Shown here one piece after another: positions 1 through 64,000 of a stretch of 64,000 nucleotides of DNA. This stretch comes from Ancrocorticia populi (GTDB lineage Bacteria; Actinomycetota; Actinomycetes; Actinomycetales; Actinomycetaceae). The stretch spans positions 62,001 through 126,000 of the forward strand of contig NZ_QETB01000004.1 of NCBI RefSeq assembly GCF_003123745.1. Direction: 5' to 3'. The number at the start of each line of letters is the position of its first letter. Position 1 is the stretch's first letter. Made by a program: the position numbers and the translations under genes. The notes beneath the pieces were generated by a model that saw only the letters and a program-made list of their open reading frames with translations, was not told the DNA's origin and searched no databases.

Positions 1-7
1 AAGTCGC

Positions 8-490
8 TCATTCGTTTTCCTCACTGTCGCCGCTGTTGTCTTCACCGAGTAGTTCGCAGAGCTTACCAAACTGGAGCATCTTCTCATGGCCGAGCTTATC
101 CACGATGTGATTGCGAACGGATTGAACGTGGATCGGGGCGATATCGGCGAGGAACTTATACCCCTTCTCCGTCAGTGAGCAGTTCACCCCACGCCGATCA
201 TCCTCAGCTGCCGAACGAGCCACAAGGCCTTCGCCTTCGAGCCTGCGTACCGTGTGGGTCAGCCGAGAACGCGAATGAACCAACCCTTCGGCCAGCGTGG
301 ACATCCTCAGTGTGTGGCCGGTAGTTTCGGACAGTCTAGAGAGCACCTCGTATTCATTGAGCGAGATCCCGGCTTCCTCAATCAGATCATGGTTCAGAGC
401 CTCGGTCAGAGTGGCCGTTGCCCGCAAATATTGGCGCCAGGCGTGCTGCTCGGCTGAATCAAGCCATTGAAACTCTTCCATTTGGTCCAT
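8..490 (-). CDS. MarR-family transcriptional regulator
   Basis: A 160-residue protein with the size and layout of MarR repressors: an N-terminal helix, then a winged helix from about residue 40 to 110. The recognition part (SRLTHTVRRLEGEGLV) is followed by a wing of the type EDDRRGVNCSLTEKG, where the DxR dipeptide is characteristic of the family. The C-terminal helices should form the dimer interface, and the tail is acidic. It would bind DNA as a dimer, usually to control resistance or catabolic genes nearby. No partner gene is visible because the left edge of the window cuts off its downstream neighbour, so the ligand and target are unknown. It lies just downstream of the bS22 gene, separated from it by a hairpin. 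Confidence 0.9.
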   Translation of the reverse strand: MDQMEEFQWLDSAEQHAWRQYLRATATLTEALNHDLIEEAGISLNEYEVLSRLSETTGHTLRMSTLAEGLVHSRSRLTHTVRRLEGEGLVARSAAEDDRRGVNCSLTEKGYKFLADIAPIHVQSVRNHIVDKLGHEKMLQFGKLCELLGEDNSGDSEENE

Positions 491-524
491 CTCAGAGTTG
501 GTCCCTCTTAAAAATTCATACGCA

Positions 525-548
525 AAGGGCCCGGATTCCCGGGCCCTT
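525..548 (-). terminator. Hairpin downstream of bS22
   Basis: A perfect 10-bp stem (AAGGGCCCGG / CCGGGCCCTT) with a 4-nt loop begins a few bases past the bS22 stop codon. The T-run after it on the minus strand is short, so it may be a weak terminator or an mRNA 3' end stabiliser. It separates bS22 from the MarR gene. Confidence 0.6.
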
Positions 549-552
549 CATG

Positions 553-651
553 CTACTTCTTATTACGACGCTGATGGCGAGTCTTACGAAGAAGTTTGCG
601 GTGCTTCTTCTTGGACATACGCTTACGGCGCTTCTTGATAACGGAACCCAC
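553..651 (-). CDS. Small ribosomal protein bS22 (AURKAIP1/COX24-type, 32 aa)
   Basis: This 32-residue gene encodes an extremely basic peptide beginning [19 protein letters not shown] and ending QRRNKK, which matches the actinobacterial ribosomal protein bS22 found in mycobacterial ribosome structures. It starts at GTG with a GGAGG ribosome binding site 6 nt upstream and ends in TAG. It is too short for most length cut-offs. In mycobacteria the same protein is encoded next to a small BldC-like HTH protein, and the same neighbour is present here (767-982), which supports both calls. The peptide should bind 16S rRNA in the small subunit. Strong codon bias toward AAG and CGT is visible, as expected for a highly expressed ribosomal gene. 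Confidence 0.93.
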
Positions 652-766
652 GGATTACCTCCGGACGTTGGAAAGAGGGGCATCCCCTCATAGGAACAGT
701 GATTATCGTACAGGCTAGCTAAGCCCCGATGGAACTTCAGAGCATGGGGAAACACGCCACATTAGG

Positions 767-982
767 CTACTCGCCAGCGGCGCGCTGATCCTCGGGCGCG
801 TCAAACGAACCGAGTAGCTCTTCAACGGCGGATTTGGGCACACGGTAAGAGTTGCCCACTCTGACCGCCGGTAAATCGCCTGAATGTACCATTCGATACA
901 CAGTCATACGCGAAACGCGGGTCAGCTCGGCCACTTCAGCCACAGTATAAAACTGAGGTGCGGAGCGCGGAAGCTGTGTCAT
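767..982 (-). CDS. BldC/MerR-like helix-turn-helix DNA-binding protein
   Basis: A 71-residue protein that is almost entirely an excisionase-type winged helix: YTVAEVAELTRVSRMTVYRM, then the wing GDLPAVRVGNSYRVPKSAVEELL. It matches the small HTH proteins encoded beside bS22 in actinobacteria (the Rv0500A type). It is related to BldC, which binds DNA cooperatively at direct repeats, but whether it has a developmental role in this organism is unknown. The start follows two convincing in-frame residues (MTQLPRSAPQ) with no better alternative. It probably represents a chromosomally encoded regulator rather than a phage excisionase, because the flanking gene is ribosomal and no integrase is present. 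Confidence 0.85.
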   Translation of the reverse strand: MTQLPRSAPQFYTVAEVAELTRVSRMTVYRMVHSGDLPAVRVGNSYRVPKSAVEELLGSFDAPEDQRAAGE

Positions 983-1182
983 TAATCCGTCCTGATCAAC
1001 CCATCAACTAGGTCCGGCGTTCAGCCGGAACAATGCAACGATACATGACTCACGGCAAATTAGCCCGTACTTCTTGCGGAGTGGATCAATCCGCTCACTT
1101 CCTGACGGCGGAAAACCGGCTGTGTCCTTGAGCAGCCAAGTATGAACCAAAGGTGGACCAAAGGTGACTTCCTTCCGCGGAC

Positions 1183-2598
1183 TTGCTGAGTACTCTAGTG
1201 CTTATGCGGGAAACACATAATGCACCGATCGCCCCGCTGCCACACCCATCCGTGTGGCAGCGGGGCCGCGATTGGGTTGATCACATTGCTCGTGAATCTC
1301 CCGCGCGCCTTGCGATGGCAGTGTTCGCGATTATCATCCTGACACTCACCGTCCTGCTCCAGATTCCTGCCGCCACAACTACCGGACAGCGGGCCCCCCT
1401 GATCGATTCCCTGTTCACCGCCACCTCTGCGGTGTGCGTGACCGGCCTAGTCACCGTAGACACCGCAGTGTTTTGGTCCCCGCTAGGACAGTTTTTCATC
1501 GCGATTGGCATGATGGTGGGCGGCTTGGGCGTCATGACGCTCGCCTCGATCCTCGCCACGGCCGTATCTCGACGTATTGGGCTGACCCAGCGGTTCCTCA
1601 CCGCCGAAGAAACACACACGGGGCTTGGTGAGGTTGGTTCCCTAGTCCGCGCAGTTGTAGTTGTTTCGCTGTCCGCTCACGCCATTCTCTTCGTCGCCCT
1701 GATCCCCTTCTTCCTCCGTCAGGGAGAAGCCCTCCTCATGGCCTGCTGGCACGCCTTCTTTATGGGCGCTTCCATCTTCAATAATGGCGGTTTCGTCATT
1801 ATGCCGGAAGGTTTGGCACCCCACGTAGGCGATTGGAGCCTCACCATTCCCATCATGCTGGGAACCGTCGTGGGCGCCATAGGTTTCCCCGTCATCCTCG
1901 ATATGTGGCGCAACAAGCGCCGGACCTCGCGCTGGAATCTCACGACAAAGATCTCGCTCGTAACCTATGGCACGCTGTGGATCCTGGGCTTCCTCGCCAT
2001 CGGGCTCCTCGAATGGGGCAACTCCTTCCAAGACCTCTCCGTGTCCGAAGGAGTGAATGCGGCCCTGCTGCAGTCCACCACTGCACGATCGAGCGGTTTG
2101 GCCACGGTACCCATCGAATCCATGCACGAGAGCACATGGTTCGTACTGGACGCGCTGATGTTCGTGGGCGGCGGATCGGCTTCTGCTGCCGGTGGTATCA
2201 AGATCACCACCCTTGCCGTGCTGGTTCTAGCCATCGTGGCCGAGGCCCGGGGCGATCGCGATACCGAGGCCTTCGGCAAGCGCCTCCCACCGGACGTCCT
2301 CCGCCTCGCGATCGCGGCCACCTTCTTGGGAGCCAGCTTGGTTGGCTTTGGTACCCTAGCCCTCCTCCAGATCACGGGCCTGCCCTTAGGCAACGTCCTC
2401 TTTGAGGTCATCTCCGCCTTCTCCACCTGCGGGCTTTCCACTGGTATCACGCCTGAGCTTCCTGACGCAGGTAAGGGAGTACTCGTATTCATGATGTTCG
2501 CCGGGCGCGTTGGAACCATGACGTTGGCGGGAGCATTGGCACTTCGCAACCGCCGGCGCGTTGTACGCTTACCCGAAGAGCGTCCGGTCATCGGTTAG
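1183..2598 (+). CDS. TrkH/KtrB-type potassium channel subunit
   Basis: A 471-residue integral membrane protein of the SKT (TrkH/KtrB) superfamily, which passes K+ (or Na+) through four pore loops. Pore signatures are visible: TATSAVCVTGL (first loop), FNNGGF (second), ARSSGLATV (third) and AFSTCGLSTG (fourth), each with the selectivity glycine. Eight or more hydrophobic segments are present. It is followed 8 bp later by its cytoplasmic RCK partner, so the two form a Ktr-type uptake system. The start is uncertain: TTG 1183, GTG 1198 and ATG 1204 are all in frame and none has a strong Shine-Dalgarno sequence. The choice only affects about 7 N-terminal residues. Confidence 0.92.
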   Translation: MLSTLVLMRETHNAPIAPLPHPSVWQRGRDWVDHIARESPARLAMAVFAIIILTLTVLLQIPAATTTGQRAPLIDSLFTATSAVCVTGLVTVDTAVFWSPLGQFFIAIGMMVGGLGVMTLASILATAVSRRIGLTQRFLTAEETHTGLGEVGSLVRAVVVVSLSAHAILFVALIPFFLRQGEALLMACWHAFFMGASIFNNGGFVIMPEGLAPHVGDWSLTIPIMLGTVVGAIGFPVILDMWRNKRRTSRWNLTTKISLVTYGTLWILGFLAIGLLEWGNSFQDLSVSEGVNAALLQSTTARSSGLATVPIESMHESTWFVLDALMFVGGGSASAAGGIKITTLAVLVLAIVAEARGDRDTEAFGKRLPPDVLRLAIAATFLGASLVGFGTLALLQITGLPLGNVLFEVISAFSTCGLSTGITPELPDAGKGVLVFMMFAGRVGTMTLAGALALRNRRRVVRLPEERPVIG

Positions 2599-2606
2599 GA
2601 GAATTC

Positions 2607-3260
2607 ATGGCGCAGGATGATGGAGCTGCCCTCATTGTGGGGCTGGGACGATTCGGATCGGCCATCGCCTCAACGTTGGATAATCTGGGCCGCGAAGTAC
2701 TGGCAATCGAACGCAACCCCGATATCGTTCAGCGCTGGTCCCACCGCTTCAGGATCATAGAGGCCGATGCCACCAACCTGGACGCCCTCGAGCAATCCGG
2801 CGCCGGCGAATTCTCCGTTGCAGTTGTTGGAGTTGGCACCCAGATAGAATCCTCCGTGCTAGTTACCGCGAACCTCGTGGATTTGAAGATCCCTCAGATC
2901 TGGGCCAAAGCCATTACTCGTTCACACGGGCGGATCTTGCGCCGAATCGGTGCACATCACGTTGTTTATCCCGAGTACGATGCCGGGGCGCGCGTTGCCC
3001 ACATGGTCTCCGGAAAGATGCTTGACTACATCGAAATGGAAGACGGCTTCTCCATCATCAAAATGCACCCACCTCGGGATATCCAGGGCTTCACCATCGG
3101 GGAATCACGCATCCTCGAACGCTTCGGCGTCACCATCATCGGTGTAAAATCCCCCGGCCAACCCTTCGAGTACACCAGCCCGGAAACACGTGTGAGCCCC
3201 GAGGACATCATCATCGTTTCGGGGGACTCCAGCCTCCTCGAAGCCTTTGCCAACCGCTAG
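2607..3260 (+). CDS. TrkA/KtrA-type RCK regulatory subunit
   Basis: A 217-residue cytoplasmic protein with an N-terminal Rossmann (TrkA-N) domain that binds NAD(H) or ATP: ALIVGLGRFGSAIASTL shows GxGxxGxxxA, followed by an acidic residue at the end of the second strand. A TrkA-C domain occupies roughly residues 135-217. It gates the membrane subunit encoded immediately upstream. The ATG is preceded by AGGAG at the proper distance, and the 8-bp gap implies co-transcription. The length matches single-RCK KtrA proteins rather than the duplicated TrkA of proteobacteria. Confidence 0.94.
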   Translation: MAQDDGAALIVGLGRFGSAIASTLDNLGREVLAIERNPDIVQRWSHRFRIIEADATNLDALEQSGAGEFSVAVVGVGTQIESSVLVTANLVDLKIPQIWAKAITRSHGRILRRIGAHHVVYPEYDAGARVAHMVSGKMLDYIEMEDGFSIIKMHPPRDIQGFTIGESRILERFGVTIIGVKSPGQPFEYTSPETRVSPEDIIIVSGDSSLLEAFANR

Positions 3261-3376
3261 GGTGCCTAGGCAGTTCGCGCGTTCTTAAAGGACGACGACG
3301 GTTCCCCTGCCAGAGTTCTCATGTTTCCCTTTTCCAAGCGCTGGCGAACCTCACACATGCGTCTACAAAATACCGC

Positions 3377-3393
3377 TTGTCAAAACTTGACAA
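3377..3393. promoter_or_regulatory. Operator-like inverted repeat upstream of the LPXTG gene
   Basis: TTGTCAA, 3 nt, TTGACAA: perfect 7-bp half-sites about 14 nt upstream of the proposed -35 hexamer of the surface-protein gene. The position suits a repressor or activator site. The cognate regulator is not identified. Confidence 0.45.
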
Positions 3394-3406
3394 ATCGAAA
3401 TTCAAC

Positions 3407-3436
3407 TTGACCATGAACGATCCCCTCTGGTTTTAT
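3407..3436 (+). promoter_or_regulatory. Candidate promoter for the surface glycosidase gene
   Basis: TTGACC and TTTTAT are separated by 18 nt, about 60 nt before the ATG at 3500, in a locally AT-rich stretch. This is a sigma-70-like match judged by eye only. Confidence 0.4.
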
Positions 3437-3499
3437 AAATGGGTGGCTCGGGCCTGACTATGAAAGTTGGCACCACCTGAACCCAAGGAAGGGACAAAC

Positions 3500-6400
3500 A
3501 TGAAAAAAGGCATCAGGTCGCGAATCTGCGCGCTTATGTCATTGACGTTGGCAATACCGGTGGGGTTGGCTGCAGTTGCTCCAGCAACTTTTGCCGACAC
3601 GGTGAAAGCCTCACAAGACGTACCGTTCGTTGTTGACGCTCAAAGTTTGAACGGTCAAAATGGCGCCGCGGGATCCCTTGATCTGACTGCTGTTGGCGAC
3701 CTCGACTGGGTCCACATCACGGGAGACCAGACCAACCGCAAGGCCGGCGCTGACCTCATTGAGGTCAGCAGTCTCAACACCGACCGAGCAGTCGGGACCA
3801 CCGGCGATAGCCCAATGAAGTATGTGTGGTCAGACGGTGATCCCACGACCTCGACTGACGGGGTGACCTCAGCAGGAGTGTTCTTCCAGAACCCGAAAGA
3901 AGGTAAATCTGGCGGATATGAAGTGACGATCCCGAAGTCTGATTCTTGGCGCGAAATGCGGCTAATTGGGGGGCTCTGGCAAACGACCGCAGAATTGAGA
4001 GTTGAGGCTACGTCAGATTCTGAGCCATCCTACGTCGAGGCGCTCTCGGCCGGAGGGTCACCAGTCGTCAAGGACTACACCGTCCTCATTGCCCCTGGGG
4101 AAGGGCTATCCTTCACCGTCGAGACTCTTGATGGTGTTACCGTCGATGGAAACGCTTCACTCGCCGCTGTGGCGCTAAGCGAGGTTGATTTCGAGGCAAC
4201 CGAGGCCAGCATCACCAACTCTGCTGCCCCGGACCATATCGACTTGACTGATCTAGGCACGGTGGACTGGCTGCATCTAGATGGCGCGAACTCCGATCAT
4301 AAGGCCTCCGGTGGCGAAACGATTACGGTCCAGAATCGGTCTGGCGATGAAATCGATCCAATTTCGGCTTCAGATCATCCGGTTGCCTTCTCTTGGTCTG
4401 ATGGCGATCCGACGGAGTCAGCTGACCAAGTTCGTAGTGGTGGCGTATTCTCCGCGCATGACGTGGCCGACGGAGAGCCTCGCGGCTTCGATCTCGATTT
4501 CACCTCCTCGGATGAGGCACGTCTGGTGACGTTTGTTGCCAGCTCTTGGAACGCCAACGTAGAGCTGAGCCTTTTTCTCGACGACGAATCCGCAGCATCC
4601 GCCTCGGACACAAGCTTGCAGTCAAGCAATGACGCCTCATACGCACGGCAGTTTGAGATTGAGATTCCAGCTGGTGTGTCCGCAAAGGTAACAGCACAAA
4701 TAGCCTCAGCGAACCATGACTGGGCAAACATCGCACTAGCTGGAATTGCCGTGTCAGAGCCGGACACAAGAGATGAACTTCAGAAACTCCAAGACCTGTT
4801 GGACGATGCCAAGGAAATGAGCCCGCTAACCAGTTCCGAGCTCACAGCGACACAGCTCAAGGCGGTCATCGACTCCACTGAATCCCTACTCAATGGAGGG
4901 CCTTCGAGTGATGAGATCTCGGCACAATTGCGGATGCTGACGCTGGCCTACAACGCAGCTGCGAATGCCGGAGGTTCCTACACTTCGGCCACCAATCCCG
5001 GCCTTACTTCTTCATTTGGCTGGGAGGGAGACCGGCACGCGCCGATCGCCTATATCGATGGCTCATACCTCCTTCGCGATCGTGACGACCTTATGATCAC
5101 CTTCGGAATTCCTTCAATCCCGGGGAAGATCGATTGGTACAACGCCGAAGACTATCTCCCCGCGTTCGTCTCCGAGTATGAGAAAGCAGGGATGGAGTTC
5201 ACGCTCCAAAGTTTCGCGAACGAAGCAACGATCAGCGACAACCGGTACGAGATCGCATACTCGCGAATGACTGTGAAGAACACAAACAATAGCGAGATGC
5301 GACTTCCAGTGGTCAGCTCCGAGTTGGTCCCTCTCAATGAGGGGGCTAGCCGTACCACGATTGGTGCCGGCGACTCCGTGACGATGGACTTCGCGATTGC
5401 AGCAGATCGGTTCAATGGGACGTACGAATGGCCTTCCACCGAGCAGGTTTCGGCTCAGGGTTCTTATGATGAGAACTACGCTGAGATGAAGACCTATTGG
5501 AATGAGCGAATCGATGGTAATGACGGACTCAAAGGTATCGCCTCAATAAACGAGTTACCGAATGAGGATCTCATCAACGCCTATAAGGCTGGATACATCT
5601 ACACGCTGATCATTCGCGATGACATAGAGAAGGAGAAGCGGCTCCATGTGGGCGAGAACGGCTACGACGAAATGTTCGATCATGACACGATAGGCATCGT
5701 CGCATCGTTGCTAACCATCGGCGATTATACAGACGCCAAAGACTATCTGCTTACGTTGCCTGCTCAGTTGCAGTATGACGATGCAAAGTGGAAGTACTCA
5801 TGGCCGTATGCTCTCTATTTGCAGCGGACCGGTGACCAAGACTTCATCAAGCAACAGTTCGAGACTATCAAGACGAACACTCATAACGTTGAGACAGATC
5901 GTATTGATGACGGTACGGGTGTCATCAAAAAAACCGATGCTATCGATAGCCACGGGTACTGGACGATCGACAATTGGTCAGCTCTCGCCGGATTGACTAC
6001 CTATGGCTGGATCGCCGAACAGGTCGGTGAGGCTGAAGAGGTCCAGTGGGCCAAAGACCAGTACGAATCGCTGCTCGAGGCTACGAACGCACAGCTGGGT
6101 GAAACCATTGAGAAGTACGGTCTGGACTACATTCCAATGTCGATGGTTGAGCCGAACGAAGATGGCCCCCGTAGCGATCCCCGCGACGGCAACTGGGCAT
6201 CGATGTTCCTGTTCGGCCGCTGGGGTTGGGATGGCTACTTATTCGGTGCTGAGCAATCTGGCTTGATGCTGGATTGGATAGACCAGACCTACACCTATGG
6301 CTTTGAACGACGCGCAAACGAAGGTGCCTCGGATACTCTCTACAATTTTGGTGGCTACCCGCATGGGTTTTTCTCCAGTGCGTACAACGCCGGTTACGGG

Positions 6401-7243
6401 AGTGCAGGGCTACGCGGCGAAGACCATCGCGAGGCAGGAATTCGTGGCTATGAGTTTATGATCAACGAATCCCAAAGCGGTCCATTTGGCTGGTGGGAAG
6501 GCGTCGACTACCCGAACCCGAGTTCACCTTGGTCGATTGACCATGCCGCCGGTGGTGGCGGTTCAAACCAGCACATGTGGGGTCAATCCACAGCTACGAA
6601 GGTTCTCTTCGATTCACTGATCGCATTGAAGACGGATGGCACGGCGATTATTGGGCGTGGCGTCCCGGTTGAGTGGATCGCCGATGGTGAGGTTATCGAT
6701 ATCGATAACTACCCCGTCAACGACGGCGGCCGGGTCGGCTACAAGATGGCAACAAGTGGCAACAAGGTCAGGGTTGATTTCTCTGGCGACACAGACAAGG
6801 TTGATCAGTTCTCGATCGAGCTGATGGCCCTGCGGGACAATATCTGCTCCGTTGAGGGTGAGGGTGCTGAGTACGATCTTGAAGCCGGAGTTGTGACCGT
6901 CCCGAGTTCGACCCAGAAGGTCGTCATCACAACGGGCACTGACTGTGAGGACCCAACGGATCCGACGGACCCGCCGACCGATGAACCAACGGACGAACCA
7001 ACTGACGAGCCAACGGACGGCCCGACCGATGGGTCCACTGATGGCCCAACCGATGGTTCCACTGACGGACCCACGAATGGCTCTTCTGACGAGCCTTCAG
7101 ACGGTTCGAGCACCGCAACCGCTGATGACAACGGCTCCCTTCCCAACACGGGATTTGGTGGAGCTGCTCTCGCCCTGGTTGCGTTGACGTTGCTCGCAGC
7201 CGGAGCGCTCGTGGTGCGAAGGTCCAGGTCTATGCGCAGCTAA
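3500..7243 (+). CDS. LPXTG-anchored secreted protein, candidate (alpha/alpha)6-barrel glycosidase
   Basis: The protein has 1247 residues. The start is ATG 3500, with AAGGAAGGGA upstream, and gives a clean signal peptide (MKKGIRSR, hydrophobic core, cleavage near ATFADT). Next come two tandem related beta-rich domains (about residues 45-215 and 225-420), each holding a DWxHxxGxxxxxKA and a WSDGDPT motif. A short helical FIVAR-like segment follows (around 425-490), then a roughly 650-residue region rich in W, Y, D and E whose helical repeats (HDTIGIVASLL, SWPYALYLQRTGD, SHGYWTIDNW, DGNWASMFLFGRWGWDG) resemble six-hairpin glycosidases. The C-terminus has a PTDE repeat linker, LPNTG, a membrane segment and RRSRSMRS. 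It should be exported, covalently attached by sortase, and act on host or environmental glycans. Substrate and GH family are not assigned; Asp and Glu in the helical repeats are candidate catalytic residues. Confidence 0.75.
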   Translation: MKKGIRSRICALMSLTLAIPVGLAAVAPATFADTVKASQDVPFVVDAQSLNGQNGAAGSLDLTAVGDLDWVHITGDQTNRKAGADLIEVSSLNTDRAVGTTGDSPMKYVWSDGDPTTSTDGVTSAGVFFQNPKEGKSGGYEVTIPKSDSWREMRLIGGLWQTTAELRVEATSDSEPSYVEALSAGGSPVVKDYTVLIAPGEGLSFTVETLDGVTVDGNASLAAVALSEVDFEATEASITNSAAPDHIDLTDLGTVDWLHLDGANSDHKASGGETITVQNRSGDEIDPISASDHPVAFSWSDGDPTESADQVRSGGVFSAHDVADGEPRGFDLDFTSSDEARLVTFVASSWNANVELSLFLDDESAASASDTSLQSSNDASYARQFEIEIPAGVSAKVTAQIASANHDWANIALAGIAVSEPDTRDELQKLQDLLDDAKEMSPLTSSELTATQLKAVIDSTESLLNGGPSSDEISAQLRMLTLAYNAAANAGGSYTSATNPGLTSSFGWEGDRHAPIAYIDGSYLLRDRDDLMITFGIPSIPGKIDWYNAEDYLPAFVSEYEKAGMEFTLQSFANEATISDNRYEIAYSRMTVKNTNNSEMRLPVVSSELVPLNEGASRTTIGAGDSVTMDFAIAADRFNGTYEWPSTEQVSAQGSYDENYAEMKTYWNERIDGNDGLKGIASINELPNEDLINAYKAGYIYTLIIRDDIEKEKRLHVGENGYDEMFDHDTIGIVASLLTIGDYTDAKDYLLTLPAQLQYDDAKWKYSWPYALYLQRTGDQDFIKQQFETIKTNTHNVETDRIDDGTGVIKKTDAIDSHGYWTIDNWSALAGLTTYGWIAEQVGEAEEVQWAKDQYESLLEATNAQLGETIEKYGLDYIPMSMVEPNEDGPRSDPRDGNWASMFLFGRWGWDGYLFGAEQSGLMLDWIDQTYTYGFERRANEGASDTLYNFGGYPHGFFSSAYNAGYGSAGLRGEDHREAGIRGYEFMINESQSGPFGWWEGVDYPNPSSPWSIDHAAGGGGSNQHMWGQSTATKVLFDSLIALKTDGTAIIGRGVPVEWIADGEVIDIDNYPVNDGGRVGYKMATSGNKVRVDFSGDTDKVDQFSIELMALRDNICSVEGEGAEYDLEAGVVTVPSSTQKVVITTGTDCEDPTDPTDPPTDEPTDEPTDEPTDGPTDGSTDGPTDGSTDGPTNGSSDEPSDGSSTATADDNGSLPNTGFGGAALALVALTLLAAGALVVRRSRSMRS
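6951..7105 (+). repeat. Degenerate tandem repeat encoding the PTD(E/G) wall-spanning linker
   Basis: Imperfect 12-nt units of the type CC(A/G)AC(G/C)GA(T/C)GAA/GG(A/C) encode about a dozen PTDE, PTDG and STDG tetrapeptides between the enzyme domain and LPNTG. Such linkers normally thread the peptidoglycan. The copy number could vary between strains. Confidence 0.8.
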
Positions 7244-7266
7244 CCGGTACTAGGAAAAAGACCCAG

Positions 7267-7333
7267 CCGTTACGTAACGGTTGATTCTGATGGCGGCCGT
7301 GGCTCCCGTATTACGGGGAGCTACGGCCGCCAT
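7267..7333. terminator. Palindrome plus long hairpin after the LPXTG gene
   Basis: A 14-bp perfect palindrome (CCGTTACGTAACGG, 7267-7280) is followed by a long hairpin (7290-7333) whose outer arms ATGGCGGCCGT / ACGGCCGCCAT pair fully and whose inner arms pair with one bulge. There is no strong U-run. It most likely ends the surface-protein transcript. Confidence 0.6.
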
Positions 7334-7516
7334 TCTGTCCAGCGAACCGAATCTGGGCCGAATCACCTCTCGCGCCTTCCTTTTCCCACCAAACTCAAGA
7401 CGCCGCACCCATTCGATGGGGACCAATTTCAGCTCCTAAACACCACCGGCGCCAATAGACTGGTGAGGGAAAGACGAGCACGCATTTGGTACAGAGGACA
7501 CGTTAAGAGGGACATC

Positions 7517-8725
7517 ATGACAGATTTCGATCCACTGGCATATATCACGATGATCATGGAGACCTTCTACCCCATCGGCGCTGACCCCACGGGTGGTGTC
7601 ACCCGCCTTGGGTATTCGGAGGTGGAGGATGAGATGCACGCGGCAGCCACGGCGATCGCCGAAGCCGAAGGCTACGTGATCGAAACGGATCCGGTGGGCA
7701 ACCTCTATTTCTCGCTCGCTCCCTCGGATGAGTACTACCTCGTGGCCTCACACCTAGATTCGGTGAAGAACGGTGGCCGCTTCGATGGCATCATCGGGGT
7801 TGCCTCGGGCATGTTGTTACTCAAGATGGTCAAGGAGGAAGGGAGCGACCTACCGGTCAAGGTAGGCATCTTCCGCTGCGAAGAATCCACGAACTTCATG
7901 AAAGCCACGCTGGCCAGTTCTCTCATCACGGGAAAGTTCAACGAATCGGACTTCACCGCTCTCACCGCACGGGACGGCCGCACCCTCAAGGAAATCTTCG
8001 AGCAGCGCGGCCACAGCCTCGAACTCAATCAGATCCAGGGCGTGAAGGAGTACCTCGAACTGCACATCGAGCAGGGCCGGATGCTCGAAGCCAACAACCA
8101 GCGTATCGGCGTTGTCACATCCATCGCCGGCAATAACCGCCTCAAGGTCCACCTAGAGGGCCTCGCCGAACACTCCGGCGCCACACCGATGATCATCCGG
8201 CAGGACGCGTTGTGCGCCGCGGCGGAGATCGTGTTGGCCGTGGAAAAGATTGCCAAGGACGATCCGATGCGCACCTCGGTTGGAACTGTCGGCGTTCTGG
8301 AGATCACCCCGGGATCAATGAACGTGATCCCGGGAGGCGTTGATATGGCCATTGATCTGCGCGATGGCGATAACGCACGCATCGCCCACATGCGCACCGA
8401 AGTGGAGGCCGCGATCGGGCAGATCTGCGAAGCGCGATCGATCCAAGCAGATGTGCGCCTAGTCTCCAGCTCCCCCGCAGTCACCCTAGATCAGAACGTC
8501 ATCCGCGGCCTCGTCAAGGCCACGGAGCAGTTCAAGGTTCCGTTCCAGGAGATGCCGAGCGGCGCCGGCCACGATGCGATGAACTTCGCCGATCTATGCC
8601 CTACCGGAATGGTATTTATCCCCTGCGCGGGCGGTATCAGCCACAACCCCGAGGAAAGCGCGGACTACGCGGACGCCGTGCTAGGCACCCGGATAATGCT
8701 CAAGTACCTCGCCGAGATTGCGTGA
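7517..8725 (+). CDS. M20 amidohydrolase, allantoate amidohydrolase / N-carbamoyl-amino-acid hydrolase type
   Basis: A 402-residue cytoplasmic zinc enzyme of the hydantoinase/carbamoylase branch of peptidase family M20. Metal-site motifs are recognisable: VASHLDSVKNGGRFDG, RCEEST (usually RFFEEEG-like in this family), ELHIEQG and, near the end, the SGAGHDAMN block typical of this subfamily. The dimerisation domain lies between about residues 205 and 325. It would hydrolyse an N-carbamoyl or ureido group, releasing ammonia and CO2. The start is ATG 7517 with AAGAGGG upstream. It is monocistronic between a terminator and the convergent WYL regulator; substrate is unproven. Confidence 0.85.
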   Translation: MTDFDPLAYITMIMETFYPIGADPTGGVTRLGYSEVEDEMHAAATAIAEAEGYVIETDPVGNLYFSLAPSDEYYLVASHLDSVKNGGRFDGIIGVASGMLLLKMVKEEGSDLPVKVGIFRCEESTNFMKATLASSLITGKFNESDFTALTARDGRTLKEIFEQRGHSLELNQIQGVKEYLELHIEQGRMLEANNQRIGVVTSIAGNNRLKVHLEGLAEHSGATPMIIRQDALCAAAEIVLAVEKIAKDDPMRTSVGTVGVLEITPGSMNVIPGGVDMAIDLRDGDNARIAHMRTEVEAAIGQICEARSIQADVRLVSSSPAVTLDQNVIRGLVKATEQFKVPFQEMPSGAGHDAMNFADLCPTGMVFIPCAGGISHNPEESADYADAVLGTRIMLKYLAEIA

Positions 8726-8739
8726 GAGGGTATTAGTTT

Positions 8740-8751
8740 CAACGACGACGA
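8740..8751 (+). repeat. Recurring AACGACGACGA motif at gene ends
   Basis: The short string AACGACGACGAATTC occurs just past the stop of the M20 hydrolase. Close versions lie just past other stops: 3291-3300, 13776-13786, 22369-22379, 15026-15036 (minus strand, after kup) and 53500-53510 (minus strand, after the osmoprotectant binding protein). The function is unknown; see findings. Confidence 0.45.
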
Positions 8752-8788
8752 ATTCTCCGCTCTGGCTGTACTGACCGGAGACAACAGC

Positions 8789-9496
8789 TCAGTGTTCGCT
8801 GGTGGATCCGAAGTCGCTCGTGAGCCAGTCCTCAATCGAGCGCCACATGAATCTTCTGGGGCTACGCGGTCCAACGGAGGTTGCCACCTCCTGCATGCGG
8901 TCAAGGCGGAAGATGCGCCAGTCCTCGCGCGTAAGGTCGTAGGCGATGAGGTACCAACGTTGCTGTCTTAAGAGATGTCGATACGGTTCCACTGTGCGGT
9001 GTGAACGGTCACCATACTGGTCAGTGTAGTCAAAGATGAGTCGCGAACCGGCCGCGACGGCGTCGGCGATCTTCCCCACTACATTCCAGTCCACGGACTC
9101 CGGAGGTTTCCGAGAGACCTGTGTCGAGAGGGCCACCGCTGCGGCGCGCTGTTGCAGCTTTCTGGGCAGCACTTGCTCAAGCTTGGTCCGTGCGGTCGCA
9201 GCGGTGGCGTCGTCGGGCGACCACGCTTCGAGAACCAGCAGGCCCGTAATAATCGTTGAAACCTCGTCCGCTGTGAGCAGCAACGGCGGAATCTTCATGC
9301 CCGGCCGCAACACGTATCCGGCACCGGGGCCCGGGCGGGACCGGACGTCGTAACCCATGTCGCGCAGACGCATGGTGTCCCGGCGCACGGTCCGTTCGCT
9401 GACTTGCAGGCGATCCGCCAGCTCGCGACCGTTCCATTCACGGCCGGACTGGAGCAGTGCCAGCAAACTAAATGATCGTGTGGTTGGGGTGTCCAT
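8789..9496 (-). CDS. YafY-type WYL-domain transcriptional regulator
   Basis: A 235-residue protein. An HTH_11 domain fills the first 60 residues (LADRLQVSERTVRRDTMRLRDM). A linker follows, then a WYL domain around residues 140-215, where RWYLIAYDLTREDWRIFRLDRM shows the characteristic W-Y-L triad and the downstream arginines. WYL domains sense nucleic-acid or small ligands. The gene is divergent from the NmrA-like oxidoreductase at 9585, with about 90 bp between them, so it probably controls that gene and itself. Pairs of a YafY regulator with an NAD(P)-binding enzyme are common, and the inducer is not known. Confidence 0.9.
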   Translation of the reverse strand: MDTPTTRSFSLLALLQSGREWNGRELADRLQVSERTVRRDTMRLRDMGYDVRSRPGPGAGYVLRPGMKIPPLLLTADEVSTIITGLLVLEAWSPDDATAATARTKLEQVLPRKLQQRAAAVALSTQVSRKPPESVDWNVVGKIADAVAAGSRLIFDYTDQYGDRSHRTVEPYRHLLRQQRWYLIAYDLTREDWRIFRLDRMQEVATSVGPRSPRRFMWRSIEDWLTSDFGSTSEH

Positions 9497-9584
9497 GGAC
9501 CCATAATCTCAAAAGATGCGGCCAGAAACAGACCGGATCTACATCTAACATGGAAGTAAATACGAATGGAAGAGAGGAAGCACT

Positions 9585-10454
9585 ATGAAGATCGCCATCA
9601 CGACCCCACAAGGCAACGTTGGTCAACATCTGACGCGCATGCTTATCCGGGCTGGAGTTAGACCGCTGTTGCTCACACGTCACCCGGAAAACATCCCCAC
9701 TTCCGTTGCAGAGTATGCGGATCTGGTGGAAGCAAACTCGTTTGACCCAGAGCAGATCGTGACTGCCACGGCTGGTGTCGATGCCATCTATTGGGTCGAT
9801 CCACCGGCTTTCTCGTTAGACCCGCTGGAAGATTATCATCACGCGACCGAGTCCATCGCCGCTGCAGTCGAGAGGAACCGCATCAGACGAGTGGTGTTCC
9901 AGAGCAGTGTTGGCGCGGAAAAACGTCACGGTGCGGGCGAAATCGATGGCTTGGCCGAGACGGAACTTGCTCTCGATGCCTGCGAGGTGGACGTCACTCA
10001 CCTTCGTTGCGGCTTTTTCTTCACCAATTTGCTGTTGGACTTGGCGTCGATCAGATCAGGCTGCCTCCAGAGCGTACTACCAACCGACTTCCCAATGGGC
10101 TGGGTAGCCCCGCGAGATATTGCCGAAGTAGCAGCGCTGATCCTGCTAAATCGCGACTGGAGCGGACGCCACGTACGGGCCGTTCACGGCCCTGAGGATC
10201 TGACATGGTCTCAGGTCGCAAGCATCCTTTCAGAAGAGCTCGGCAGGGAAATCCGAGTCGAGCACATCGGCGATGTCCAGATGCGTGAACAGTATCTTCA
10301 GGCAGGGATGCCACCAGCTATGGCCGAGGCAATCCTTGGGATGTCCATCGGTCTGCGCGAGGGGTTCGTACCCGAACAAAATCGCACCCTGCTGACCACA
10401 ACACCAACGAATCTGCGTGGTTGGATTCGTGAGGATCTCACCCCCGTTCTCTGA
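9585..10454 (+). CDS. NmrA-like atypical short-chain dehydrogenase/reductase
   Basis: The protein has 289 residues and starts MKIAITTPQGNVGQHLTRML, a variant dinucleotide-binding motif (GxxGxxG-like, with TPQGNVG) as in the NmrA and azoreductase-like atypical SDRs. The body VVFQSSVGAEKRHG lacks the classical YxxxK catalytic pair in an obvious form, which fits NmrA-type redox sensors or quinone and azo reductases. GEIDGLAETELAL corresponds to the region that follows in this family. The RBS GAGAGGAAG lies just before the ATG. Because it is divergent from a WYL regulator it is likely inducible. The substrate is unknown. Confidence 0.8.
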   Translation: MKIAITTPQGNVGQHLTRMLIRAGVRPLLLTRHPENIPTSVAEYADLVEANSFDPEQIVTATAGVDAIYWVDPPAFSLDPLEDYHHATESIAAAVERNRIRRVVFQSSVGAEKRHGAGEIDGLAETELALDACEVDVTHLRCGFFFTNLLLDLASIRSGCLQSVLPTDFPMGWVAPRDIAEVAALILLNRDWSGRHVRAVHGPEDLTWSQVASILSEELGREIRVEHIGDVQMREQYLQAGMPPAMAEAILGMSIGLREGFVPEQNRTLLTTTPTNLRGWIREDLTPVL

Positions 10455-10510
10455 AGGGATTCACAATAAACTCCCAACAACAGGCCGCCCCAATCAGTAC
10501 ATTTGGGCTC

Positions 10511-10585
10511 TCTCTTGACCCAAAAAGCGAGGGTTCGGCCCGGAAGCAACACACTTCCAGACCAAACCCTCGCACCGTCAAGAGA
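10511..10585. terminator. Nested hairpin between convergent genes; dcuC-side terminator
   Basis: Three nested stems occur: TCTCTTGAC/GTCAAGAGA (10511-10519 with 10577-10585), GCGAGGGTT/AACCCTCGC (10527-10535 with 10565-10573) and GGAAG/CTTCC. On the minus strand the middle stem is followed immediately by TTTTT, which makes it a good intrinsic terminator for the transporter gene at 10598. Confidence 0.8.
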
Positions 10586-10597
10586 TGGGCGTCCTCC

Positions 10598-12106
10598 CTA
10601 TCCGAAGATGAAAACACCCGCCATCATGGTGATCCACCCTACCGCCATGACGGGGATGGTTCGCTTCACAACATCGATCGGGTTTACCCCAGCCATACCG
10701 GCAACCACGATCACCACACCAGCGATTGGTGACATGGATCGGCCAACGCCGGAGGAGAGCTCCATGGGAAGGGCCAGATTCACGGTTGGCTGGCCCACGG
10801 AAGCAGCTACCTGAGGAGAAAGCGGCCCGAAGGCAAGCCATGCAGCGTTGCCCGAACCAGTCACGATGGCAGCCCCGAGGATCACCAGCGAGAGCACGAT
10901 CGCCATTCCTGCAAGGCCAAAGTTGGCACCTTGGGCAGTCTCGATCACAGTATCGATAAAGCCGATTTGAATGAGTCCCTCGGCGAAAATCTGACCAGCA
11001 ATAACCAAAGAAACCACGTTAGCAAGCTGACGGCCCATGCCCTCGAAGAAGATCTTCAGGGTTCCGAGGCCTTCGGAAAGGCTACCGATACGAATCGTCT
11101 CGCAGATCAGCGCGAATAAAGTACAGATGATCATCGCGGTGATGACGTCTAGGGTGATGGAGCTGACCACGAACTCCGAGAAGACGATCACGAGGATGAG
11201 TGGCAGGAGAGGCATCAGGGCGTACCACTTGGGCGCGTCAGGGATATCCTCAGTTTGCGTCTGAGCAGCGCCGTCACCAGATTCTAGAAGGGAATGAACA
11301 TCAATGCTGGAAGCAGGAGGCACTTCCTTGCCTTGAGCAACCAGTTCCCGGCGGCGCTCTTCTTCGGCCAGTGCAGCCTTCACAATGGCGTTAGACGAGC
11401 CCACAGGAACCTGAATTTCCGTTCCTGGCATCGTCCCTTGACGCTTATCGAACCAGTATTGAACCGCCATGTGCATAAGAGCAATTACCACCACGGTCAA
11501 CAGCACAACTGGTCCCTGATAGCTCACGAAGAATACCTGCACGGACATGTCGGATAGGTCTGCCGCAAGATTCGAGTTCGCCGATGACGGCCCGATGTCC
11601 AAGCAGGATGCCGTAGCAATCACGCCTGCGGCGGAAAGCCGCGAGATCCCGATGGAAATCAGCAGCGGGTATACCGTAACCATGAGGAGCATGGCTAGCC
11701 CGGCGGCAGAAGGAATAACGATGCAGAGGGCCTGTCCCAGAATATAGGTCAGCCCCAAGATGAGGTATGGCCTCTTGACCTTGGACAGAGGCTTCGCGGC
11801 AAGCTGCACAAGCGCGTTCGATGCGCCGATCTTCTCCATATACAGGGCGAAGCCACCCACAGCCATGATCGTCAGGCCCAACCCAGAGAAGGTATCCGAC
11901 ATGGTGATCCGGATCAGATCGAAAACATCTAACCAAGCTGACCCGGTGGTGGTCTCCTCATCGAGAATCTGAGAACTCTGAATCGGAATAGAAAGAAAAA
12001 TCATGACCAAGCCGGATATCAGCAAGACGGCTTGCGGATAGTAGCGCTTGATCACCAAATAGGCCGTGATAACGATCATCACTAGCCCGATAATTATCGA
12101 AAGCAT
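10598..12106 (-). CDS. DcuC-family C4-dicarboxylate (anaerobic) transporter
   Basis: A 502-residue membrane protein with about a dozen hydrophobic segments, matching the DcuC/YfcC-like anion transporter group: IVIPSAAGLAMLLMVTVYPLL and CLDIGPSSANSNLAA in the first half, and VTGSGNAAWLAFGPL with MELSSGVGRSMSPIAGVV in the second. These glycine/serine re-entrant patterns are typical of DcuC proteins. A hydrophilic cytoplasmic loop lies between the halves (around 230-290). DcuC carriers move C4-dicarboxylates such as succinate, often as exporters during fermentation. The start is ATG 12106 with GGGGGAG upstream. It is divergent from an M20D amidohydrolase and near a tartrate dehydratase-like gene, so a dicarboxylate or acyl-amino-acid substrate is possible. 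Confidence 0.85.
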   Translation of the reverse strand: MLSIIIGLVMIVITAYLVIKRYYPQAVLLISGLVMIFLSIPIQSSQILDEETTTGSAWLDVFDLIRITMSDTFSGLGLTIMAVGGFALYMEKIGASNALVQLAAKPLSKVKRPYLILGLTYILGQALCIVIPSAAGLAMLLMVTVYPLLISIGISRLSAAGVIATASCLDIGPSSANSNLAADLSDMSVQVFFVSYQGPVVLLTVVVIALMHMAVQYWFDKRQGTMPGTEIQVPVGSSNAIVKAALAEEERRRELVAQGKEVPPASSIDVHSLLESGDGAAQTQTEDIPDAPKWYALMPLLPLILVIVFSEFVVSSITLDVITAMIICTLFALICETIRIGSLSEGLGTLKIFFEGMGRQLANVVSLVIAGQIFAEGLIQIGFIDTVIETAQGANFGLAGMAIVLSLVILGAAIVTGSGNAAWLAFGPLSPQVAASVGQPTVNLALPMELSSGVGRSMSPIAGVVIVVAGMAGVNPIDVVKRTIPVMAVGWITMMAGVFIFG

Positions 12107-12509
12107 GACGGAATCGCTCCCCCTAAATAGAACAGTGGTGGTATTTACGTGAATGTCTTCACGCTACCAACTACGTTGTGGACCCCGTGGGGAATGGACG
12201 CGTTGCCGCGCGGATTCTCGCACCACACCTGCCCTCTTTTTCTCACCGTAGGACCTTCAACCTACCCGTCCCAAACTGCCTCCCCGAGTCCTCCATTTAC
12301 CTATCCTCCAGCATGACCAGATCCTGATTCTCTCCCACAAATTCCATACATTTTGCGAGAATGGAACAGTACCCGCAGAGCGCACCACGCGAGCGCGGCC
12401 TGTGGAGAAAACAGAGAACTAGCGCTCATGATAGAGCCTCCACGCGCCACCAGGCTGGCGTACACGTATGGGCCAGTCAGGCGCACCAAGAAAGGGATCG
12501 AATAACACA
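12107..12509. promoter_or_regulatory. Divergent intergenic region with an operator-like repeat
   Basis: This 403-bp spacer separates the DcuC gene from the M20D amidohydrolase. CGTGAA, 4 nt, TTCACG (12148-12163) is a perfect inverted repeat about 40 nt upstream of the transporter start, fitting a repressor or activator site. No convincing gene is visible in the rest. Confidence 0.4.
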
Positions 12510-13769
12510 ATGAGTACTATGATCGATGATCGGCGTACATTACATCTGCGCCCCGAAACAGGCTTCTGCGAGATCGAAACGGCCGCTTACATTTATGAGC
12601 GCCTCGAGTCCCTGATGGATCCTTCAGCTGGCGATAGCATCACCACCGGCGATGATGTAATTGATACCGCCGCAATTCCCGGCCTCACGCAAGCTCAGTT
12701 AGATGCAGCGGCGGCACGCGCCCTTGAGCACGGTACTCCGAAGGAACTCGTGGAGAAGTTCTCCAACGGCCGCACAGGAATAGTGGCTGAGATCAAGGGC
12801 AATCGCCCCGGCCCGGTGATGGGCCTGCGCACGGACATCGACGGCCTCGGTGTCACCGAATCAGACTCCGAGAGCCACGTACCCACGGCCAAGGGGTTCG
12901 TCTCTGAACTTGTTGGCGTGATGCACGCCTGCGGCCATGATGGCCACATCTCCGTGGCGCTAGAGCTAGTCAAGCGACTGACCGAAAACCGCGATTTCCC
13001 AGGTTCCTTCCGCATCATCTTCCAGCCGGCGGAAGAGGGCGTGCGCGGAGCGATGGTCACGAAGGCCTCCGCAACAGACGGCGTGGATATCATGCTGGGC
13101 ATGCACCTCGGCCTTAGCCTCAAGGTAGGCGAGGTTGGTGCCGGAACACACGGCCAGCTCGCCACGGAAAAGACCCAGATTGATTTCACCGGCGCTCAGG
13201 CTCACGCGGCAATGGCCCCGGAGCAGGGCCGTAATGCTCTTCTGGCGGCTTGCTCCACCGCCTTGACACTGCACAGCCTCCCCCAGCGAGCTGATGCCAA
13301 CACCCGTCTGAATGTTGGCGTCCTCAACGCTGGCAGCGGCCTCAACATCATCGCCAACCACGCGACGATGAACGTGGAATACCGCTCGGATACGCGCGAG
13401 GTCCTAGCCGATCTCAAGAAGCGAGTCGCCGCAGTTGTTGCGGGTAATGCTCAGGCATACGGCGTGGAATCGGAGATCACGCCGCTGGGTCAGGCAACCA
13501 CGCTCCTGTGCGATCAGCCAGTGATCGATAAGTGTGTCAAGGCTGCCGAGGGAGTTGCTGGACTAGAAAAGTGCGAGGACACCGTGCTGTTTGCCGCGAG
13601 CGACGATGTCTCAATCTTCATCGAGCGTGTGCAAGACAACGGCGGTGAAGGCACGTTCCTCGTAGTGGGCTGCTCCAGCCCCGGCCCGCATCATTCGGCC
13701 ACATTCGATATTGACGAGCGCGCGCTTCCGATCGCAGCCGATTGGATCGAGAACATCGCCCGGTCCTAG
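12510..13769 (+). CDS. M20D-family amidohydrolase
   Basis: A 419-residue metal-dependent hydrolase of the M20D group (hippurate, indoleacetyl-amino-acid, aminobenzoyl-glutamate and N-acyl-amino-acid hydrolases). Signatures are GLRTDIDGL, MHACGHDGH (with the Cys and His metal ligands), FQPAEEGVRGA (catalytic Glu) and MLGMHLG. The dimerisation insert begins with GAQAHAAMAPEQGRNAL, whose His closes the active site. The preferred start is ATG 12510 (MSTMIDDRR), preceded by AAAGGGA. It is divergent from a DcuC-like carrier, an arrangement that suggests uptake and cleavage of an amide conjugate. The C-terminal HH pair (GPHHSA) is present, so the enzyme looks intact. Confidence 0.88.
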   Translation: MSTMIDDRRTLHLRPETGFCEIETAAYIYERLESLMDPSAGDSITTGDDVIDTAAIPGLTQAQLDAAAARALEHGTPKELVEKFSNGRTGIVAEIKGNRPGPVMGLRTDIDGLGVTESDSESHVPTAKGFVSELVGVMHACGHDGHISVALELVKRLTENRDFPGSFRIIFQPAEEGVRGAMVTKASATDGVDIMLGMHLGLSLKVGEVGAGTHGQLATEKTQIDFTGAQAHAAMAPEQGRNALLAACSTALTLHSLPQRADANTRLNVGVLNAGSGLNIIANHATMNVEYRSDTREVLADLKKRVAAVVAGNAQAYGVESEITPLGQATTLLCDQPVIDKCVKAAEGVAGLEKCEDTVLFAASDDVSIFIERVQDNGGEGTFLVVGCSSPGPHHSATFDIDERALPIAADWIENIARS

Positions 13770-13788
13770 TTTATTAACGACGACGATG

Positions 13789-13832
13789 CCCTCCCCGCGC
13801 TCGGGCTCACAGCTTCGGGAACGCGGGGAGGG
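13789..13832 (+). terminator. Hairpin after the M20D gene
   Basis: An 11-bp perfect GC-rich stem (CCCTCCCCGCG / CGCGGGGAGGG) sits 20 nt past the stop codon. There is no U-run. It ends 18 nt before the proposed CTG start of the next gene, so it may also shape translation of that mRNA. Confidence 0.65.
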
Positions 13833-13870
13833 CCTATGAGAGGCCACCCCTGAAAATTGTCTCCGCTCAT

Positions 13871-15016
13871 GTGGGCACGATCCCCATTAGGTCATCGATG
13901 CGCAACGCATACATTGACTTCTCCAAGATGGACAGCTCGATTCTGGCGTTGGTCAGTGACGTTATTGTTGATGGCAAGCCGCTAGTTGGCTACGGATTCA
14001 ACTCGAATGGCCGGTACAACGCGAGCCATATTATTGAGGATCGCCTACTGCCGCGCCTGTTCGCAGCGGCCCCGGCCGAGCTCCACAACGATTCCGGCGA
14101 ATTCTCCCCATCTTTGGCATGGGACGTCATGATGCGTAATGAGAAGCCGGGCGGTCACGGCGAGCGATCGGTTGCCGTGGGCGTTGTTGACATGGCCCTG
14201 CATGATCTGGTGACCAAGGCCGCGGGCGTTCCACTCTACCGGTGGATCTCGGATCACTACGGGGACGGGCATCCGGACGATTCCGTGTTCGTGTATGCCG
14301 CGGGTGGCTACTACGCGCCGGGAAAGACGCTCACGGATCTTCAAGATGAGATGCGCCGATTCCTCGATTCTGGCTACAACGTGGTCAAGATGAAGATTGG
14401 TGGAACGGACCTGACCGAGGATCTCAAGCGCATAGATGCCGTTATTGAGGTCCTCGATGGCGATGGCTCCCGATTGGCGGTGGACGTGAACGGCAAGTTC
14501 GATCTATCCACCGCGCTCGAATACGCCCAAGCAATCGAACCGTACCACCTCTTCTGGTACGAGGAGGTGGGTGATCCCCTCGATTACTCGCTCAACGCCA
14601 CGCTGGCAGAGCACTATCCTCATCCCATCGCCACCGGAGAGAACCTCTTCTCGGTTCAGGACGCTCGCAACCTGCTGAGGTATGGCGGCATGCGCCCGGA
14701 TCGCGACTACATTCAAGTGGATCCGGCCCTCAGCTACGGCTTGGTCGAATACCTTCGGGTTCAAGAAGCACTGAAGCAACACGGCTGGTCATCCAAGCGA
14801 TGCATCCCCCACGGCGGACACCAATTCTCTTTGCATATCGCTGCGGCTCTGCATCTGGGAGGCAACGAATCGTACCCCGGAGAATTCCAGCCCACGGGTG
14901 GATTTACGGACGACGCGGTGATTCGTGACAGTCACGTGAGCCCCGGCGAACTGCCCGGAATCGGCTTAGAAGGTAAGGCGGAGTTCTATCGCCACTTGCA
15001 CGCTCTGCACGAATAG
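13871..15016 (+). CDS. tarD: Enolase-superfamily dehydratase, D(-)-tartrate dehydratase-like
   Basis: A 381-residue member of the mandelate racemase/muconate lactonising branch. Blocks match D-tartrate dehydratase as I know the family: MRNAYIDFSKM, GYGFNSNGRY, NEKPGGHGERSVAVG, FVYAAGGYY and NVVKMKIGG, with the catalytic Lys in KxK. Metal ligands are Asp in AVDVNGKFD and Glu in WYEEVGDP and TGEN; the general acid/base His is in CIPHGGHQ. It would dehydrate D-tartrate to oxaloacetate. The GTG start at 13871 is the first standard one, but family members begin about 7 residues earlier: in-frame CTG 13850 (LKIVSAHV) follows GAGAGG by 6 nt and may be the true start. The substrate is inferred, not proven. 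Confidence 0.82.
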   Translation: MGTIPIRSSMRNAYIDFSKMDSSILALVSDVIVDGKPLVGYGFNSNGRYNASHIIEDRLLPRLFAAAPAELHNDSGEFSPSLAWDVMMRNEKPGGHGERSVAVGVVDMALHDLVTKAAGVPLYRWISDHYGDGHPDDSVFVYAAGGYYAPGKTLTDLQDEMRRFLDSGYNVVKMKIGGTDLTEDLKRIDAVIEVLDGDGSRLAVDVNGKFDLSTALEYAQAIEPYHLFWYEEVGDPLDYSLNATLAEHYPHPIATGENLFSVQDARNLLRYGGMRPDRDYIQVDPALSYGLVEYLRVQEALKQHGWSSKRCIPHGGHQFSLHIAAALHLGGNESYPGEFQPTGGFTDDAVIRDSHVSPGELPGIGLEGKAEFYRHLHALHE

Positions 15017-15043
15017 GAACGAAATTCGTCGTCGTTCAAACGC

Positions 15044-17002
15044 CTAAATCGTGACCGTTGAAGAAATCTCCGCGGTACGCGAGGCGGGAAGCGAAACGGT
15101 CCACTGGGGCGAGGCACTCATACGGGACAACAACACGAAGCCGTGCTTCCACCAGTGGCAACCGCTTTTGGTGGCCGTGACTTTCAGGTGGGAGAGCATG
15201 AAATAGGCACAGTCCAGATTCCACGATCGCAGACCAAGTTGCTTCTGGCCGGCGGCCAAAGTCTCTTCAACGTCGCGAGTATCCATGAAGCCAAAGCGCA
15301 AGGTCACGTGAGATACTCCGGAGATTGGCGATTCAAAGCGATCAATGGTCATGCGCTCGTTTAGGGGAACCCGGGGAACCGGCATGGTCTTCAGGGACAC
15401 AATCACCACGTGATCGTGCAGCGAATGATTAATCATCGTGTTGAGCTTGAGGGATCTGGGCGTCGTAGAGATCATCGAATGCGGATAAATGGCAGTGCCT
15501 GGAATGCGCCGAACCGGGTGCTTAGCAACATTATCGAGGAACTCCTTGAGAGTTCCTTCCTGGTCCTTGCGCGCCCGTGTCACGAGCCGCTCGCCTCGAT
15601 TCCACGTGATCATCATGAACATCATCGTGAGCGCCACGCCCAAGGGAAGCCATCCACCGGTGGAAATCTTGGAAAGATTAGCCGCGAACATCGGCCATTC
15701 GATCGTGGCAAGACCCACTGCGAGCCCTGCCGTTGCCCATGCCGGCCACTTCCAACCCACACGCGTGAGCACAACCAAAAGGAGCGAGGTGATGACGAAA
15801 TCGGTGGTGACGGCCAAGCCATAGGCACCGGAGAGGCGGTCAGAATCCTGGAATACCAGCACCACCACCGCCACCGCGCCGTACAACAGCATGTTGACCG
15901 CGGGCAGGTAGATCTGGCCGGCCGCTGATTCCGAGGTGTGGACAATCCGCAGATGAGGCAGGTAGCCCAACCGGGACGCTTGACGAGCGATCGAGTAGGC
16001 CCCGGAAATCACGGCCTGAGAGGCGATCAAAGTTGCAATAGTTGCCATGATGACCAGCGGAATCGTGAGACTTGATGGCACAAGATGGAAGAATGGGTTG
16101 GCCAGATGCGATTCGTCCTCGATGAGGAGCGCGCCCTGCCCGAGGTAGTTGAGGATCAGGCACGGGAGCACCACCCCGATCCACGTCAGTTGAATTGGGG
16201 TGCGGCCAAAGTGGGAGACGTCCGCGTACAGAGCCTCTGTCCCAGTCACGGCCAGCACGATCGCACCCATCATGACGAAGGCGGCCGCCGGATGCAGGAT
16301 AAGGAACTGAACGGCAACTGTGGGCGAAAGCGCCATGAGCACACTGGGGTTCTGGATGACGTGCGGAAGCCCAGCAAGCGCGAGGCCGATGAACCACACC
16401 ACCATCAGCGGGCCGAAAACCCGCCCCACCTTGGAGGTACCGGACTTCTGGATCGCGAAAAGTGCCGTCAGGATCGCCAACGCAACAGGTAGAACCACGT
16501 TTGGCATGTCTGGGAAGGCCACTTCCAAACCCTCGATAGCGGAAAGTACGGAGATCGCCGGTGTAATCACCGAATCGCCGAAGAAGAGCGCAGCGCCAAA
16601 CACGCCGAGAAGTCCCATCAGCTTCAGCAGGCGGCCCGGCTTGAGCATCCCGCACACCAGCGTGGAAAGCGCGAGGATACCACCTTCGCCATCGTGATCC
16701 GCGCGCAGAACGAACACGACGTATTTGACAGTCACAATCAGCAATAGCAGCCAGATGATGCAAGAGACCACGCTCAGGATGTTCCTGTCTGTCAACGCCA
16801 CTGCACCGCCGCCAACGGTGAATACAGTGCGCATCACATAGAGAGGGCTAGTTCCGATATCCCCAAACACAACGCCGAGTGCACCCACACCCAGCACCGC
16901 CGTTCTTTTCACGGCTGGACGCGATAGCTTTTGAATCACGAACCGGAATCGTACGCTCGGACGAGAGCTAGAAGTAGGGACTCTTCCTGTGGTTCGCATC
17001 AC
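15044..17002 (-). CDS. kup: Kup/HAK-type potassium uptake protein
   Basis: A 652-residue membrane protein with about 12 hydrophobic segments in the first 440 residues and a C-terminal cytoplasmic domain, as in Kup. The diagnostic motif GALGVVFGDIGTSPLY lies near residue 38, and GVFGAALFFGDSVITPAISVLSA and LSAIEGLEVA follow. Kup transports K+ (with H+) and provides a second K+ uptake route besides the Ktr pair at 1183-3260. The start is GTG 17002 or the adjacent ATG 16999; neither has a strong ribosome binding site. Stop codons of this gene and the convergent tartrate dehydratase-like gene are 28 bp apart. Confidence 0.93.
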   Translation of the reverse strand: MMRTTGRVPTSSSRPSVRFRFVIQKLSRPAVKRTAVLGVGALGVVFGDIGTSPLYVMRTVFTVGGGAVALTDRNILSVVSCIIWLLLLIVTVKYVVFVLRADHDGEGGILALSTLVCGMLKPGRLLKLMGLLGVFGAALFFGDSVITPAISVLSAIEGLEVAFPDMPNVVLPVALAILTALFAIQKSGTSKVGRVFGPLMVVWFIGLALAGLPHVIQNPSVLMALSPTVAVQFLILHPAAAFVMMGAIVLAVTGTEALYADVSHFGRTPIQLTWIGVVLPCLILNYLGQGALLIEDESHLANPFFHLVPSSLTIPLVIMATIATLIASQAVISGAYSIARQASRLGYLPHLRIVHTSESAAGQIYLPAVNMLLYGAVAVVVLVFQDSDRLSGAYGLAVTTDFVITSLLLVVLTRVGWKWPAWATAGLAVGLATIEWPMFAANLSKISTGGWLPLGVALTMMFMMITWNRGERLVTRARKDQEGTLKEFLDNVAKHPVRRIPGTAIYPHSMISTTPRSLKLNTMINHSLHDHVVIVSLKTMPVPRVPLNERMTIDRFESPISGVSHVTLRFGFMDTRDVEETLAAGQKQLGLRSWNLDCAYFMLSHLKVTATKSGCHWWKHGFVLLSRMSASPQWTVSLPASRTAEISSTVTI

Positions 17003-17116
17003 TGAATTTTGGCTTAGCGAATTGTCCTGCCACCTAATGCAGCATGCTCTTACGGTAACCCTCCGGAAACTGAACCGGGTGAGAAAGGTGTGGGAGGGCG
17101 CCCGTATGCTTGAGGC

Positions 17117-18493
17117 ATGGCAAAAGCACCGGCAATTACCTACTCATGCACCGAATGCGGATGGACTACCCACAAGTGGGTTGGACGCTGCGCCCAGTGC
17201 GGAGAGTGGGGATCGATCGAGGAAGAGAGCGCTCAGCGCGCCCCACAGGCGCTAGCTCCGTCCAGCCCAGCCGAACCGATCACGCAGGTTTCCGCTGAGG
17301 CATCTGTCAAACAGGCCACAGGCGTTTCGGAGCTGGACCGCGTGCTGGGTGGCGGGCTGGTTCCCGGCGCCGTCATCCTGATGGCCGGGGAGCCGGGAGT
17401 GGGAAAATCTACGCTACTGCTGGATGTTGCAGCGCGGGCGGCAGAGCAAGCGGCGAAGGATGGGAAGGCTCCCGTCCTTTACATCACCGGGGAGGAATCC
17501 GCCTCGCAAGTTAGGCTGCGCGCAGAGCGCATTGGTGCCATGAATCAGCACTTGCTCCTTGCCGCTGAATCGGACGTTTCGCGCATCATCGGGCACGTGA
17601 AGAGTTCTAAGCCTTCCCTGTTGGTAATCGATTCCGTTCAGACGGTGGCCGATTCCAACGTGGATGGGGCGGCGGGCGGTGTCGCTCAGGTAAGAGCGGT
17701 CTCAGCGGCGTTCGTGGCACTGGCCAAGGAAAACTCCTTACCCATCCTGCTGGTTGGGCACGTGACGAAGGATGGGTCTATTGCCGGGCCGCGCGTACTG
17801 GAACACGTAGTAGATGTTGTCTGCCAATTTGAGGGAGATCGCCATTCGCCACTACGCATGGTTCGCGCCGTGAAAAATCGTTATGGACCAACCGATGAGG
17901 TGGGATGCTTCGAGCTCACCGAAGACGGGATCTTCGGGCTATCCGATCCGTCCGGGCTCTTCCTCTCCGCCCGAAATCGCACTGTTCCGGGGACTTGCGC
18001 CACCATGACGCTGGAGGGTAGGCGGCCCATGCCCGTGGAGGTTCAGGGGCTCGTGGTTCCCGCAGCCGGACCGCCGCGGCGCACCACGAGCGGGGTGGAT
18101 TCCCCACGAGTTGCCATGATGGTGGCCGTGCTTCAGTCCCGCCTTGGATTCGAGCTGGATAGGCGCGATATTTTCGCCTCAACGGTTGGCGGAGCCAAAG
18201 CGAGCGAGCCCGCCGCAGATGCGGCCATCGCCTTGGCTCTTGCCTCTGCCTATCTGGATCTGCCACTTGCTCCAGGCGTCATTGCGATCGGCGAGGTTTC
18301 ACTGACCGGAGAGCTCCGGCCGGTTTCCGGGCTTTCACACCGCCTCTCCGAGGCCGCACGGCTGGGCTTTACCGTGGCGTTGATTCCACCCGAGAGCGGC
18401 GGAGGCGGGCCCAAGCTTCCCGGTGGGATTCAGGCGCGCCCGTGCTCGGACATAGTGGACGCAATGCGGTCAGTCTTGCCACTTGACGGCTAG
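17117..18493 (+). CDS. radA: DNA repair protein RadA (Sms)
   Basis: A 458-residue protein with the complete RadA architecture: a C4 zinc finger (CTECGWTTHKWVGRCAQCGEW), a RecA-like ATPase with Walker A GEPGVGKST and Walker B SLLVIDSVQ, the RadA-specific KNRYG motif, and a C-terminal Lon-like domain (about 290-458, including GGAKASEPAADAAIALAL). RadA is a hexameric branch-migration helicase acting in homologous recombination and processing of stalled forks. The gene is divergent from kup, with a 114-bp gap. No deviations from the family are visible. Confidence 0.97.
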   Translation: MAKAPAITYSCTECGWTTHKWVGRCAQCGEWGSIEEESAQRAPQALAPSSPAEPITQVSAEASVKQATGVSELDRVLGGGLVPGAVILMAGEPGVGKSTLLLDVAARAAEQAAKDGKAPVLYITGEESASQVRLRAERIGAMNQHLLLAAESDVSRIIGHVKSSKPSLLVIDSVQTVADSNVDGAAGGVAQVRAVSAAFVALAKENSLPILLVGHVTKDGSIAGPRVLEHVVDVVCQFEGDRHSPLRMVRAVKNRYGPTDEVGCFELTEDGIFGLSDPSGLFLSARNRTVPGTCATMTLEGRRPMPVEVQGLVVPAAGPPRRTTSGVDSPRVAMMVAVLQSRLGFELDRRDIFASTVGGAKASEPAADAAIALALASAYLDLPLAPGVIAIGEVSLTGELRPVSGLSHRLSEAARLGFTVALIPPESGGGGPKLPGGIQARPCSDIVDAMRSVLPLDG

Positions 18494-18544
18494 GTTCCAC
18501 GGAGGAGGCCGGGGCTGCAGCCAGCATACTCAGCTCGCGGCGCT

Positions 18545-19408
18545 CTATCTGCGGCCGATCAGAGGTACGGGTGGCATGGAGAGCAACGATGCACGGGCAA
18601 GCCAGACAGCTTGCGGAGCTATCCGAGCAGCAATCCAGAAGGGTTGTTCCCGCGGCCCAGCCGACCGCAAGATTTCGGCCTGCCAGATGTCCATATTCCA
18701 CAAATGGTACGGATCCACATCTTGATCGCCGATCCGCCATCCGGATAGCGTCATTGCTCGCGCTGCCCCGCTCAGATCAAGCTCGCCATGGGCCGTGGCG
18801 GCTGTAAGCAACACAAGCAGAGTTCCTTCTGCCACGAAGTCTCGGGATCGGGGCTCGACGGGCTTGGGGGGCATCCGGGTAACTAGGTGATTCCACAGGA
18901 ACCCGGGGTTGCTCAGTACCGATTTCCCAGCATTCGTGAGTACCAGCGTTCCCTTGGTTTTCCGCAATAGACCAGCCTTTTGCAGAGCCGTGCGAAGCCC
19001 GAAAACGTCGCGCATTTTGGATTCACCGCCGGTAGATCGTTCGAAGCTCTCAAGGCCCAGCACATCCGCCACTCTGTCAGCAATGGCGGGTGGCAAATAT
19101 CCGGCCGCCGTCAACTTTGTGCCCTCGCTCGCGGCGCTGAGCAGCTCAAAGATTGGGTGAAAGCTCTGCCATGTGGTGGCATCGTCCGTTTCCACCATGG
19201 CCGATGCCCCAGCGATTGGCTCTACATTGGCCGGTTCCGGATCATCGAGAAGGCTTCTCAGGCGCGCGACGATATCACCACATGCAATCGCGCGCGCATC
19301 AGATTCAAACGGGGTATCTAATGCATCAATCAACTGACGGAACTGAGGGAAGCGACCCATGATTTCTTGGACGGCTTCTTGCTCCTCGGTTAGAAGATGA
19401 GCGGGCAC
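18545..19408 (-). CDS. C-terminal half of a PRiA4_ORF3-family protein, separated by an in-frame TAG
   Basis: A 287-residue, Ala/Leu-rich, probably helical protein without a motif I recognise. It is in the same reading frame as the PRiA4_ORF3 domain protein upstream (19436-20023). Reading through the TAG at 19436-19438 gives ...DADI(stop)NWLGTPEGF and then this protein, with no other interruption. Long PRiA4_ORF3 proteins have such a C-terminal extension, so I infer that one gene has been split by a single base change. It could still be translated from GTG 19408, since AGAGGG lies 4 nt upstream. The alternatives are a pseudogene, stop readthrough or two coupled genes. Confidence 0.65.
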   Translation of the reverse strand: MPAHLLTEEQEAVQEIMGRFPQFRQLIDALDTPFESDARAIACGDIVARLRSLLDDPEPANVEPIAGASAMVETDDATTWQSFHPIFELLSAASEGTKLTAAGYLPPAIADRVADVLGLESFERSTGGESKMRDVFGLRTALQKAGLLRKTKGTLVLTNAGKSVLSNPGFLWNHLVTRMPPKPVEPRSRDFVAEGTLLVLLTAATAHGELDLSGAARAMTLSGWRIGDQDVDPYHLWNMDIWQAEILRSAGPREQPFWIAARIAPQAVWLARASLLSMPPVPLIGRR

Positions 19409-19435
19409 AAATCCCTCTGGTGTGCCTAACCAATT

Positions 19436-20023
19436 CTAGATGTCAGCATCGGTGGCAGATACGTCGAAAAATGCAGGGTCGTCCAATACCTCAGCGAGTT
19501 CCTCCGCCTCCCTCAGCGAGCCACAATCCTCAGGTGGAGCGGCACGCCGGCCATCGATACACCGTGCGGTGGGATCACCTGGGCTTGCCTCCCGCACCTT
19601 CTCCAGCCTGATCCGCAAGCGCCAGTTATCGCCGTAATCGTATACGTATGCAAGTAGATCCCTTGGCTCCTGTAGCGTTTCGTCAAGCCTCACCTGCCTC
19701 ACAGACAGACCTTCTTCAGGGTCTTCTTCTGCGTCGTAATCGCAAAGGAACAACTCACTGCGATAATCGAACGGCTCCCCAAGCGCGAACTGATAAAGGT
19801 GATAATCAAACCAATCGAAAGCGGCTTGGATAATGATGTGCAGAGTCTGCAACGAGACGTCCGAGCGTACCTCGATTCGTCTCCAGATCGGTGGCTTGGC
19901 ATTTAGAAGGTCGATTCGCAACGTGTAGATACACGGCTCCGGCAATGGTTTCCGGCGTAGTTTTGGGCGTGGGGTTCTGGGGGTTTCGAAAAAATCTCTC
20001 CATGAGTTCCCGCTCATGGGCAA
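19436..20023 (-). CDS. PRiA4_ORF3-domain protein (N-terminal part)
   Basis: A 195-residue protein. Residues about 28-170 fit the plasmid pRiA4b ORF-3 domain: YTLRIDLLNAKPPIWRRIEV, LHIIIQAAFDWFDYHLYQF and LAYVYDYGDNWRLRIRLEKV contain the conserved PPIWRR, the DxHLYxF-like and the YDYGDxW motifs. The biochemical role of the family is unknown. The first 25 residues are Arg/Pro-rich. The stop is TAG, after which the frame continues open into the next gene for 287 more residues, so the protein appears truncated. It is transcribed from near the low-complexity membrane protein gene at 20075-21391. Confidence 0.8.
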   Translation of the reverse strand: MPMSGNSWRDFFETPRTPRPKLRRKPLPEPCIYTLRIDLLNAKPPIWRRIEVRSDVSLQTLHIIIQAAFDWFDYHLYQFALGEPFDYRSELFLCDYDAEEDPEEGLSVRQVRLDETLQEPRDLLAYVYDYGDNWRLRIRLEKVREASPGDPTARCIDGRRAAPPEDCGSLREAEELAEVLDDPAFFDVSATDADI

Positions 20024-20074
20024 ATCGTACCAAGCGAGACTCGGGCCACACTACGTTTCACTGGAAAGGCACAT

Positions 20075-21391
20075 CTACTCCAGAGTGAAAACCGCAGTCT
20101 CCTCATCGGCGGCTTGATCCGAGAAGGTCAGAGTTGCCTTGTAGGTTCCGGCCTGTGCCAAGTCCCCGGTGCCGCAGCCACGCCCTCCCCGCCAAGACAG
20201 CGTAAAGGATGTCTCCATATCGCGGTCGAGGAGGAGCTGCTTATTCTGGTCACCCATCTCGCAGGTTTGGCTGGAGACGATCTCATCGTCGCCCGAGGTG
20301 ACGATGACGTTCACGTTATCCCAGCCCACATCCACATAGCAGGGCTTGGCGTCGGACGTGTTGTGGAGGTTGACTTTCAGCGGGATTTCACTGCCCACGG
20401 AACTGGATGACGGGATCTCAAGCTCAGCATCGAGAGAACTTTGCTCGCACGCCACCGGTGCCCATTTCTCCACTGGGTCCTCTTGAACCGGGGCACCGGA
20501 AGATGCGCGCCCGTTCAGTAGATAGAGGGCGGCAGCAGCCAAGAGGATAATGCCCGCGATCATGGCGATGAAGATGATGATCCGGCGCCGCCGTGCAGCC
20601 TTCTGCTGCTCGACGATCCTAGCCTTCTTGGCCGCACGTGCCCGCGCTGCCTTGTCTCTTGGCGGGTGGCCCGCCTGATCCGAGCGCTTCGGCCTCGGCC
20701 GCTGTGGCTGGCCTTTCCTTAGCTCGGCCTGTCTCCGTTGATCTTGCCTCGGTTGTCCTTGACGTGGCTGACCCTGTCTAGGTTTGCCCTTCTGCGCGCG
20801 TTCACCACGGCGTACCTGCTGCGGATCCTCGCTGCTCCGCCCCGTCCGCCCCGTCGCATTTTGTTTGCGCCGGGCTTGCTGCGCCCGTACCCGTTCGTCT
20901 CTGGTAGCTGCTTCGCTCCCGCGCAGCTTCTTGGGGCGCGCGTGATTGGATCGCTCCTGTTGCGGGCGCGCCGCCTGACCAGCCCGGGCTTGCTTCGGGC
21001 GGCCCTGCTGTCCGCTAGGGCGGCGGCCATCAGCCTCTGCCCGCCTGCCTTCCTCGGGGCGCGGCCTATGGGACTGCTGCCGACCGGAGGTATGCTGCCT
21101 GCGCGCACTGCCCTGTTCAGATGGGCGCACCTTCCGCCCTCGCTCCTGACCACCGGAACGCGGCCTTCGTCCACCGTCCTGCTCGCTGGGGCGCGGCTTA
21201 CGGGTTCGCTCCTGATCGGCCGGCGGAGGCTTACGCACAGCCTCGGAACCGGAGGATTCACCGCGGCTAGCACCCATGTCTGTGGGGCCAGGAAGCCCCG
21301 GCCAGCGCGTGTTCTTCTTGCGACGCTTCTTTTGAGGGCGCGATTCACCCCGACCATTGGTGTTGGCGGGCTCATCGCGATCAGACTTCAC
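20075..21391 (-). CDS. Low-complexity basic protein with one membrane anchor and an extracellular domain
   Basis: A 438-residue protein from GTG 21391 (upstream frame is open but overlaps the divergent mutY gene). Residues 1 to about 270 are extremely rich in Arg, Gln, Pro, Gly, Glu and Lys, with repeats such as KPRQGQPRQGQPRQ and SEQDGGRRPR. Next come a basic cluster (KARIVEQQKAARRRRI), one membrane segment (IIIFIAMIAGIILLAAAALYLL) and a roughly 130-residue extracellular domain with four Cys that looks beta-rich (DUF4232-like or cadherin-like not assigned). Topology should be N-in, C-out. The function is unknown. The disordered basic region could bind nucleic acid or an acidic partner, and similar low-complexity proteins are common in actinobacteria. 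Confidence 0.6.
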   Translation of the reverse strand: MKSDRDEPANTNGRGESRPQKKRRKKNTRWPGLPGPTDMGASRGESSGSEAVRKPPPADQERTRKPRPSEQDGGRRPRSGGQERGRKVRPSEQGSARRQHTSGRQQSHRPRPEEGRRAEADGRRPSGQQGRPKQARAGQAARPQQERSNHARPKKLRGSEAATRDERVRAQQARRKQNATGRTGRSSEDPQQVRRGERAQKGKPRQGQPRQGQPRQDQRRQAELRKGQPQRPRPKRSDQAGHPPRDKAARARAAKKARIVEQQKAARRRRIIIFIAMIAGIILLAAAALYLLNGRASSGAPVQEDPVEKWAPVACEQSSLDAELEIPSSSSVGSEIPLKVNLHNTSDAKPCYVDVGWDNVNVIVTSGDDEIVSSQTCEMGDQNKQLLLDRDMETSFTLSWRGGRGCGTGDLAQAGTYKATLTFSDQAADEETAVFTLE

Positions 21392-21461
21392 GCATCCCAC
21401 GGTACCGCAAAACCCAATCGCCCAATTCGCGGACTCGCTTGGGTTGGGGCACACTGAGACG

Positions 21462-22325
21462 GTGTTCTTCACACTGATCGAATGGTTTGCACGCCATGGC
21501 CGTCCGCTACCCTGGCGGGAACCGGGATGCTGCCCGTGGGCCATCCTTGTATGCGAGGTGATGAGCCAGCAGACCCCAGTATCTCGAGTGCTTCCACGGT
21601 GGAATATGTGGATGGAGCGCTGGCCCGAGCCCTCCGATCTGGCCGCGGCCGCACCGGCTGAAGTCTTGGTTGCGTGGGATAAGCTCGGCTATCCGCGCCG
21701 TGCGCTGCGCCTGCGCGAATGCGCGGTGGTAGTAACTGAACAATATGGTGGAGTCCTTCCCCGCCAACGCGAGGACCTGTTGGCCCTTCCCGGCATCGGC
21801 CCCTACACCGCAGACGCAATCATCGCCTTCGCCTACCGCGAGCGCTCCACTGTTCTGGACACAAACATCCGGCGCGTCTTGTGCCGGATCAACGGAACGG
21901 CCCTGCCTCCTGCCACCCTGCGAAAGGAGGAGATCGCGCGGGCCGAGGCGCTGGTTCCACAGGACGGTGAAGAAGCCGCTCAGTGGAACGCCGCCCTCAT
22001 GGAACTTGGCGCACTCGTGTGTACCTCTCGCAATCCCGCGTGTTCGCAATGCCCGTTGGTGGCCCAATGCCAGTGGTTGGCGGCAGGACAACCGATGAAC
22101 GCCGCACCCCGCAAGCCGCAGGGGTTCACGGGCACGCACCGCGAAGCACGTGGCAAAATCATGGCAGTTCTGCGTTCGGCTCACTCCCCGATCTCTCGCG
22201 CAGATCTGCTGAAGAAGTCGGGCCTCACCGAATCACGGTTCGGCGAGGCTCTCGATTCTCTCCTTTCCGATGGCTTGGCCGCCCGCGATTCGGCAGGTAC
22301 TTACCAACTACCCGCCGCCCAGTAG
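21462..22325 (+). CDS. mutY: A/G-specific adenine DNA glycosylase (MutY-like)
   Basis: A 287-residue base-excision glycosylase. The helix-hairpin-helix reads LALPGIGPYTADAI, followed by VLDTNIRRVLCR, which contains the catalytic Asp of the GPD region. The iron-sulfur ligands CTSRNPACSQCPLVAQC follow the C-x6-C-x2-C-x5-C pattern. Actinobacterial MutY proteins are short and may lack the NUDIX-like C-terminal domain; here the C-terminus instead looks like a small winged-helix segment (MAVLRSAHSPISRADLLKKS). The start is GTG 21462 (VFFTLIEWFARHGR), which aligns with the family N-terminus; the frame is open further upstream. It removes adenine opposite 8-oxoguanine. Confidence 0.9.
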   Translation: MFFTLIEWFARHGRPLPWREPGCCPWAILVCEVMSQQTPVSRVLPRWNMWMERWPEPSDLAAAAPAEVLVAWDKLGYPRRALRLRECAVVVTEQYGGVLPRQREDLLALPGIGPYTADAIIAFAYRERSTVLDTNIRRVLCRINGTALPPATLRKEEIARAEALVPQDGEEAAQWNAALMELGALVCTSRNPACSQCPLVAQCQWLAAGQPMNAAPRKPQGFTGTHREARGKIMAVLRSAHSPISRADLLKKSGLTESRFGEALDSLLSDGLAARDSAGTYQLPAAQ

Positions 22326-22369
22326 CGGACTTGTCCGCACACCAAGAGATTTGATGCAAGATTTGGGAA

Positions 22370-22435
22370 CGACGACGGAGCCCCGCCTCCGCACAAACCT
22401 CCCGGAGTGGGTACGTACGGGAGGCTCCGTCGTCG
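22370..22435. terminator. Double inverted repeat downstream of mutY
   Basis: CGACGACGGAGCC (22370-22382) and GGCTCCGTCGTCG (22423-22435) pair perfectly over 13 bp and enclose a second hairpin, CCTCCCG/CGGGAGG (22398-22404 with 22418-22424). The outer arm contains the recurring ACGACGACG string. There is no U-run on either strand, but position favours an mRNA 3' end. Apart from this structure, the 22326-22546 spacer shows nothing recognisable. Confidence 0.55.
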
Positions 22436-22546
22436 GAAAAAACTCTCTCGGGAGTTGCCGCAAACCGGAGTGGAAGAAAAAGAGCCGCGAGAAATACGCG
22501 CTCCAGACGCCCCCAACATTGGCCAAGCCCTTTGTAGGATGTATCT

Positions 22547-22957
22547 ATGGAACCTCACCTCCGCGTCCAACGGCTCGCCCAATCCGCCATCATCCTTGCG
22601 CTTGGTGCGGTTGTGATGGGCGCGGTCGGGATTCTCACGAGCTGGTTCGGGGACGCAGCCAGCTCCCACGTAGCTCTGATCCTCGTAATCCCGGGCGGTG
22701 TTATGGTGCTCGTTGCCGCCTATATGTTGTGGCTCGCGCTGCGGACGGAGCCGGACAACTGGCGCGGCGCCTACAAGCGATCGGTTATTGGTCTCGAGAC
22801 GGGCGCGCTCATTGGTTTCTTTGCCACGATTATTACGGCCGTCATGGTTCGGTCGGACGTGCCAACGCCGCAGGTTTTACTTATCGCACTTGTGGGAATC
22901 CAAGGGCCGTTTGCAATGTTTCTGCTCACGCGCCAGATGTCCCGTGCACTACGTTAG
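22547..22957 (+). CDS. Small membrane protein, four predicted TM segments
   Basis: A 136-residue protein that I do not recognise. It has four hydrophobic stretches, around residues 12-35 (AIILALGAVVMGAVGIL), 44-64 (VALILVIPGGVMVLVAAYML), 86-108 and 115-133. Its C-terminus is basic (RQMSRALR). The ATG at 22547 is the first plausible start. Its last four bases overlap the end of the convergent acetyltransferase gene (TTAG at 22954-22957 serves both stops). No partner or motif suggests a function. Confidence 0.7.
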   Translation: MEPHLRVQRLAQSAIILALGAVVMGAVGILTSWFGDAASSHVALILVIPGGVMVLVAAYMLWLALRTEPDNWRGAYKRSVIGLETGALIGFFATIITAVMVRSDVPTPQVLLIALVGIQGPFAMFLLTRQMSRALR

Positions 22958-23454
22958 TCCAGCTCTTTGAGCATTCGCGTGTTTCCCAGAGTGTTGGGTT
23001 TCATGCGGGCGAGGTCCAGAAATTCGGCTACGCCGTCATCGTGCGAAGCAAGCATGTGCTCGTAAACGTCAATTCCCACCGGGGTCCCGTCAATCGGGGC
23101 GAAACCGTGACTGGCGAAAAAATCCACCTCGAAGGTCAGGCAGAAAAGGCGCTGGAGTTCCAACTCGCGCGCCCGCTCCTCTAGCCGGGTCACCAGAAGG
23201 TGCCCAACCCCGGTGCCGAGCGCCTCGGGGGCCACGGCGAGCGTGCGGATTTCGGCGATATCGTCCCACAAGACGTGAAGTGCTCCGCAACCAACGATGT
23301 AATCGCCCCGATAAGCAACGAAAAACTCTTGAATATCCTCGAAGTAGTTGATGAGCTGCTTGCGGACCAGAATTCCCCCGCGTGCATACGGTGAAATCAG
23401 AGCGGCAATGGCACGGGCATCGTGTGGTTTAGCAGGGCGGAGCTGGACGGTCAC
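22954..23454 (-). CDS. GNAT amino-acid N-acetyltransferase (ArgA-like)
   Basis: A 166-residue single-domain GNAT enzyme. Conserved features are the N-terminal RPAKPHDARAI, then GGILVRKQLINYFEDIQEFFV and GCGALHVLWDDIAEIRTLAV, and the acetyl-CoA loop ALGTGVGHLLVTRL. These resemble the mycobacterial type N-acetylglutamate synthase, which lacks the kinase-like domain. It could make N-acetylglutamate for arginine synthesis, although the substrate is inferred. GTG 23454 overlaps the stop of the SorC gene upstream (GTGA), indicating translational coupling with that regulator. Start codons further upstream would run into the SorC gene. Confidence 0.82.
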   Translation of the reverse strand: MTVQLRPAKPHDARAIAALISPYARGGILVRKQLINYFEDIQEFFVAYRGDYIVGCGALHVLWDDIAEIRTLAVAPEALGTGVGHLLVTRLEERARELELQRLFCLTFEVDFFASHGFAPIDGTPVGIDVYEHMLASHDDGVAEFLDLARMKPNTLGNTRMLKELD

Positions 23455-24455
23455 AGGCCCATTCCAGCACCTTGCGGTCCTGGACGCCACGGATGTTCAC
23501 TTTCTTCGAGTACCCGGGCGGCGCACTCGTCGTCCACCACCAAGTCGGTCACTGCCCCCGAGCGAAGCACCCCGATCAGAGCTGTGGCCTTCGCGGGACC
23601 GGCAACCACGCACAGGCGCCGTGGGATCTTCTTGAGTTCGGCGGGCGTGGGCCCGGATGCTCTCGAGTTGATCTCCAGATCGGCATAACTGCCGTCCGCG
23701 CGAACGAACACGGTGCAAACGTCCCCCACCACGCCGTCGTTACGCAAGGAGGCCACGTCATTGTTGGACAGGTAGCCGGCCGTGTACACGTGTGAGGCCA
23801 CCGGAGCGCTGAAGGCGCCTACGCCAAACACCGCAAGATCCGCATTTCGGCCAATCTCCCTAACTGCGGAGATGGAACGCTCCCGCCACAGTGCGGCCCG
23901 CGTGGTGGCGTAATCGAAAAAGGCCGGCACTGGGAAAGAAGCCACCTTCGCGCCATAGGCACGGCTGAACTGACCCATCAGCTCGCCAACGAACGGGATG
24001 CCGGTGGTGCCGGGATTCGCGGCGCCGTTGAGCTGGACCACGGTGGCGCGCTCCAGCGGCTTGGGGACCAGGCGCTCGGCCACTGCCGACAGGGTGGTAC
24101 CCCACGCGACACCGATCGTTGCCCCGTCATCCACGATGTCCGAAACCATCGCTCCGGCCATTGCCGCCACGCGCTCGAGCCGGCGCATCTCGCTGGTTGG
24201 CTGGCTCACGGGAACGATCGTGACCGACACGCCGTAGAGCTGACTCAATCGTGAGGCCGTAGTGGCGGCCGGCTCCTGGGGGGCGTGCAGAGTGATGCGA
24301 ACCAGCCCCTCATCCCTAGCGGAGGCCACAAGCCGCGACACTGTTGAGCGCGACAACCCCATCTTTTTCGCAATGGATTCCATGGTTTGCTGCTCCATGT
24401 AATACAACAGAGCAGCTTCGTATGCCAAACGCCTGCGTTCCAAACTATCTACCAC
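23451..24455 (-). CDS. SorC-family sugar-phosphate-sensing transcriptional regulator
   Basis: A 334-residue regulator: an N-terminal HTH (MESIAKKMGLSRSTVSRLVASA, residues about 24-45) followed by the SorC/CggR effector domain (residues 60-330) with IGVAWGTTLSAVAERL and the VCTVFVRADGS and RLCVVAGPAKATALIGVLRSG blocks. These bind phosphorylated sugars. It is divergent from glpA with about 106 bp between, so it most likely controls the glpABC operon with glycerol-3-phosphate or a related compound as ligand. The 3' end overlaps the acetyltransferase gene. Confidence 0.88.
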   Translation of the reverse strand: MVDSLERRRLAYEAALLYYMEQQTMESIAKKMGLSRSTVSRLVASARDEGLVRITLHAPQEPAATTASRLSQLYGVSVTIVPVSQPTSEMRRLERVAAMAGAMVSDIVDDGATIGVAWGTTLSAVAERLVPKPLERATVVQLNGAANPGTTGIPFVGELMGQFSRAYGAKVASFPVPAFFDYATTRAALWRERSISAVREIGRNADLAVFGVGAFSAPVASHVYTAGYLSNNDVASLRNDGVVGDVCTVFVRADGSYADLEINSRASGPTPAELKKIPRRLCVVAGPAKATALIGVLRSGAVTDLVVDDECAARVLEESEHPWRPGPQGAGMGL

Positions 24456-24476
24456 ACCACCATTGTGCCCGATGTC

Positions 24477-24513
24477 TGCACAATCTCCCAGTGCCTATTT
24501 GCACGAATGCACA
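24477..24513. promoter_or_regulatory. Cluster of TGCAC boxes between the SorC regulator and glpA
   Basis: Three copies of TGCAC(A/G) lie at 24477, 24500 and 24508; the last two form an almost direct pair. They fall in the divergent promoter region and are candidate operators for the SorC-family regulator. This is inference only. Confidence 0.35.
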
Positions 24514-24561
24514 TCAGCCATTTGGTATTCGAGACCAAGAACACATCGGTAGAGTAGAACT

Positions 24562-26190
24562 GTGTCAGCAAAACAATTGAACTGCGATGTCGTCATTATC
24601 GGCGGAGGGGCTACCGGTGTTGGTGTCCTTCGAGATGCGGCCATGCGCGGATTGAAAGCCATCTTGGTCGAGCGCGTCGATCTTGCCCAAGGAACCACAG
24701 GCCGGTATCACGGCCTCCTACACTCGGGCGGGCGCTACGTTGTGTCCGATCCCGAATCGGCAACTGAGTGTGCCGAAGAAAACGCAATTCTCAAGCGGAT
24801 TCATCCCGATGCCGTGGAAGCCACCGGTGGTTTGTTTGTTTCGGTTGCGGGGGACGACGACGAATTCCCCGACCGGTTCATCAAAGGCGCCGAGGCAACG
24901 GGCGTGCCCGCAGCTGAAATCACAATCGCCGAGGCCCGCAAACGCGAGCCTCGCCTAACCCCCAAGCTCGCGAGGGCCTTCGAAGTCCAAGACGGAACCG
25001 TTGACGGCTGGCGCATGGTCTGGGGCGCCGTGGAATCCGCTCGGGAGTACGGGGCCGAATGCCTGACTTACCATCGCGTCACCGATATTGACGTCAAGGA
25101 CGGCGCCGTTCGCGGCGTTATGTGCCACGCCGATAAGACTGGCGAGGATGTGTACATCGAGTGCCGTGCAGTAGTGAACGCGGCTGGCCCGTGGGGCGGC
25201 CACATCGCTGCTATGGCTGGAGAGCACGACGTTCAGGTTGTTCCCGGACGCGGCATCATGGTGGCGATGAACCACCGGCTGGTCAACTCTGTGGTGAACC
25301 GCTGCGTGTACCCTGCCGACGGTGACATCATCGTTCCCGTTCACACCGTGTCCATCATTGGAACAACGGATCATCGCGATGATGATCCCGATCATCTGGT
25401 GATCGAACGCGACGAAGTCCAGCAGATGTTGGATGCCGGCGAGGATCTGATTCCCGGCTTCCGCGAGTCCCGCGCACTGCACGTGTGGGTGGGAGCCCGC
25501 CCGCTGCTTCAGGATAAGCGAGTGGCTGCAGACGATACCCGGCACATGTCTCGTAACATGAGCGTGGTCAGGCACGACGTTCAGGGCCTGATTACCGTTG
25601 CTGGCGGCAAGCTCACAACCTATCGCCTCATGGCGGCGCGCGTTGTGGATGCTGTGTGTGAGGAACTGGGCGAAAACCGCCCGTGCCGCACCGCAGAAGA
25701 GCCCGTTGCATCCGGGAGCAACTACAAGGTGACCCATCGCCTTGCAGAAGTCGAGGCTGCCAAGAAGGCTGATCACGGAGCGCCAGATCGCGATCCGGTG
25801 ATCTGCGAGTGCGAGTTCGTCACCAAGAAGATGATTACCGATCTGCTCGATGAGCAGCCGGACGCCACCTTTGATGATCTCCGCCGCCAGCTGCGTATCG
25901 GCATGGGGCCGTGTCAGGGTGGCTTCTGCGCCTCCCGTACGGCCGGCATTGCTCACGAACACGGATGCTGGACTGCGGCTCAGACGAACGAACTGCTGCG
26001 TTTGTTTATGAAAAACCGCTGGGGCGGCATCTACCCGATTCTCTACGGAGCTCAGGCTCGTGAAGCTTCACTTGATGATTGGATCTACCGAAGCACGCTC
26101 GATCTTGACGGGCTGCCTGTTACCGAGCTTCCCGCTGGTGCCGAACTTCCATCGGCAACCCGCTATCCCGCAAAGGAGGCAGCCAAGTGA
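24562..26190 (+). CDS. glpA: Anaerobic glycerol-3-phosphate dehydrogenase subunit A
   Basis: A 542-residue FAD enzyme: the dinucleotide fold VVIIGGGATGVGVLRDAAMRG, the glycerol-phosphate region (QGTTGRYHGLLHSGGRYV), then PLLQDKR in the substrate domain. Unlike aerobic GlpD, it has a C-terminal BFD-type [2Fe-2S] region with CECE (about 405) and MGPCQGGFC. It oxidises glycerol-3-phosphate to dihydroxyacetone phosphate in the GlpABC complex at the membrane. The GTG start gives MSAKQLNCD. It overlaps glpB by four bases, so the operon is tightly coupled. Confidence 0.95.
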   Translation: MSAKQLNCDVVIIGGGATGVGVLRDAAMRGLKAILVERVDLAQGTTGRYHGLLHSGGRYVVSDPESATECAEENAILKRIHPDAVEATGGLFVSVAGDDDEFPDRFIKGAEATGVPAAEITIAEARKREPRLTPKLARAFEVQDGTVDGWRMVWGAVESAREYGAECLTYHRVTDIDVKDGAVRGVMCHADKTGEDVYIECRAVVNAAGPWGGHIAAMAGEHDVQVVPGRGIMVAMNHRLVNSVVNRCVYPADGDIIVPVHTVSIIGTTDHRDDDPDHLVIERDEVQQMLDAGEDLIPGFRESRALHVWVGARPLLQDKRVAADDTRHMSRNMSVVRHDVQGLITVAGGKLTTYRLMAARVVDAVCEELGENRPCRTAEEPVASGSNYKVTHRLAEVEAAKKADHGAPDRDPVICECEFVTKKMITDLLDEQPDATFDDLRRQLRIGMGPCQGGFCASRTAGIAHEHGCWTAAQTNELLRLFMKNRWGGIYPILYGAQAREASLDDWIYRSTLDLDGLPVTELPAGAELPSATRYPAKEAAK

Positions 26191-27371
26191 GAACCGTAGT
26201 TATCGGCTCCGGCATCGCCGGATTGACCGCCGCAATTATGCTCAAGGAAGCGGGCCAAGACGTCACGATCATCACCAAGGGATTTGGTGGTCTGCAGCTT
26301 GGACAGGGCACGATCGATATTTTCGATGCTCCCATGCCTCTCAAAGCGTTCGATGCCCTGCCAGCCGAGCATCCGTATCACAAGATCAGCGCCGATTCGC
26401 TGCGTGAGGGCCTAGCGGCCTTCAACAAGGTTGTTCCTTTAGAGGGCAACCTTGAAGAATCCACAATGATTACCACGGCGCTTGGCGCACTACGCCGCAC
26501 GGGGCTTTATCCGCCTTCGTTTGCGGCCGGTGCGATGGATAAGAGTGCGAAGTATCTCTTGGTAGGATTCTCGGGCCTCAAGGACTTCTACCCGAAGCTC
26601 GCCGCAGAGAACCTTACTGATCAGGGTTACGAAGCGCGCGCCGAGGTTCTTAACCTCTCCGCCGCCGGGGATACTGCTCTTGCCTACTCGCGTTCGCTCG
26701 CTGAGCCAGGCGCCGCTGAAGAACTCGGCGCTCGGTTGGGCAAGTTGGCGCGCGAAGGTGAGCGCGTTGGAATTCCCGCGGTTGTGCGCGAGGACGTATG
26801 GGCACGCATTCAAGGTGCTTGCTCTGCTCCAGTGTTCCAGATTCCGCTTCCGCCGCCTTCCATTCCCGGTCTGGAGATGAACGAGCGGCTTCGTCAGGAT
26901 ACGGAAGATCGGCGAATTCGGCTGTGGCTGAATGCTGAAGCACTCGGTGTTGATGCTGCTGATGGTGTTGTAACCGGCATCCAAGTAAAGGTTGCCGGAG
27001 CCGTCAAGCACGTGAAGGCCGATGCCGTGGTGTATGCAGCCGGCGGTTTAGATTCTGGCGCATTCGTCCTCGATTCTTACGGCACGCTCTCCGATACCGT
27101 CTTTGATCTGCCGATTTTCCCTTCCACTAAGTACGAGGACTTGGTGACTGGCGATTACTGGGGAGCTCCCCAGCCGCTATTTGCCGCGGGACTCAAGGTG
27201 GATAGCGATATGCGCCCGGTGGGTCAAGATGACAGGCCCGTGTACTCGAACCTGTATGCCGCTGGCGGAGTAATCGGTGGGGCTCATCGCCACGAAGAGA
27301 AATCTGGCGAGGGCATCGCACTCGGAAGTGCCGCTCAGGCAGTTGCCGCAATTCTCAGGAGGAAAGCATGA
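26187..27371 (+). CDS. glpB: Anaerobic glycerol-3-phosphate dehydrogenase subunit B
   Basis: A 394-residue flavoprotein whose N-terminus (RTVVIGSGIAGLTAAIMLKE) is an FAD/NAD-binding fold and whose length matches GlpB. The GTG start lies in GTGAG at the end of glpA. A second FAD-binding block, DAVVYAAGGLDSGAF, appears around residue 285, and GGAHRHEEKSGEGIALGSA closes the flavin site near the C-terminus. GlpB passes electrons from GlpA toward GlpC and menaquinone. The stop overlaps the ATG of glpC. Nothing looks degenerate. Confidence 0.93.
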   Translation: MRTVVIGSGIAGLTAAIMLKEAGQDVTIITKGFGGLQLGQGTIDIFDAPMPLKAFDALPAEHPYHKISADSLREGLAAFNKVVPLEGNLEESTMITTALGALRRTGLYPPSFAAGAMDKSAKYLLVGFSGLKDFYPKLAAENLTDQGYEARAEVLNLSAAGDTALAYSRSLAEPGAAEELGARLGKLAREGERVGIPAVVREDVWARIQGACSAPVFQIPLPPPSIPGLEMNERLRQDTEDRRIRLWLNAEALGVDAADGVVTGIQVKVAGAVKHVKADAVVYAAGGLDSGAFVLDSYGTLSDTVFDLPIFPSTKYEDLVTGDYWGAPQPLFAAGLKVDSDMRPVGQDDRPVYSNLYAAGGVIGGAHRHEEKSGEGIALGSAAQAVAAILRRKA

Positions 27372-28639
27372 CCGCTTTAGAGCATGCACAGGGCTCACTA
27401 GCACGCGCGAGCCTCGATAGCTGCGTCAAGTGCACTATATGTGAAACGCAGTGCCCAGTGGCACGAGTAACGCCACTGTTCCCCGGACCGAAGTACGTGG
27501 GGCCGCAGGCCGAGCGTCTGCGTGATGGTGAAAGTGTTGATTACACTCTGGACTATTGCTCAGGATGCGCTATCTGCACCACGGTATGCCCTCAGGGAGT
27601 GAAGATCGCCGAAATCAACGGTCAGGCAAGGGCCGTGATGAAGGCACAAAACGGGGTGCCGCTTCGCGATCGGCTCATTACCCAGACGTCGATGGAAGGC
27701 ATGCTGCTCACACCGGTGGCGCCCGTTGCTAACTGGGCGCTTGGTGTCAAGCCCGTTCGAAAGATCGTCCAGGCCGTGATTGGCGTTCACGCCGATGCCC
27801 CGATGCCTAAGGCTACGACGCAGAGCTTCATGTCTTGGTTCAAGAAGCGCGGCGGTTCAAAGCCGAATCCAAACGTTCCATCCCGCGGGCCACTCGTGTT
27901 CTTCCACGGCTGTGCTGGCGGATACTTCGAGGTGGCCACATCAAAGGCAACTGTTGAGGTGCTGGAGTATTTGGGCTACGAAGTGATCGTCCCCAAGCAG
28001 GGGTGCTGCGGCCTAGCCCAGCAGTCCAACGGCTTGTTTGACGGAGCTTCGAAACTTGTTCGCAAACTGGCTAACCAGCTACGCGAGGCGGATCGCGACC
28101 TGACGATCATCTCCTCTTCCGGATCGTGCGCGGGAATGCTCCGCCACGAAGCCCACGAGATTATGGGCCTCGAAGATCCGGAGATCAAGGACGTGGGTGC
28201 CCGTATGGTCGAGACCTCGGAGTTCCTTGCCGAACTTATCCAAAACGGCGAGTTCCCCGTTGAGGAGCTACGCCGGATGGATACTACGATTCCCTACCAC
28301 CAGCCGTGTCAGGTGAAATCGCAGGGTATTGGCAAGCCGGCCATCGAGGTCATGGAGTCTATCCCAGGTGTAACGGTCATCGAATCCGGGCAGCCCTGCT
28401 GTGGCATCGCCGGAACCTATGGCCTGAAGGCTGAGAAGTTCGACATCGCTCAGAAGGTAGGTAAGCCCCTGTTCGACATGATCAAGGAAACCAACCCGAA
28501 GCTGGCTACGTGTGAGACAGAGACCTGCCGCTGGCAGATCCGTAAGGGCACGAATGCTGAAGTTATTCATCCGATCGAATTGGTTCACGCCGCGCTTGGA
28601 CTTTCGACTGTTCCTGAGGGAGCTTCCGTCACCGGATAA
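27368..28639 (+). CDS. glpC: Anaerobic glycerol-3-phosphate dehydrogenase subunit C
   Basis: A 423-residue iron-sulfur protein: two ferredoxin-like [4Fe-4S] motifs (CVKCTICETQCPV and CSGCAICTTVCPQ) followed by two CCG domains (CCGLAQQSNG near residue 212 and CCGIAGTYG near residue 345). It anchors GlpAB to the membrane and reduces the quinone pool. The ATGA overlap with glpB makes this the third gene of a coupled operon that ends at a 34-bp palindromic terminator. Confidence 0.95.
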   Translation: MTALEHAQGSLARASLDSCVKCTICETQCPVARVTPLFPGPKYVGPQAERLRDGESVDYTLDYCSGCAICTTVCPQGVKIAEINGQARAVMKAQNGVPLRDRLITQTSMEGMLLTPVAPVANWALGVKPVRKIVQAVIGVHADAPMPKATTQSFMSWFKKRGGSKPNPNVPSRGPLVFFHGCAGGYFEVATSKATVEVLEYLGYEVIVPKQGCCGLAQQSNGLFDGASKLVRKLANQLREADRDLTIISSSGSCAGMLRHEAHEIMGLEDPEIKDVGARMVETSEFLAELIQNGEFPVEELRRMDTTIPYHQPCQVKSQGIGKPAIEVMESIPGVTVIESGQPCCGIAGTYGLKAEKFDIAQKVGKPLFDMIKETNPKLATCETETCRWQIRKGTNAEVIHPIELVHAALGLSTVPEGASVTG

Positions 28640-28666
28640 GCAGCGCTGAACATAATTTCAAACAAT

Positions 28667-28700
28667 CTTTGGTCCCTGCGCAATTGCGCAGGGACCAAAG
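28667..28700. terminator. Perfect 34-nt palindrome after glpC
   Basis: CTTTGGTCCCTGCGCAA followed directly by its reverse complement, with no loop bases unpaired by sequence; in RNA the central AATT opens. It is followed by TTCTATCTTGG. It lies 27 nt after the glpC stop, and glpK transcription may start downstream. Confidence 0.8.
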
Positions 28701-28724
28701 TTCTATCTTGGGCATTTTATCGGG

Positions 28725-28816
28725 TACAGTTGTGGCGAGGGACACGTCCTGCGCGTCCTTATGCACCAGCACTGCACCCGCAGTGCTCCGTTAAGACCTG
28801 TTGGAAAAACCAACAG
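28725..28816 (+). promoter_or_regulatory. glpK promoter hint and structured leader
   Basis: A -10-like TACAGT lies at 28725-28730. The leader then has two perfect hairpins: AGCACTGC/GCAGTGCT (28768-28775 with 28780-28787) and CTGTTGG/CCAACAG with an AAAAA loop (28798-28804 with 28810-28816), ending 14 nt before the GAAAGGA ribosome binding site. They may regulate translation or mRNA stability. Confidence 0.4.
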
Positions 28817-28843
28817 TTGATCGTCCTCAAGAAAGGACAGTCA

Positions 28844-30370
28844 ATGACGACTGAGAAGAAGTTCATTGTAGCCATCGATCAGGGCACCACGTCCTCCCGC
28901 ACCATTATCTTCAATCACGCTGGAGAGAATGTTGCTTCGGGCCAGCTGGAGCACGAGCAGATCTTCCCGCACGCCGGGTGGGTTGAGCACAGTCCTGCGG
29001 AGATCTGGGATAACGTACGCCAGACCGTTGGTATCGCTCTGGCAGACGCTCAGATCAACCGCCACGAGGTGGCAGCAGTTGGCATCACCAACCAGCGCGA
29101 AACAACCATCATCTGGGATAAGAACACGGGCGAAGCCGTATACAACGCGATCGTGTGGCAGGATACCCGCTCACAGGATCTCGTGGATCGTCTCGCTGCC
29201 GATGGTGGCCCCGATCGCTTCCGTCCCATCGTTGGTGAGACCCTCTCTACCTACGCCTCCATCACCAAGATCATGTGGATTCTCGAGAACGTCGAAGGCG
29301 TTCGCGAGCGCGCTGAAGCGGGCGATCTGCTGTTCGGTAATCCTGATACATGGCTGCTATGGAACATGACCGGTGGCGTCAAGGGCGGCGTTCACGTGAC
29401 CGACGTGACCAACGCTTCGCGTACCATGCTGATGGATCTGAAGACCCTCGAGTGGCGCGAAGATATCTGCGAGATTGCAGGTATCCCGATGTCCATGCTT
29501 CCTGAGATTAAGTCCTCGTCCGAGGTTTACGGATACGGGCGCAAGGAAGGCCTCCTGATCGATACCCCGATCGCAGGCATCCTTGGCGATCAGCAGGCCG
29601 CAACCTTCGGCCAGGCCTGCTTCCAGCCCGGCATGGCCAAGAACACCTATGGAACCGGCTGCTTCATGCTTATGAACACCGGCACCGAGCCGCAGATGTC
29701 TGAGAACGGTCTTATCACCACTGTGTGCTACAGGATCGGCGATCAGGCACCTGTCTACGCCCTTGAGGGTTCCATCGCCGTGACCGGCTCTCTGATCCAG
29801 TGGCTGCGTGACAATCTGGAGATCGTCCCAACCTCCCCTGATGTTGAGGCACTCGCAGCAAGCGTTGATAGCAACGGTGGCGTTTACTTCGTGCCCGCAT
29901 TCTCCGGTCTGTTCGCGCCGCATTGGCGTGGAGACGCCCGCGGAGCCATCGTTGGTATGACCCGTTACAACACCAAGGCACACATTGCCCGCGCTGCGCT
30001 GGAGGCTACAGCCTTCCAGACCCGCGAGGTACTCGATGCCATGGAGGCTGATTCCGGCGTGAAGCTCGAAGAGCTCCGTGTTGACGGCGGCATGACGGCA
30101 AACAACCTGCTCATGCAGTTCCAGGCCGACGTTCTGGATACCCGCGTGGTGCTGCCCGAGGTTGCGGAAACAACCGCACTCGGCGCTGCGTACGCCGCTG
30201 GTATCGCCGTTGGCTTCTGGGAGGGCGAGCAGGACGTTATCGATAACTGGAACGAGGCCAAGCGCTGGACCCCGGAGATGGATGCCGCCGAGCGCGAGCG
30301 CCTAGTCCGCCAGTGGAAGAAGGCAGTCACCAAGACCCTCGACTGGGTTGATGAGGACACCGCCATCTAG
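28844..30370 (+). CDS. glpK: Glycerol kinase
   Basis: A 508-residue FGGY-family kinase that makes sn-glycerol-3-phosphate from glycerol and ATP, supplying GlpABC. The start is ATG 28844, preceded by GAAAGGA, giving MTTEKKFIVAIDQGTTSSRT. Family blocks are intact: GITNQRETTIIWDKNTG, GILGDQQAATFGQ, KNTYGTGCFML, the FGGY-type VDGGMTANNLLMQFQAD and LGAAYAAG. A region near residue 235 matches the usual FGGY proteins. Together with glpABC it forms a complete glycerol dissimilation set, although no glpF-type facilitator lies in the window. Confidence 0.97.
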   Translation: MTTEKKFIVAIDQGTTSSRTIIFNHAGENVASGQLEHEQIFPHAGWVEHSPAEIWDNVRQTVGIALADAQINRHEVAAVGITNQRETTIIWDKNTGEAVYNAIVWQDTRSQDLVDRLAADGGPDRFRPIVGETLSTYASITKIMWILENVEGVRERAEAGDLLFGNPDTWLLWNMTGGVKGGVHVTDVTNASRTMLMDLKTLEWREDICEIAGIPMSMLPEIKSSSEVYGYGRKEGLLIDTPIAGILGDQQAATFGQACFQPGMAKNTYGTGCFMLMNTGTEPQMSENGLITTVCYRIGDQAPVYALEGSIAVTGSLIQWLRDNLEIVPTSPDVEALAASVDSNGGVYFVPAFSGLFAPHWRGDARGAIVGMTRYNTKAHIARAALEATAFQTREVLDAMEADSGVKLEELRVDGGMTANNLLMQFQADVLDTRVVLPEVAETTALGAAYAAGIAVGFWEGEQDVIDNWNEAKRWTPEMDAAERERLVRQWKKAVTKTLDWVDEDTAI

Positions 30371-30435
30371 GCAATAGCACTAGGTGTCAGACGCACAACT
30401 AGCCAGTGGCACTAAGCGTCCAACCCACTAGCGCA

Positions 30436-30470
30436 GGGTGGCCCGGAGATTCTCCGGGCCACCCCTTTTT
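30436..30470 (+). terminator. Intrinsic terminator of glpK
   Basis: A 13-bp GC-rich stem (GGGTGGCCCGGAG / CTCCGGGCCACCC) with loop ATT is followed by CTTTTT. This is a textbook factor-independent terminator. Confidence 0.93.
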
Positions 30471-30634
30471 GCATGCTGTCCGTTTTCCCCATCCCCCAGA
30501 GTTGTGTCAACTCTCGGGGTCCTTACCCGGGGTTGCGTCAAGACTGCGGAAAACCTGCCCAAACACCACAAAGAACGAATTCTCAGTCGCGATATGTCAT
30601 TCCGGAACATTTCCCTCACATATATCGAGTTAGT
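30471..30634. other. Spacer upstream of the lactate operon, with a small hairpin
   Basis: There is no credible gene. AGAGTTG, 3 nt, CAACTCT (30498-30514), flanked by CCCC (30493-30496) and GGGG (30516-30519), forms a tight hairpin or an operator palindrome. The rest is increasingly AT-rich toward the promoter at 30635. Confidence 0.4.
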
Positions 30635-30663
30635 TTGAGGACGATTTTTACCAGTTGTAACAT
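30635..30663 (+). promoter_or_regulatory. Candidate promoter of the lactate operon
   Basis: TTGAGG and TAACAT are spaced by 17 nt, in an AT-rich stretch. It would place the transcript start near 30670 and give a leader of about 110 nt before the GTG at 30780. Confidence 0.45.
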
Positions 30664-30680
30664 CGTAAATAGCTGCTTAT

Positions 30681-30744
30681 GTTTCTCCCGATTGCGTAGG
30701 AGAAACCTACCGAGCTTCAAGGCCTTGGACCTTGAAGCTTTTTT
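30681..30744 (+). terminator. Candidate transcription attenuator in the lactate operon leader
   Basis: Two consecutive hairpins: GTTTCTCC/GGAGAAAC (30681-30688 with 30699-30706) and AGCTTCAAGG/CCTTGAAGCT (30713-30722 with 30730-30739), the latter running into six T. The second is a canonical terminator located 36 nt upstream of the permease start, inside the leader. Unless it ends an unseen small RNA, it should work as an attenuator. Confidence 0.6.
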
Positions 30745-30779
30745 GCGCAGGAAAACCGATCTCCAAAGGAGGAGACTCC

Positions 30780-32447
30780 GTGGTTCCGTTTGTGACCGCC
30801 GGGTACGTTCCATCAACCACAGCCGTGGCGTCTAGTCTTCCGCTCACCGCTTTGCTCGGGCTGCTGCCGCTGGTTCTGTTTTTTGTACTTCTTGGGGTGT
30901 TCAAGGTCCCTACACACTGGTGCGCGGTTGCCTCTTTGGTCACCGCGCTGTTGGTTGCGGTTTTCGGCTTCAATATGCCGGCAGATCTTTCCCTTTTGTC
31001 AGCTACTCAAGGAGCCGCTTTCGGCTTTCTTCCCATCTTGTACATCGTCATCATGGCGGTGTGGATTTATAACTTGACCGAACGCAGCGGGCGTTCCGAG
31101 GATGTTCGCACGGTATTCTCCGTGATGGGCAAGGGAGATCAGCGGGTTCAGGCGCTCCTCATCGGCTTTTGCTTCTGCGGCCTTCTCGAGGGCCTAGCAG
31201 GTTTCGGTGCGCCAGTTGCCATCGCCTGCGCCATGCTCCTTGCCATCGGCATCCCACCTGTGAAAGCGGCACTGATTGCCATGGTGGGTAACGCCTTGAA
31301 CGTGGGCTTTGGCGCCATGGCGATTCCGGTGGCCACTGTGGCTCAGCTCGGCGATTCCACCCCAGAGATCGTCGCTAGCACCATGGGCCGAATCACCCCC
31401 TTCTTCTTGGTGTGGGTCCCGATCCTTCTGCTGGCCATCTACGACGGCATTCGCGGCGTTAAGCAGTGCTGGCCACCAGCGCTTGTTGCGGGCATTGGCA
31501 TGGCGGGCGGTCATTTCGTCGCATCGAATTACGTGTCCTATACGCTCACGGCAGTGTTCGCTTCCCTACTCTCCTTCATTCTCGTTGCGCTTTTCATGCA
31601 AATCTGGTCCCCCACCACACCCGAATCGCAAAAGTCCGAGGAGGCACCCGAAAAGCTCACCGTCTCCCGCACCGTCCTCGGCCTCATGCCCTACTGGCTG
31701 GTCATTGTCATCTTCGGCATCGCCAAGCTCTGGACGATCGGAGTAGATGTTCCGGCGTGGCTAGCTTCAACCGATATTCACATTGAATGGCCCGGACTCT
31801 ACGGCAACCTCTTGGATGGATCCGGAGCAGTATCAGAGAACCCCGTGTTCAATCTCCAGTGGCTCTCTTCTCCGGGGACGATGCTTCTGCTCACGGGGTT
31901 AGTGGTTTCGATTGCGTACGGAGTTTTTGATAGCGACGGCAAGTTCCCCTTCTCCTTCAGCGCAGGTATTCGGACTCTGGGCAGGACGTTCTACGATCTC
32001 AGGATCACCATCCTGACGATTGCCGTGATCATGGCACTGGCCTATGTGATGAACTTTTCGGGCCAGACCGTGGCCATCGGGACATGGTTGGCTGGCGCCG
32101 GCGCTTCCTTCGCGTTCCTCTCCCCAATTCTCGGGTGGATCGGTACCGCCGTCACCGGTTCAGCAACCTCCGCAGCCGCACTGTTCGCTAACCTGCAGGC
32201 AACCGCAGCCTCCGCAGCGCATCTGAGCCCACAGCTGTTGCTGGCCGCCAATGAGATCGGTGGCGGTATCGGAAAGATTATGAGCCCGCAGAACTTGGCG
32301 ATTGCCGCAACGGCAATCAAGGAACCCGGCTCGGAGGCAACGCTTCTTCGAAAAGCCGCCCCCTATTCCATCTCATTCGTTGTAATACTTGGTGTTATCG
32401 TGCTTCTAGCATCGCGCGGTACGCTCGGATTTGTTATCGCATCATAG
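30780..32447 (+). CDS. L-lactate permease (LctP/LldP family)
   Basis: A 555-residue membrane carrier with about 13 hydrophobic segments; it imports lactate with protons. Family blocks: FCFCGLLEGLAGFGAPVAIA, LNVGFGAMAIPVATVAQL and, near the end, GWIGTAVTGSATSAAALFAN with LLLAANEIGGGIGKIMSPQN. The start is GTG 30780 (GTGGTTCCG): AAAGGAGG ends 7 nt before it, an unusually strong site that settles the choice over an earlier in-frame ATG at 30732, which would lie in the terminator hairpin. It leads the lutABC genes. Confidence 0.93.
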   Translation: MVPFVTAGYVPSTTAVASSLPLTALLGLLPLVLFFVLLGVFKVPTHWCAVASLVTALLVAVFGFNMPADLSLLSATQGAAFGFLPILYIVIMAVWIYNLTERSGRSEDVRTVFSVMGKGDQRVQALLIGFCFCGLLEGLAGFGAPVAIACAMLLAIGIPPVKAALIAMVGNALNVGFGAMAIPVATVAQLGDSTPEIVASTMGRITPFFLVWVPILLLAIYDGIRGVKQCWPPALVAGIGMAGGHFVASNYVSYTLTAVFASLLSFILVALFMQIWSPTTPESQKSEEAPEKLTVSRTVLGLMPYWLVIVIFGIAKLWTIGVDVPAWLASTDIHIEWPGLYGNLLDGSGAVSENPVFNLQWLSSPGTMLLLTGLVVSIAYGVFDSDGKFPFSFSAGIRTLGRTFYDLRITILTIAVIMALAYVMNFSGQTVAIGTWLAGAGASFAFLSPILGWIGTAVTGSATSAAALFANLQATAASAAHLSPQLLLAANEIGGGIGKIMSPQNLAIAATAIKEPGSEATLLRKAAPYSISFVVILGVIVLLASRGTLGFVIAS

Positions 32448-32458
32448 GAAAGATAATT

Positions 32459-33247
32459 ATGAAAATCGCTTTGTTTGCCACGTGCATCGGCGACGTGATG
32501 TTCCCTCAGGCACCACAAGCCACCGTGCACCTTCTCGAGCGCCTGGGATGCGAGGTTGTTTTCCCTGAATCCCAAGCGTGCTGCGGCCAGATGCACGTTA
32601 ATACTGGGTATTATCCCGAGGCCGTGCCCATTATCCGCAATCACGTGGAGGCCTTCCGGCCCGTGCTTGATGGCGAATGGGACGCTATCGTTGCGCCGTC
32701 AGGTTCGTGCGTTGGCTCGCTCCGTCATCAGGCCGAGATGGTGGCCGAGGATCAGGGGGACATGCGGTTGGCGCGTGAGGCTGCCGCGCTGGCTAAGCGC
32801 ACCTTCGATCTGCCGGAACTGTTGGTCAACGAAATGGGTGTGACGGACGTTGGTGCCTACTTCCCCCATCGGGTCACCTACCACACCACTTGCCACTCGC
32901 TCCGGGTTGCAAGGGTGGGCGATAGTCCACTCCGGCTCCTTCAGGCCGTTGACGGTATCGATTATGTGCCGCTTCCGGATGCAGACGTGTGCTGCGGCTT
33001 TGGCGGAACATTCTCCCTCAAAAATCCCGAGACGTCAGCATCGATGCTTTCGGACAAGATGAAGAACATTCTCTCAACGGACGCCGAGGTTCTAGTTGCT
33101 GGCGATTACTCCTGCATGATGTCCATTGCTGGCGGCCTCCAGCGCATCCGTTCCGGGATTCGCGCGATGCATCTAGCTGAGGTGCTGGCCGGAACCAAGG
33201 ATCAGCCGTGGAATGCCCCGGCCACAACCACGAAGGTAGGCATCTGA
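32459..33247 (+). CDS. lutA: Lactate utilisation protein A (Fe-S oxidoreductase)
   Basis: A 262-residue protein with two CCG domains (CCGQMHVNTGYYPEA near residue 41 and CCGFGGTFSLKNPE near residue 180), which bind Fe-S clusters in LutA/LldE. With LutB and LutC it oxidises L-lactate to pyruvate. The start ATG is 12 nt after the permease stop. The stop overlaps the lutB start (TGATG). Confidence 0.94.
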   Translation: MKIALFATCIGDVMFPQAPQATVHLLERLGCEVVFPESQACCGQMHVNTGYYPEAVPIIRNHVEAFRPVLDGEWDAIVAPSGSCVGSLRHQAEMVAEDQGDMRLAREAAALAKRTFDLPELLVNEMGVTDVGAYFPHRVTYHTTCHSLRVARVGDSPLRLLQAVDGIDYVPLPDADVCCGFGGTFSLKNPETSASMLSDKMKNILSTDAEVLVAGDYSCMMSIAGGLQRIRSGIRAMHLAEVLAGTKDQPWNAPATTTKVGI

Positions 33248-34902
33248 TGATCGATTCAATCGAAAAGCTCGCGGATAAGCTCAACCTCAACCCAGCCACA
33301 TGGCAGGAATCCTCGAAGGAGGAAAACGAGTTGGGTTGGAGCCCGGGCCACCCCATTCCCGAAGATCCACTCCGGTGGGGAGATCGCTTCCCCGACGGCG
33401 CCAAGAAGACACTTCGCAAGACGCAGATGCGAAGGAATCTCGGGTACGCCACAACCAAGATTCGGACCAAGCGCAACACTCGCGTGGATGAGATGCCCGA
33501 TTGGGAGGAGCTGCGCGAAGCTGGCTCCAACATCAAGCGCAATGTCGCGGCCAATCAAGTAGAACTGCTCGAGCAGTTCGAGGAGAACGTCAAGGCTCGC
33601 GGCGGCATTGTGCACTGGGCGCGCGATGGCGAAGAAGCCAACAAGATTGCCTTTGACATCATCAAGGCCAAGCAGGTTGACGAGGTAGTCAAGGTCAAGT
33701 CCATGGCCACTCAGGAGATCAACTTCAACGAGTATCTCAAGGCCCGTGGCGTTCAGGCGTGGGAGACCGATCTGGCCGAAATGATCGTCCAACTCTCCGA
33801 AGATATGCCGTCGCACATCGTAGTCCCGGCCATTCACCGCAACCGAGCCGAGGTCAAGGCCATCTTCGAGGCAAGGATGGGCGATGCTCCGGAAAACATG
33901 GGTAATGAGCCGCGCGAGCTTGCCATGGCGGCGCGCGCCCATCTTCGCAAGAAGTTCCTTTCGGCCAAGGTGGCCATTTCGGGCGCCAACATGGGCATCG
34001 CGGAATCGGGCACTCTCTCCGTGTTCGAATCCGAGGGCAACGGGCGCATGTGCCTGACGCTCCCGGAAACGCTCATCACCGTGATGGGCATCGAGAAGAT
34101 CGTTCCCACCTACAGGGATGTGGAGGTGTTCAGCCAGCTTCTGCCGCGATCGGCAACGGGCGAGCGCATGAACCCTTACACCTCGTTCTGGACCGGAGTA
34201 ACCCCAGGGGACGGCCCGCAAGAGTTTCACCTGATCCTTCTGGACAATGGACGCACCAATGTTCTCAAGGATCCGGTTGGCCGCGAAGCCCTCAAGTGCA
34301 TCCGCTGCGGCGCGTGCATGAACATCTGCCCGGTGTACCAGCATGTTGGTGGCCACGCCTACAACTCGGTGTACCCCGGCCCGATCGGCGCGATCCTCAC
34401 GCCACAGTTGCTGGGCGCCTTCGATCACCACGATCCGGCCTCCACGCTCCCCTTCGCATCGTCCTTGTGCGGCGCGTGTTATGACGCGTGCCCGGTGAAG
34501 ATCAATATCCCGGAGATCCTCGTTCACCTGCGGCATCGCTATACCGAGGCAAATCGCGGCGGCGTCCCCAGCGGCTGGGACATTGGAATGAAGGCGAGCG
34601 CCAAGGCCATGTCCTCCGGCAAAACAATGGCAGCGGCGGGCAAGGTGATGCCCGCCGGCAATCTCATCGCTGGCCCCGACCACAAGATCGGCCATATCCC
34701 GCTCCCCGTGGTTTCGAACTGGACGTTCGTGCGCGACGTGCCCGCACCACCAACCCAGACCTTCCGAGATTGGTGGAAGGATCGCGAGCAGGACAGCACA
34801 GGAAAGCCTGAACCAACTCCGTCTCCGGCTACAGGACCCACAGAGCCAGCGGAAGTTCCGGGCGGACCAGCAGCTGAATCAACTCAAGGAGAGACGAAAT
34901 GA
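33247..34902 (+). CDS. lutB: Lactate utilisation protein B (Fe-S subunit)
   Basis: A 551-residue subunit. The LUD domain occupies residues about 60-320 (IVQLSEDMPSHIVVPAIH). Two [4Fe-4S] motifs follow: CIRCGACMNICPVYQ near residue 352 and CGACYDACPVKI near residue 408. The C-terminal tail is Pro/Thr/Glu-rich (PEPTPSPATGPTEPAEVP) and longer than in Bacillus LutB, which is about 475 residues. The start is ATG 33247 in the TGATG overlap. The tail may be unstructured and is specific to this lineage. Confidence 0.94.
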   Translation: MIDSIEKLADKLNLNPATWQESSKEENELGWSPGHPIPEDPLRWGDRFPDGAKKTLRKTQMRRNLGYATTKIRTKRNTRVDEMPDWEELREAGSNIKRNVAANQVELLEQFEENVKARGGIVHWARDGEEANKIAFDIIKAKQVDEVVKVKSMATQEINFNEYLKARGVQAWETDLAEMIVQLSEDMPSHIVVPAIHRNRAEVKAIFEARMGDAPENMGNEPRELAMAARAHLRKKFLSAKVAISGANMGIAESGTLSVFESEGNGRMCLTLPETLITVMGIEKIVPTYRDVEVFSQLLPRSATGERMNPYTSFWTGVTPGDGPQEFHLILLDNGRTNVLKDPVGREALKCIRCGACMNICPVYQHVGGHAYNSVYPGPIGAILTPQLLGAFDHHDPASTLPFASSLCGACYDACPVKINIPEILVHLRHRYTEANRGGVPSGWDIGMKASAKAMSSGKTMAAAGKVMPAGNLIAGPDHKIGHIPLPVVSNWTFVRDVPAPPTQTFRDWWKDREQDSTGKPEPTPSPATGPTEPAEVPGGPAAESTQGETK

Positions 34903-35537
34903 GTGACGCCGCCAAGGCTGAGATCCTCAATCGCATTCGGGCGGCCGGCCCCATCAGCGCCCCGGCCATCCCCCGCGATTACCGAATGGGCACCACTGCC
35001 ACCCGCGACGAAGTGATCGCGGAGATGGAACAGGCCCTGATCGATTACACGGCAACGGTCGCTCACGCAACTGGCGCCACACTTCCTCAGGTGATCGCCG
35101 AGCAGCTCAGCGATAAGACCACCGTGGTGATCCCGCCGGGGCTTCCACAAAACTGGGTGGATGCGATCGGCGCGGACGGCCGCGAGGTCCGCGTGGACGA
35201 TCCGCCACTCTCCAAGGACACGTTGGATAAGACCGAAGCGGTGGTTACGGGCGCACGCGCCGGGGTGAGCCTTTCGGGAACGATCATGCTGGATAGCGAA
35301 CCCGATCAGGGACGCCGCGCCATCACTCTGGTTCCCGATTGCCACGTCATTGTGCTGGCCGCCAGCTCCATCTATGCCACGGTTCCCGAGGCGGTTGAGG
35401 TGCTCTCCGCCCATCCCGAGCGGCCCACTACTTGGATTGCAGGGCCATCGGCTACCTCGGACATCGAGCTGGTTCGAGTAGACGGTGTACACGGCCCGCG
35501 TACACTTCGGGTTATCATCGTGGATGATGCATCCTGA
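34899..35537 (+). CDS. lutC: Lactate utilisation protein C
   Basis: A 212-residue LUD-domain protein, the third subunit of the lactate oxidase complex: ILNRIRAAGP at the start, IPPGLPQNWVDAIG and GVSLSGTIMLDSEPDQGRRA in the middle and TWIAGPSATSDIELVRVDGVHGPR at the end. These are the signature regions of LutC. The ATGA overlap with lutB and an overlap of 14 bp with the next gene show that all are translated together. Confidence 0.94.
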   Translation: MSDAAKAEILNRIRAAGPISAPAIPRDYRMGTTATRDEVIAEMEQALIDYTATVAHATGATLPQVIAEQLSDKTTVVIPPGLPQNWVDAIGADGREVRVDDPPLSKDTLDKTEAVVTGARAGVSLSGTIMLDSEPDQGRRAITLVPDCHVIVLAASSIYATVPEAVEVLSAHPERPTTWIAGPSATSDIELVRVDGVHGPRTLRVIIVDDAS

Positions 35538-36369
35538 ACAAATAACTGATTCTGTAGCCTTCCACGCGGAAGGCCCGGTGTGGCACGAATCGTGGGGCGG
35601 TCTGCGATTCGTGGACATGCTGGCTGGCGATCTGCTGACCCTCGCTCCCTCTGGCGAACTCACGCGCCTAAGCACCGGCTCCCCCATAGCCGCCTTCGTG
35701 CGCCCGCGCGCCACGGGCGGCTATGTTCTGGGAACTGAACGCGGTATTGCGCTGGCCGATTCCGCCTTCGCCGCGCCCAAGCCGCTCCCCGAGATGTGGT
35801 CTGATACCAACGTTCGCATGAACGAGGGCGGGGTAGATCCGCTGGGGCGCCTGTACGCCGGCTCCATGCCCTACGATAAGACGCCCGGTGCAGCCAAGTT
35901 GTACAGGGTTGATGGGGAAGGTGACGTCGTCGTCGTTCTAAAAAACGTCACAACCTCCAACGGCATAGAGTTCACCGCGGACGGGACGCGTGCGTACTAC
36001 AACGATACGGCTACGCGCGAGACGGACGTTTTCGACGTGACTGCCGAAGGCGATCTCACCAACCGGCGTACGTTCTTCCACACTGGTGAGGGAACCAGTC
36101 CGGACGGGCTCGCGGTTGATTCGGAAGGTAACGTCTGGTGCGCGCTGAACCGCGTGGGTGCCGTGCGGCTGTATTCGCCGGACGCAGAGATCCTGGGCGA
36201 ATGGACGCTCCCCTGCCCCGGCGTGACCGCCGTGACCTTGGGCGGGGCCGACGGTAAGGACGTCTTCATCACCACGTCCAAGGAGATGGCGGATGTTCCG
36301 GGTGCAGGTGCCGTGTGGCACATGCGCGCCGAGGTAGCTGGCCAGCCCACGAGGGAGTACCGCGGGTAG
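35524..36369 (+). CDS. SMP-30/gluconolactonase-family protein
   Basis: A 281-residue six-bladed beta-propeller: EGPVWHESWGGLRFVDMLAG supplies the first metal-binding Glu, and NVRMNEGGVDPLGRLYAGSM, NGIEFTADGTRAYYNDT and SPDGLAVDSEGNVWCA are the conserved blades with the metal-ligand Asn and Asp. Family members hydrolyse sugar lactones or related compounds. The ATG at 35524 lies inside the 3' end of lutC. Its partner is the kinase downstream, so it may handle a lactone in carbohydrate oxidation. Substrate unknown. Confidence 0.88.
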   Translation: MMHPEQITDSVAFHAEGPVWHESWGGLRFVDMLAGDLLTLAPSGELTRLSTGSPIAAFVRPRATGGYVLGTERGIALADSAFAAPKPLPEMWSDTNVRMNEGGVDPLGRLYAGSMPYDKTPGAAKLYRVDGEGDVVVVLKNVTTSNGIEFTADGTRAYYNDTATRETDVFDVTAEGDLTNRRTFFHTGEGTSPDGLAVDSEGNVWCALNRVGAVRLYSPDAEILGEWTLPCPGVTAVTLGGADGKDVFITTSKEMADVPGAGAVWHMRAEVAGQPTREYRG

Positions 36370-36998
36370 TGGACGCGCTCTTTCAGATTGATCCGGCTGA
36401 ACGGAAGCCGCTCGCCAAAGTCGTGATCGTGGCAGGGCCGTCAGGCTCCGGCAAGACCCGCTTCACCACACGTTCGGGCCTCCCCGTCATTTCACTGGAT
36501 GATTTTTATTTTGACGGCGACCATCCCGGCCTGCCCCATCGTCACGGCATGGTGGATTGGGACTCACCGGCCACGTGGGATGGAATCGGCGCCGTTGCGG
36601 CGCTCGTTGAGCTGTGCACCACCGGCGAAACCACGGTACCAATCTACGATATTTCGGCCAGCAAGCGCTTGGGCGAACGGCGCGTGGAATTAGACGGGGC
36701 CAGATTCGTCTTGGTTGAGGGGATTTTCGCTCCTGAGATCGTGGATAGGGCGCGCGCCGAAGGAATCCTCGCCGATGCCATCGCGCTCAAGCGCCCGCGC
36801 GCCCAAACGTTCTGGTTCCGGCTCATGCGCGATCTGGACGAGGCCCGCAAGCCACCCATCAACCTATTGCGCCGCGGAATCGCGCACTTCTTCGCCGAGC
36901 CCGCGCGCTACGAATACTTTGTCTCTAAAGGCTTGCGCTTGGTGAGCTGGGAAGAGGCCCACGAGGTGCTGACCAATCTGCTGGCGCGGGCGCGGTAG
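36369..36998 (+). CDS. Uridine kinase-like P-loop ATPase
   Basis: A 209-residue protein with Walker A GPSGSGKT (residues about 21-28), the DDFYFDGDHPGLPHRHG segment characteristic of uridine/cytidine kinase-like proteins, and a lid region. The GTG start overlaps the stop of the SMP-30 gene (TAGTG), so it belongs to the same transcription unit. It could phosphorylate a nucleoside or a sugar. Its place in a lactate operon is unexplained. Confidence 0.78.
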   Translation: MDALFQIDPAERKPLAKVVIVAGPSGSGKTRFTTRSGLPVISLDDFYFDGDHPGLPHRHGMVDWDSPATWDGIGAVAALVELCTTGETTVPIYDISASKRLGERRVELDGARFVLVEGIFAPEIVDRARAEGILADAIALKRPRAQTFWFRLMRDLDEARKPPINLLRRGIAHFFAEPARYEYFVSKGLRLVSWEEAHEVLTNLLARAR

Positions 36999-37041
36999 GG
37001 TCAATCGGTTGAATTCGCTTATTCCTTCTGATCCACGGATC

Positions 37042-37971
37042 CTAGTTTTGAGTAACATAGTCCGGATTCGCAGCAATATAATCCTTGGCGTCCTGAACTA
37101 GATCATCCCACGCTTCCCGTTGTGCCATAAGTTCTGCGCCATATTCATCAATAACCTTCATCTGATACTCGGCGGTAACATCCGCTAACCGCTGAGTAAA
37201 ATCGATCTGATCCTTACACTCGACAGTTTTTATCGCCATTTCAATCTGGTCTTCATCCACAGTCCAAAACTCCACCCCTTGTGGGTATCCAATTGCCGAA
37301 CGGTCAGCGTTCATCCCCTTCGTTTGAAGGCATTCATCGAATTCATCAACAAGGGTGGTAATTCTTGTATCAGTGGATACCTTGTCTGGCACCTCTCCCA
37401 TCGCAACACTGCCCGGCCCGTCCAGCTGTGCAGCTTCGACATCAAACTTGTCTTCGGAAGGTTCTGAACCACACAGCTCCGCGAACTCAGTGCGTTGCTC
37501 CTGAGTGAGGTTTTCGTAGGGGTTGCCCGAGGCGGCTTCTTCATAGTCATCAGGCTTCGGTACGTTTTCATTAAACGTGAGTTCACCATCCGTCTTTGGA
37601 TGGACGAAAGCAAACTTTTCTGCAATCGGCATCGTCCACGGTCCGTATAAGAAAAACACCTCACGCACCTGTTCATACTGGCTCACCGGATACGGATCCA
37701 GCTTGGTGCCGGTCTTTTCATAAACGCATTGAATAAAATTCCCCTCCTTCGCACTATCTACGATTTCTACCTCGTTCTCATCCCATGTCTTCACATAATC
37801 CTCTGGCAAATGAACAGTGGCCTTGTCATAATCCAACTCAGCACTCGGGTTGATACCGCTCACTTTCGGTGTGGCACCACTACCGCCACCGGTATCGTTG
37901 GAACATCCCACCAGACCGATCAGTGCCAGACAAACAACCAATGCAACAGCAACAGACCTCAAAGAATTCAT
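37042..37971 (-). CDS. Cassette A lipoprotein (paralogous family with 46825-47745 and 48708-49658)
   Basis: The protein has 309 residues and starts at ATG 37971 (MNSLRSVAV), with GGGA upstream. A lipoprotein signal peptide ends LIGLVGC. I do not recognise the family, but it clearly matches the two other lipoproteins in this window: after an AELDYDKATVHLPEDY segment come LYGPWTMPIAEKFAFV and then DEDQIEMAIKTVECKDQ and LADVTAEYQMKVIDEYGAEL. It has three Cys after the lipid Cys (positions in CVYEKTGTK, CGSE and CLQTK/ECKDQ). It lies 3' of a secreted I36-like gene, with a hairpin in between. The natural guess is a surface partner or immunity protein for that secreted protein, which is inference. 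Confidence 0.78.
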   Translation of the reverse strand: MNSLRSVAVALVVCLALIGLVGCSNDTGGGSGATPKVSGINPSAELDYDKATVHLPEDYVKTWDENEVEIVDSAKEGNFIQCVYEKTGTKLDPYPVSQYEQVREVFFLYGPWTMPIAEKFAFVHPKTDGELTFNENVPKPDDYEEAASGNPYENLTQEQRTEFAELCGSEPSEDKFDVEAAQLDGPGSVAMGEVPDKVSTDTRITTLVDEFDECLQTKGMNADRSAIGYPQGVEFWTVDEDQIEMAIKTVECKDQIDFTQRLADVTAEYQMKVIDEYGAELMAQREAWDDLVQDAKDYIAANPDYVTQN

Positions 37972-37989
37972 GCGCGTTCCCGTCATTGT

Positions 37990-38020
37990 GGGTGGGAACG
38001 GCTCCTCACCGCTCCCACCC
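37990..38020 (-). terminator. Hairpin between I36-like gene and lipoprotein, cassette A
   Basis: GGGTGGGA (37990-37997) pairs with TCCCACCC (38013-38020), with an inner CGG/CCG and a mismatch. No U-run. It sits at the same place as hairpins in cassettes B and C, so it probably sets the ratio of the two products or protects the upstream mRNA. Confidence 0.55.
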
Positions 38021-38037
38021 CTACTAAACATGTCTAG

Positions 38038-38529
38038 CTATTTACAGTTGGTGCCTGTATGGAATTCGGCGCTCTTGACTCTATTGGTCCAATTCTCAGC
38101 CTTGTACGGCCCAATACCGGCCCCGTTGGCTAAATTCGCATCTCTACTTGCGGCACTTCCATCCCAACTTTCACTCTTGAGGGAGAAGTATCGGTTGTTC
38201 TTATTGTTCCAGAATCGCGTGTACTTACAGCTCTTACCATTTGCTCCAGCTGAATTATGCGTATCCCTAACTGCTGCAGTACCTACAGAGAAAGGACCAT
38301 TAGCGGGCGCTGCCGCCCAGCTACCACCATAGTTACTACTCTTCCATAAACACGCGTATCCTAACGCGCATCCTGGATAGGCCTGAGTGCCGATTTCATC
38401 AGTAATCTCAACCACCGGCGCTGGTTCGGGAGTCGGCTCATCGGCGAACGCAGCAGATCCAGCAAAACCGCTAGCTGCCAATATTAGCGCTGCAAGCGGG
38501 GGGGCTGCTAGTTTTCTAAAAGGTTTCAT
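38038..38529 (-). CDS. Cassette A secreted protein, peptidase inhibitor family I36-like
   Basis: A 163-residue protein with a signal peptide (MKPFRKLAAPPLAALILAAS, cleavage near SAAFA), a Pro/Glu spacer (EPTPEPAPVV), then an approximately 110-residue domain beginning CALGYACLWKSSNYGG. This resembles the I36 family (Streptomyces metalloproteinase inhibitor) and other beta/gamma-crystallin-like secreted proteins. Four Cys in the mature domain could form two disulfides. The ending NGAGIGPYKAENWTNRVKSAEF is shared by all three paralogues here. AAGGA stands 7 nt before the ATG. The activity (inhibitor, toxin, binding protein) is not determinable. A C7 run in the signal-peptide codons is in frame. 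Confidence 0.75.
   Translation of the reverse strand: MKPFRKLAAPPLAALILAASGFAGSAAFADEPTPEPAPVVEITDEIGTQAYPGCALGYACLWKSSNYGGSWAAAPANGPFSVGTAAVRDTHNSAGANGKSCKYTRFWNNKNNRYFSLKSESWDGSAASRDANLANGAGIGPYKAENWTNRVKSAEFHTGTNCK
38498..38504. repeat. G7/C7 homopolymer inside the cassette A signal peptide
   Basis: Seven G on the plus strand, i.e. GCC CCC CCG in the gene, at residues 9-11 of the signal peptide. A parallel 8-nt tract is in cassette C. A change of 1 nt would shift the frame of the secreted protein. Confidence 0.8.
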
Positions 38530-38854
38530 AATATGTCCTTATCATCTCAGGGTAGGCATGCCGTTATGCCTTCCAACAAAACTAGAAATCATATAAGGCC
38601 ATCAACTCGATATCGAGCGGATGGAAAATGCTCTCACGAGCAAACCGAGCGTACACGCGCTGTGAACGTTCACGCCGGGAGCAATCCGTTATCCAGATTG
38701 TGTGGCCAAGCTAGTGAGGTATTTTTGCTTGGGTATCTCCACCATATTCGTCGGAAAAGACCTGCGTACACACTTCTCGTATATTGTGATTGATATCACG
38801 ATTGACCTAGGCGTGGGCTACGCCTCGCGCAGGGCAGCTACAAATTATGCGTAC
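38530..38854. promoter_or_regulatory. Upstream region of cassette A with a CRP/GlxR-like site
   Basis: A 325-bp spacer between the I36-like gene and lysS with no credible gene. TGTGA, 6 nt, TCACG at 38785-38800 differs by one base from the TGTGA-N6-TCACA consensus of CRP and GlxR-type regulators and lies about 255 nt upstream of the I36-like start. Whether it acts on that gene is uncertain. Confidence 0.45.
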
Positions 38855-40384
38855 TTACTTGGACTGCGGCTTAATGAACGGGAACGTGATGGTCTCGCGG
38901 ATTCCCAAGCCAGTCATCGCGGTGAGCAGGCGGTCAACGCCCATGCCCATGCCACCGGCGGGCGGAAAGCCCTGCTCCATGGCCTCAAGGAAGTCCTCGT
39001 CCAGCTGCATGGCCTCGGGATCACCGTTGGCGGCCTCAAGGGACTGAGCCACGAAGCGCTCCCGCTGGATCACCGGATCGGCCAGTTCTGAGTACGCAGT
39101 TGCCAGCTCCATGCCGCGAACATAAAGATCCCACTTCTCGGTGAGGCCAGGCTTGCTGCGATGCGGGCGGGTCAGCGGGGAAGTGTCCTCGGGGAAGTCC
39201 CGCACGAACGTGGGCGCCCAGAGTTTTGAGCCTACGAGTTCCTCGAACAGTTCCTCTGCGATCTTCCCTGCAACCCAGTAAGGAGCTACCGAAATGCCGT
39301 GTTCCTCGGCCAGTTCCTCGAGCCGAGCCTTCGGAGTTTCCACCGTGACCTCTTCGCCCACTGCTTCAGAGATAGAGGTGTAGAGATCTATGTTGGCCCA
39401 TTCGCCGCCGAAGTCGTACTCGGTGCCGTCGGCCAACGTGACCACCATGGTCCCAAGTGTGTCCATGCATGCGCGCTGGATCAAAGACTTGGTGAGCTCA
39501 GCCATCGTGTCATACGTGCCGTATGCCTCGTAAGCTTCCATCGCCGTGAACTCGGGTGAATGGGTGGAATCGGCACCCTCGTTGCGGAAATTCCGGTTGA
39601 TCTCAAACACGTGGTCGACCCCGCCCACCACAGCGCGCTTGAGGTGTAGCTCGGTAGCGATGCGGAGGTAAAGATCCTCGTTATACGCGTTGATGTGCGT
39701 CTTAAAGGGACGCGCGGCAGCTCCGCCGTGGAGTGCCTGAAGCATCGGCGTTTCTAGCTCTAGGTAGCCGCGCTCATCGAAGGTGCGTCGCAGCGACTTC
39801 ATGACGCCGGCGCGCAGGCGAACTATGTCGCGGGCAGCAGGACGCATGATGAGGTCAAGGTGGCGCAGCCGCACGCGCGACTCCTCGGAAAGGGACACGT
39901 CTTCGCCATCCGCGTTCGTGTACACCTTGGGAAGAGGGCGCAATGCCTTAGAAGCAATCTGCCACGAGGTGGCAAACACGGAGAGTTCCCCGCGCTTGGA
40001 AGCGCCCACATAGCCTTCAATGAACAGGTGATCGCCAAGATCAACAAGCTGCTTGAAGTCCGCGAGCGCCTCAGCGCCCACGTTGTTCAGGGACACGATC
40101 ACCTGGAGGCGCGTACCTGCACCATCTTGGAGCGTAGCGAAGCAAATCTTGCCGCCTGTGCGGAACAACATGACGCGCCCAGCAACGCCCACGCGTTCTT
40201 CAGTCATTTCCACACCCGCTTCGGTGCCTTCAAACTTATTGCGGATATCGGCAATGGTTGTGGTGATGGGAAGCTCCACCGGATAGGGCGAAATACCTCG
40301 GTCTAGCAGCGCCTGACGCTTGGCCTTGCGGACCTGCATCTGTTCGGACGTTTCATCTTGTACAGGCTTCGTTTGTTCACTCAC
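38855..40384 (-). CDS. lysS: Lysyl-tRNA synthetase (class II)
   Basis: A 509-residue enzyme. An OB-fold anticodon-binding domain (about residues 60-165, VAGRVMLFRTGGKICFATLQ) precedes the class II core: motif 2 around FRNEGADSTHSPEFTAMEAYEA and motif 3 in GMGMGVDRLLTAMTG. It joins lysine to tRNA-Lys. The GTG start at 40384 (VSEQTKPVQDET) gives a family-typical length. The usual actinobacterial neighbours panD and panC are upstream. Confidence 0.97.
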   Translation of the reverse strand: MSEQTKPVQDETSEQMQVRKAKRQALLDRGISPYPVELPITTTIADIRNKFEGTEAGVEMTEERVGVAGRVMLFRTGGKICFATLQDGAGTRLQVIVSLNNVGAEALADFKQLVDLGDHLFIEGYVGASKRGELSVFATSWQIASKALRPLPKVYTNADGEDVSLSEESRVRLRHLDLIMRPAARDIVRLRAGVMKSLRRTFDERGYLELETPMLQALHGGAAARPFKTHINAYNEDLYLRIATELHLKRAVVGGVDHVFEINRNFRNEGADSTHSPEFTAMEAYEAYGTYDTMAELTKSLIQRACMDTLGTMVVTLADGTEYDFGGEWANIDLYTSISEAVGEEVTVETPKARLEELAEEHGISVAPYWVAGKIAEELFEELVGSKLWAPTFVRDFPEDTSPLTRPHRSKPGLTEKWDLYVRGMELATAYSELADPVIQRERFVAQSLEAANGDPEAMQLDEDFLEAMEQGFPPAGGMGMGVDRLLTAMTGLGIRETITFPFIKPQSK

Positions 40385-40589
40385 GCACCCCAGCCTATCG
40401 GCACCACGCCGCCGCTGCACGGCCAGAAGGGGTGATCTTGGCCAGATTTCGGGGCGCCCGCTCCTTTTGCCTGCGCCTCTCGCCTGTAGCTGCAGGAAGG
40501 AATATCTACGGGTGAGGCGGAAGTACTAACGATGCGCCGCCACAGAGTGCGAGCGCTGCGCCCGCACTACCCCTACTATCCGGCCCAAC

Positions 40590-41024
40590 CTACCGGCGGT
40601 ATTCCTCGAAAGTAATACCGGAGGACTGTACCGAAGCTCCGTCGGGGGCCTGTCCGGGCTCATCGGAAACCTCGACCGCCCTATTGTTAGCGTCCACAAA
40701 TACAACGTGCGGCTGATAGGTTCGGCACTCGGCTTCGTCTAGAAGCGAGTATGAAATGACGATCGCAAGATCACCTTCATTGATCAGATGAGCGGCCGCC
40801 CCATTAATCGTCATGATGCCCGAACCTCGTTCGCCGGGTATTGCGTAGGTGGTAAGGCGGGCACCGTTGGTAATATCCACAATGTCCACCGCCTGACCAA
40901 CCAGAATGTCCGCCGCATCCAGAAGGTCCGCATCAATTGTTACAGACCCAACGTAGTTCAGATCTGCTCCGGTCACCGTGATCCGGTGGATCTTGCCGGT
41001 CATCATCGTGCGCATTCTAGCCAT
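40590..41024 (-). CDS. panD: Aspartate 1-decarboxylase
   Basis: A 144-residue proenzyme that makes beta-alanine for pantothenate. The self-cleavage site is GS in [17 protein letters not shown], and the second conserved block is [25 protein letters not shown] lies 9 nt before ATG 41024, which supports that start even though family members often begin nearer residue 4 ([11 protein letters not shown]). It overlaps the end of panC by 8 bp. A 25-residue polar C-terminal tail follows the usual end. Confidence 0.95.
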
Positions 41025-41871
41025 CGAAGCGCACCTCCCTATTGTCTATCAGTCGCGTGGAACCAACCCACGCTGCCGTAATGATGAGGCCTCGGCCATG
41101 ATCCGGCACGCCAACCTCTGTCAGATCCTCGAACGTTTCAGGATCTACCACAGACAGATAGTCGAGCTTCACACCCGGCGCCTTGTCCAAATATGCGGTA
41201 GCGCGGTCGCGCACTTCCACAGGGGAAGCCCCGTGGCGTGCTGCGTCCTTTCCAAGAACGAGCGCTTGATTAAGCGCCAACGCCTCGATATATTCGTCCT
41301 CGCTCAGGTAGGCGTTGCGCGAGGATAGCGCCAAGCCCGACTCTTCGCGCTTAATCGGCACCGCCTGAATACGAACCGGCATATCCAGATCCGCCACCAT
41401 CGTCCGAATGAGGGCCAGCTGTTGGGCGTCTTTCTGCCCGAAGAACGCCACGTCCGGCCGCACAAGATTCAGAACCTTGTGCACCACCTGAAGTACGCCA
41501 GCGAAGTGAATGGGCCGCGTCTTTCCCTCGTATACCGTTGCCATCGGGCCTGGGTCAATACGAATCAGCGGCTCGCGCGGGTACATCTCTGATTCCGAAG
41601 GAGCAAACACCAGATCCACCCCAACCGTGTCAAGGAGTGCAATATCCGCGTCAAGCTGGCGCGGATAGGAATCAAAATCCTCGTCCGGTCCGAACTGCAA
41701 CGGATTCACAAACACCGATACCACTACGTGATCCGCCGCCTCTTTTGCGGCGCGCACAAGCGAGAGGTGACCCTCATGGAGAGCACCCATCGTCATCACA
41801 AGGGCGACGCTTCCCGAAAGCTGGTCCATTGCCCCGCGTAGGTCTTCTTTAGTACGAATCAATTCGCTCAC
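41017..41871 (-). CDS. panC: Pantothenate synthetase
   Basis: A 284-residue ATP-dependent ligase that joins pantoate to beta-alanine. The HIGH-like signature is [17 protein letters not shown], followed by [34 protein letters not shown] and [16 protein letters not shown], all intact. It overlaps panD. In related actinobacteria the gene before panC is a DUF2520 Rossmann protein; here that gene is 8.6 kb away at 50514, beyond the accessory island. Confidence 0.96.
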
Positions 41872-41880
41872 GTGAAAAGA

Positions 41881-41918
41881 CTACCGCGGCGTAGGTAGCG
41901 AGTATAGCGAGGCGGTAG
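41881..41918. other. Inverted repeat upstream of panC at the island edge
   Basis: CTACCGC (41881-41887) and GCGGTAG (41912-41918) form a 7-bp stem with a 24-nt loop. It lies at the boundary between panC and the toxin-antitoxin part of the island. It may be a regulatory structure or a junction scar. Confidence 0.3.
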
Positions 41919-42030
41919 TTGAACCCGGCTCCTGATTAGAGCGCACCATAATGGCAGCTGGATGTTGTGACCGTACGCACGGCAGAATAAGCGGATACTA
42001 TGGCTCCCACAAACTATCTCAGACAGAGCA

Positions 42031-42372
42031 TTACTGTCCCTGTTCGAGGTAGTGCTTGAGCGCGGTATTCAACGGGCCAAGTTCGCTGGTAACGACTTCG
42101 CGGAGAACCACGTTGTCCACTCCAAAGTACTCATGAATAAGGATATTTCTCATACCTCGAATCGCTGCCCAGTCAATCTCCGGCAACGCCTGTGTCACAG
42201 AGTCCGGCAGGTGCCGAACCGCTTCACCGATAACCGCGATATTCCGTTCTATGGCATCCACAGCCATATCAGCAATATCAGTGTCCGCGTCGTCAAGGCT
42301 ATCGACGTAGCGCAAAGAGCGAGCGATTGCCGACTGAATGTCGCCGATCCTCTCTTCAACACCCCTACTCAT
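42031..42372 (-). CDS. hepT: HepT-like toxin (DUF86)
   Basis: A 113-residue HEPN-fold protein. The RX4-6HXY motif of HEPN RNases appears as RNILIHEYFG. Typical features are the helical VEERIGDIQSAIARSLRYV and NIAVIGEAVRHLP regions. In known pairs HepT is a tRNA-targeting RNase neutralised by AMP transfer from MntA. It overlaps the upstream mntA gene by ATGA, which is normal for this module. Confidence 0.88.
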   Translation of the reverse strand: MSRGVEERIGDIQSAIARSLRYVDSLDDADTDIADMAVDAIERNIAVIGEAVRHLPDSVTQALPEIDWAAIRGMRNILIHEYFGVDNVVLREVVTSELGPLNTALKHYLEQGQ

Positions 42373-42689
42373 AGAGACACGGCATCCGAAAGAGCGGCCT
42401 GCGATACAGGTTCCCTCAGTAACTCCGGAGAGAAGATATCCACCTTATGTCCGAGGATCTCTCGAAACTCTTCACTTAGCCCTCCAGCACGAAAAAGAAC
42501 GTTCCCCCCGGCCGGGTCCAAGTCCACCAGAATGTCGATGTCGCTCTCGGCACCCGCATCCCCACGAGCAACCGACCCGAACAAACGGGGGTTCGTTGCA
42601 CCGTACTTTTCAAGAACGGCTTTTAGCTCAGCCCAGCGAACTCCAATGAGCTTGCGCAGCGCTTCACTCTCTGGCGTAGGTACGTTCAT
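42369..42689 (-). CDS. mntA: MntA-like nucleotidyltransferase antitoxin
   Basis: A 106-residue minimal nucleotidyltransferase. GSVARGDAGAESDIDILVD contains the GSX10DXD motif in which the two Asp bind metal. The rest of the domain (VLFRAGGLSEEFREILGHKVD) fits the MNT family. It precedes hepT in an ATGA-coupled pair, as in type VII systems. No typical strong RBS is evident upstream of ATG 42689. Confidence 0.88.
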   Translation of the reverse strand: MNVPTPESEALRKLIGVRWAELKAVLEKYGATNPRLFGSVARGDAGAESDIDILVDLDPAGGNVLFRAGGLSEEFREILGHKVDIFSPELLREPVSQAALSDAVSL

Positions 42690-42757
42690 ATTCCAAGGAT
42701 AATGTAGTGGTCCCCGAACTGACAGTGCTCAAATTGAGACACCATCGCGCCGGAGCA

Positions 42758-42852
42758 CTAATCAGACCTCACCGCGATAGCGTGCTGAAGGGTAGCCGCA
42801 CGCATGGCCGGATTCGAGGATGCAACCAGCCCTACAACCAGCATGAACCCCA
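42758..42852 (-). pseudogene. Remnant of a second FtsX/MacB permease C-terminus
   Basis: The minus strand reads MLVVGLVASSNPAMRAAT and then LQHAIAVRSD(stop), which matches the C-terminal end of the intact permease at 43605 (LVASAYPAMRAATIQPAIAVRSD). DNA similarity extends over about 100 bp and slightly past the stop codon. The remnant has no gene body. It marks a former second exporter operon copy. Confidence 0.8.
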
Positions 42853-42867
42853 TCGTTCCTAGTTTCC

Positions 42868-43284
42868 CTAGCGATCAGAAGGAGCCACATACTCGTGCCT
42901 GAGTTCAGAAACAGGTGCTATGTAATCAAAATCGTGATCTGCGGTTAATACCGTTGCATCGTTAGAAATCGCGTACCCTGCAATGAGAATGTCCACTGCA
43001 CCAGCTGCTCTCACAAGTCCGGAATCCCATAACGCACGTTGAATCCCGACAACCAATGATTCTTCCGGCGCATTCTCAAGTGGAAAACCGAGCGATAGTC
43101 TCCCGTAGTAACGGATGTACTCTGCCGGCGTCCGAGCACTGTGGCAAAACTCTAAAACTTGAGGAGGGCACGTGACCATGAGATCGGACGGCGCACGCTC
43201 AATCCTTCTCAACCTTTCAGTAATCGCTATGTCCCCTGAAGAAAGCCTGGCCCAGACAGAATTATCTACAAGGTAATCTGTCAC
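42868..43284 (-). CDS. vapC: VapC-type PIN-domain toxin
   Basis: A 138-residue PIN-domain RNase. It has the acidic residues expected: Asp in YLVDNSVWAR, Glu in VLEFCHS, Asp in GAVDILIAGYA, and Asp pairs in LTADHDFDYI. It is ATGA-coupled to vapB upstream. It would cleave RNA when free of the antitoxin. It is inserted between a permease remnant and the intact permease. Confidence 0.88.
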   Translation of the reverse strand: MTDYLVDNSVWARLSSGDIAITERLRRIERAPSDLMVTCPPQVLEFCHSARTPAEYIRYYGRLSLGFPLENAPEESLVVGIQRALWDSGLVRAAGAVDILIAGYAISNDATVLTADHDFDYIAPVSELRHEYVAPSDR

Positions 43285-43493
43285 TTCTTCCCGTCCGGCA
43301 CAATAACAGGGGCACCAAGCTGTGATTCCAGATCAGCAAGCTCGGCAATACCGGAAATCATGGCGCCCTTCTGCTTCGAAGCGATCAAACGACGCAACGC
43401 AAGGTCAATGACCGAACGATTTGACCTTTCTCCGGTCAGGTCCCTAGCTCGAGCAATCAGTTGAGGATCAAGATCCACACTCGTAAGAGTCAT
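43281..43493 (-). CDS. vapB: VapB-type antitoxin
   Basis: A 70-residue protein: a ribbon-helix-helix-like N-terminus (LTSVDLDPQLIARARDLTG, RSVIDLALRRLIA) and a C-terminal tail likely to wrap VapC. AGGAGG lies 5 nt before the ATG. The upstream spacer holds an AT-only stretch (43511-43530) that probably includes the -10 region and operator of the module. Confidence 0.82.
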   Translation of the reverse strand: MTLTSVDLDPQLIARARDLTGERSNRSVIDLALRRLIASKQKGAMISGIAELADLESQLGAPVIVPDGKK

Positions 43494-43604
43494 GTCAACC
43501 TCCTAATTCCATATATTTATTTATATAATACGGGAATAAGACGCTAAATGTCACTACACCAAGGCGTTCTTCCAGTGTTCGAGTGGCCCCATCGCCCCAG
43601 CACC

Positions 43605-44912
43605 CTAATCAGACCGCACCGCGATAGCGGGCTGAATGGTAGCCGCACGCATGGCCGGATACGCGGATGCCACCAGCCCGACAACCATGCCCAGCACGGG
43701 CCCCAACGCGATCCACCCGGGATTCAGGTAGGCGCTCCAATCGTTTATGGCGGCCACCACGGTGATCACCACGGACGCCAGCGCGGCCCCAGCCAGCCCG
43801 CCCAGCGCCCCGATCAACCCACCTTCGCATAGGAACACGCCACCCACGGAACTGCGAGACGCCCCCAGTGCCCGCCGCACCCCGATCTCCGTGGTCCGCG
43901 CGGTCACCGAAACGATCATCGAATTTGTAATCAACAGGATCGTCAGCACAATAAGAAACGCGCCAACCCAGGTGGCCTGAGTGGTGAGCTGATCGGACAC
44001 GTTCTCTCGAATCGCATTGGGAGCTATCACTTGGGACACGGCCAGCTTCTCCGGCTGCGCGGGCAGGATTGCCAGCCGCGCCACTCCGGATACCTGGCTC
44101 CCCGCCCCCAACTTGGTAAGAATGAGCACCTGACTCTCTGAATCGGAACCCGCAACCTCCACGGCGTTGTGGTACGGAATCACCAAGGAATCGCTGAAGG
44201 AATGCTCTCCGGGGAGGAACCCGATGATCGAATACCCCACGTTGTTCAGGTTCACGCTCAGGCCCCGAGTATCGCCCGTCACGGGGATCCCAAGCTTCTC
44301 GGCCGCGGCCTCCCCAAGGAACGCCACGTTCTGCTCCCCGTCCAACATCCAAGCCATATCCGTTGTTGGCGTGATCTCAGCGGCCTCCAGATAGCCACTG
44401 ACTACCCCCTTGACGCCCACGTTGATGTTGTCCTCGCCGATCACCGGGCGGCTCACCTCGGACCGCCCAAGCAGATCCAAATCCAAGCGCCGCCCCGAAG
44501 CCTGAACGGTATCAATCGCCGCGAGCCGCGCCTCGGTATCGGCGGGCAAAAGCTCCTTCACATCCGCCTCGTCGCCATTCTCATCCTCGCTCGCAGATTC
44601 CTCCGAATCCTCGCTTTGGCCAGGGATGGTAACAAGGACTTGCCGGGTCGCCGAAGCCGCAATGTCCGCGTCAATCTGATGGGCGGCATTCTGGGAAATA
44701 CCCACCGACGCCAGCAGCGCCCCCGTACTAAAAGCAACCGCACTCACCATGAGCACCGTCCGCGACATCCGCGAGGACAGCTCCACGCTCACGTCCCGCA
44801 TCAGGTCCCGGAGCCTTAAAAATACGTTTCCACGTTTGTGTTTACGGCTCCGCCTTTTTCGTTTTGGCTTCGCAGGCGTGTCTTCGTCCAAGATATCAAG
44901 GGGGTTTGTCAT
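43605..44912 (-). CDS. MacB/FtsX-type ABC transporter permease
   Basis: A 435-residue permease: an N-terminal TM segment (VLMVSAVAFSTGALLASVGI), a large extracytoplasmic MacB_PCD-like domain (about residues 75-290, with an acidic insertion SEDSEESASEDENGDEAD), then three TM segments with the FtsX block (TARTTEIGVRRALGASRSSV). It works with the ATPase and adaptor encoded upstream. It is the last gene of a minus-strand operon starting with a secreted I36-like protein and a lipoprotein. The N-terminal 40 residues are very basic. ATPase stop and permease start overlap by ATGA. Confidence 0.9.
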   Translation of the reverse strand: MTNPLDILDEDTPAKPKRKRRSRKHKRGNVFLRLRDLMRDVSVELSSRMSRTVLMVSAVAFSTGALLASVGISQNAAHQIDADIAASATRQVLVTIPGQSEDSEESASEDENGDEADVKELLPADTEARLAAIDTVQASGRRLDLDLLGRSEVSRPVIGEDNINVGVKGVVSGYLEAAEITPTTDMAWMLDGEQNVAFLGEAAAEKLGIPVTGDTRGLSVNLNNVGYSIIGFLPGEHSFSDSLVIPYHNAVEVAGSDSESQVLILTKLGAGSQVSGVARLAILPAQPEKLAVSQVIAPNAIRENVSDQLTTQATWVGAFLIVLTILLITNSMIVSVTARTTEIGVRRALGASRSSVGGVFLCEGGLIGALGGLAGAALASVVITVVAAINDWSAYLNPGWIALGPVLGMVVGLVASAYPAMRAATIQPAIAVRSD

Positions 44913-45574
44913 TTTTCGATCCTCCCGTCGATAAGGTGGAGTACACGATCGGCCCAGTTGGAGATCCTCTCGTCGTGGGTAATAACGACGACGGCGACAT
45001 CTCCCGCCGCCTGCTCATCAAACAGATTGAGAACTGTGCCGGCGTTTTGCTCGTCGAGGTTGCCGGTGGGTTCATCCGCCAATAACACCTGCGGGCTGGT
45101 GAGCATAGCGCGCCCAATCGCCAAGCGTTGCTTTTCTCCGCCGGAAAGTAGCCGGGTCAGGGAATCGCCGCGGTGGTCCAGCCCCACTTGTCCAAGCACG
45201 CGGTCCACCATCTCTTTGCGTTTCTTAAGGGGAATGGAGTTGATCGCAAGCTTCAGCTCAAGATTCTCAATCACCGTCCGGTGCCCAAGCACGTGGTAGT
45301 CCTGAAACACGAACCCCAACATATTGGCGCGGAGGCGATCCCTCCGTCGCGCGGATAGGGACTTGGTTTCTTCCCCTGCTAGGCGGTAGCTGCCGTCACT
45401 GGGTTCATCAAGCAGGCCCACGATGTTCAGGAGCGTGGACTTGCCGGCGCCCGAATGACCCACGATCGCTATGCGTTCGCCAGCCTGAACCGTCAGGTCC
45501 ACACCTTTGAGCACCTCCACGGGCGGCTTGACCGTGTAGGTTTTGCGAATGTCCTTCAGCTCTAGAACGCTCAT
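44909..45574 (-). CDS. MacB/LolD-type ABC transporter ATPase
   Basis: A 221-residue ATPase with Walker A GHSGAGKST, the signature LLSGGEKQR, Walker B VLLADEPTGNLD and the D-loop and H-loop (VVVITHDERI). The LolD/MacB group drives mechanotransmission across the membrane rather than classic import. Overlaps on both sides (ATGA) couple it with the adaptor and permease genes. Confidence 0.95.
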   Translation of the reverse strand: MSVLELKDIRKTYTVKPPVEVLKGVDLTVQAGERIAIVGHSGAGKSTLLNIVGLLDEPSDGSYRLAGEETKSLSARRRDRLRANMLGFVFQDYHVLGHRTVIENLELKLAINSIPLKKRKEMVDRVLGQVGLDHRGDSLTRLLSGGEKQRLAIGRAMLTSPQVLLADEPTGNLDEQNAGTVLNLFDEQAAGDVAVVVITHDERISNWADRVLHLIDGRIEK

Positions 45575-46815
45575 CGGTTCGAAACAACGATCTCATCGCC
45601 CGGCTTGACGGTGGGCTCGTCAAGCACTGCGTATCCTTCGCTCACCTGCTCGACTGTCACGGGCACATGCTTGCCCTCAACCCCGGCCAGCACCACAAAC
45701 GTGTCCGATCCATCCTCGCGCAGCGCGGTCACCGGAACCGCAATACCTGACACGGCCTCTCCCGCCTCCGCGATCACCACAACTTCTTGGTCATCAGAAA
45801 GGCCCTCGGGATCTGCCACCTCCACGGTCACGTCATATCCAGGAATCTCCTTGCCCGCGTCCGGATCAGCCTGAGCAAATTCCGATATGCCCCTCACGCG
45901 CCCGCTAGCCACCTGTTGAGTGTCGCTAGCAGCCTGAACGTTGACCTTACGCCCAGACTTGAAGGAGCCCTTCTCCGCCACCCCCACACGCACCGTGACT
46001 GACGCGCTACCGCTGCGCAGGGTTGCCAGTGGAGTATCCTCGCCCACCTGAGTATTCACACCGGCAACCTTGACCACTGTCGCGCTGCCGGCCGTCAGCG
46101 TCACAAACTCCGAGCGGACCACCGGCACGTATGCCTTGGCGGGCTCCAGCCGCACGGAGGATGTACCACCCGCGGGTCCACCAGCCATACCGCCTTCGCC
46201 GGTGGCACTTCCAGAGTCGGAATCATCGTCCTCGTCAGAACTAGAACTAGTGGATCCACCAGCCTCCTCCGAACTCGCCTCGGCCACTGGATCCGGAGCC
46301 ACCACACCGGCCCGGGTATACATTGCCTTGACCGCTTGGGCGGTGGCCGGACCGTATTCCCCATCTACGGCCCCGCCGTACACTCCAAGATCGCGTAAAG
46401 CCCGCTGGACTTCGCGCACATCCGCTCCTGAATCGCCCACGTAGATGTCCCGGTACAGGTCAAAGGGCAATGCCAAGCCCAGCACGGGACGTCCGGAAAC
46501 CTCGGCCAGCACGCTCCCTGAATACAGGGTATCCCCTACCGATGCATATGAACCCGTAACCACCGGCAAGGAGCCATCGGAAGGAGAAACGCTCACATCC
46601 CACGATTTACCAAGCTTCAGCTTGCCCTTCGATTGGATCATCTCCGCCGGAAGCGTCCGCTCCTCAACCTGTGCCGTGATCACCGCTTGAGACTGAGAGT
46701 TCTCAATAGCCTCCTCATTGGGAGAGCGCACGAAACGCCCCGCCGCAAACGCGCCGGCAACCACGGCCAAACACACCACCACAGTGATGCCGATCCACCA
46801 AAATCTACGCTTCAT
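45571..46815 (-). CDS. MacA-like adaptor with a peptidoglycan-binding domain
   Basis: A 414-residue membrane-anchored extracytoplasmic adaptor. An N-terminal TM (WWIGITVVVCLAVVAGAFAAG) precedes a beta-barrel/lipoyl-like region, a PG_binding_1 domain (VGDSGADVREVQRALRDLGV to ATAQAVKAMY, residues about 128-172), an acidic/Ser-rich linker and a second HlyD-like barrel half. Such adaptors in monoderms connect the FtsX-type permease with the cell wall. The start ATG 46815 is 9 bp after the lipoprotein stop. A 23-codon copy of its start lies at 48387-48458. Confidence 0.88.
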   Translation of the reverse strand: MKRRFWWIGITVVVCLAVVAGAFAAGRFVRSPNEEAIENSQSQAVITAQVEERTLPAEMIQSKGKLKLGKSWDVSVSPSDGSLPVVTGSYASVGDTLYSGSVLAEVSGRPVLGLALPFDLYRDIYVGDSGADVREVQRALRDLGVYGGAVDGEYGPATAQAVKAMYTRAGVVAPDPVAEASSEEAGGSTSSSSDEDDDSDSGSATGEGGMAGGPAGGTSSVRLEPAKAYVPVVRSEFVTLTAGSATVVKVAGVNTQVGEDTPLATLRSGSASVTVRVGVAEKGSFKSGRKVNVQAASDTQQVASGRVRGISEFAQADPDAGKEIPGYDVTVEVADPEGLSDDQEVVVIAEAGEAVSGIAVPVTALREDGSDTFVVLAGVEGKHVPVTVEQVSEGYAVLDEPTVKPGDEIVVSNR

Positions 46816-46824
46816 GTTGTTCCT

Positions 46825-47745
46825 CTATTGGACCGGCTGAAAGGCATCAGGGTTATCAGCAATGTAATCCTCCGCCTTGGCCAACGCCTCATCTTGACTA
46901 TCACGGATCTCCACGAGCTCCTCGGCATACTCTTCAATTGTCGGTGCTTGGTACTCGGCCATAATGTCCGCAAGCTGTTGAATAGAATCAGTAGATTCCT
47001 GACACTGCGCCACCTTCACAGCCATTTCAACCTGATCCTCATCTATCCGATTCGGATCAGCAGCAGTGACAAAACTCGGCGTACTACTGTCAAACGTCAT
47101 CCCATTTTCTTTGTAGCAGGCCGTTAGATCATCAAAAACCTTCTCAGCCCGGGGATCACCAAGCGTCTTCTCATATACTTGGTTAAAATCCTCTTGCCAC
47201 GGCCCGCCAAAACCATCATCAATCCCGTTAAAGTACACGAAATCTGGATCACCAGAGCACTTCTCGATTGCCTCATCCAGTTGGTCTTCAGGAAGCGGCA
47301 CATAGTCATCATTAGCAGACTTAGAATCAGCCGGAGCCCCTTCGATTCCATTAACTACCATATCGGCGTCAGTCATCGGAGGAACAAAGGCGAACCGCTC
47401 AGCCATATCAACAGTCCACGGCCCGAACTGATACCACATGTCATAAACCGGATCGGGATCAGCAGACGAAACCATCATGGGAATACCAAGCGACCGCGCA
47501 CATTTCGTGATCCCGATATCTCCAGCTGTTGACAAGATGGTCAACTTATTCTCAGACAACTGAAACCGATCCGCGGGTAAAACAACCGTACCCGCATCGG
47601 GATCAACATCAGCCATCAGATCCAAACCATCAACTTGATTCAGGCTAGGTGAAGAAGCAGATGAATCACCCGCGTTCGTACTGCATGCACAAAGGCTCAA
47701 GACCCCGAAGACAGCAATAAGAGTTCCAATGGAACGCGCAAACAT
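46825..47745 (-). CDS. Cassette B lipoprotein
   Basis: A 306-residue lipoprotein, start ATG 47745 (MFARSIGTLIAVFGVLSLCAC). It belongs to the same unrecognised family as those at 37042 and 48708: ADVDPDAGTVVLPADRF, WYQFGPWTVDMAERFAFV, DEDQVEMAVKVAQCQ and LADIMAEYQAPTIEEYAEEL. These shared blocks define an N-terminal strand, a central GPW motif and a helical C-terminus. It is the second gene of the operon that ends with the MacAB-like exporter (9-bp gap to the adaptor). I infer a surface partner or immunity role, with the pairing to its own I36-like protein as the main clue. Confidence 0.78.
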   Translation of the reverse strand: MFARSIGTLIAVFGVLSLCACSTNAGDSSASSPSLNQVDGLDLMADVDPDAGTVVLPADRFQLSENKLTILSTAGDIGITKCARSLGIPMMVSSADPDPVYDMWYQFGPWTVDMAERFAFVPPMTDADMVVNGIEGAPADSKSANDDYVPLPEDQLDEAIEKCSGDPDFVYFNGIDDGFGGPWQEDFNQVYEKTLGDPRAEKVFDDLTACYKENGMTFDSSTPSFVTAADPNRIDEDQVEMAVKVAQCQESTDSIQQLADIMAEYQAPTIEEYAEELVEIRDSQDEALAKAEDYIADNPDAFQPVQ

Positions 47746-47765
47746 AAGATACCAATCAAAATAGA

Positions 47766-47800
47766 TAGGTGTGAGGCGGCGGTTAGCCGCCTCACACCTA
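47766..47800 (-). terminator. Hairpin between I36-like gene and lipoprotein, cassette B
   Basis: A perfect 15-bp stem (TAGGTGTGAGGCGGC, 5-nt loop, GCCGCCTCACACCTA) starts 4 nt past the I36-like stop codon. On the minus strand it is followed by TCTATTTTG, so partial termination is plausible. Confidence 0.7.
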
Positions 47801-47804
47801 TTTG

Positions 47805-48230
47805 CTAACAACCGGAGTGGAAGATCGAACTGACTCGATTGTCCCAGTTTTGGGACTTACCGGGGCCGGTCCCCGCCCCATTAGACAGCTTTGGATCCCG
47901 ATAGTTCGATTTCAGCAGTTGCTTGCTATATAGCATGAAGTAAGACGTACTTCCAGCAATACTATGCCCATCGTAATACCTAGTATATTTGCATGTCTTA
48001 CCGTTAGCTGCCGCAGAAGATCCTTGATCATTCAACTTGTCAGCTACTCCTCCTCCATTGTAGGTGCCAAACGATAGACCGTTGTAACTCGTGTCTTTCC
48101 AGATGCACCCATACCCCGAAGTACAGGCCCCAGTACCGGCACTCGCTGCAGGCATTACGACTCCGGAAACTCCAAGCGCTAGCACGGCTGCGAGTACGCT
48201 ACCGACAACACTATGCGTCTTCTTTTTCAT
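47805..48230 (-). CDS. Cassette B secreted I36-like protein
   Basis: A 141-residue protein. Signal peptide: MKKKTHSVVGSVLAAVLALG, ending near PAASA. The mature domain (about 110 aa) starts CTSGYGCIWKDTSYNG, includes NGKTCKYTRYYDG and ends NGAGTGPGKSQNWDNRVSS plus a final Cys. It thus shares the CxxGYxCxWK and GAGxGPxxxQNW landmarks with the copies at 38038 and 49745. A GAAGGGAAG ribosome binding site precedes the ATG. There is no homopolymer in its signal-peptide codons. It is the first gene of the operon with the exporter. Confidence 0.8.
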   Translation of the reverse strand: MKKKTHSVVGSVLAAVLALGVSGVVMPAASAGTGACTSGYGCIWKDTSYNGLSFGTYNGGGVADKLNDQGSSAAANGKTCKYTRYYDGHSIAGSTSYFMLYSKQLLKSNYRDPKLSNGAGTGPGKSQNWDNRVSSIFHSGC

Positions 48231-48386
48231 TTTTACTTCCCTTCAACATTGATGGTATTTGCGAAACTACGCTCCTCTCAGCGTGTTTAAGCACTAAGAG
48301 CCACAATCTGAGATACAAACTGAGTCTTGCGCCTATCAAGAAATCCGTGAGGACTCGTCGAAGCCCTCACTTCTGAGCGCAGCAAT

Positions 48387-48458
48387 TCAGTCGCGACCGA
48401 CGGCCGTGGCTAGACGCACTACAATGGTGATGCCGATCCACAAATATCTACGCTTCAT
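48387..48458 (-). pseudogene. Remnant of the adaptor N-terminus
   Basis: It encodes MKRRYLWIGITIVVRLATAV then GRD(stop), clearly related to the start of the intact adaptor at 46815 (MKRRFWWIGITVVVCLAVVA), with about 55 nt of DNA similarity. Its ATG overlaps the stop of the truncated lipoprotein at 48448. It is too short to work. Confidence 0.8.
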
Positions 48459-48687
48459 CAAATTCTTTCCGAGACTGTGTGAGCTCATCAGCGATCGTTG
48501 GAGCATACCGATCAGAAGGCAGAACCACCATCCCCGCATCGGGATTCACTTCCGCCGTGAGGTTCAGATCGCTCGGAGCTACCGTTTCAGTTGAGGCGTC
48601 GCCTGAATCCGGCGTGGAACTTCCGCATCCCGAAATCAGAACGGCGCTGGATATCACAGCAGCAAGAACAAGCAATTTTTTACGCAT
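48448..48687 (-). pseudogene. Truncated lipoprotein (cassette D)
   Basis: A 79-residue reading frame from ATG 48687: a lipoprotein signal (LVLAAVISSAVLISGC) and TAEVNPDAGMVVLPSDRY, which matches the N-terminus of the family, then an abrupt end (SRKEFDEA) fused to the adaptor remnant. The central GPW and helical C-terminal parts are missing, so it looks like an internal deletion. A GAAGAG site is present, so a short lipopeptide could still be made. Confidence 0.72.
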
Positions 48688-48707
48688 AAAGTGCTCTTCG
48701 ACAACGC

Positions 48708-49658
48708 TCAGTTGGTTGGTAGTTCGAACAATTCCGGATGGGAAGCAATGTATTCCTCTGCTTCCGCGACGGTATCGTCCCATTCTTCGCGAGCCGCAAA
48801 CAGCTCCTCCGCATACTCCTCAATCATGGGAACTTGGCGCTCGGCGATAATATCTGCCGCGCGCTGAGTGAAATTAGTCTGGTCTTTACACTCGACCGTC
48901 TTTAGTGCGAGCGCAATCTGTTCTTCGTTAATGTTGTTAAAGTCGGCGTTCAACGGAAAACCCGGAAAATCGCGATGCATCTCCATGCCGTTTTCTTCGA
49001 AGCACACTGCAAGTTCATCTGACAGTGCCTGCATTTCTGGGTCGCGAATTACAGCCTCTTGTTCCTCATTGAGAGCTTCCTGCCCTGGCCCAATCGTCCA
49101 TAAACGTGTCTCGTCGAATTCCATGACAGCTTCTGTTGAGTTGCATGTCTCGAAGACATTATCACGATCAGCTTCAGCAATATTCTCGTTTACCCAAGGG
49201 ATTGGTTCATAGTCCGCCGGCGGCTCAACTATTCCATTCACAATCAGCGCACCATCACCCATAGGTTCGACGAACGCGAACTTCTCCGCAACAGGCTTTG
49301 TCCAAGGGCCAAACCAGTTCCACATATGCATAGCTGGTATATACGGATCCGGACGCTCCGCTACCCATGGGATATCCAATTCGTCACGTGCACATTGTGC
49401 GACGCGCGCATCTCGCGCAGCACTAAGTGTCGAACTGTCAACCTGCTCGCCTCGAGTCACAGCATCTTCTGGCAAGGTCACGATTGCTGTCTCGGGATCA
49501 ACTTCCGCCGTGCGGCTCAAGCTACTTAGGTCTGGATCAGCGTTCCCATTTACACCACTGTTCGGCTGGTCTGTTGGCGTTCCTCCACACCCAGCAACGA
49601 ACAGGACCAAGAGTATTACACACGCCACAAGCCTTGCTTCAATTGGATGCCTCATCAT
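48708..49658 (-). CDS. Cassette C lipoprotein
   Basis: A 316-residue lipoprotein (signal VACVILLVLFVAGC) with the family blocks AEVDPETAIVTLPEDA, WNWFGPWTKPVAEKFAFV, NEEQIALALKTVECKDQ and ADIIAERQVPMIEEYAEEL. It is most like the cassette A copy in the C-terminal ECKDQ-x-xFTQR segment. The start ATG 49658 follows AAGGAGGAAC, the strongest ribosome binding site among the copies. The next gene is only the truncated lipoprotein, so no intact exporter follows this copy. Function unknown; partner of the upstream I36-like gene by position. Confidence 0.78.
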   Translation of the reverse strand: MMRHPIEARLVACVILLVLFVAGCGGTPTDQPNSGVNGNADPDLSSLSRTAEVDPETAIVTLPEDAVTRGEQVDSSTLSAARDARVAQCARDELDIPWVAERPDPYIPAMHMWNWFGPWTKPVAEKFAFVEPMGDGALIVNGIVEPPADYEPIPWVNENIAEADRDNVFETCNSTEAVMEFDETRLWTIGPGQEALNEEQEAVIRDPEMQALSDELAVCFEENGMEMHRDFPGFPLNADFNNINEEQIALALKTVECKDQTNFTQRAADIIAERQVPMIEEYAEELFAAREEWDDTVAEAEEYIASHPELFELPTN

Positions 49659-49680
49659 AGCTGTTCCTCCTTCAAGAAAG

Positions 49681-49721
49681 GAATTGTGGGCTCAGCCAGT
49701 ACTCGCCTGAGCCCACAATTC
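49681..49721 (-). terminator. Hairpin between I36-like gene and lipoprotein, cassette C
   Basis: A perfect 15-bp stem (GAATTGTGGGCTCAG, 11-nt loop, CTGAGCCCACAATTC), 23 nt past the I36-like stop. It resembles those in A and B by position but not by sequence. Confidence 0.7.
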
Positions 49722-49744
49722 ATAGGCTTTAGACCGTTAATTTG

Positions 49745-50237
49745 TCAGACGCAGTTTGCTCCTTGAAAGAATCGAATATATCTGATGCGATCTTTCCAAT
49801 TTTGACCGTTGTATGGCCCGGTTCCAGCACCATTGGCGAGATTAGGATCGCGATAATTGGTTCCAATCCTTGTTTGGCTATCGAGAATGAAGTATGGATT
49901 GTTATCAAACGGGCCAGTTCGGAAACTCGTTCTGTGACAAGAATTTCCATTCGCCCAAGCTGAATTGGATGTAGTCATTGATACGACGCCATTATATTGC
50001 CGTGCATCCCATGTTCCGCCATAATTGTTGTTCCTCCAAATACACCCCCATCCCAGCGCACAACTAGCTGCTAACGGCGATATCTCGCCGTTTGAGTCGG
50101 TCTCGATACTGACTGCCGTTGGTTCTGGAATGTTGCCGTCGCTACTTTCATCCGCCTGAACGGCGGTGCCAAACAACCCGCTGACCGCTAATGCGAGAGT
50201 TGCAAGCCCCCCCCATCCAACTTTTCCTGCTACTCAT
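49745..50237 (-). CDS. Cassette C secreted I36-like protein, out of frame at a poly-C tract
   Basis: From ATG 50237 (AAGGA 6 nt upstream) the frame reads MSSRKSWMGG and then breaks at a G8 tract (C8 on the plus strand, 50207-50214). Ribosomes would stop after about 29 codons. With one G fewer the same mRNA gives MSSRKSWMGGLATLALAVSG and then LFGTAVQA, a complete signal peptide, and continues into the mature domain CALGWGCIWRNNNYGG ... NGAGTGPYNGQNWKDR (163 residues in total). The only in-frame start for the current sequence is TTG 50176, which would lack the signal peptide. I infer a phase-off allele or an error in the tract. Confidence 0.72.
50207..50214. repeat. C8/G8 homopolymer in the cassette C signal peptide
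   Basis: Eight consecutive C on the plus strand at codons 8-11 of the I36-like gene. Seven (or ten) would restore the frame. See the parallel 7-nt tract at 38498-38504. Confidence 0.85.
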
Positions 50238-50513
50238 GAGAGATCCTTCTGTTTTATTGGTGGTAGCTCCTCACCATTAAGAAGCTAAAACCAACACTAG
50301 TGGCAGCGGGGTGACTTGCACAACAACATCAGTAGGGGTGTCCGGCGTTACCGATTACAAGCCGTTCCAAAACCGACAGCTTTTTTCACTTTGGTCCTTA
50401 GGTCCCACACACCCCGACACTATCGGACCATGTTCGGAATAAGTCGTGCTAGTCCACCAACGGACCAACCCATTACAATGCTGATTGGAACGATGCTCGA
50501 ATCGTCGGAACCT
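50238..50513. other. Upstream region of cassette C
   Basis: A 276-bp spacer between the I36-like gene and the DUF2520 gene end; it marks the right edge of the island. No gene is visible. It must hold the promoter of the cassette C transcript. Confidence 0.35.
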
Positions 50514-51422
50514 CTATTTCTTTTTCGTGCCCAAGGCTCCCGTAACCGCATCTCGCTGAGCATCAGTCAGGACGCGGCGCGTGTGCGCTCGATCCGCCGT
50601 AGCTTCGGCCAGAGCGCGGTAGACGGGTGGGATGTCTGTTGCATCGGTTGTTGCCGCGAGGGCGTCGATCGCCTGAAGGTGTTCTGCCACAGTTCCGGCA
50701 TCGCCGCGAACCACGGGGCCAGTCAGGAGCTTCTCACCTGAGCGCAAGGCTCCATCGATTGAGGCATGAACAAGGGGCGCTAGGTAAGCGCCGGGATCCT
50801 CTATGCCGAGCGTTTCGAGCATCCGCATCGCTTGGTTCACGAGGGTTACGGCATGATTGGCACCATGGCAGATTGCGGCGTGGTAGAGCCCGCGATCCTC
50901 TTCCTCGATGGGAACCGCGCGGCCTCCGATTTCTTCAACCAGCGCTTGGCCGATGGGGAGAAACATTGGGGAAGCCGTAATCCCGAACGGGCAATCAATG
51001 AGCCGCTTGAGATCCAGAGACGTGCCCGTGAACGTCATAGCTGGGTGGGCCGCCAACGGTATCGCGCCCGCCTCGGCGGCGGGGTCAAGCACGCCGGTGC
51101 CGTATCGGCCCGCCACGTGCACCGCCAGATGCCCGCGCTTCCACAAATCAAGCTTTGCCATTCCCGCAACGAGAGGGCCCAGCTCATCGTCCGGAACCGC
51201 CAGCAGGATCATCTCGCTAGCTGCAGCGATCTCTTCGACTTCCATCGCGGGAACGCCGGGAAGCATCGTTTCCAGACGGTCGATACTAGCCTCGGAATGA
51301 GCGTAAGCGCCGGTGATTGTGTGGCCCACTGCCCGAAGGGCTGCGGCGATCGTGGCTCCCACCTTGCCAGCGGAAATGACGCCGATCTTCAGCCGGCCCG
51401 GACGTGTAGCAGATTGGGACAT
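50514..51422 (-). CDS. Rossmann-like and DUF2520 domain protein
   Basis: A 302-residue protein: a Rossmann fold (IGVISAGKVGATIAAALRAVG) followed by a DUF2520 helical domain (about 140-290) with LYHAAICHGANHAVTLVNQA. This class resembles a 6-phosphogluconate dehydrogenase or ketopantoate reductase-like oxidoreductase and is usually encoded just upstream of panC, so a role in pantothenate synthesis has been suspected. Here 8.6 kb separates it from panC. Confidence 0.85.
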   Translation of the reverse strand: MSQSATRPGRLKIGVISAGKVGATIAAALRAVGHTITGAYAHSEASIDRLETMLPGVPAMEVEEIAAASEMILLAVPDDELGPLVAGMAKLDLWKRGHLAVHVAGRYGTGVLDPAAEAGAIPLAAHPAMTFTGTSLDLKRLIDCPFGITASPMFLPIGQALVEEIGGRAVPIEEEDRGLYHAAICHGANHAVTLVNQAMRMLETLGIEDPGAYLAPLVHASIDGALRSGEKLLTGPVVRGDAGTVAEHLQAIDALAATTDATDIPPVYRALAEATADRAHTRRVLTDAQRDAVTGALGTKKK

Positions 51423-51463
51423 GAGAATATGCTACGCGCTCGCCGCCGCCGCCCTAAACAAAC

Positions 51464-52984
51464 TCAAGCACCCACGCGTGCGTGCCAAGATTCGATACTC
51501 TCCTTTTCCGCAACCTTTCTGCGCTCGGCACCAACCCGGGACTCTTCCCAGAGCAGTGCGCGGGCGTCCGCGAGGCGGAGGTGAGTTTGCTCGGTATCAA
51601 CTGAGGTGGCCACCATCCTCAGACTCAGGTTCGCCAAGCCGAGGTGGCGTTCAATCGGACCGGCGTTCAGTTCGAGGGACTGATAGTGATCGTGGAGAAC
51701 CACTCGCATCGAGCGGCGCCACAGCCCGCCCCAGCGCATGACGGCTGCAGTGCGCGTGATCGCCATGGCATTGCGCTTGTGCCCGAACGGATCGAGGAAT
51801 CGAGATTCGCGGGGTGCGGCAACGAACCTAGCCGAGGCGCCGGAGCCTTCGAGGGATTCCTCCAGGAACTGGTCCGGATCCTCCACGCCCAGATCAGGGA
51901 TGAACACCCAGAGCATCCGGAGTGCCTCTTCGCGAGTGGCAACCGGAAGGATCGTGGAGCTTTCGCTGCCCTCCTCCGCTTCCGTGGCCGAGCTGGCAAC
52001 GGTGACCTGCAGAACCCACCAATCGAAGCGGCGCCACCATGCCGGTTGGTAGATCTCTACTGCGTGGACGCGGCCCGGAGGGGTGGTAGTGGCCGTGGTA
52101 GAGAACAGTCCGGCCCGCACGCGCACACCATTAGAAGCCAGAAACACGGACGTATCCCATTTATTCGCGAACGCCTTGATGATGCTCCAGATCGATCCAA
52201 GCAGCACGAGAATCAAAGGGATGGCGGCCGCCCCGCTTTCAAAAACAACGAGTGCGATGGCTCCAGCCAGAGAAACGATGCCACTCAAGAGGGAGGGAGA
52301 AATGAACATCGAGACGAGGAGGCGCTTGGGGGTAAGCCGGTAAATCGGCTGCTCGCTGGCCGGTGCGAGAACGCCCTCAAGCGGTGTTTCCCAGTTTGAG
52401 ATGCGAACGGGTTCGCCCGAGCGCGCCTGATTCTCCGCGGTCAGGATCGCCTGGCGGAGGCCCTCACATTGATCGCGTGTGAGCAGGCCAAGTTCGAGGC
52501 TGTCTCCCCCACCCGCGCTCTCCACCTTGACCGTGCCCATCTTGAGGAGACGAGCGAGGAACTGTTGAGTGACGTCCACGCTTTGGATACGGTCCCAGCG
52601 CAGGTGCAGGTGCTTCTTGACGAACACTCCGGACTTAAACTGGATCCCTTCCTGCGTGATGGCGAACTTCTTGAAGCGCCAGGAAATCGCGGCGCCAATC
52701 GTTGCCAGGATGCCCAAGCCCGCGAGGATACCGAGGATTCGCCACAGCCACGCGATCCCAAGCTGAACGAGGAAATCGCGGAGATCGTCAAAATCGCCGT
52801 CGCTGAGGGACTGCTGGCCGATCGCCACCGCGATCACCACAACGAATGCCCAGAGTCTTAGAGCCGCACCCAACATCGTGGCCTTCGCGAAGCGATGCCA
52901 CTGGGCATCCTCGCCTTCGGTGAGAGCCGGAGCGATGGGGAGTTCGGGGGCGGCCGCGCTAGCCATAGGCTGCCCCTCCATCAC
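51464..52984 (-). CDS. PH-domain membrane protein (YdbT-like)
   Basis: A 506-residue membrane protein with pairs of TM segments and repeated bacterial PH (bPH_2) domains: FKKFAITQEGIQFKSGVFVKK and LRWDRIQSVDVTQQFLARLL in the first, and VFLASNGVRVRAGLFSTTATT in the second. It is similar to B. subtilis YdbT, which works with YdbS. The start GTG 52984 or ATG 52981 overlaps the stop of the ydbS-like gene. The role of these pairs is poorly known. Confidence 0.85.
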   Translation of the reverse strand: MMEGQPMASAAAPELPIAPALTEGEDAQWHRFAKATMLGAALRLWAFVVVIAVAIGQQSLSDGDFDDLRDFLVQLGIAWLWRILGILAGLGILATIGAAISWRFKKFAITQEGIQFKSGVFVKKHLHLRWDRIQSVDVTQQFLARLLKMGTVKVESAGGGDSLELGLLTRDQCEGLRQAILTAENQARSGEPVRISNWETPLEGVLAPASEQPIYRLTPKRLLVSMFISPSLLSGIVSLAGAIALVVFESGAAAIPLILVLLGSIWSIIKAFANKWDTSVFLASNGVRVRAGLFSTTATTTPPGRVHAVEIYQPAWWRRFDWWVLQVTVASSATEAEEGSESSTILPVATREEALRMLWVFIPDLGVEDPDQFLEESLEGSGASARFVAAPRESRFLDPFGHKRNAMAITRTAAVMRWGGLWRRSMRVVLHDHYQSLELNAGPIERHLGLANLSLRMVATSVDTEQTHLRLADARALLWEESRVGAERRKVAEKESIESWHARVGA

Positions 52985-53469
52985 AGGCCCTCCATGTTGG
53001 CTTGGCCAAGGGCAGTGAGTTTGATTCGGAGACGCTCCGCCTCAGCCGTGGTCACGGCGGGGATTTCACCGTCTGTCCCAGATGATGCCGTTACAAAATC
53101 TACGGAGGCTAGGCCGTAGCGGCCCAAGAGGGGCCCGGAGCTGACGGTCACCTGCTGCATCCGCCCATAGGGGATTACTTCGAGATGGCTAAACATAATG
53201 CCGCGCTTGATGACGAGCTCGCCCTCAAGCTCCGCATATCCCATGGCGCGTACGCGGCGAGGAACAAGCGCTATAACCCAGAGAAGAATAATAAGGACGA
53301 CGACGGCGAAAACCCACGTCCATGGGTGGTCCCGCCAGAGGGTCAGGCTGAGCACCGCGGCTGCAATAAGGAACGGTGCTCCAACCACAAGCGCGCTCAT
53401 GATCTTGATCTTGGCGAGCCGGAAATCCACGGGAGTAAATGCGATATCCGGCGCAAGAGCTGAGTTCAT
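52981..53469 (-). CDS. PH-domain membrane protein (YdbS-like)
   Basis: A 162-residue protein with two TM segments near residues 28-65, then a bPH_2 domain (AELEGELVIKRGIMFSHLEVIPYGRMQQVTVSSGPLLGRYGL). It pairs with the larger YdbT-like protein whose start overlaps its stop. In related genomes this pair lies between DUF3180 and DUF2520 genes, as here apart from the osmoprotectant operon. Confidence 0.87.
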   Translation of the reverse strand: MNSALAPDIAFTPVDFRLAKIKIMSALVVGAPFLIAAAVLSLTLWRDHPWTWVFAVVVLIILLWVIALVPRRVRAMGYAELEGELVIKRGIMFSHLEVIPYGRMQQVTVSSGPLLGRYGLASVDFVTASSGTDGEIPAVTTAEAERLRIKLTALGQANMEGL

Positions 53470-53539
53470 GACAACTAGACTATAGGACGGGCGGGAGGAT
53501 TCGTCGTCGGCAAATAAGTGCTGAACAAAAGATCCCTAG

Positions 53540-54598
53540 TTATGGCTCGGTGATGAAGCCTTCGTCCACCATCCAGTCGAAGGCAACGTCCGCGGGCTCA
53601 CGCCCGTCTACATCAACCTGGCGATTGAGCTCGATGAGCACTTCGTTGGTCAGCTTCTCCGAGACCTGATTGTAGGCGTCCTCAAGCTCGGGGTACTTCT
53701 CAAGCAGCTCGGTGTTAATCACCGGCGAAGCGTTGTAGGCCGGGAAGAAACTCTCATCATCCTCAAGGACGGTGAGGTTCAGCGACTTGATGCGTCCGTC
53801 CGTGGTGAAGACCTCGCCAAAGTTGCAATCCCCCTGTTCCGTGGCAGTGTAGACCGCGCCGGCGTCCAAGATCTTCACGTTCCCATCGGGCACATCGATC
53901 CCGTAATGCTCGAGCATCGGTTGGAATCCATCCGAACGCGAGTTGAAATCGGACTCTATACAGAACGTGAGCTCCTCAGGCGGTAGGTCGGCAATATCGC
54001 TGAGGTTAGAAACATCGCCGAGTTTGTCCTTGGTCTCCGAACTCATCGCGAGCGCGTAAACGTTGTTCAGTGGCGCGGGCGGGAGCCACGTGAGGCCCAA
54101 GCTTGCATCCGCATCACGGACGGCCTCCCACTGCTCATCCGGATCGGGAATACCTTCATCGTGGCCCAAATAGCTGAGCCACGCCGTCCCCGTGTACTCG
54201 TACGTCATGTCCGCCGTGTGATCCGTCATGAGCTGGCGCAACGCTTGTGGTCCCGGGATGTTTGTTTGGTCCACAACGTCGAAGCCCGCGGCTTGGGCAG
54301 TCAGAACCCCGATCTTGCCCAAAATGAGCTGCTCGGTGAAGTTCTTGGTGGTCACTGTCAGCTGCGTGCCCTCCGGCAAGTCAGGAATCGGCTCAACAGA
54401 GCCCGGAGCTGACTCCGGAACATAAGTTGAAGAGGGCTCTAGCCCGCACGCGCTCGTGATAGTTAAGAGACCCGCCGCGAGCAGACCCGCGCAGCCCCGA
54501 AAGCGTCTGTTGCGCCTGCTGGGTGCCTGGCCGTCATGCTTTTGAGCGTCCTCACCACTTCGGGTCTGCGTCATATCAGTCAAATGAAAGATGGCCAT
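53540..54598 (-). CDS. Osmoprotectant ABC transporter, substrate-binding lipoprotein
   Basis: A 352-residue lipoprotein of the OpuAC/OpuCC type: lipobox LLTITSAC near residue 53, then LTVTTKNFTEQLILGKIGVL, typical of the betaine/choline-binding subfamily, and GTAWLSYLGHDEGIPDPDEQW and YNASPVINTELLEKYPEL. It delivers glycine betaine, carnitine or choline to the permeases. The start ATG 54598 overlaps the end of permease 2 (TGATG). An N-terminal extension precedes the signal sequence. Confidence 0.9.
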   Translation of the reverse strand: MAIFHLTDMTQTRSGEDAQKHDGQAPSRRNRRFRGCAGLLAAGLLTITSACGLEPSSTYVPESAPGSVEPIPDLPEGTQLTVTTKNFTEQLILGKIGVLTAQAAGFDVVDQTNIPGPQALRQLMTDHTADMTYEYTGTAWLSYLGHDEGIPDPDEQWEAVRDADASLGLTWLPPAPLNNVYALAMSSETKDKLGDVSNLSDIADLPPEELTFCIESDFNSRSDGFQPMLEHYGIDVPDGNVKILDAGAVYTATEQGDCNFGEVFTTDGRIKSLNLTVLEDDESFFPAYNASPVINTELLEKYPELEDAYNQVSEKLTNEVLIELNRQVDVDGREPADVAFDWMVDEGFITEP

Positions 54599-55371
54599 CA
54601 CAGTCCTTTCGGACGGGCAAACGTTTCGATGACGCGTCCGAGCCAATCGATGAGTAGAGCTAGAAGAGAGCTGAGCAGGGCGCCCGATATGAGGACACTG
54701 GGGAGGAACAGACGCATACCCGTCTGGATAAGCACGCCCAATCCACCTGCTCCAATAAAGGCCGCGAGCGCCGCGGTTCCCACAAGAAGTACTAGAGCGG
54801 TGCGCACACCGTTGAGAATCACAGGTGAGGCCAGCGGAAGCTCAACCCGCCACAACGTGGCAACGCTGCTCATACCCATGCCACGGGAAGCTTCAATGAG
54901 TGATCTATCAACGCCCTCCAGCCCAATGATGGTGTTCCGCAGGATCGGAAGAAGCGTGTAGAGCACAAGGGCAATCACCGCCGCCTTAAAGGTGAAGCCC
55001 TGCCAGAATGCGAGGAGAACGATCAGGCCAACGGCGGGCGCGGACTGTCCTGCGTTTGCGAGCACCAAGATGACGCCCGAAGCCTTTTGGAACGGCCGGC
55101 GAGTAAGGAGGATGCCCAACGGGACGCCTACAACCAAGACAATCAGCGCGGACACTAACGTTAGCTCAAGATGTTCGAGCGTCGATTCCCACAGAGCCGA
55201 TGGTGCCAGAGTCACTCGCTCGGTTTCGGAGAGGTTCGCCGTAGCCAACCAGATAAGGTAGCCAACCAAAATCACCGCCACAATGAGCGGCTGAATCCAC
55301 AGCCCTTTCCCGCCCCGCGAAGATGACTTCTTCTTGGAGGTCTTCGATGAATTTTCCGTGGAGACACTCAC
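54598..55371 (-). CDS. Osmoprotectant ABC transporter permease (second)
   Basis: A 257-residue permease with about six TM segments and the binding-protein-dependent motif EASRGMGMSSVATLWRVELPLASPVILNG. A polar N-terminus (TENSSKTSKKKSSSRGGKG) precedes the first TM. It overlaps both neighbours by ATGA or TGATG, forming a four-gene operon. Confidence 0.92.
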   Translation of the reverse strand: MSVSTENSSKTSKKKSSSRGGKGLWIQPLIVAVILVGYLIWLATANLSETERVTLAPSALWESTLEHLELTLVSALIVLVVGVPLGILLTRRPFQKASGVILVLANAGQSAPAVGLIVLLAFWQGFTFKAAVIALVLYTLLPILRNTIIGLEGVDRSLIEASRGMGMSSVATLWRVELPLASPVILNGVRTALVLLVGTAALAAFIGAGGLGVLIQTGMRLFLPSVLISGALLSSLLALLIDWLGRVIETFARPKGL

Positions 55372-56774
55372 TGTTCGTCATCTCCTCCGGAGAGTGCACT
55401 AGGCACTTGGGCGTCGGAGTCATTTTCGGAGGCTGCTGCGGCTGATCCGTCCGCTGCGCTGTCATCATCCTCGATCTCCGATGTGGGAGCCTCGCCGATG
55501 CTCCCCGGGTCCTCATCGTAATGCTCCGGGTCCTCGCCGTTTCCGCCAACGGGGCCGCCGTCTTCTTCCGGTTCGACTGTTCGTAGGCGCGAGATGGCAT
55601 CCATGACCACCTCCACCGTAATGACGCCCTTGAAGGTGCGCCGCCGCCCCGTGATGAGCGCGGCACCCGCGTTGGACACCAGCATCGAGTTGAGTGCGTC
55701 TGTCAGCGAAGACTCTTCGGAGACTGTTGCGAGGCCGGGATCCTTCGTGCCTGGGATGGTATCCATCCTCTCAACCTTCTGGCGTGAGGGCCAAGATAGA
55801 GGGCGGTTCCGTTCATCAACAACCACCACGTGTTTATGGCCGCCAGCCTCCTTCATGCGGCCCAGAACCTCACGGGCGTCCTCTCCAGGACTGCACGTGA
55901 CTGCTGGCCACAACTCAGCGTCCGTCACTCGGTTGAGCGTCAATTGCTTGAGCCCAGCGCCGCCACCGATAAACCCTTCCACGAAATCATTCGCGGGCGC
56001 GGCGAGAAGCCGTTCGGGGGTATCATATTGAACAACGTGGGCGCCCTCGGACATGATCGCGATCCGGTCACCCAGCTTGAGCGCCTCGTCAAAATCGTGA
56101 GTGACCAAAACGATCGTCTTGTGCAGGGACGCTTGGATCTCGAGGAGTGAGTCCTGAAGCCCTTGCCGCGTCAGCGGATCGACCGCACCAAAGGGCTCAT
56201 CCATGAGCAGGACGGGAGGATCGGCAGCGAGGGCACGGGCCACGCCGATGCGTTGCTGCTGACCACCGGAAAGCTCGCGGGGATAGCGATCCTTGTAGGT
56301 ATCTGAATCCAGCGCGATGAGGTCCATGAGTTCTTCAACCCGCTCATCAATGCGTTCCTTATCCCAATGCAGCATCTTCGGCACTAGGGCGATGTTTGCA
56401 CCCACCGTCATGTGGGGCAAGAGGCCTCCACCTTGGATGACGTATCCAATCTCGCGGCGCAGCTTATCGGCGTTCATGGCCATGACGTCGCGGTCGCCGA
56501 TGGTGATACGCCCCGACGTTGGCTCAATCAGCCGGTTGATCATCTTGAGCGTGGTGGTTTTCCCACAGCCAGATGGGCCAACAAACGTGACGAGTTCGCC
56601 CGAAGGAATCTCCATCGTAATGTCGTCTACAGCAGGCAAACCTTTACGGGAGTATTGCTTCGTAATGTGCTCAAGCAGGATGGCCCGTCCCGCCTGATCC
56701 CCTGAATCCGGGGAGGGCGCGGACGAGGCCCCGACGTGGCCCTCTACGGTTTTGTTTTCTTCAGTGTGAGACAC
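55368..56774 (-). CDS. Osmoprotectant ABC transporter ATPase with CBS pair
   Basis: A 468-residue ATPase: Walker A GPSGCGKTT, signature LSGGQQQR, Walker B VLLMDEPFGAVD. Two C-terminal CBS domains follow (roughly 255-385; LTLNRVTDAELWPAV, RRTFKGVITVEVVMDAI), which in OpuA and OpuC sense ionic strength or nucleotides. A very acidic tail (residues about 395-468, such as EPEEDGGPVGGNGEDPEHYDED) is unusual in length. GTG 56774 overlaps the end of the first permease by 14 nt. Confidence 0.92.
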   Translation of the reverse strand: MSHTEENKTVEGHVGASSAPSPDSGDQAGRAILLEHITKQYSRKGLPAVDDITMEIPSGELVTFVGPSGCGKTTTLKMINRLIEPTSGRITIGDRDVMAMNADKLRREIGYVIQGGGLLPHMTVGANIALVPKMLHWDKERIDERVEELMDLIALDSDTYKDRYPRELSGGQQQRIGVARALAADPPVLLMDEPFGAVDPLTRQGLQDSLLEIQASLHKTIVLVTHDFDEALKLGDRIAIMSEGAHVVQYDTPERLLAAPANDFVEGFIGGGAGLKQLTLNRVTDAELWPAVTCSPGEDAREVLGRMKEAGGHKHVVVVDERNRPLSWPSRQKVERMDTIPGTKDPGLATVSEESSLTDALNSMLVSNAGAALITGRRRTFKGVITVEVVMDAISRLRTVEPEEDGGPVGGNGEDPEHYDEDPGSIGEAPTSEIEDDDSAADGSAAAASENDSDAQVPSALSGGDDEQ

Positions 56775-57408
56775 GAATCCCCCTAGAGGTGGTGAGACGG
56801 CCAAGCCCAACCAAGACAAGGTCTAGAATTTGAGCAAGGATAACGACGGCGATAACAGCGATAACAACGGAATTCAGTGCATTTGCCCCGCCCAGACGGG
56901 AGAGCCCGGTAAAGATCATGCCGCCCAAGCCCGGTCCAAGCGCGTAAGCAGTAATGGCGGCAACACCCATCGACATTTGGGCGGAGACCCGAATACCGGC
57001 CAAAATAACCGGCCAAGCGAGCGGGAGTTCCACACGGAAAAACCTACTTGCGCCGTTCATACCCATTCCGCGAGCAGCTTCGATCAAACTGCTATCTACC
57101 CCGTTGAGACCCACGATCGTGTTTCGCAGGATCGGGAGAATAGCAAAGAACGTGACAGTGACCACCGATGACGTCACACCGAACCCGAACGGAATCACCA
57201 GAATGGCTATAAGGGCAAATGAGGGAATGGTTAGACCGACCGCACTAACACCGTTTGCTAGCTCCGACAGAGCGTGACTTCTGTGGCAAAGAGCTCCGAG
57301 GGCAATTGCGATCACCGCCGCGAGCACCGTGCACTGAACCACGAGTGACAGATGCTGCCACGACGCAAACCATATTTGGTCCCACTGATCAGTGAGATAT
57401 TGCCACAT
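56761..57408 (-). CDS. Osmoprotectant ABC transporter permease (first)
   Basis: A 215-residue permease: GLTIPSFALIAILVIPFGFGVTSSVV and the EAARGMGMNGASRFFRVELPLAWPVILAG motif, with five to six TM segments. It is the first gene of the operon. Two different permeases, one ATPase and one lipoprotein match the OpuC layout. Confidence 0.92.
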   Translation of the reverse strand: MWQYLTDQWDQIWFASWQHLSLVVQCTVLAAVIAIALGALCHRSHALSELANGVSAVGLTIPSFALIAILVIPFGFGVTSSVVTVTFFAILPILRNTIVGLNGVDSSLIEAARGMGMNGASRFFRVELPLAWPVILAGIRVSAQMSMGVAAITAYALGPGLGGMIFTGLSRLGGANALNSVVIAVIAVVILAQILDLVLVGLGRLTTSRGIRVSH

Positions 57409-57783
57409 GAATGTCCCATCGTTGATGAATGGACTGGCATGTTGAGGTATCGGTGCACACAGTCCCGGACACTGCCGAACGCAGAACTGGAGCGCCCCGC
57501 ATTTTGAGCCGACTCGGCAGGAGCCGCTTTACCTAGCTTCTCACAGATGCCTAATCTGCGGGAGGTTATTGATCTACCGTAGGGCACCTGTATGAACTGC
57601 GCAACAACATCTGAGCCATTCCCGGGGCCCATCCAAGGCGCAGCCAAGCTTTTCCCATCGAAATACTCGCCCCGAGATTGTGTCAGGAATGTGGATTTTA
57701 GAGCGGTAGCACGGGCCGATTCGAACTCTGCGTCAAACCTGTAGTTGGATTTCCCATTCTGCGTCAAAAATACGGTTCTAGAT
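57409..57783. other. Unassigned spacer upstream of the osmoprotectant operon
   Basis: The 375-bp spacer lies between permease 1 and the DUF3180 gene. The minus frame is partly open but runs over the DUF3180 gene and has no credible start, so I do not call a gene. Two 11-bp direct repeats TCTGCGTCAAA (57727-57737 and 57758-57768) stand near the DUF3180 end. A small, decayed insertion is possible. Confidence 0.4.
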
Positions 57784-58191
57784 TTAAAGGCGACACCAGC
57801 GTTCGGCGATGATCCCGCACACTGCCAAAACGGCGCTCGCGAGCGCAGCCGCACCTGAGGCGAGCATCTGAGAGTGCACGTAGTCGCTGCTTCCAGTAGT
57901 CCAGTAAGCCAGTACAACGGCCCCGAAAAGGCCAAGAAGTAACACTCCACCTCGAGAGCTGGACAGAGCCAGCGCGACCACGGGCACACCCGAAACGCTC
58001 TCACGCTTGCCCGCCTTAAACCGGCGAACCTGCCAGGCCCACACCATGAGAGCAATGGCGATACCGGCTGGAATGAGGGCGGTAGGCGCGGGGAACGGCG
58101 GCGGAGCGTCCCGCCGGATCACCAGCAAGCCAACGAGCACACCAAGAAGCAGACCCGCGGCCAGCCATGCGAGGTGTTCAATCGCCTTCAT
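57784..58191 (-). CDS. DUF3180 membrane protein
   Basis: A 135-residue protein with four TM segments (LAWLAAGLLLGVLVGLLVI, ALIPAGIAIALMVWAW, VVALALSSSRGGVLLLGLFGAVVLAYW and a last one near GAAALASAVLAVCGII). DUF3180 genes sit downstream of folK in actinobacteria, which is the arrangement here. The conserved ARALALSxSG-like stretch appears as VALALSSSRGG. Function unknown. Confidence 0.88.
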   Translation of the reverse strand: MKAIEHLAWLAAGLLLGVLVGLLVIRRDAPPPFPAPTALIPAGIAIALMVWAWQVRRFKAGKRESVSGVPVVALALSSSRGGVLLLGLFGAVVLAYWTTGSSDYVHSQMLASGAAALASAVLAVCGIIAERWCRL

Positions 58192-58234
58192 CTATGTGAC
58201 CTCCCGGAGTGTCCCGCTCCATCCGATGCCACGT

Positions 58235-59089
58235 TCAACCCTCGTGGAGCTCAGAGCGGAGGGAGCCGACGATATCCGCGATTCGGTGGCCACCCAACGT
58301 GGCCTCAGGCTCGATGGAGAGCCACGGTTCCAAAACAAAGAGGCGATCTGCTGCGCGTGGATGGGGAAGCATTAGGCGCTCGTTGGCCCAAGCGATCCCG
58401 TCAAAGTCAACGATATCGATATCGATCAGCCGGGCGCCCCAACGCTCGTGGCGCACCCGCCCGCCCCGTACCTCGATGCGTTGCAGCTGGGCCAGTAGCT
58501 CATACGGCGCCAGAGCCGTATCCAGCGTGAGCACGGCGTTCAGGTAATCGGGCTGGGGCTCCTGGCCCGGCGCCAGAAGGGGCGCAGTGGAAAAGTAATC
58601 GGAGACGGCATCCACGTGGACGTCCAGCTCCCCGATCGCTTTCACAGCCCTACCCAGCGCCTCGCGGGTATTGCCCAAGTTTGCCCCGAGGCTAAGCACG
58701 GCGTGGCGAATCCCTGCTTCTGCATCCGTCACGGGAGAGTGCCGCGTGATCTGCACGCTGGCGTCCTGAAAGGCGGTGCCAACGGGAGCCTCAGGCTTGT
58801 GTACCGTCACGGTTGCGGAAAGCGCCCCACGTGCCAGAGCCTTGGCGGCGATGCGATCAGCGAGAGTCTCGATGAGGTTCACAGATTCGCCAGTTACTAC
58901 CTCCACCGCGTCGGCCGCAAGATCCGCGTAGGAGACCGTGTACCCCACCGAATCGGTGCGGGCGGCCTCAGGAGTTTCTACCTCTGCTGAGATGTCCACG
59001 ATGAAGGGTTGGCTGTACGTGCGCTCTTCGGGCAGGACGCCGTGGACGCCCTGAGCCTGAACGCCGGTGATGCAGACGCGATCGGTCAT
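58235..59089 (-). CDS. folB/folK: Bifunctional FolB-FolK (dihydroneopterin aldolase / HPPK)
   Basis: A 284-residue fusion. The FolB part (residues 1 to about 115) has GVQAQGVHGVLPEERTYSQPF and YTVSYADLAADAVEVV. The FolK part has VLSLGANLGNTREAL (substrate loop), the RWGARLIDIDIVDFDG block and LMLPHPRAADRLFVLEPW. It makes 6-hydroxymethyl-dihydropterin and then its diphosphate. The ATG overlaps the folP stop (TAATG). Confidence 0.95.
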   Translation of the reverse strand: MTDRVCITGVQAQGVHGVLPEERTYSQPFIVDISAEVETPEAARTDSVGYTVSYADLAADAVEVVTGESVNLIETLADRIAAKALARGALSATVTVHKPEAPVGTAFQDASVQITRHSPVTDAEAGIRHAVLSLGANLGNTREALGRAVKAIGELDVHVDAVSDYFSTAPLLAPGQEPQPDYLNAVLTLDTALAPYELLAQLQRIEVRGGRVRHERWGARLIDIDIVDFDGIAWANERLMLPHPRAADRLFVLEPWLSIEPEATLGGHRIADIVGSLRSELHEG

Positions 59090-60021
59090 TATGCGTCAGA
59101 TCCTTCAGACCCGCCGCTTGCCTCACGATCGCCGCCGCTTGCCTCACGATTTCCGGGGGTGGCCCTGCCTCTGAAGGCACCTTGGCCCGTGAACGCCCCT
59201 GATTCCCGCAAACGCTCGGCTGTCAGAATCGCGGCCTTCGAAGCGGCCACCTCGTGAACCCGAACGCCCCATACCCCGCGCGAGGCAAAGTATCCGGTGA
59301 GGGTGGCTGTGGCGTTGTCCCGCGAGCTCGGAACGCTATCGGGGGCAACCTCTTCCAAGAACCGTTTGCGCGAGACGCCGATCAGCACGGGTTGCCCTAG
59401 CGCCTCAACGGCCTCGAAGTGTGCGGCAAGATCCCAATTGTGATCCGCATTCTTGGCGAATCCGAAGCCGGGATCCACGATGATGTTGCTGCGATCAATC
59501 CCGCTGCCCACGGCCCGGCGTACGGACTCCTCCAGTTCTGCGGCCACCTCACCGGGAACGGATTCGTAGCTGGCCAGAGAATTCATGGTTTCCGGGGTGC
59601 CGCGGGTGTGTTGCAGAACGTACATACACCCCAGCCCAGCAACGGTGGAAAACATGGACGGATCCCCGGCGCCTCCCGTCACATCGTTGATGATCACGGC
59701 GCCGGCCTCCACGGCAAGCCGCGCCGTAGCGGCGTGATAGGTATCAATGGACACGGCAATGCCCGCCTGTGCCAGTGCCTTCACCACGGCCCCGATCCGG
59801 TCCCACTCCTCGCCCGAGCTCAACGCCTGGGCGCCTGGCCGGGTGGATTCGCCACCCACATCAATGATGTCCGCTCCTTGATCCACCAGCCGATATCCAC
59901 GGGCGATCGCAGAATTAAGATCCATCCATTGCCCGCCATCGGAGAAGGAATCCGGCGTGACATTGAGGATCCCCATGACGAACGTACGATCGGGATGGCG
60001 CAGAGCCGTTCGGGTGATCAT
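59089..60021 (-). CDS. folP: Dihydropteroate synthase
   Basis: A 310-residue TIM-barrel enzyme that joins p-aminobenzoate to the pterin diphosphate: FVMGILNVTPDSFSDGG and ADIIDVGGESTRPGA are the two signature motifs. TAGGAGAAC 5 nt before ATG 60021 settles the start (MITRTALRHPDRT). The C-terminus carries a tail of tandem 7-residue repeats (REASGGD, REASGGS) encoded by a 17-bp direct repeat (59113-59129 and 59134-59150), beyond the usual end. Confidence 0.95.
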   Translation of the reverse strand: MITRTALRHPDRTFVMGILNVTPDSFSDGGQWMDLNSAIARGYRLVDQGADIIDVGGESTRPGAQALSSGEEWDRIGAVVKALAQAGIAVSIDTYHAATARLAVEAGAVIINDVTGGAGDPSMFSTVAGLGCMYVLQHTRGTPETMNSLASYESVPGEVAAELEESVRRAVGSGIDRSNIIVDPGFGFAKNADHNWDLAAHFEAVEALGQPVLIGVSRKRFLEEVAPDSVPSSRDNATATLTGYFASRGVWGVRVHEVAASKAAILTAERLRESGAFTGQGAFRGRATPGNREASGGDREASGGSEGSDA

Positions 60022-60029
60022 CTGTTCTC

Positions 60030-60605
60030 CTAGGAGTTGATGAGGCTCATCGCCTCCGAGCGTGTTGCTTGATTCCTCATAATGCCACGAACGGCGGAGG
60101 TAATGGTACGGGAACCTGGCTTGCGCACCCCACGCATGGACATGCACAGATGCTCCGCCTCAATCACCACGATCACGCCAGATACTTCGAGCGATTCCAC
60201 GAGGGCATCCGCCACCTCGGAGGTGAGCCTTTCTTGGACCTGAGGGCGCCGGGCGTATCCGTCCACGAGCCGAGCAATCTTTGACAGCCCGGTCACCTTC
60301 CCATCTTTTCCCGGAATATAGGCCACATGGGCCACCCCATGGAACGGCAGTAGGTGATGCTCACACGTCGAATACATCGGGATATCCTTGACCAGGACCA
60401 TCTCCTCATGGCCGATATCAAACTTAGCGCTGAGCACCTCCGCCGGATTAGTGTACAGTCCGGAGAACATCTCCTTGTACGCCCGCGCCATCCGCCCGGG
60501 TGTATCTCTCAAGCCGTCACGGTCGGGATCCTCACCCACGGCAAACAGCAGATCGCGAATCGCCTTCTCAACCGCGGCCTCATCATAGGTACGCTCGCTT
60601 CTCAT
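60030..60605 (-). CDS. folE: GTP cyclohydrolase I
   Basis: A 191-residue enzyme that begins folate synthesis. The zinc-site Cys and His pair are in [18 protein letters not shown], and [16 protein letters not shown] is the C-terminal block. ATGA overlaps the ftsH stop. It is directly followed by folP. Confidence 0.97.
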
Positions 60606-62743
60606 CGCTGCCCTTCCGATTCGTTGTTGTGATCCCGGAGGCCGCCATGGCCCATACCCTCGGCCTCCGAATACTTCAGGTCCTGCTCGGGAATCGGAAC
60701 GGGGGGCCGCTGTGCACTCCCGCGCCCGGGATCAGAGAGCCAGAGTTCGCGCTCGGGAGCCTTCCGCACCGGTACGAAGATCTCCGTAAGCTCAGCTTCC
60801 TGAATAGTTTCCTTATCCAGAAGCCGCTCCGCCAGAGAATCCAGAACGTCACGGTTCTCCTCTAGAATCCTCCACGCTTCGGCGTGTGCCGTGTCAATCA
60901 GATCGCGCACCTGCTCGTCCACTGTTGCCACAAGCGCATCCGAATGGCGCCCCGCACCGCCGCTAGCTGCGCCACCGGGCCCGGACACGCCGCCGTTGCC
61001 CCCAAAACCCTCACCCTCCGCAGGCGCGAGCCGTACGGCCCCAACCACGGACGTCATGCCGTACTCGGTCACCATCTTGCGGGCAATTCCCGTGGCCTTC
61101 TGGATATCGTTGGAGGCGCCGGTAGATGGGTCACGGAACACGAGTTCCTCAGCAACCCGGCCACCCATGGCGTAGGCCATCTGGTCAAGGAGCTGGTTGC
61201 GGGACACGGAGTAACGATCTTCGGTGGGCATCACCATGGTGTAGCCAAGTGCGCTGCCGCGCGGAAGGATCGTCACCTTAGTGACAGGGTCGGTGTGCCG
61301 TAATGCAGCGGCAACCAAGGCGTGCCCACCCTCGTGGTAGGCCGTCATCCGCTTGTCCTCGGCGTTCATGGCACGCGATTCGCGCTGCGGCCCGGCTATA
61401 ACCCGGTCAATCGCCTCGTCAAGCTGCGCCTCGGCGATCTTCCCAGCGCCTTCGCGAGCCGCCAGTAAAGCCGCCTCGTTCAACACATTCGCCAAGTCCG
61501 CCCCGGTAAACCCGGGCGTCCGCCGTGCGATCCCAGCCAGATCCACGGTCTGGTCCATCGGCTTCCCCACGGCGTGCACGGCTAGAATCCCCTCCCGTCC
61601 GTGCAGATCCGGCGCATCCACCGCGATCTGCCGGTCAAATCGGCCGGGCCGCAGCAACGCGGTATCTAGGACGTCGGGCCGATTGGTGGCGGCGATCAAG
61701 ATGACGTTCGATCGCTCATCGAATCCGTCTAACTCCACAAGGAGCTGGTTGAGGGTCTGTTCGCGTTCGTCGCTGCCTCCCCCGGTTCCGATACCACGCC
61801 CACGGCCCACGGCATCGATCTCATCAACGAAAACGATGGCTGGGGCGTGCGCCTTGGCTTGCTCGAAGAGTTTGCGAACGCGCGAGGCACCTACGCCCAC
61901 GTACATCTCCACGAATTCTGAGGCGGAGATGGAGTAGAAGGGCACTCCGGCCTCACCTGCCACGGCCCGAGCCAGCAGCGTCTTGCCGGTTCCGGGCGGC
62001 CCGTACAGCAGCACACCACGGGGAATCTTCGCGCCCATCGCGTGGAACCGTTCGGGCGCCGTCAAAAACTCGGTGATCTCCGCCAACTCCGCCACAGCTT
62101 CGTTCTCCCCGGCAACGTCAGCAAAGGTGACGCCGGGCCGATCCCCCTCGAACTTCGAGCGATCACGTAGCTTCCCGAACCCCCCTGCCCCGGATTGAAT
62201 CTTCGGGAAGAAATAGAGAAACACCCCGAATATCACAATCATCGGTATCAGCATGGTGAGCATGGATCCCCACACCGAAGTCTGGGGAACCTGCGAATCG
62301 TAGCCCAGTTTGGGTTCGGCCTTCTCCACCAGCTCGGCCACCTGTTCGGCCTGAGCCCGCACGTAGGAGAACTCTACGAGATCTCCTGCCTCACTGATTT
62401 TGCCGTCCTTATCCATCGTCTCGGTGGGCTCTGTGAGCCATAACCGCACACGCTGGCTGCCCTCTGTCAGTTCAGCTCGCTCAACGGTATCGCCTTCGAG
62501 GAGCTCGATGCCTTCCGAAGTTGTCACCGAACTGAAACGCTCAGAGCTCAAGAACGCCCACACGCCCAGCGCGATCGCAACCGCTACGGCACCCACAACG
62601 CCCGCGATGATCCACAGCAGCCGTCGCTTCTTCGGGTTCCCGTCCTGCGGTTCCTCAGGGGGCACGGGCATGTCCCGTGCGGCCTCGGGCAGCTCCTCCT
62701 GCGGCCCCTCCTGAGCCACCTCAGGCGGTGGAGTCTCGATCAT
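60602..62743 (-). CDS. ftsH: ATP-dependent zinc metalloprotease FtsH
   Basis: A 713-residue membrane protease. Two TM segments ([20 protein letters not shown] near 45 and a second near 165) frame an extracytoplasmic domain. An AAA domain has GPPGTGKT, then [11 protein letters not shown] and the second-region-of-homology arginines. The zinc site is HEGGH. N- and C-terminal stretches are Pro/Glu-rich and long. It lies between hpt and folE as in relatives. It degrades misfolded membrane proteins. Confidence 0.97.
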
Positions 62744-62752
62744 GTACGTTCC

Positions 62753-63307
62753 CTATCCCCCGTATACGTGCGGCGCCAGCGTCCCAATGAAGGGAAGATG
62801 GCGGTAATCCTCGGCATAGTCCAGCCCGTAGCCCACCACGAATTCATTGGGAATATCAAAGCCGAGGAAATCCACATCGATCTCCACCTTGGCGGCCTCG
62901 GGCTTGCGTAGCATCGTGGCGATCCGTACGGACCTAGCGCCACGCGATTCGAGGTTGGATTTGAGCCACGAAAGAGTGAGACCGGAATCAATGATGTCCT
63001 CAATAATGAGGACATCGCGCTCCATCACGTCCGTATCCAAATCCTTCAAGATCCGAACCACACCGGAGGACTTGGTGCCACTGCCATAGGAGGAGACGGC
63101 CATCCAGTCCATCGTGACAGGCGCGTGAATCTTGCGTACCAGATCCGCCACCACCATGACGGCACCACGCAGCACGCCTATCACCAAGATGTCCTCGCTG
63201 CCATACACCTCATCGATGTCACGGGCCATCTCGTCAAGCTTGTTCTGGAGCTGTTCCTCCGTCAGCAAGATCTTCTCGAGATCGTTGCCCATGTCCTTCG
63301 CGTCCAT
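62753..63307 (-). CDS. hpt: Hypoxanthine phosphoribosyltransferase
   Basis: A 184-residue purine salvage enzyme. The PRPP-binding motif is VLIIEDIIDSGLTLSWL, preceded by the conserved GVLRGAVMVVADLVRKIH and MDWMAVSSYGSGTKSSG region. ATG 63307 has AAAGGA 5 nt upstream and is preferred over the earlier starts at 63328 and 63322. It overlaps the 3' end of tilS by about 74 bp. Confidence 0.95.
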   Translation of the reverse strand: MDAKDMGNDLEKILLTEEQLQNKLDEMARDIDEVYGSEDILVIGVLRGAVMVVADLVRKIHAPVTMDWMAVSSYGSGTKSSGVVRILKDLDTDVMERDVLIIEDIIDSGLTLSWLKSNLESRGARSVRIATMLRKPEAAKVEIDVDFLGFDIPNEFVVGYGLDYAEDYRHLPFIGTLAPHVYGG

Positions 63308-64000
63308 CACGGTCCTTTCCATGGTCATGCTTATGGCGCTTGTCTAAGCCTAGCCCCTCGAAGGTGATCCGCCCTCCCCGTTGGACTGCTCGAATCCCCG
63401 GTAGGTCGATTCCGCGCCCACCACCGGGCCCGGTCACCAGTTCGTCTAAATGATCGATGTGCCATCCCACAAGTTCGCCGCCACGCGCCCCCGCCTCTAA
63501 CGCCAGCTCACGCAACACCCGCGTACGCACGGCCCGCGGCAACTCGCGCAACGGCTTAATCTCGGGTTCACTACCCAGCCGCTCACGTTCGTGGGTGGCC
63601 CAGGAGGTGAGGGCTTCGTCGTCGGCCTGAAGAAGTTTTGCAGTACGTGCGAGATTTGGGACGATAACGGACCCCAAATCCTCCTCAAGCACCCTTAGTG
63701 CATGCGAGCGGAGGGCGGTACGGCGGAGCAGGCTGCCATCTTTGGCGCGCCAGGAGGAGGTGGGATCGTTAGTGGGGTCGTCCACCCATTCGATGCCGGC
63801 GTCTCGGAGTCCGGCGCGCAGATCCTGCCGGCGCAGGCCGAGAAGCGGGCGAAGTGCCAGAATGTCCGGGTATTCGGGGAGCGGGCCAACGGGGAGCATG
63901 CCGCGCAGGGAGCGAGCGCCAGAGCCGCGAGCCAGCCCGAGTAGGACGGTTTCGGCCTGATCGTCCGCCGTATGGCCGAGCAAAACGGCGGCCGCTGGGG
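63234..64000 (-). CDS. tilS: tRNA(Ile)-lysidine synthase, C-terminal part (truncated by the window edge)
   Basis: This partial gene (5' end outside the window) encodes AAAVLLGHTADDQAETVLLG, the P-loop ATPase motif region of TilS, followed by RPLLGLRRQDLRAGL and DDPTNDPTSSWRAK and a short C-terminal substrate domain. It converts cytidine to lysidine in the CAU anticodon of tRNA-Ile. The last 35 residues (KRHKHDHGKDRDG...) are a polar extension that runs over the hpt start, longer than usual. The reading frame stays open to 64000. Confidence 0.9.
   Translation of the reverse strand, partial: PAAAVLLGHTADDQAETVLLGLARGSGARSLRGMLPVGPLPEYPDILALRPLLGLRRQDLRAGLRDAGIEWVDDPTNDPTSSWRAKDGSLLRRTALRSHALRVLEEDLGSVIVPNLARTAKLLQADDEALTSWATHERERLGSEPEIKPLRELPRAVRTRVLRELALEAGARGGELVGWHIDHLDELVTGPGGGRGIDLPGIRAVQRGGRITFEGLGLDKRHKHDHGKDRDGREGHGQRSREDLADGGTAPEQA

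What the first reader, a model, noticed from the sequence alone, without database searches (positions are those of the whole stretch)
42738..48687. Remnants of a second exporter operon flank the intact one
A permease C-terminal remnant (42758-42852; IAVRSD-stop shared with the intact gene) lies downstream, and an adaptor N-terminal remnant (48387-48458) fused to a truncated lipoprotein (48448-48687) lies upstream. Together they look like the two ends of an older lipoprotein-adaptor-ATPase-permease operon whose middle was replaced or into which the B operon plus VapBC recombined. It shows modular turnover of this system by homologous recombination.
Basis: seen in the sequence. Interest (0 to 1): 0.64.

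Follow-up and report, generated by a model that had tools for sequence, protein, structure and literature searches.

The report
Displaced ends of a bacterial exporter operon
Next to an intact set of membrane-export genes lie two short, decaying pieces of the same genes' outer ends, left when new gene modules were slotted into an older copy, which shows how such gene islands are built and rebuilt.

Summary
Both remnants are real. 42742-42840 matches the permease 3' end and flank (99 bp, 88%); 48396-48458 matches the first 21 adaptor codons (core 51 bp, 82%). Both score far above shuffles; the lipoprotein stub does so more weakly. The permease stub is nearer to the window's own permease than to any relative's and has changed residues invariant elsewhere, so it is a decaying copy. 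The older operon continues upstream into I36A-lipA; I36A is out of frame at a run of eight G, and only lipA is intact. The island (41872-50513) sits between a DUF2520 gene and panC, which adjoin in 8 of 10 relatives checked. 'Homologous recombination' is too simple: ordinary replacement leaves no duplicated ends, so one-sided, illegitimate joining fits better. A full second exporter is possible but not required. A separate decayed operon in a relative (G080) shows that such decay recurs. The system resembles a secreted effector with immunity lipoproteins; its function is untested.

The parts
49745..50236 (-). I36A: small secreted I36-like protein gene of the older operon; the ATG and the mature part lie in different frames, switched at a run of eight G at 50207-50214
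   Evidence: 49% identity to I36D
49681..49721 (-). strong hairpin between I36A and lipA
   Evidence: z -5.1; I11
48708..49658 (-). lipA: intact lipoprotein of the older operon, 49-62% identical to the three G057 lipoproteins
48448..48687 (-). lipC stub: lipoprotein N-terminus (about 53 residues), then apparently an internal deletion to a short C-terminal piece
48387..48458 (-). adaptor stub: codons 1-21 of the adaptor, then unrelated sequence and a stop
47805..48230 (-). I36B: intact small secreted protein with a Peptidase inhibitor I36 domain
   Evidence: Pfam PF03995, 26.5 bits, cut-off 21.1
47765..47801 (-). terminator-like hairpin between I36B and lipB
   Evidence: (z -7.4)
46825..47745 (-). 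lipB: intact lipoprotein of operon B
45571..46815 (-). adaptor with a peptidoglycan-binding domain (PF01471), intact copy
44909..45574 (-). ABC ATPase; nearest NCBIfam models are L_ocin_972_ABC and LolD, both below cut-off
43605..44912 (-). permease with MacB_PCD and FtsX domains, intact copy
42868..43493 (-). VapBC toxin-antitoxin pair, lying between the permease end and the permease stub
   Evidence: independent copies in G007, G162, G188
42742..42852 (-). permease stub: last 27-29 codons, stop and downstream flank
42031..42689 (-). MntA/HepT-like toxin-antitoxin pair next to the permease stub
   Evidence: (below cut-off)
41872..50513 (.). whole island, between the DUF2520 gene and panC, which adjoin in 8 of 10 relatives checked

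Best explanation
The island once held one operon: I36A-lipA-lipC-adaptor-ATPase-permease. Incoming DNA carrying I36B-lipB upstream of an exporter and VapBC downstream of one was joined into it. The resident adaptor's first 21 codons were left on the upstream side and the resident permease's last 29 codons on the downstream side, where both are now decaying. This may have been one event (the resident exporter replaced together with its flanking cargo) or two (I36B-lipB inserted at the adaptor edge, VapBC at the permease edge). The joins were probably one-sided: an anchor of homology in the exporter and an illegitimate join at the far end. Shown: the pieces, their homology, the decay of the permease piece, the empty site, the patchy distribution. 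Inferred: the order of events and the joining mechanism. The system the remnants belong to most likely makes a small secreted effector-like protein (I36), with lipoproteins that may act as immunity or partner proteins and a MacB-type ABC exporter; that function is an inference (about 0.4).
For: The stubs are exactly the two outer edges of the exporter, and each lies against a cargo module: I36B-lipB between two adaptor 5' ends, VapBC between two permease 3' ends. The permease stub is 90% identical to the window permease over the last 84 nt and 55-68% to others, while the intact gene is 61-75% to those others, so the excess change is on the stub. The stub has SSNP for the invariant SAYP and H for the invariant P before A-I/L-A-V-R. 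Third-position GC is 44-51% in I36 and lipoprotein genes and 45-49% in VapBC, against 65-74% in the exporter and 61-73% in the neighbouring core genes, with steps at the exporter's two edges. VapBC occurs in relatives without a close copy of this exporter. Empty site DUF2520-panC in 8 of 10 relatives. One-sided joining with a displaced 3' end is the published model for Vibrio T6SS immunity arrays (PMC5361080).
Against: No closer relative is held: G000 is the only genome of its genus here, so no intermediate was seen. The stubs total about 150 coding bases. The two stubs cannot be shown to be of one age (15 differences in 63 nt and 11 in 87 nt; scaled to G057, p 0.33). A decayed second copy does exist in G080, apart from its main operon, so a true second exporter is possible here too. 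I36 and lipoprotein genes are also lower in GC than the exporter in G057, so composition alone does not prove foreign origin.
Confidence: 0.6

Rival explanations
1. Two or more complete operons once lay in tandem (duplication or repeated acquisition). Separate deletions trimmed one down to I36A-lipA-lipC'-adaptor' and another down to the permease stub, leaving B intact between them.
For: G080 carries a second, separately decayed operon whose middle is deleted: I36', lipoprotein', adaptor residues 35-68, permease residues 353-435. Lipoprotein arrays expand and contract widely.
Against: Needs an adaptor stub upstream and a permease stub downstream of B, hence three copies or nested deletions; no piece of a second inner adaptor or inner permease was found in G000.
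Confidence: 0.25
2. The two stubs are unrelated events: the permease stub comes from VapBC inserting at the permease 3' end, and the adaptor stub from a local duplication of lipoprotein-adaptor sequence; no older operon was interrupted as a whole.
For: VapBC is portable and sits tightly between the two permease ends; the ages of the stubs cannot be equated.
Against: I36A-lipA-lipC'-adaptor' keeps the normal operon order with lipA closest to the G057 operon's lipoproteins, which points to an older operon rather than a local duplication.
Confidence: 0.12
3. The similarities are chance or belong to other gene families.
For: The pieces are short.
Against: E 7e-34 and 1e-10; scores 138 and 57 against at most 29 in 300 shuffles; in frame, same order and same strand as the parent genes.
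Confidence: 0.01

Closest known systems
Vibrio cholerae T6SS effector-immunity arrays built by sequential displacement (PMC5361080)
   Same: New cargo modules pushed in beside a conserved core, old partner genes kept, a displaced 3' end left behind, one-sided homology proposed as the mechanism.
   Different: Here the core is an ABC exporter with a PG-binding adaptor; effector and immunity roles are not shown; the displaced pieces are exporter ends.
Lactococcin 972-type bacteriocin loci (for example scbABC, PMC11796350)
   Same: Small secreted protein followed by further genes and an ABC ATPase; the ATPase's best NCBIfam match is L_ocin_972_ABC.
   Different: ATPase scores 203 against a cut-off of 255; no lactococcin 972 family match for the I36-like proteins; lipoprotein arrays and an adaptor are present.
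MacAB-type ABC exporters
   Same: Adaptor, ATPase and a permease with MacB_PCD and FtsX domains.
   Different: Separate ATPase and permease genes; the adaptor carries a peptidoglycan-binding domain; lipoprotein and I36 genes lie directly upstream in most loci seen here.

Membership tests
MacB-type ABC exporter | MacB_PCD and FtsX domains in the permease | tested here: met
   PF12704 45.2 bits, PF02687 60.1 bits, both over cut-off
MacB-type ABC exporter | drives export of a substrate | not testable with these tools
   needs experiment
Lactococcin 972 bacteriocin system | ATPase over the L_ocin_972_ABC cut-off | tested here: not met
   203.2 against 254.85 bits
Lactococcin 972 bacteriocin system | lactococcin 972 family peptide | tested here: not met
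   no such match for I36A, I36B or I36D
Peptidase inhibitor family I36 | PF03995 over the gathering score | tested here: inconclusive
   met by I36B (26.5, cut-off 21.1), no match for I36A; I36D not scanned against Pfam but aligns with both
Effector-immunity displacement array | old partner genes kept while cargo is renewed | tested here: inconclusive
   each I36 gene in the loci read is followed by a lipoprotein gene, and lipoproteins outnumber I36 genes in most; lipA is intact while I36A is out of frame
Effector-immunity displacement array | secreted protein is toxic and the lipoprotein protects | not testable with these tools
   needs experiment
VapBC toxin-antitoxin | PIN toxin with VapB antitoxin in one operon | tested here: met
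   PF01850 31.0 and PF09957 31.8 bits, over cut-off
MntA/HepT type VII toxin-antitoxin | curated NCBIfam cut-offs | tested here: not met
   33.7 and 31.6 bits against 60

The most novel reading that the evidence does not exclude
An undescribed family of I36-like secreted effectors with arrays of immunity lipoproteins served by one MacB-type exporter, whose edges act as repeated landing sites for new modules, with some effector genes switched by G or C runs in the signal-peptide region.
Probability: 0.2. Interest if true: 0.65.

Novelty: new member of a known kind. Interest (0 to 1): 0.4.

Why it matters
The stubs are a trace of how an export island is rebuilt: cargo is renewed at the exporter's edges while the exporter type stays. 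If the I36-lipoprotein pairs are effector and immunity, this carries the displacement model known from type VI secretion to an ABC-export system in another part of the bacterial tree, with a ready set of arrays for comparison.

Tried and rejected
The single genome-contig scan gave only a distant hit; the genus has no other genome here. PDB sequence searches found nothing useful for I36 or the lipoprotein. The I36 model was too poor to use (pLDDT 35); the lipoprotein model (pLDDT 61) gave no credible PDB match. Only one plasmid record has a relative of the permease, at 30%. Adaptor stubs were sought in the other arrays and not found. Frame breaks seen in the G057 and G071 permeases are not at long single-base runs, so a general switching mechanism was not claimed. 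No paper on I36 proteins as bacteriocins was found.

Full report
Observation. The remnants were tested by alignment. The permease piece 42742-42840 matches 43589-43687 over 99 bp at 88% (E 7e-34); the adaptor piece 48408-48458 matches 46765-46815 over 51 bp at 82% (E 1e-10). Against the B operon their scores are 138 and 57, where 300 dinucleotide shuffles reach at most 29; the lipoprotein piece scores 40 against at most 30. In the whole genome the permease piece has one strong match besides itself, the intact permease end. The lipoprotein piece is recognised by a profile of 16 related lipoproteins at E 5.7e-11.

What the pieces are. The permease piece holds the last 27-29 codons, the stop and a downstream flank whose weak similarity runs about 40 nt further. 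Over the last 84 nt it is 90% identical to the window permease but 55-68% to those of relatives; the intact gene is 61-75% to the same relatives. Nearly all the extra change is therefore on the stub, and some of it falls on residues invariant in fourteen other permease ends (SAYP to SSNP, and the P before A-I/L-A-V-R to H). It is a decaying copy. The adaptor piece ends at about codon 21. The lipoprotein piece keeps the lipobox and about 53 residues, then seems to jump to a C-terminal segment, and overlaps the adaptor start by 11 nt in another frame, so it is not a fusion.

The older operon goes further than the finding says. Upstream lie lipA, intact, and I36A. I36A's ATG and its mature part are in different frames, switched at a run of eight G. 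So of the older operon only lipA is whole. lipA groups with the three lipoproteins of G057, whose operon is I36-lip-lip-lip-adaptor-ATPase-permease.

Surroundings. The island 41872-50513 lies between a DUF2520 gene and panC (named by position and recalled annotation; the synteny itself is). Of ten relatives with the DUF2520 gene, eight have panC directly beside it. Among 213 family genomes 13, the window's own included, have a strong adaptor match (E below 1e-30), and the exporter lies beside other genes in other genera. Arrays hold up to 6 lipoproteins and 0 to 2 I36 genes. Every I36 gene in the loci read is followed by a lipoprotein gene on the same strand. Relatives of the lipoproteins occur in 28 of 396 genomes sampled from the order.

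How it came about. I36B-lipB lies between two adaptor 5' ends and VapBC between two permease 3' ends. GC at third positions steps at both exporter edges: 44-51% in I36 and lipoprotein genes, 45-49% in VapBC, 65-74% in the exporter. VapBC occurs as a pair in three relatives without a close copy of this exporter. Ordinary homologous recombination between two such operons would leave single genes, not duplicated ends (inference). One-sided joining, with a homologous anchor and an illegitimate far end, does leave displaced ends and is the mechanism proposed for Vibrio T6SS arrays (PMC5361080). The data do not say whether one event or two occurred: the stubs show 15 differences in 63 nt and 11 in 87 nt, which scaled to G057 do not differ significantly (p 0.33). 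Tandem copies trimmed by deletion remain possible; G080 has a separate second operon that decayed with its middle missing.

Recombination in the wider family. In relatives' arrays, lipoprotein pairs of one genome that share 36-56% in residues 40-210 share on average 73-82% in residues 225-312, against 47-67% for cross-genus pairs of like N-terminal identity (few such pairs). Some pairs are identical over 50 residues near the C-terminus. This fits exchange or conversion of the C-terminal part within arrays. The window's three lipoproteins show no such recent sharing.

Function. The permease is of the MacB type, the ATPase is nearest to the lactococcin 972 and LolD ATPase models but under both cut-offs, and I36B has an I36 domain. 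Strong hairpins follow I36A and I36B (z -5.1 and -7.4), and also I36D and the G057 gene, though not most of the others; this is as expected where a secreted product is made in excess of what follows. Effector with immunity lipoprotein is my preferred reading (about 0.4), untested.

Verdict. Observation confirmed; interpretation right in outline, with the mechanism and the need for a full second exporter open.

Noticed in passing
window 50207-50214 and 38498-38504: The only G or C runs of seven or more in the 64 kb window lie in the signal-peptide regions of I36A (eight, out of frame) and I36D (seven, in frame); first-order random sequences give about ten such runs. It could mean switching, a broken gene or an assembly error.
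   Followed up: partly
window 37042-38529: A third I36-lipoprotein pair (I36D-lipD) lies downstream of lysS, away from the exporter.
   Followed up: partly
L055 9126-10716 (G080): An independently decayed second operon: I36, lipoprotein, adaptor and permease pieces with the middle missing.
   Followed up: yes
L057, L053, L051, L058 lipoprotein arrays: Lipoproteins of one array are nearly identical at the C-terminus and diverse elsewhere.
   Followed up: yes
L064 8268-10183 and L061 8761-9812: The permeases of G057 and G071 are broken by frame changes, G071 also by a deletion.
   Followed up: partly
L060 5430-7275 and 10778-12506 (G091): Genes that look, by eye, like response regulators and histidine kinases flank the exporter; no family search was run on them.
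   Followed up: no
window 42031-42689: MntA/HepT-like toxin-antitoxin pair beside the permease stub; the MntA-like protein also matches PADLOC PDC-S09.
   Followed up: partly
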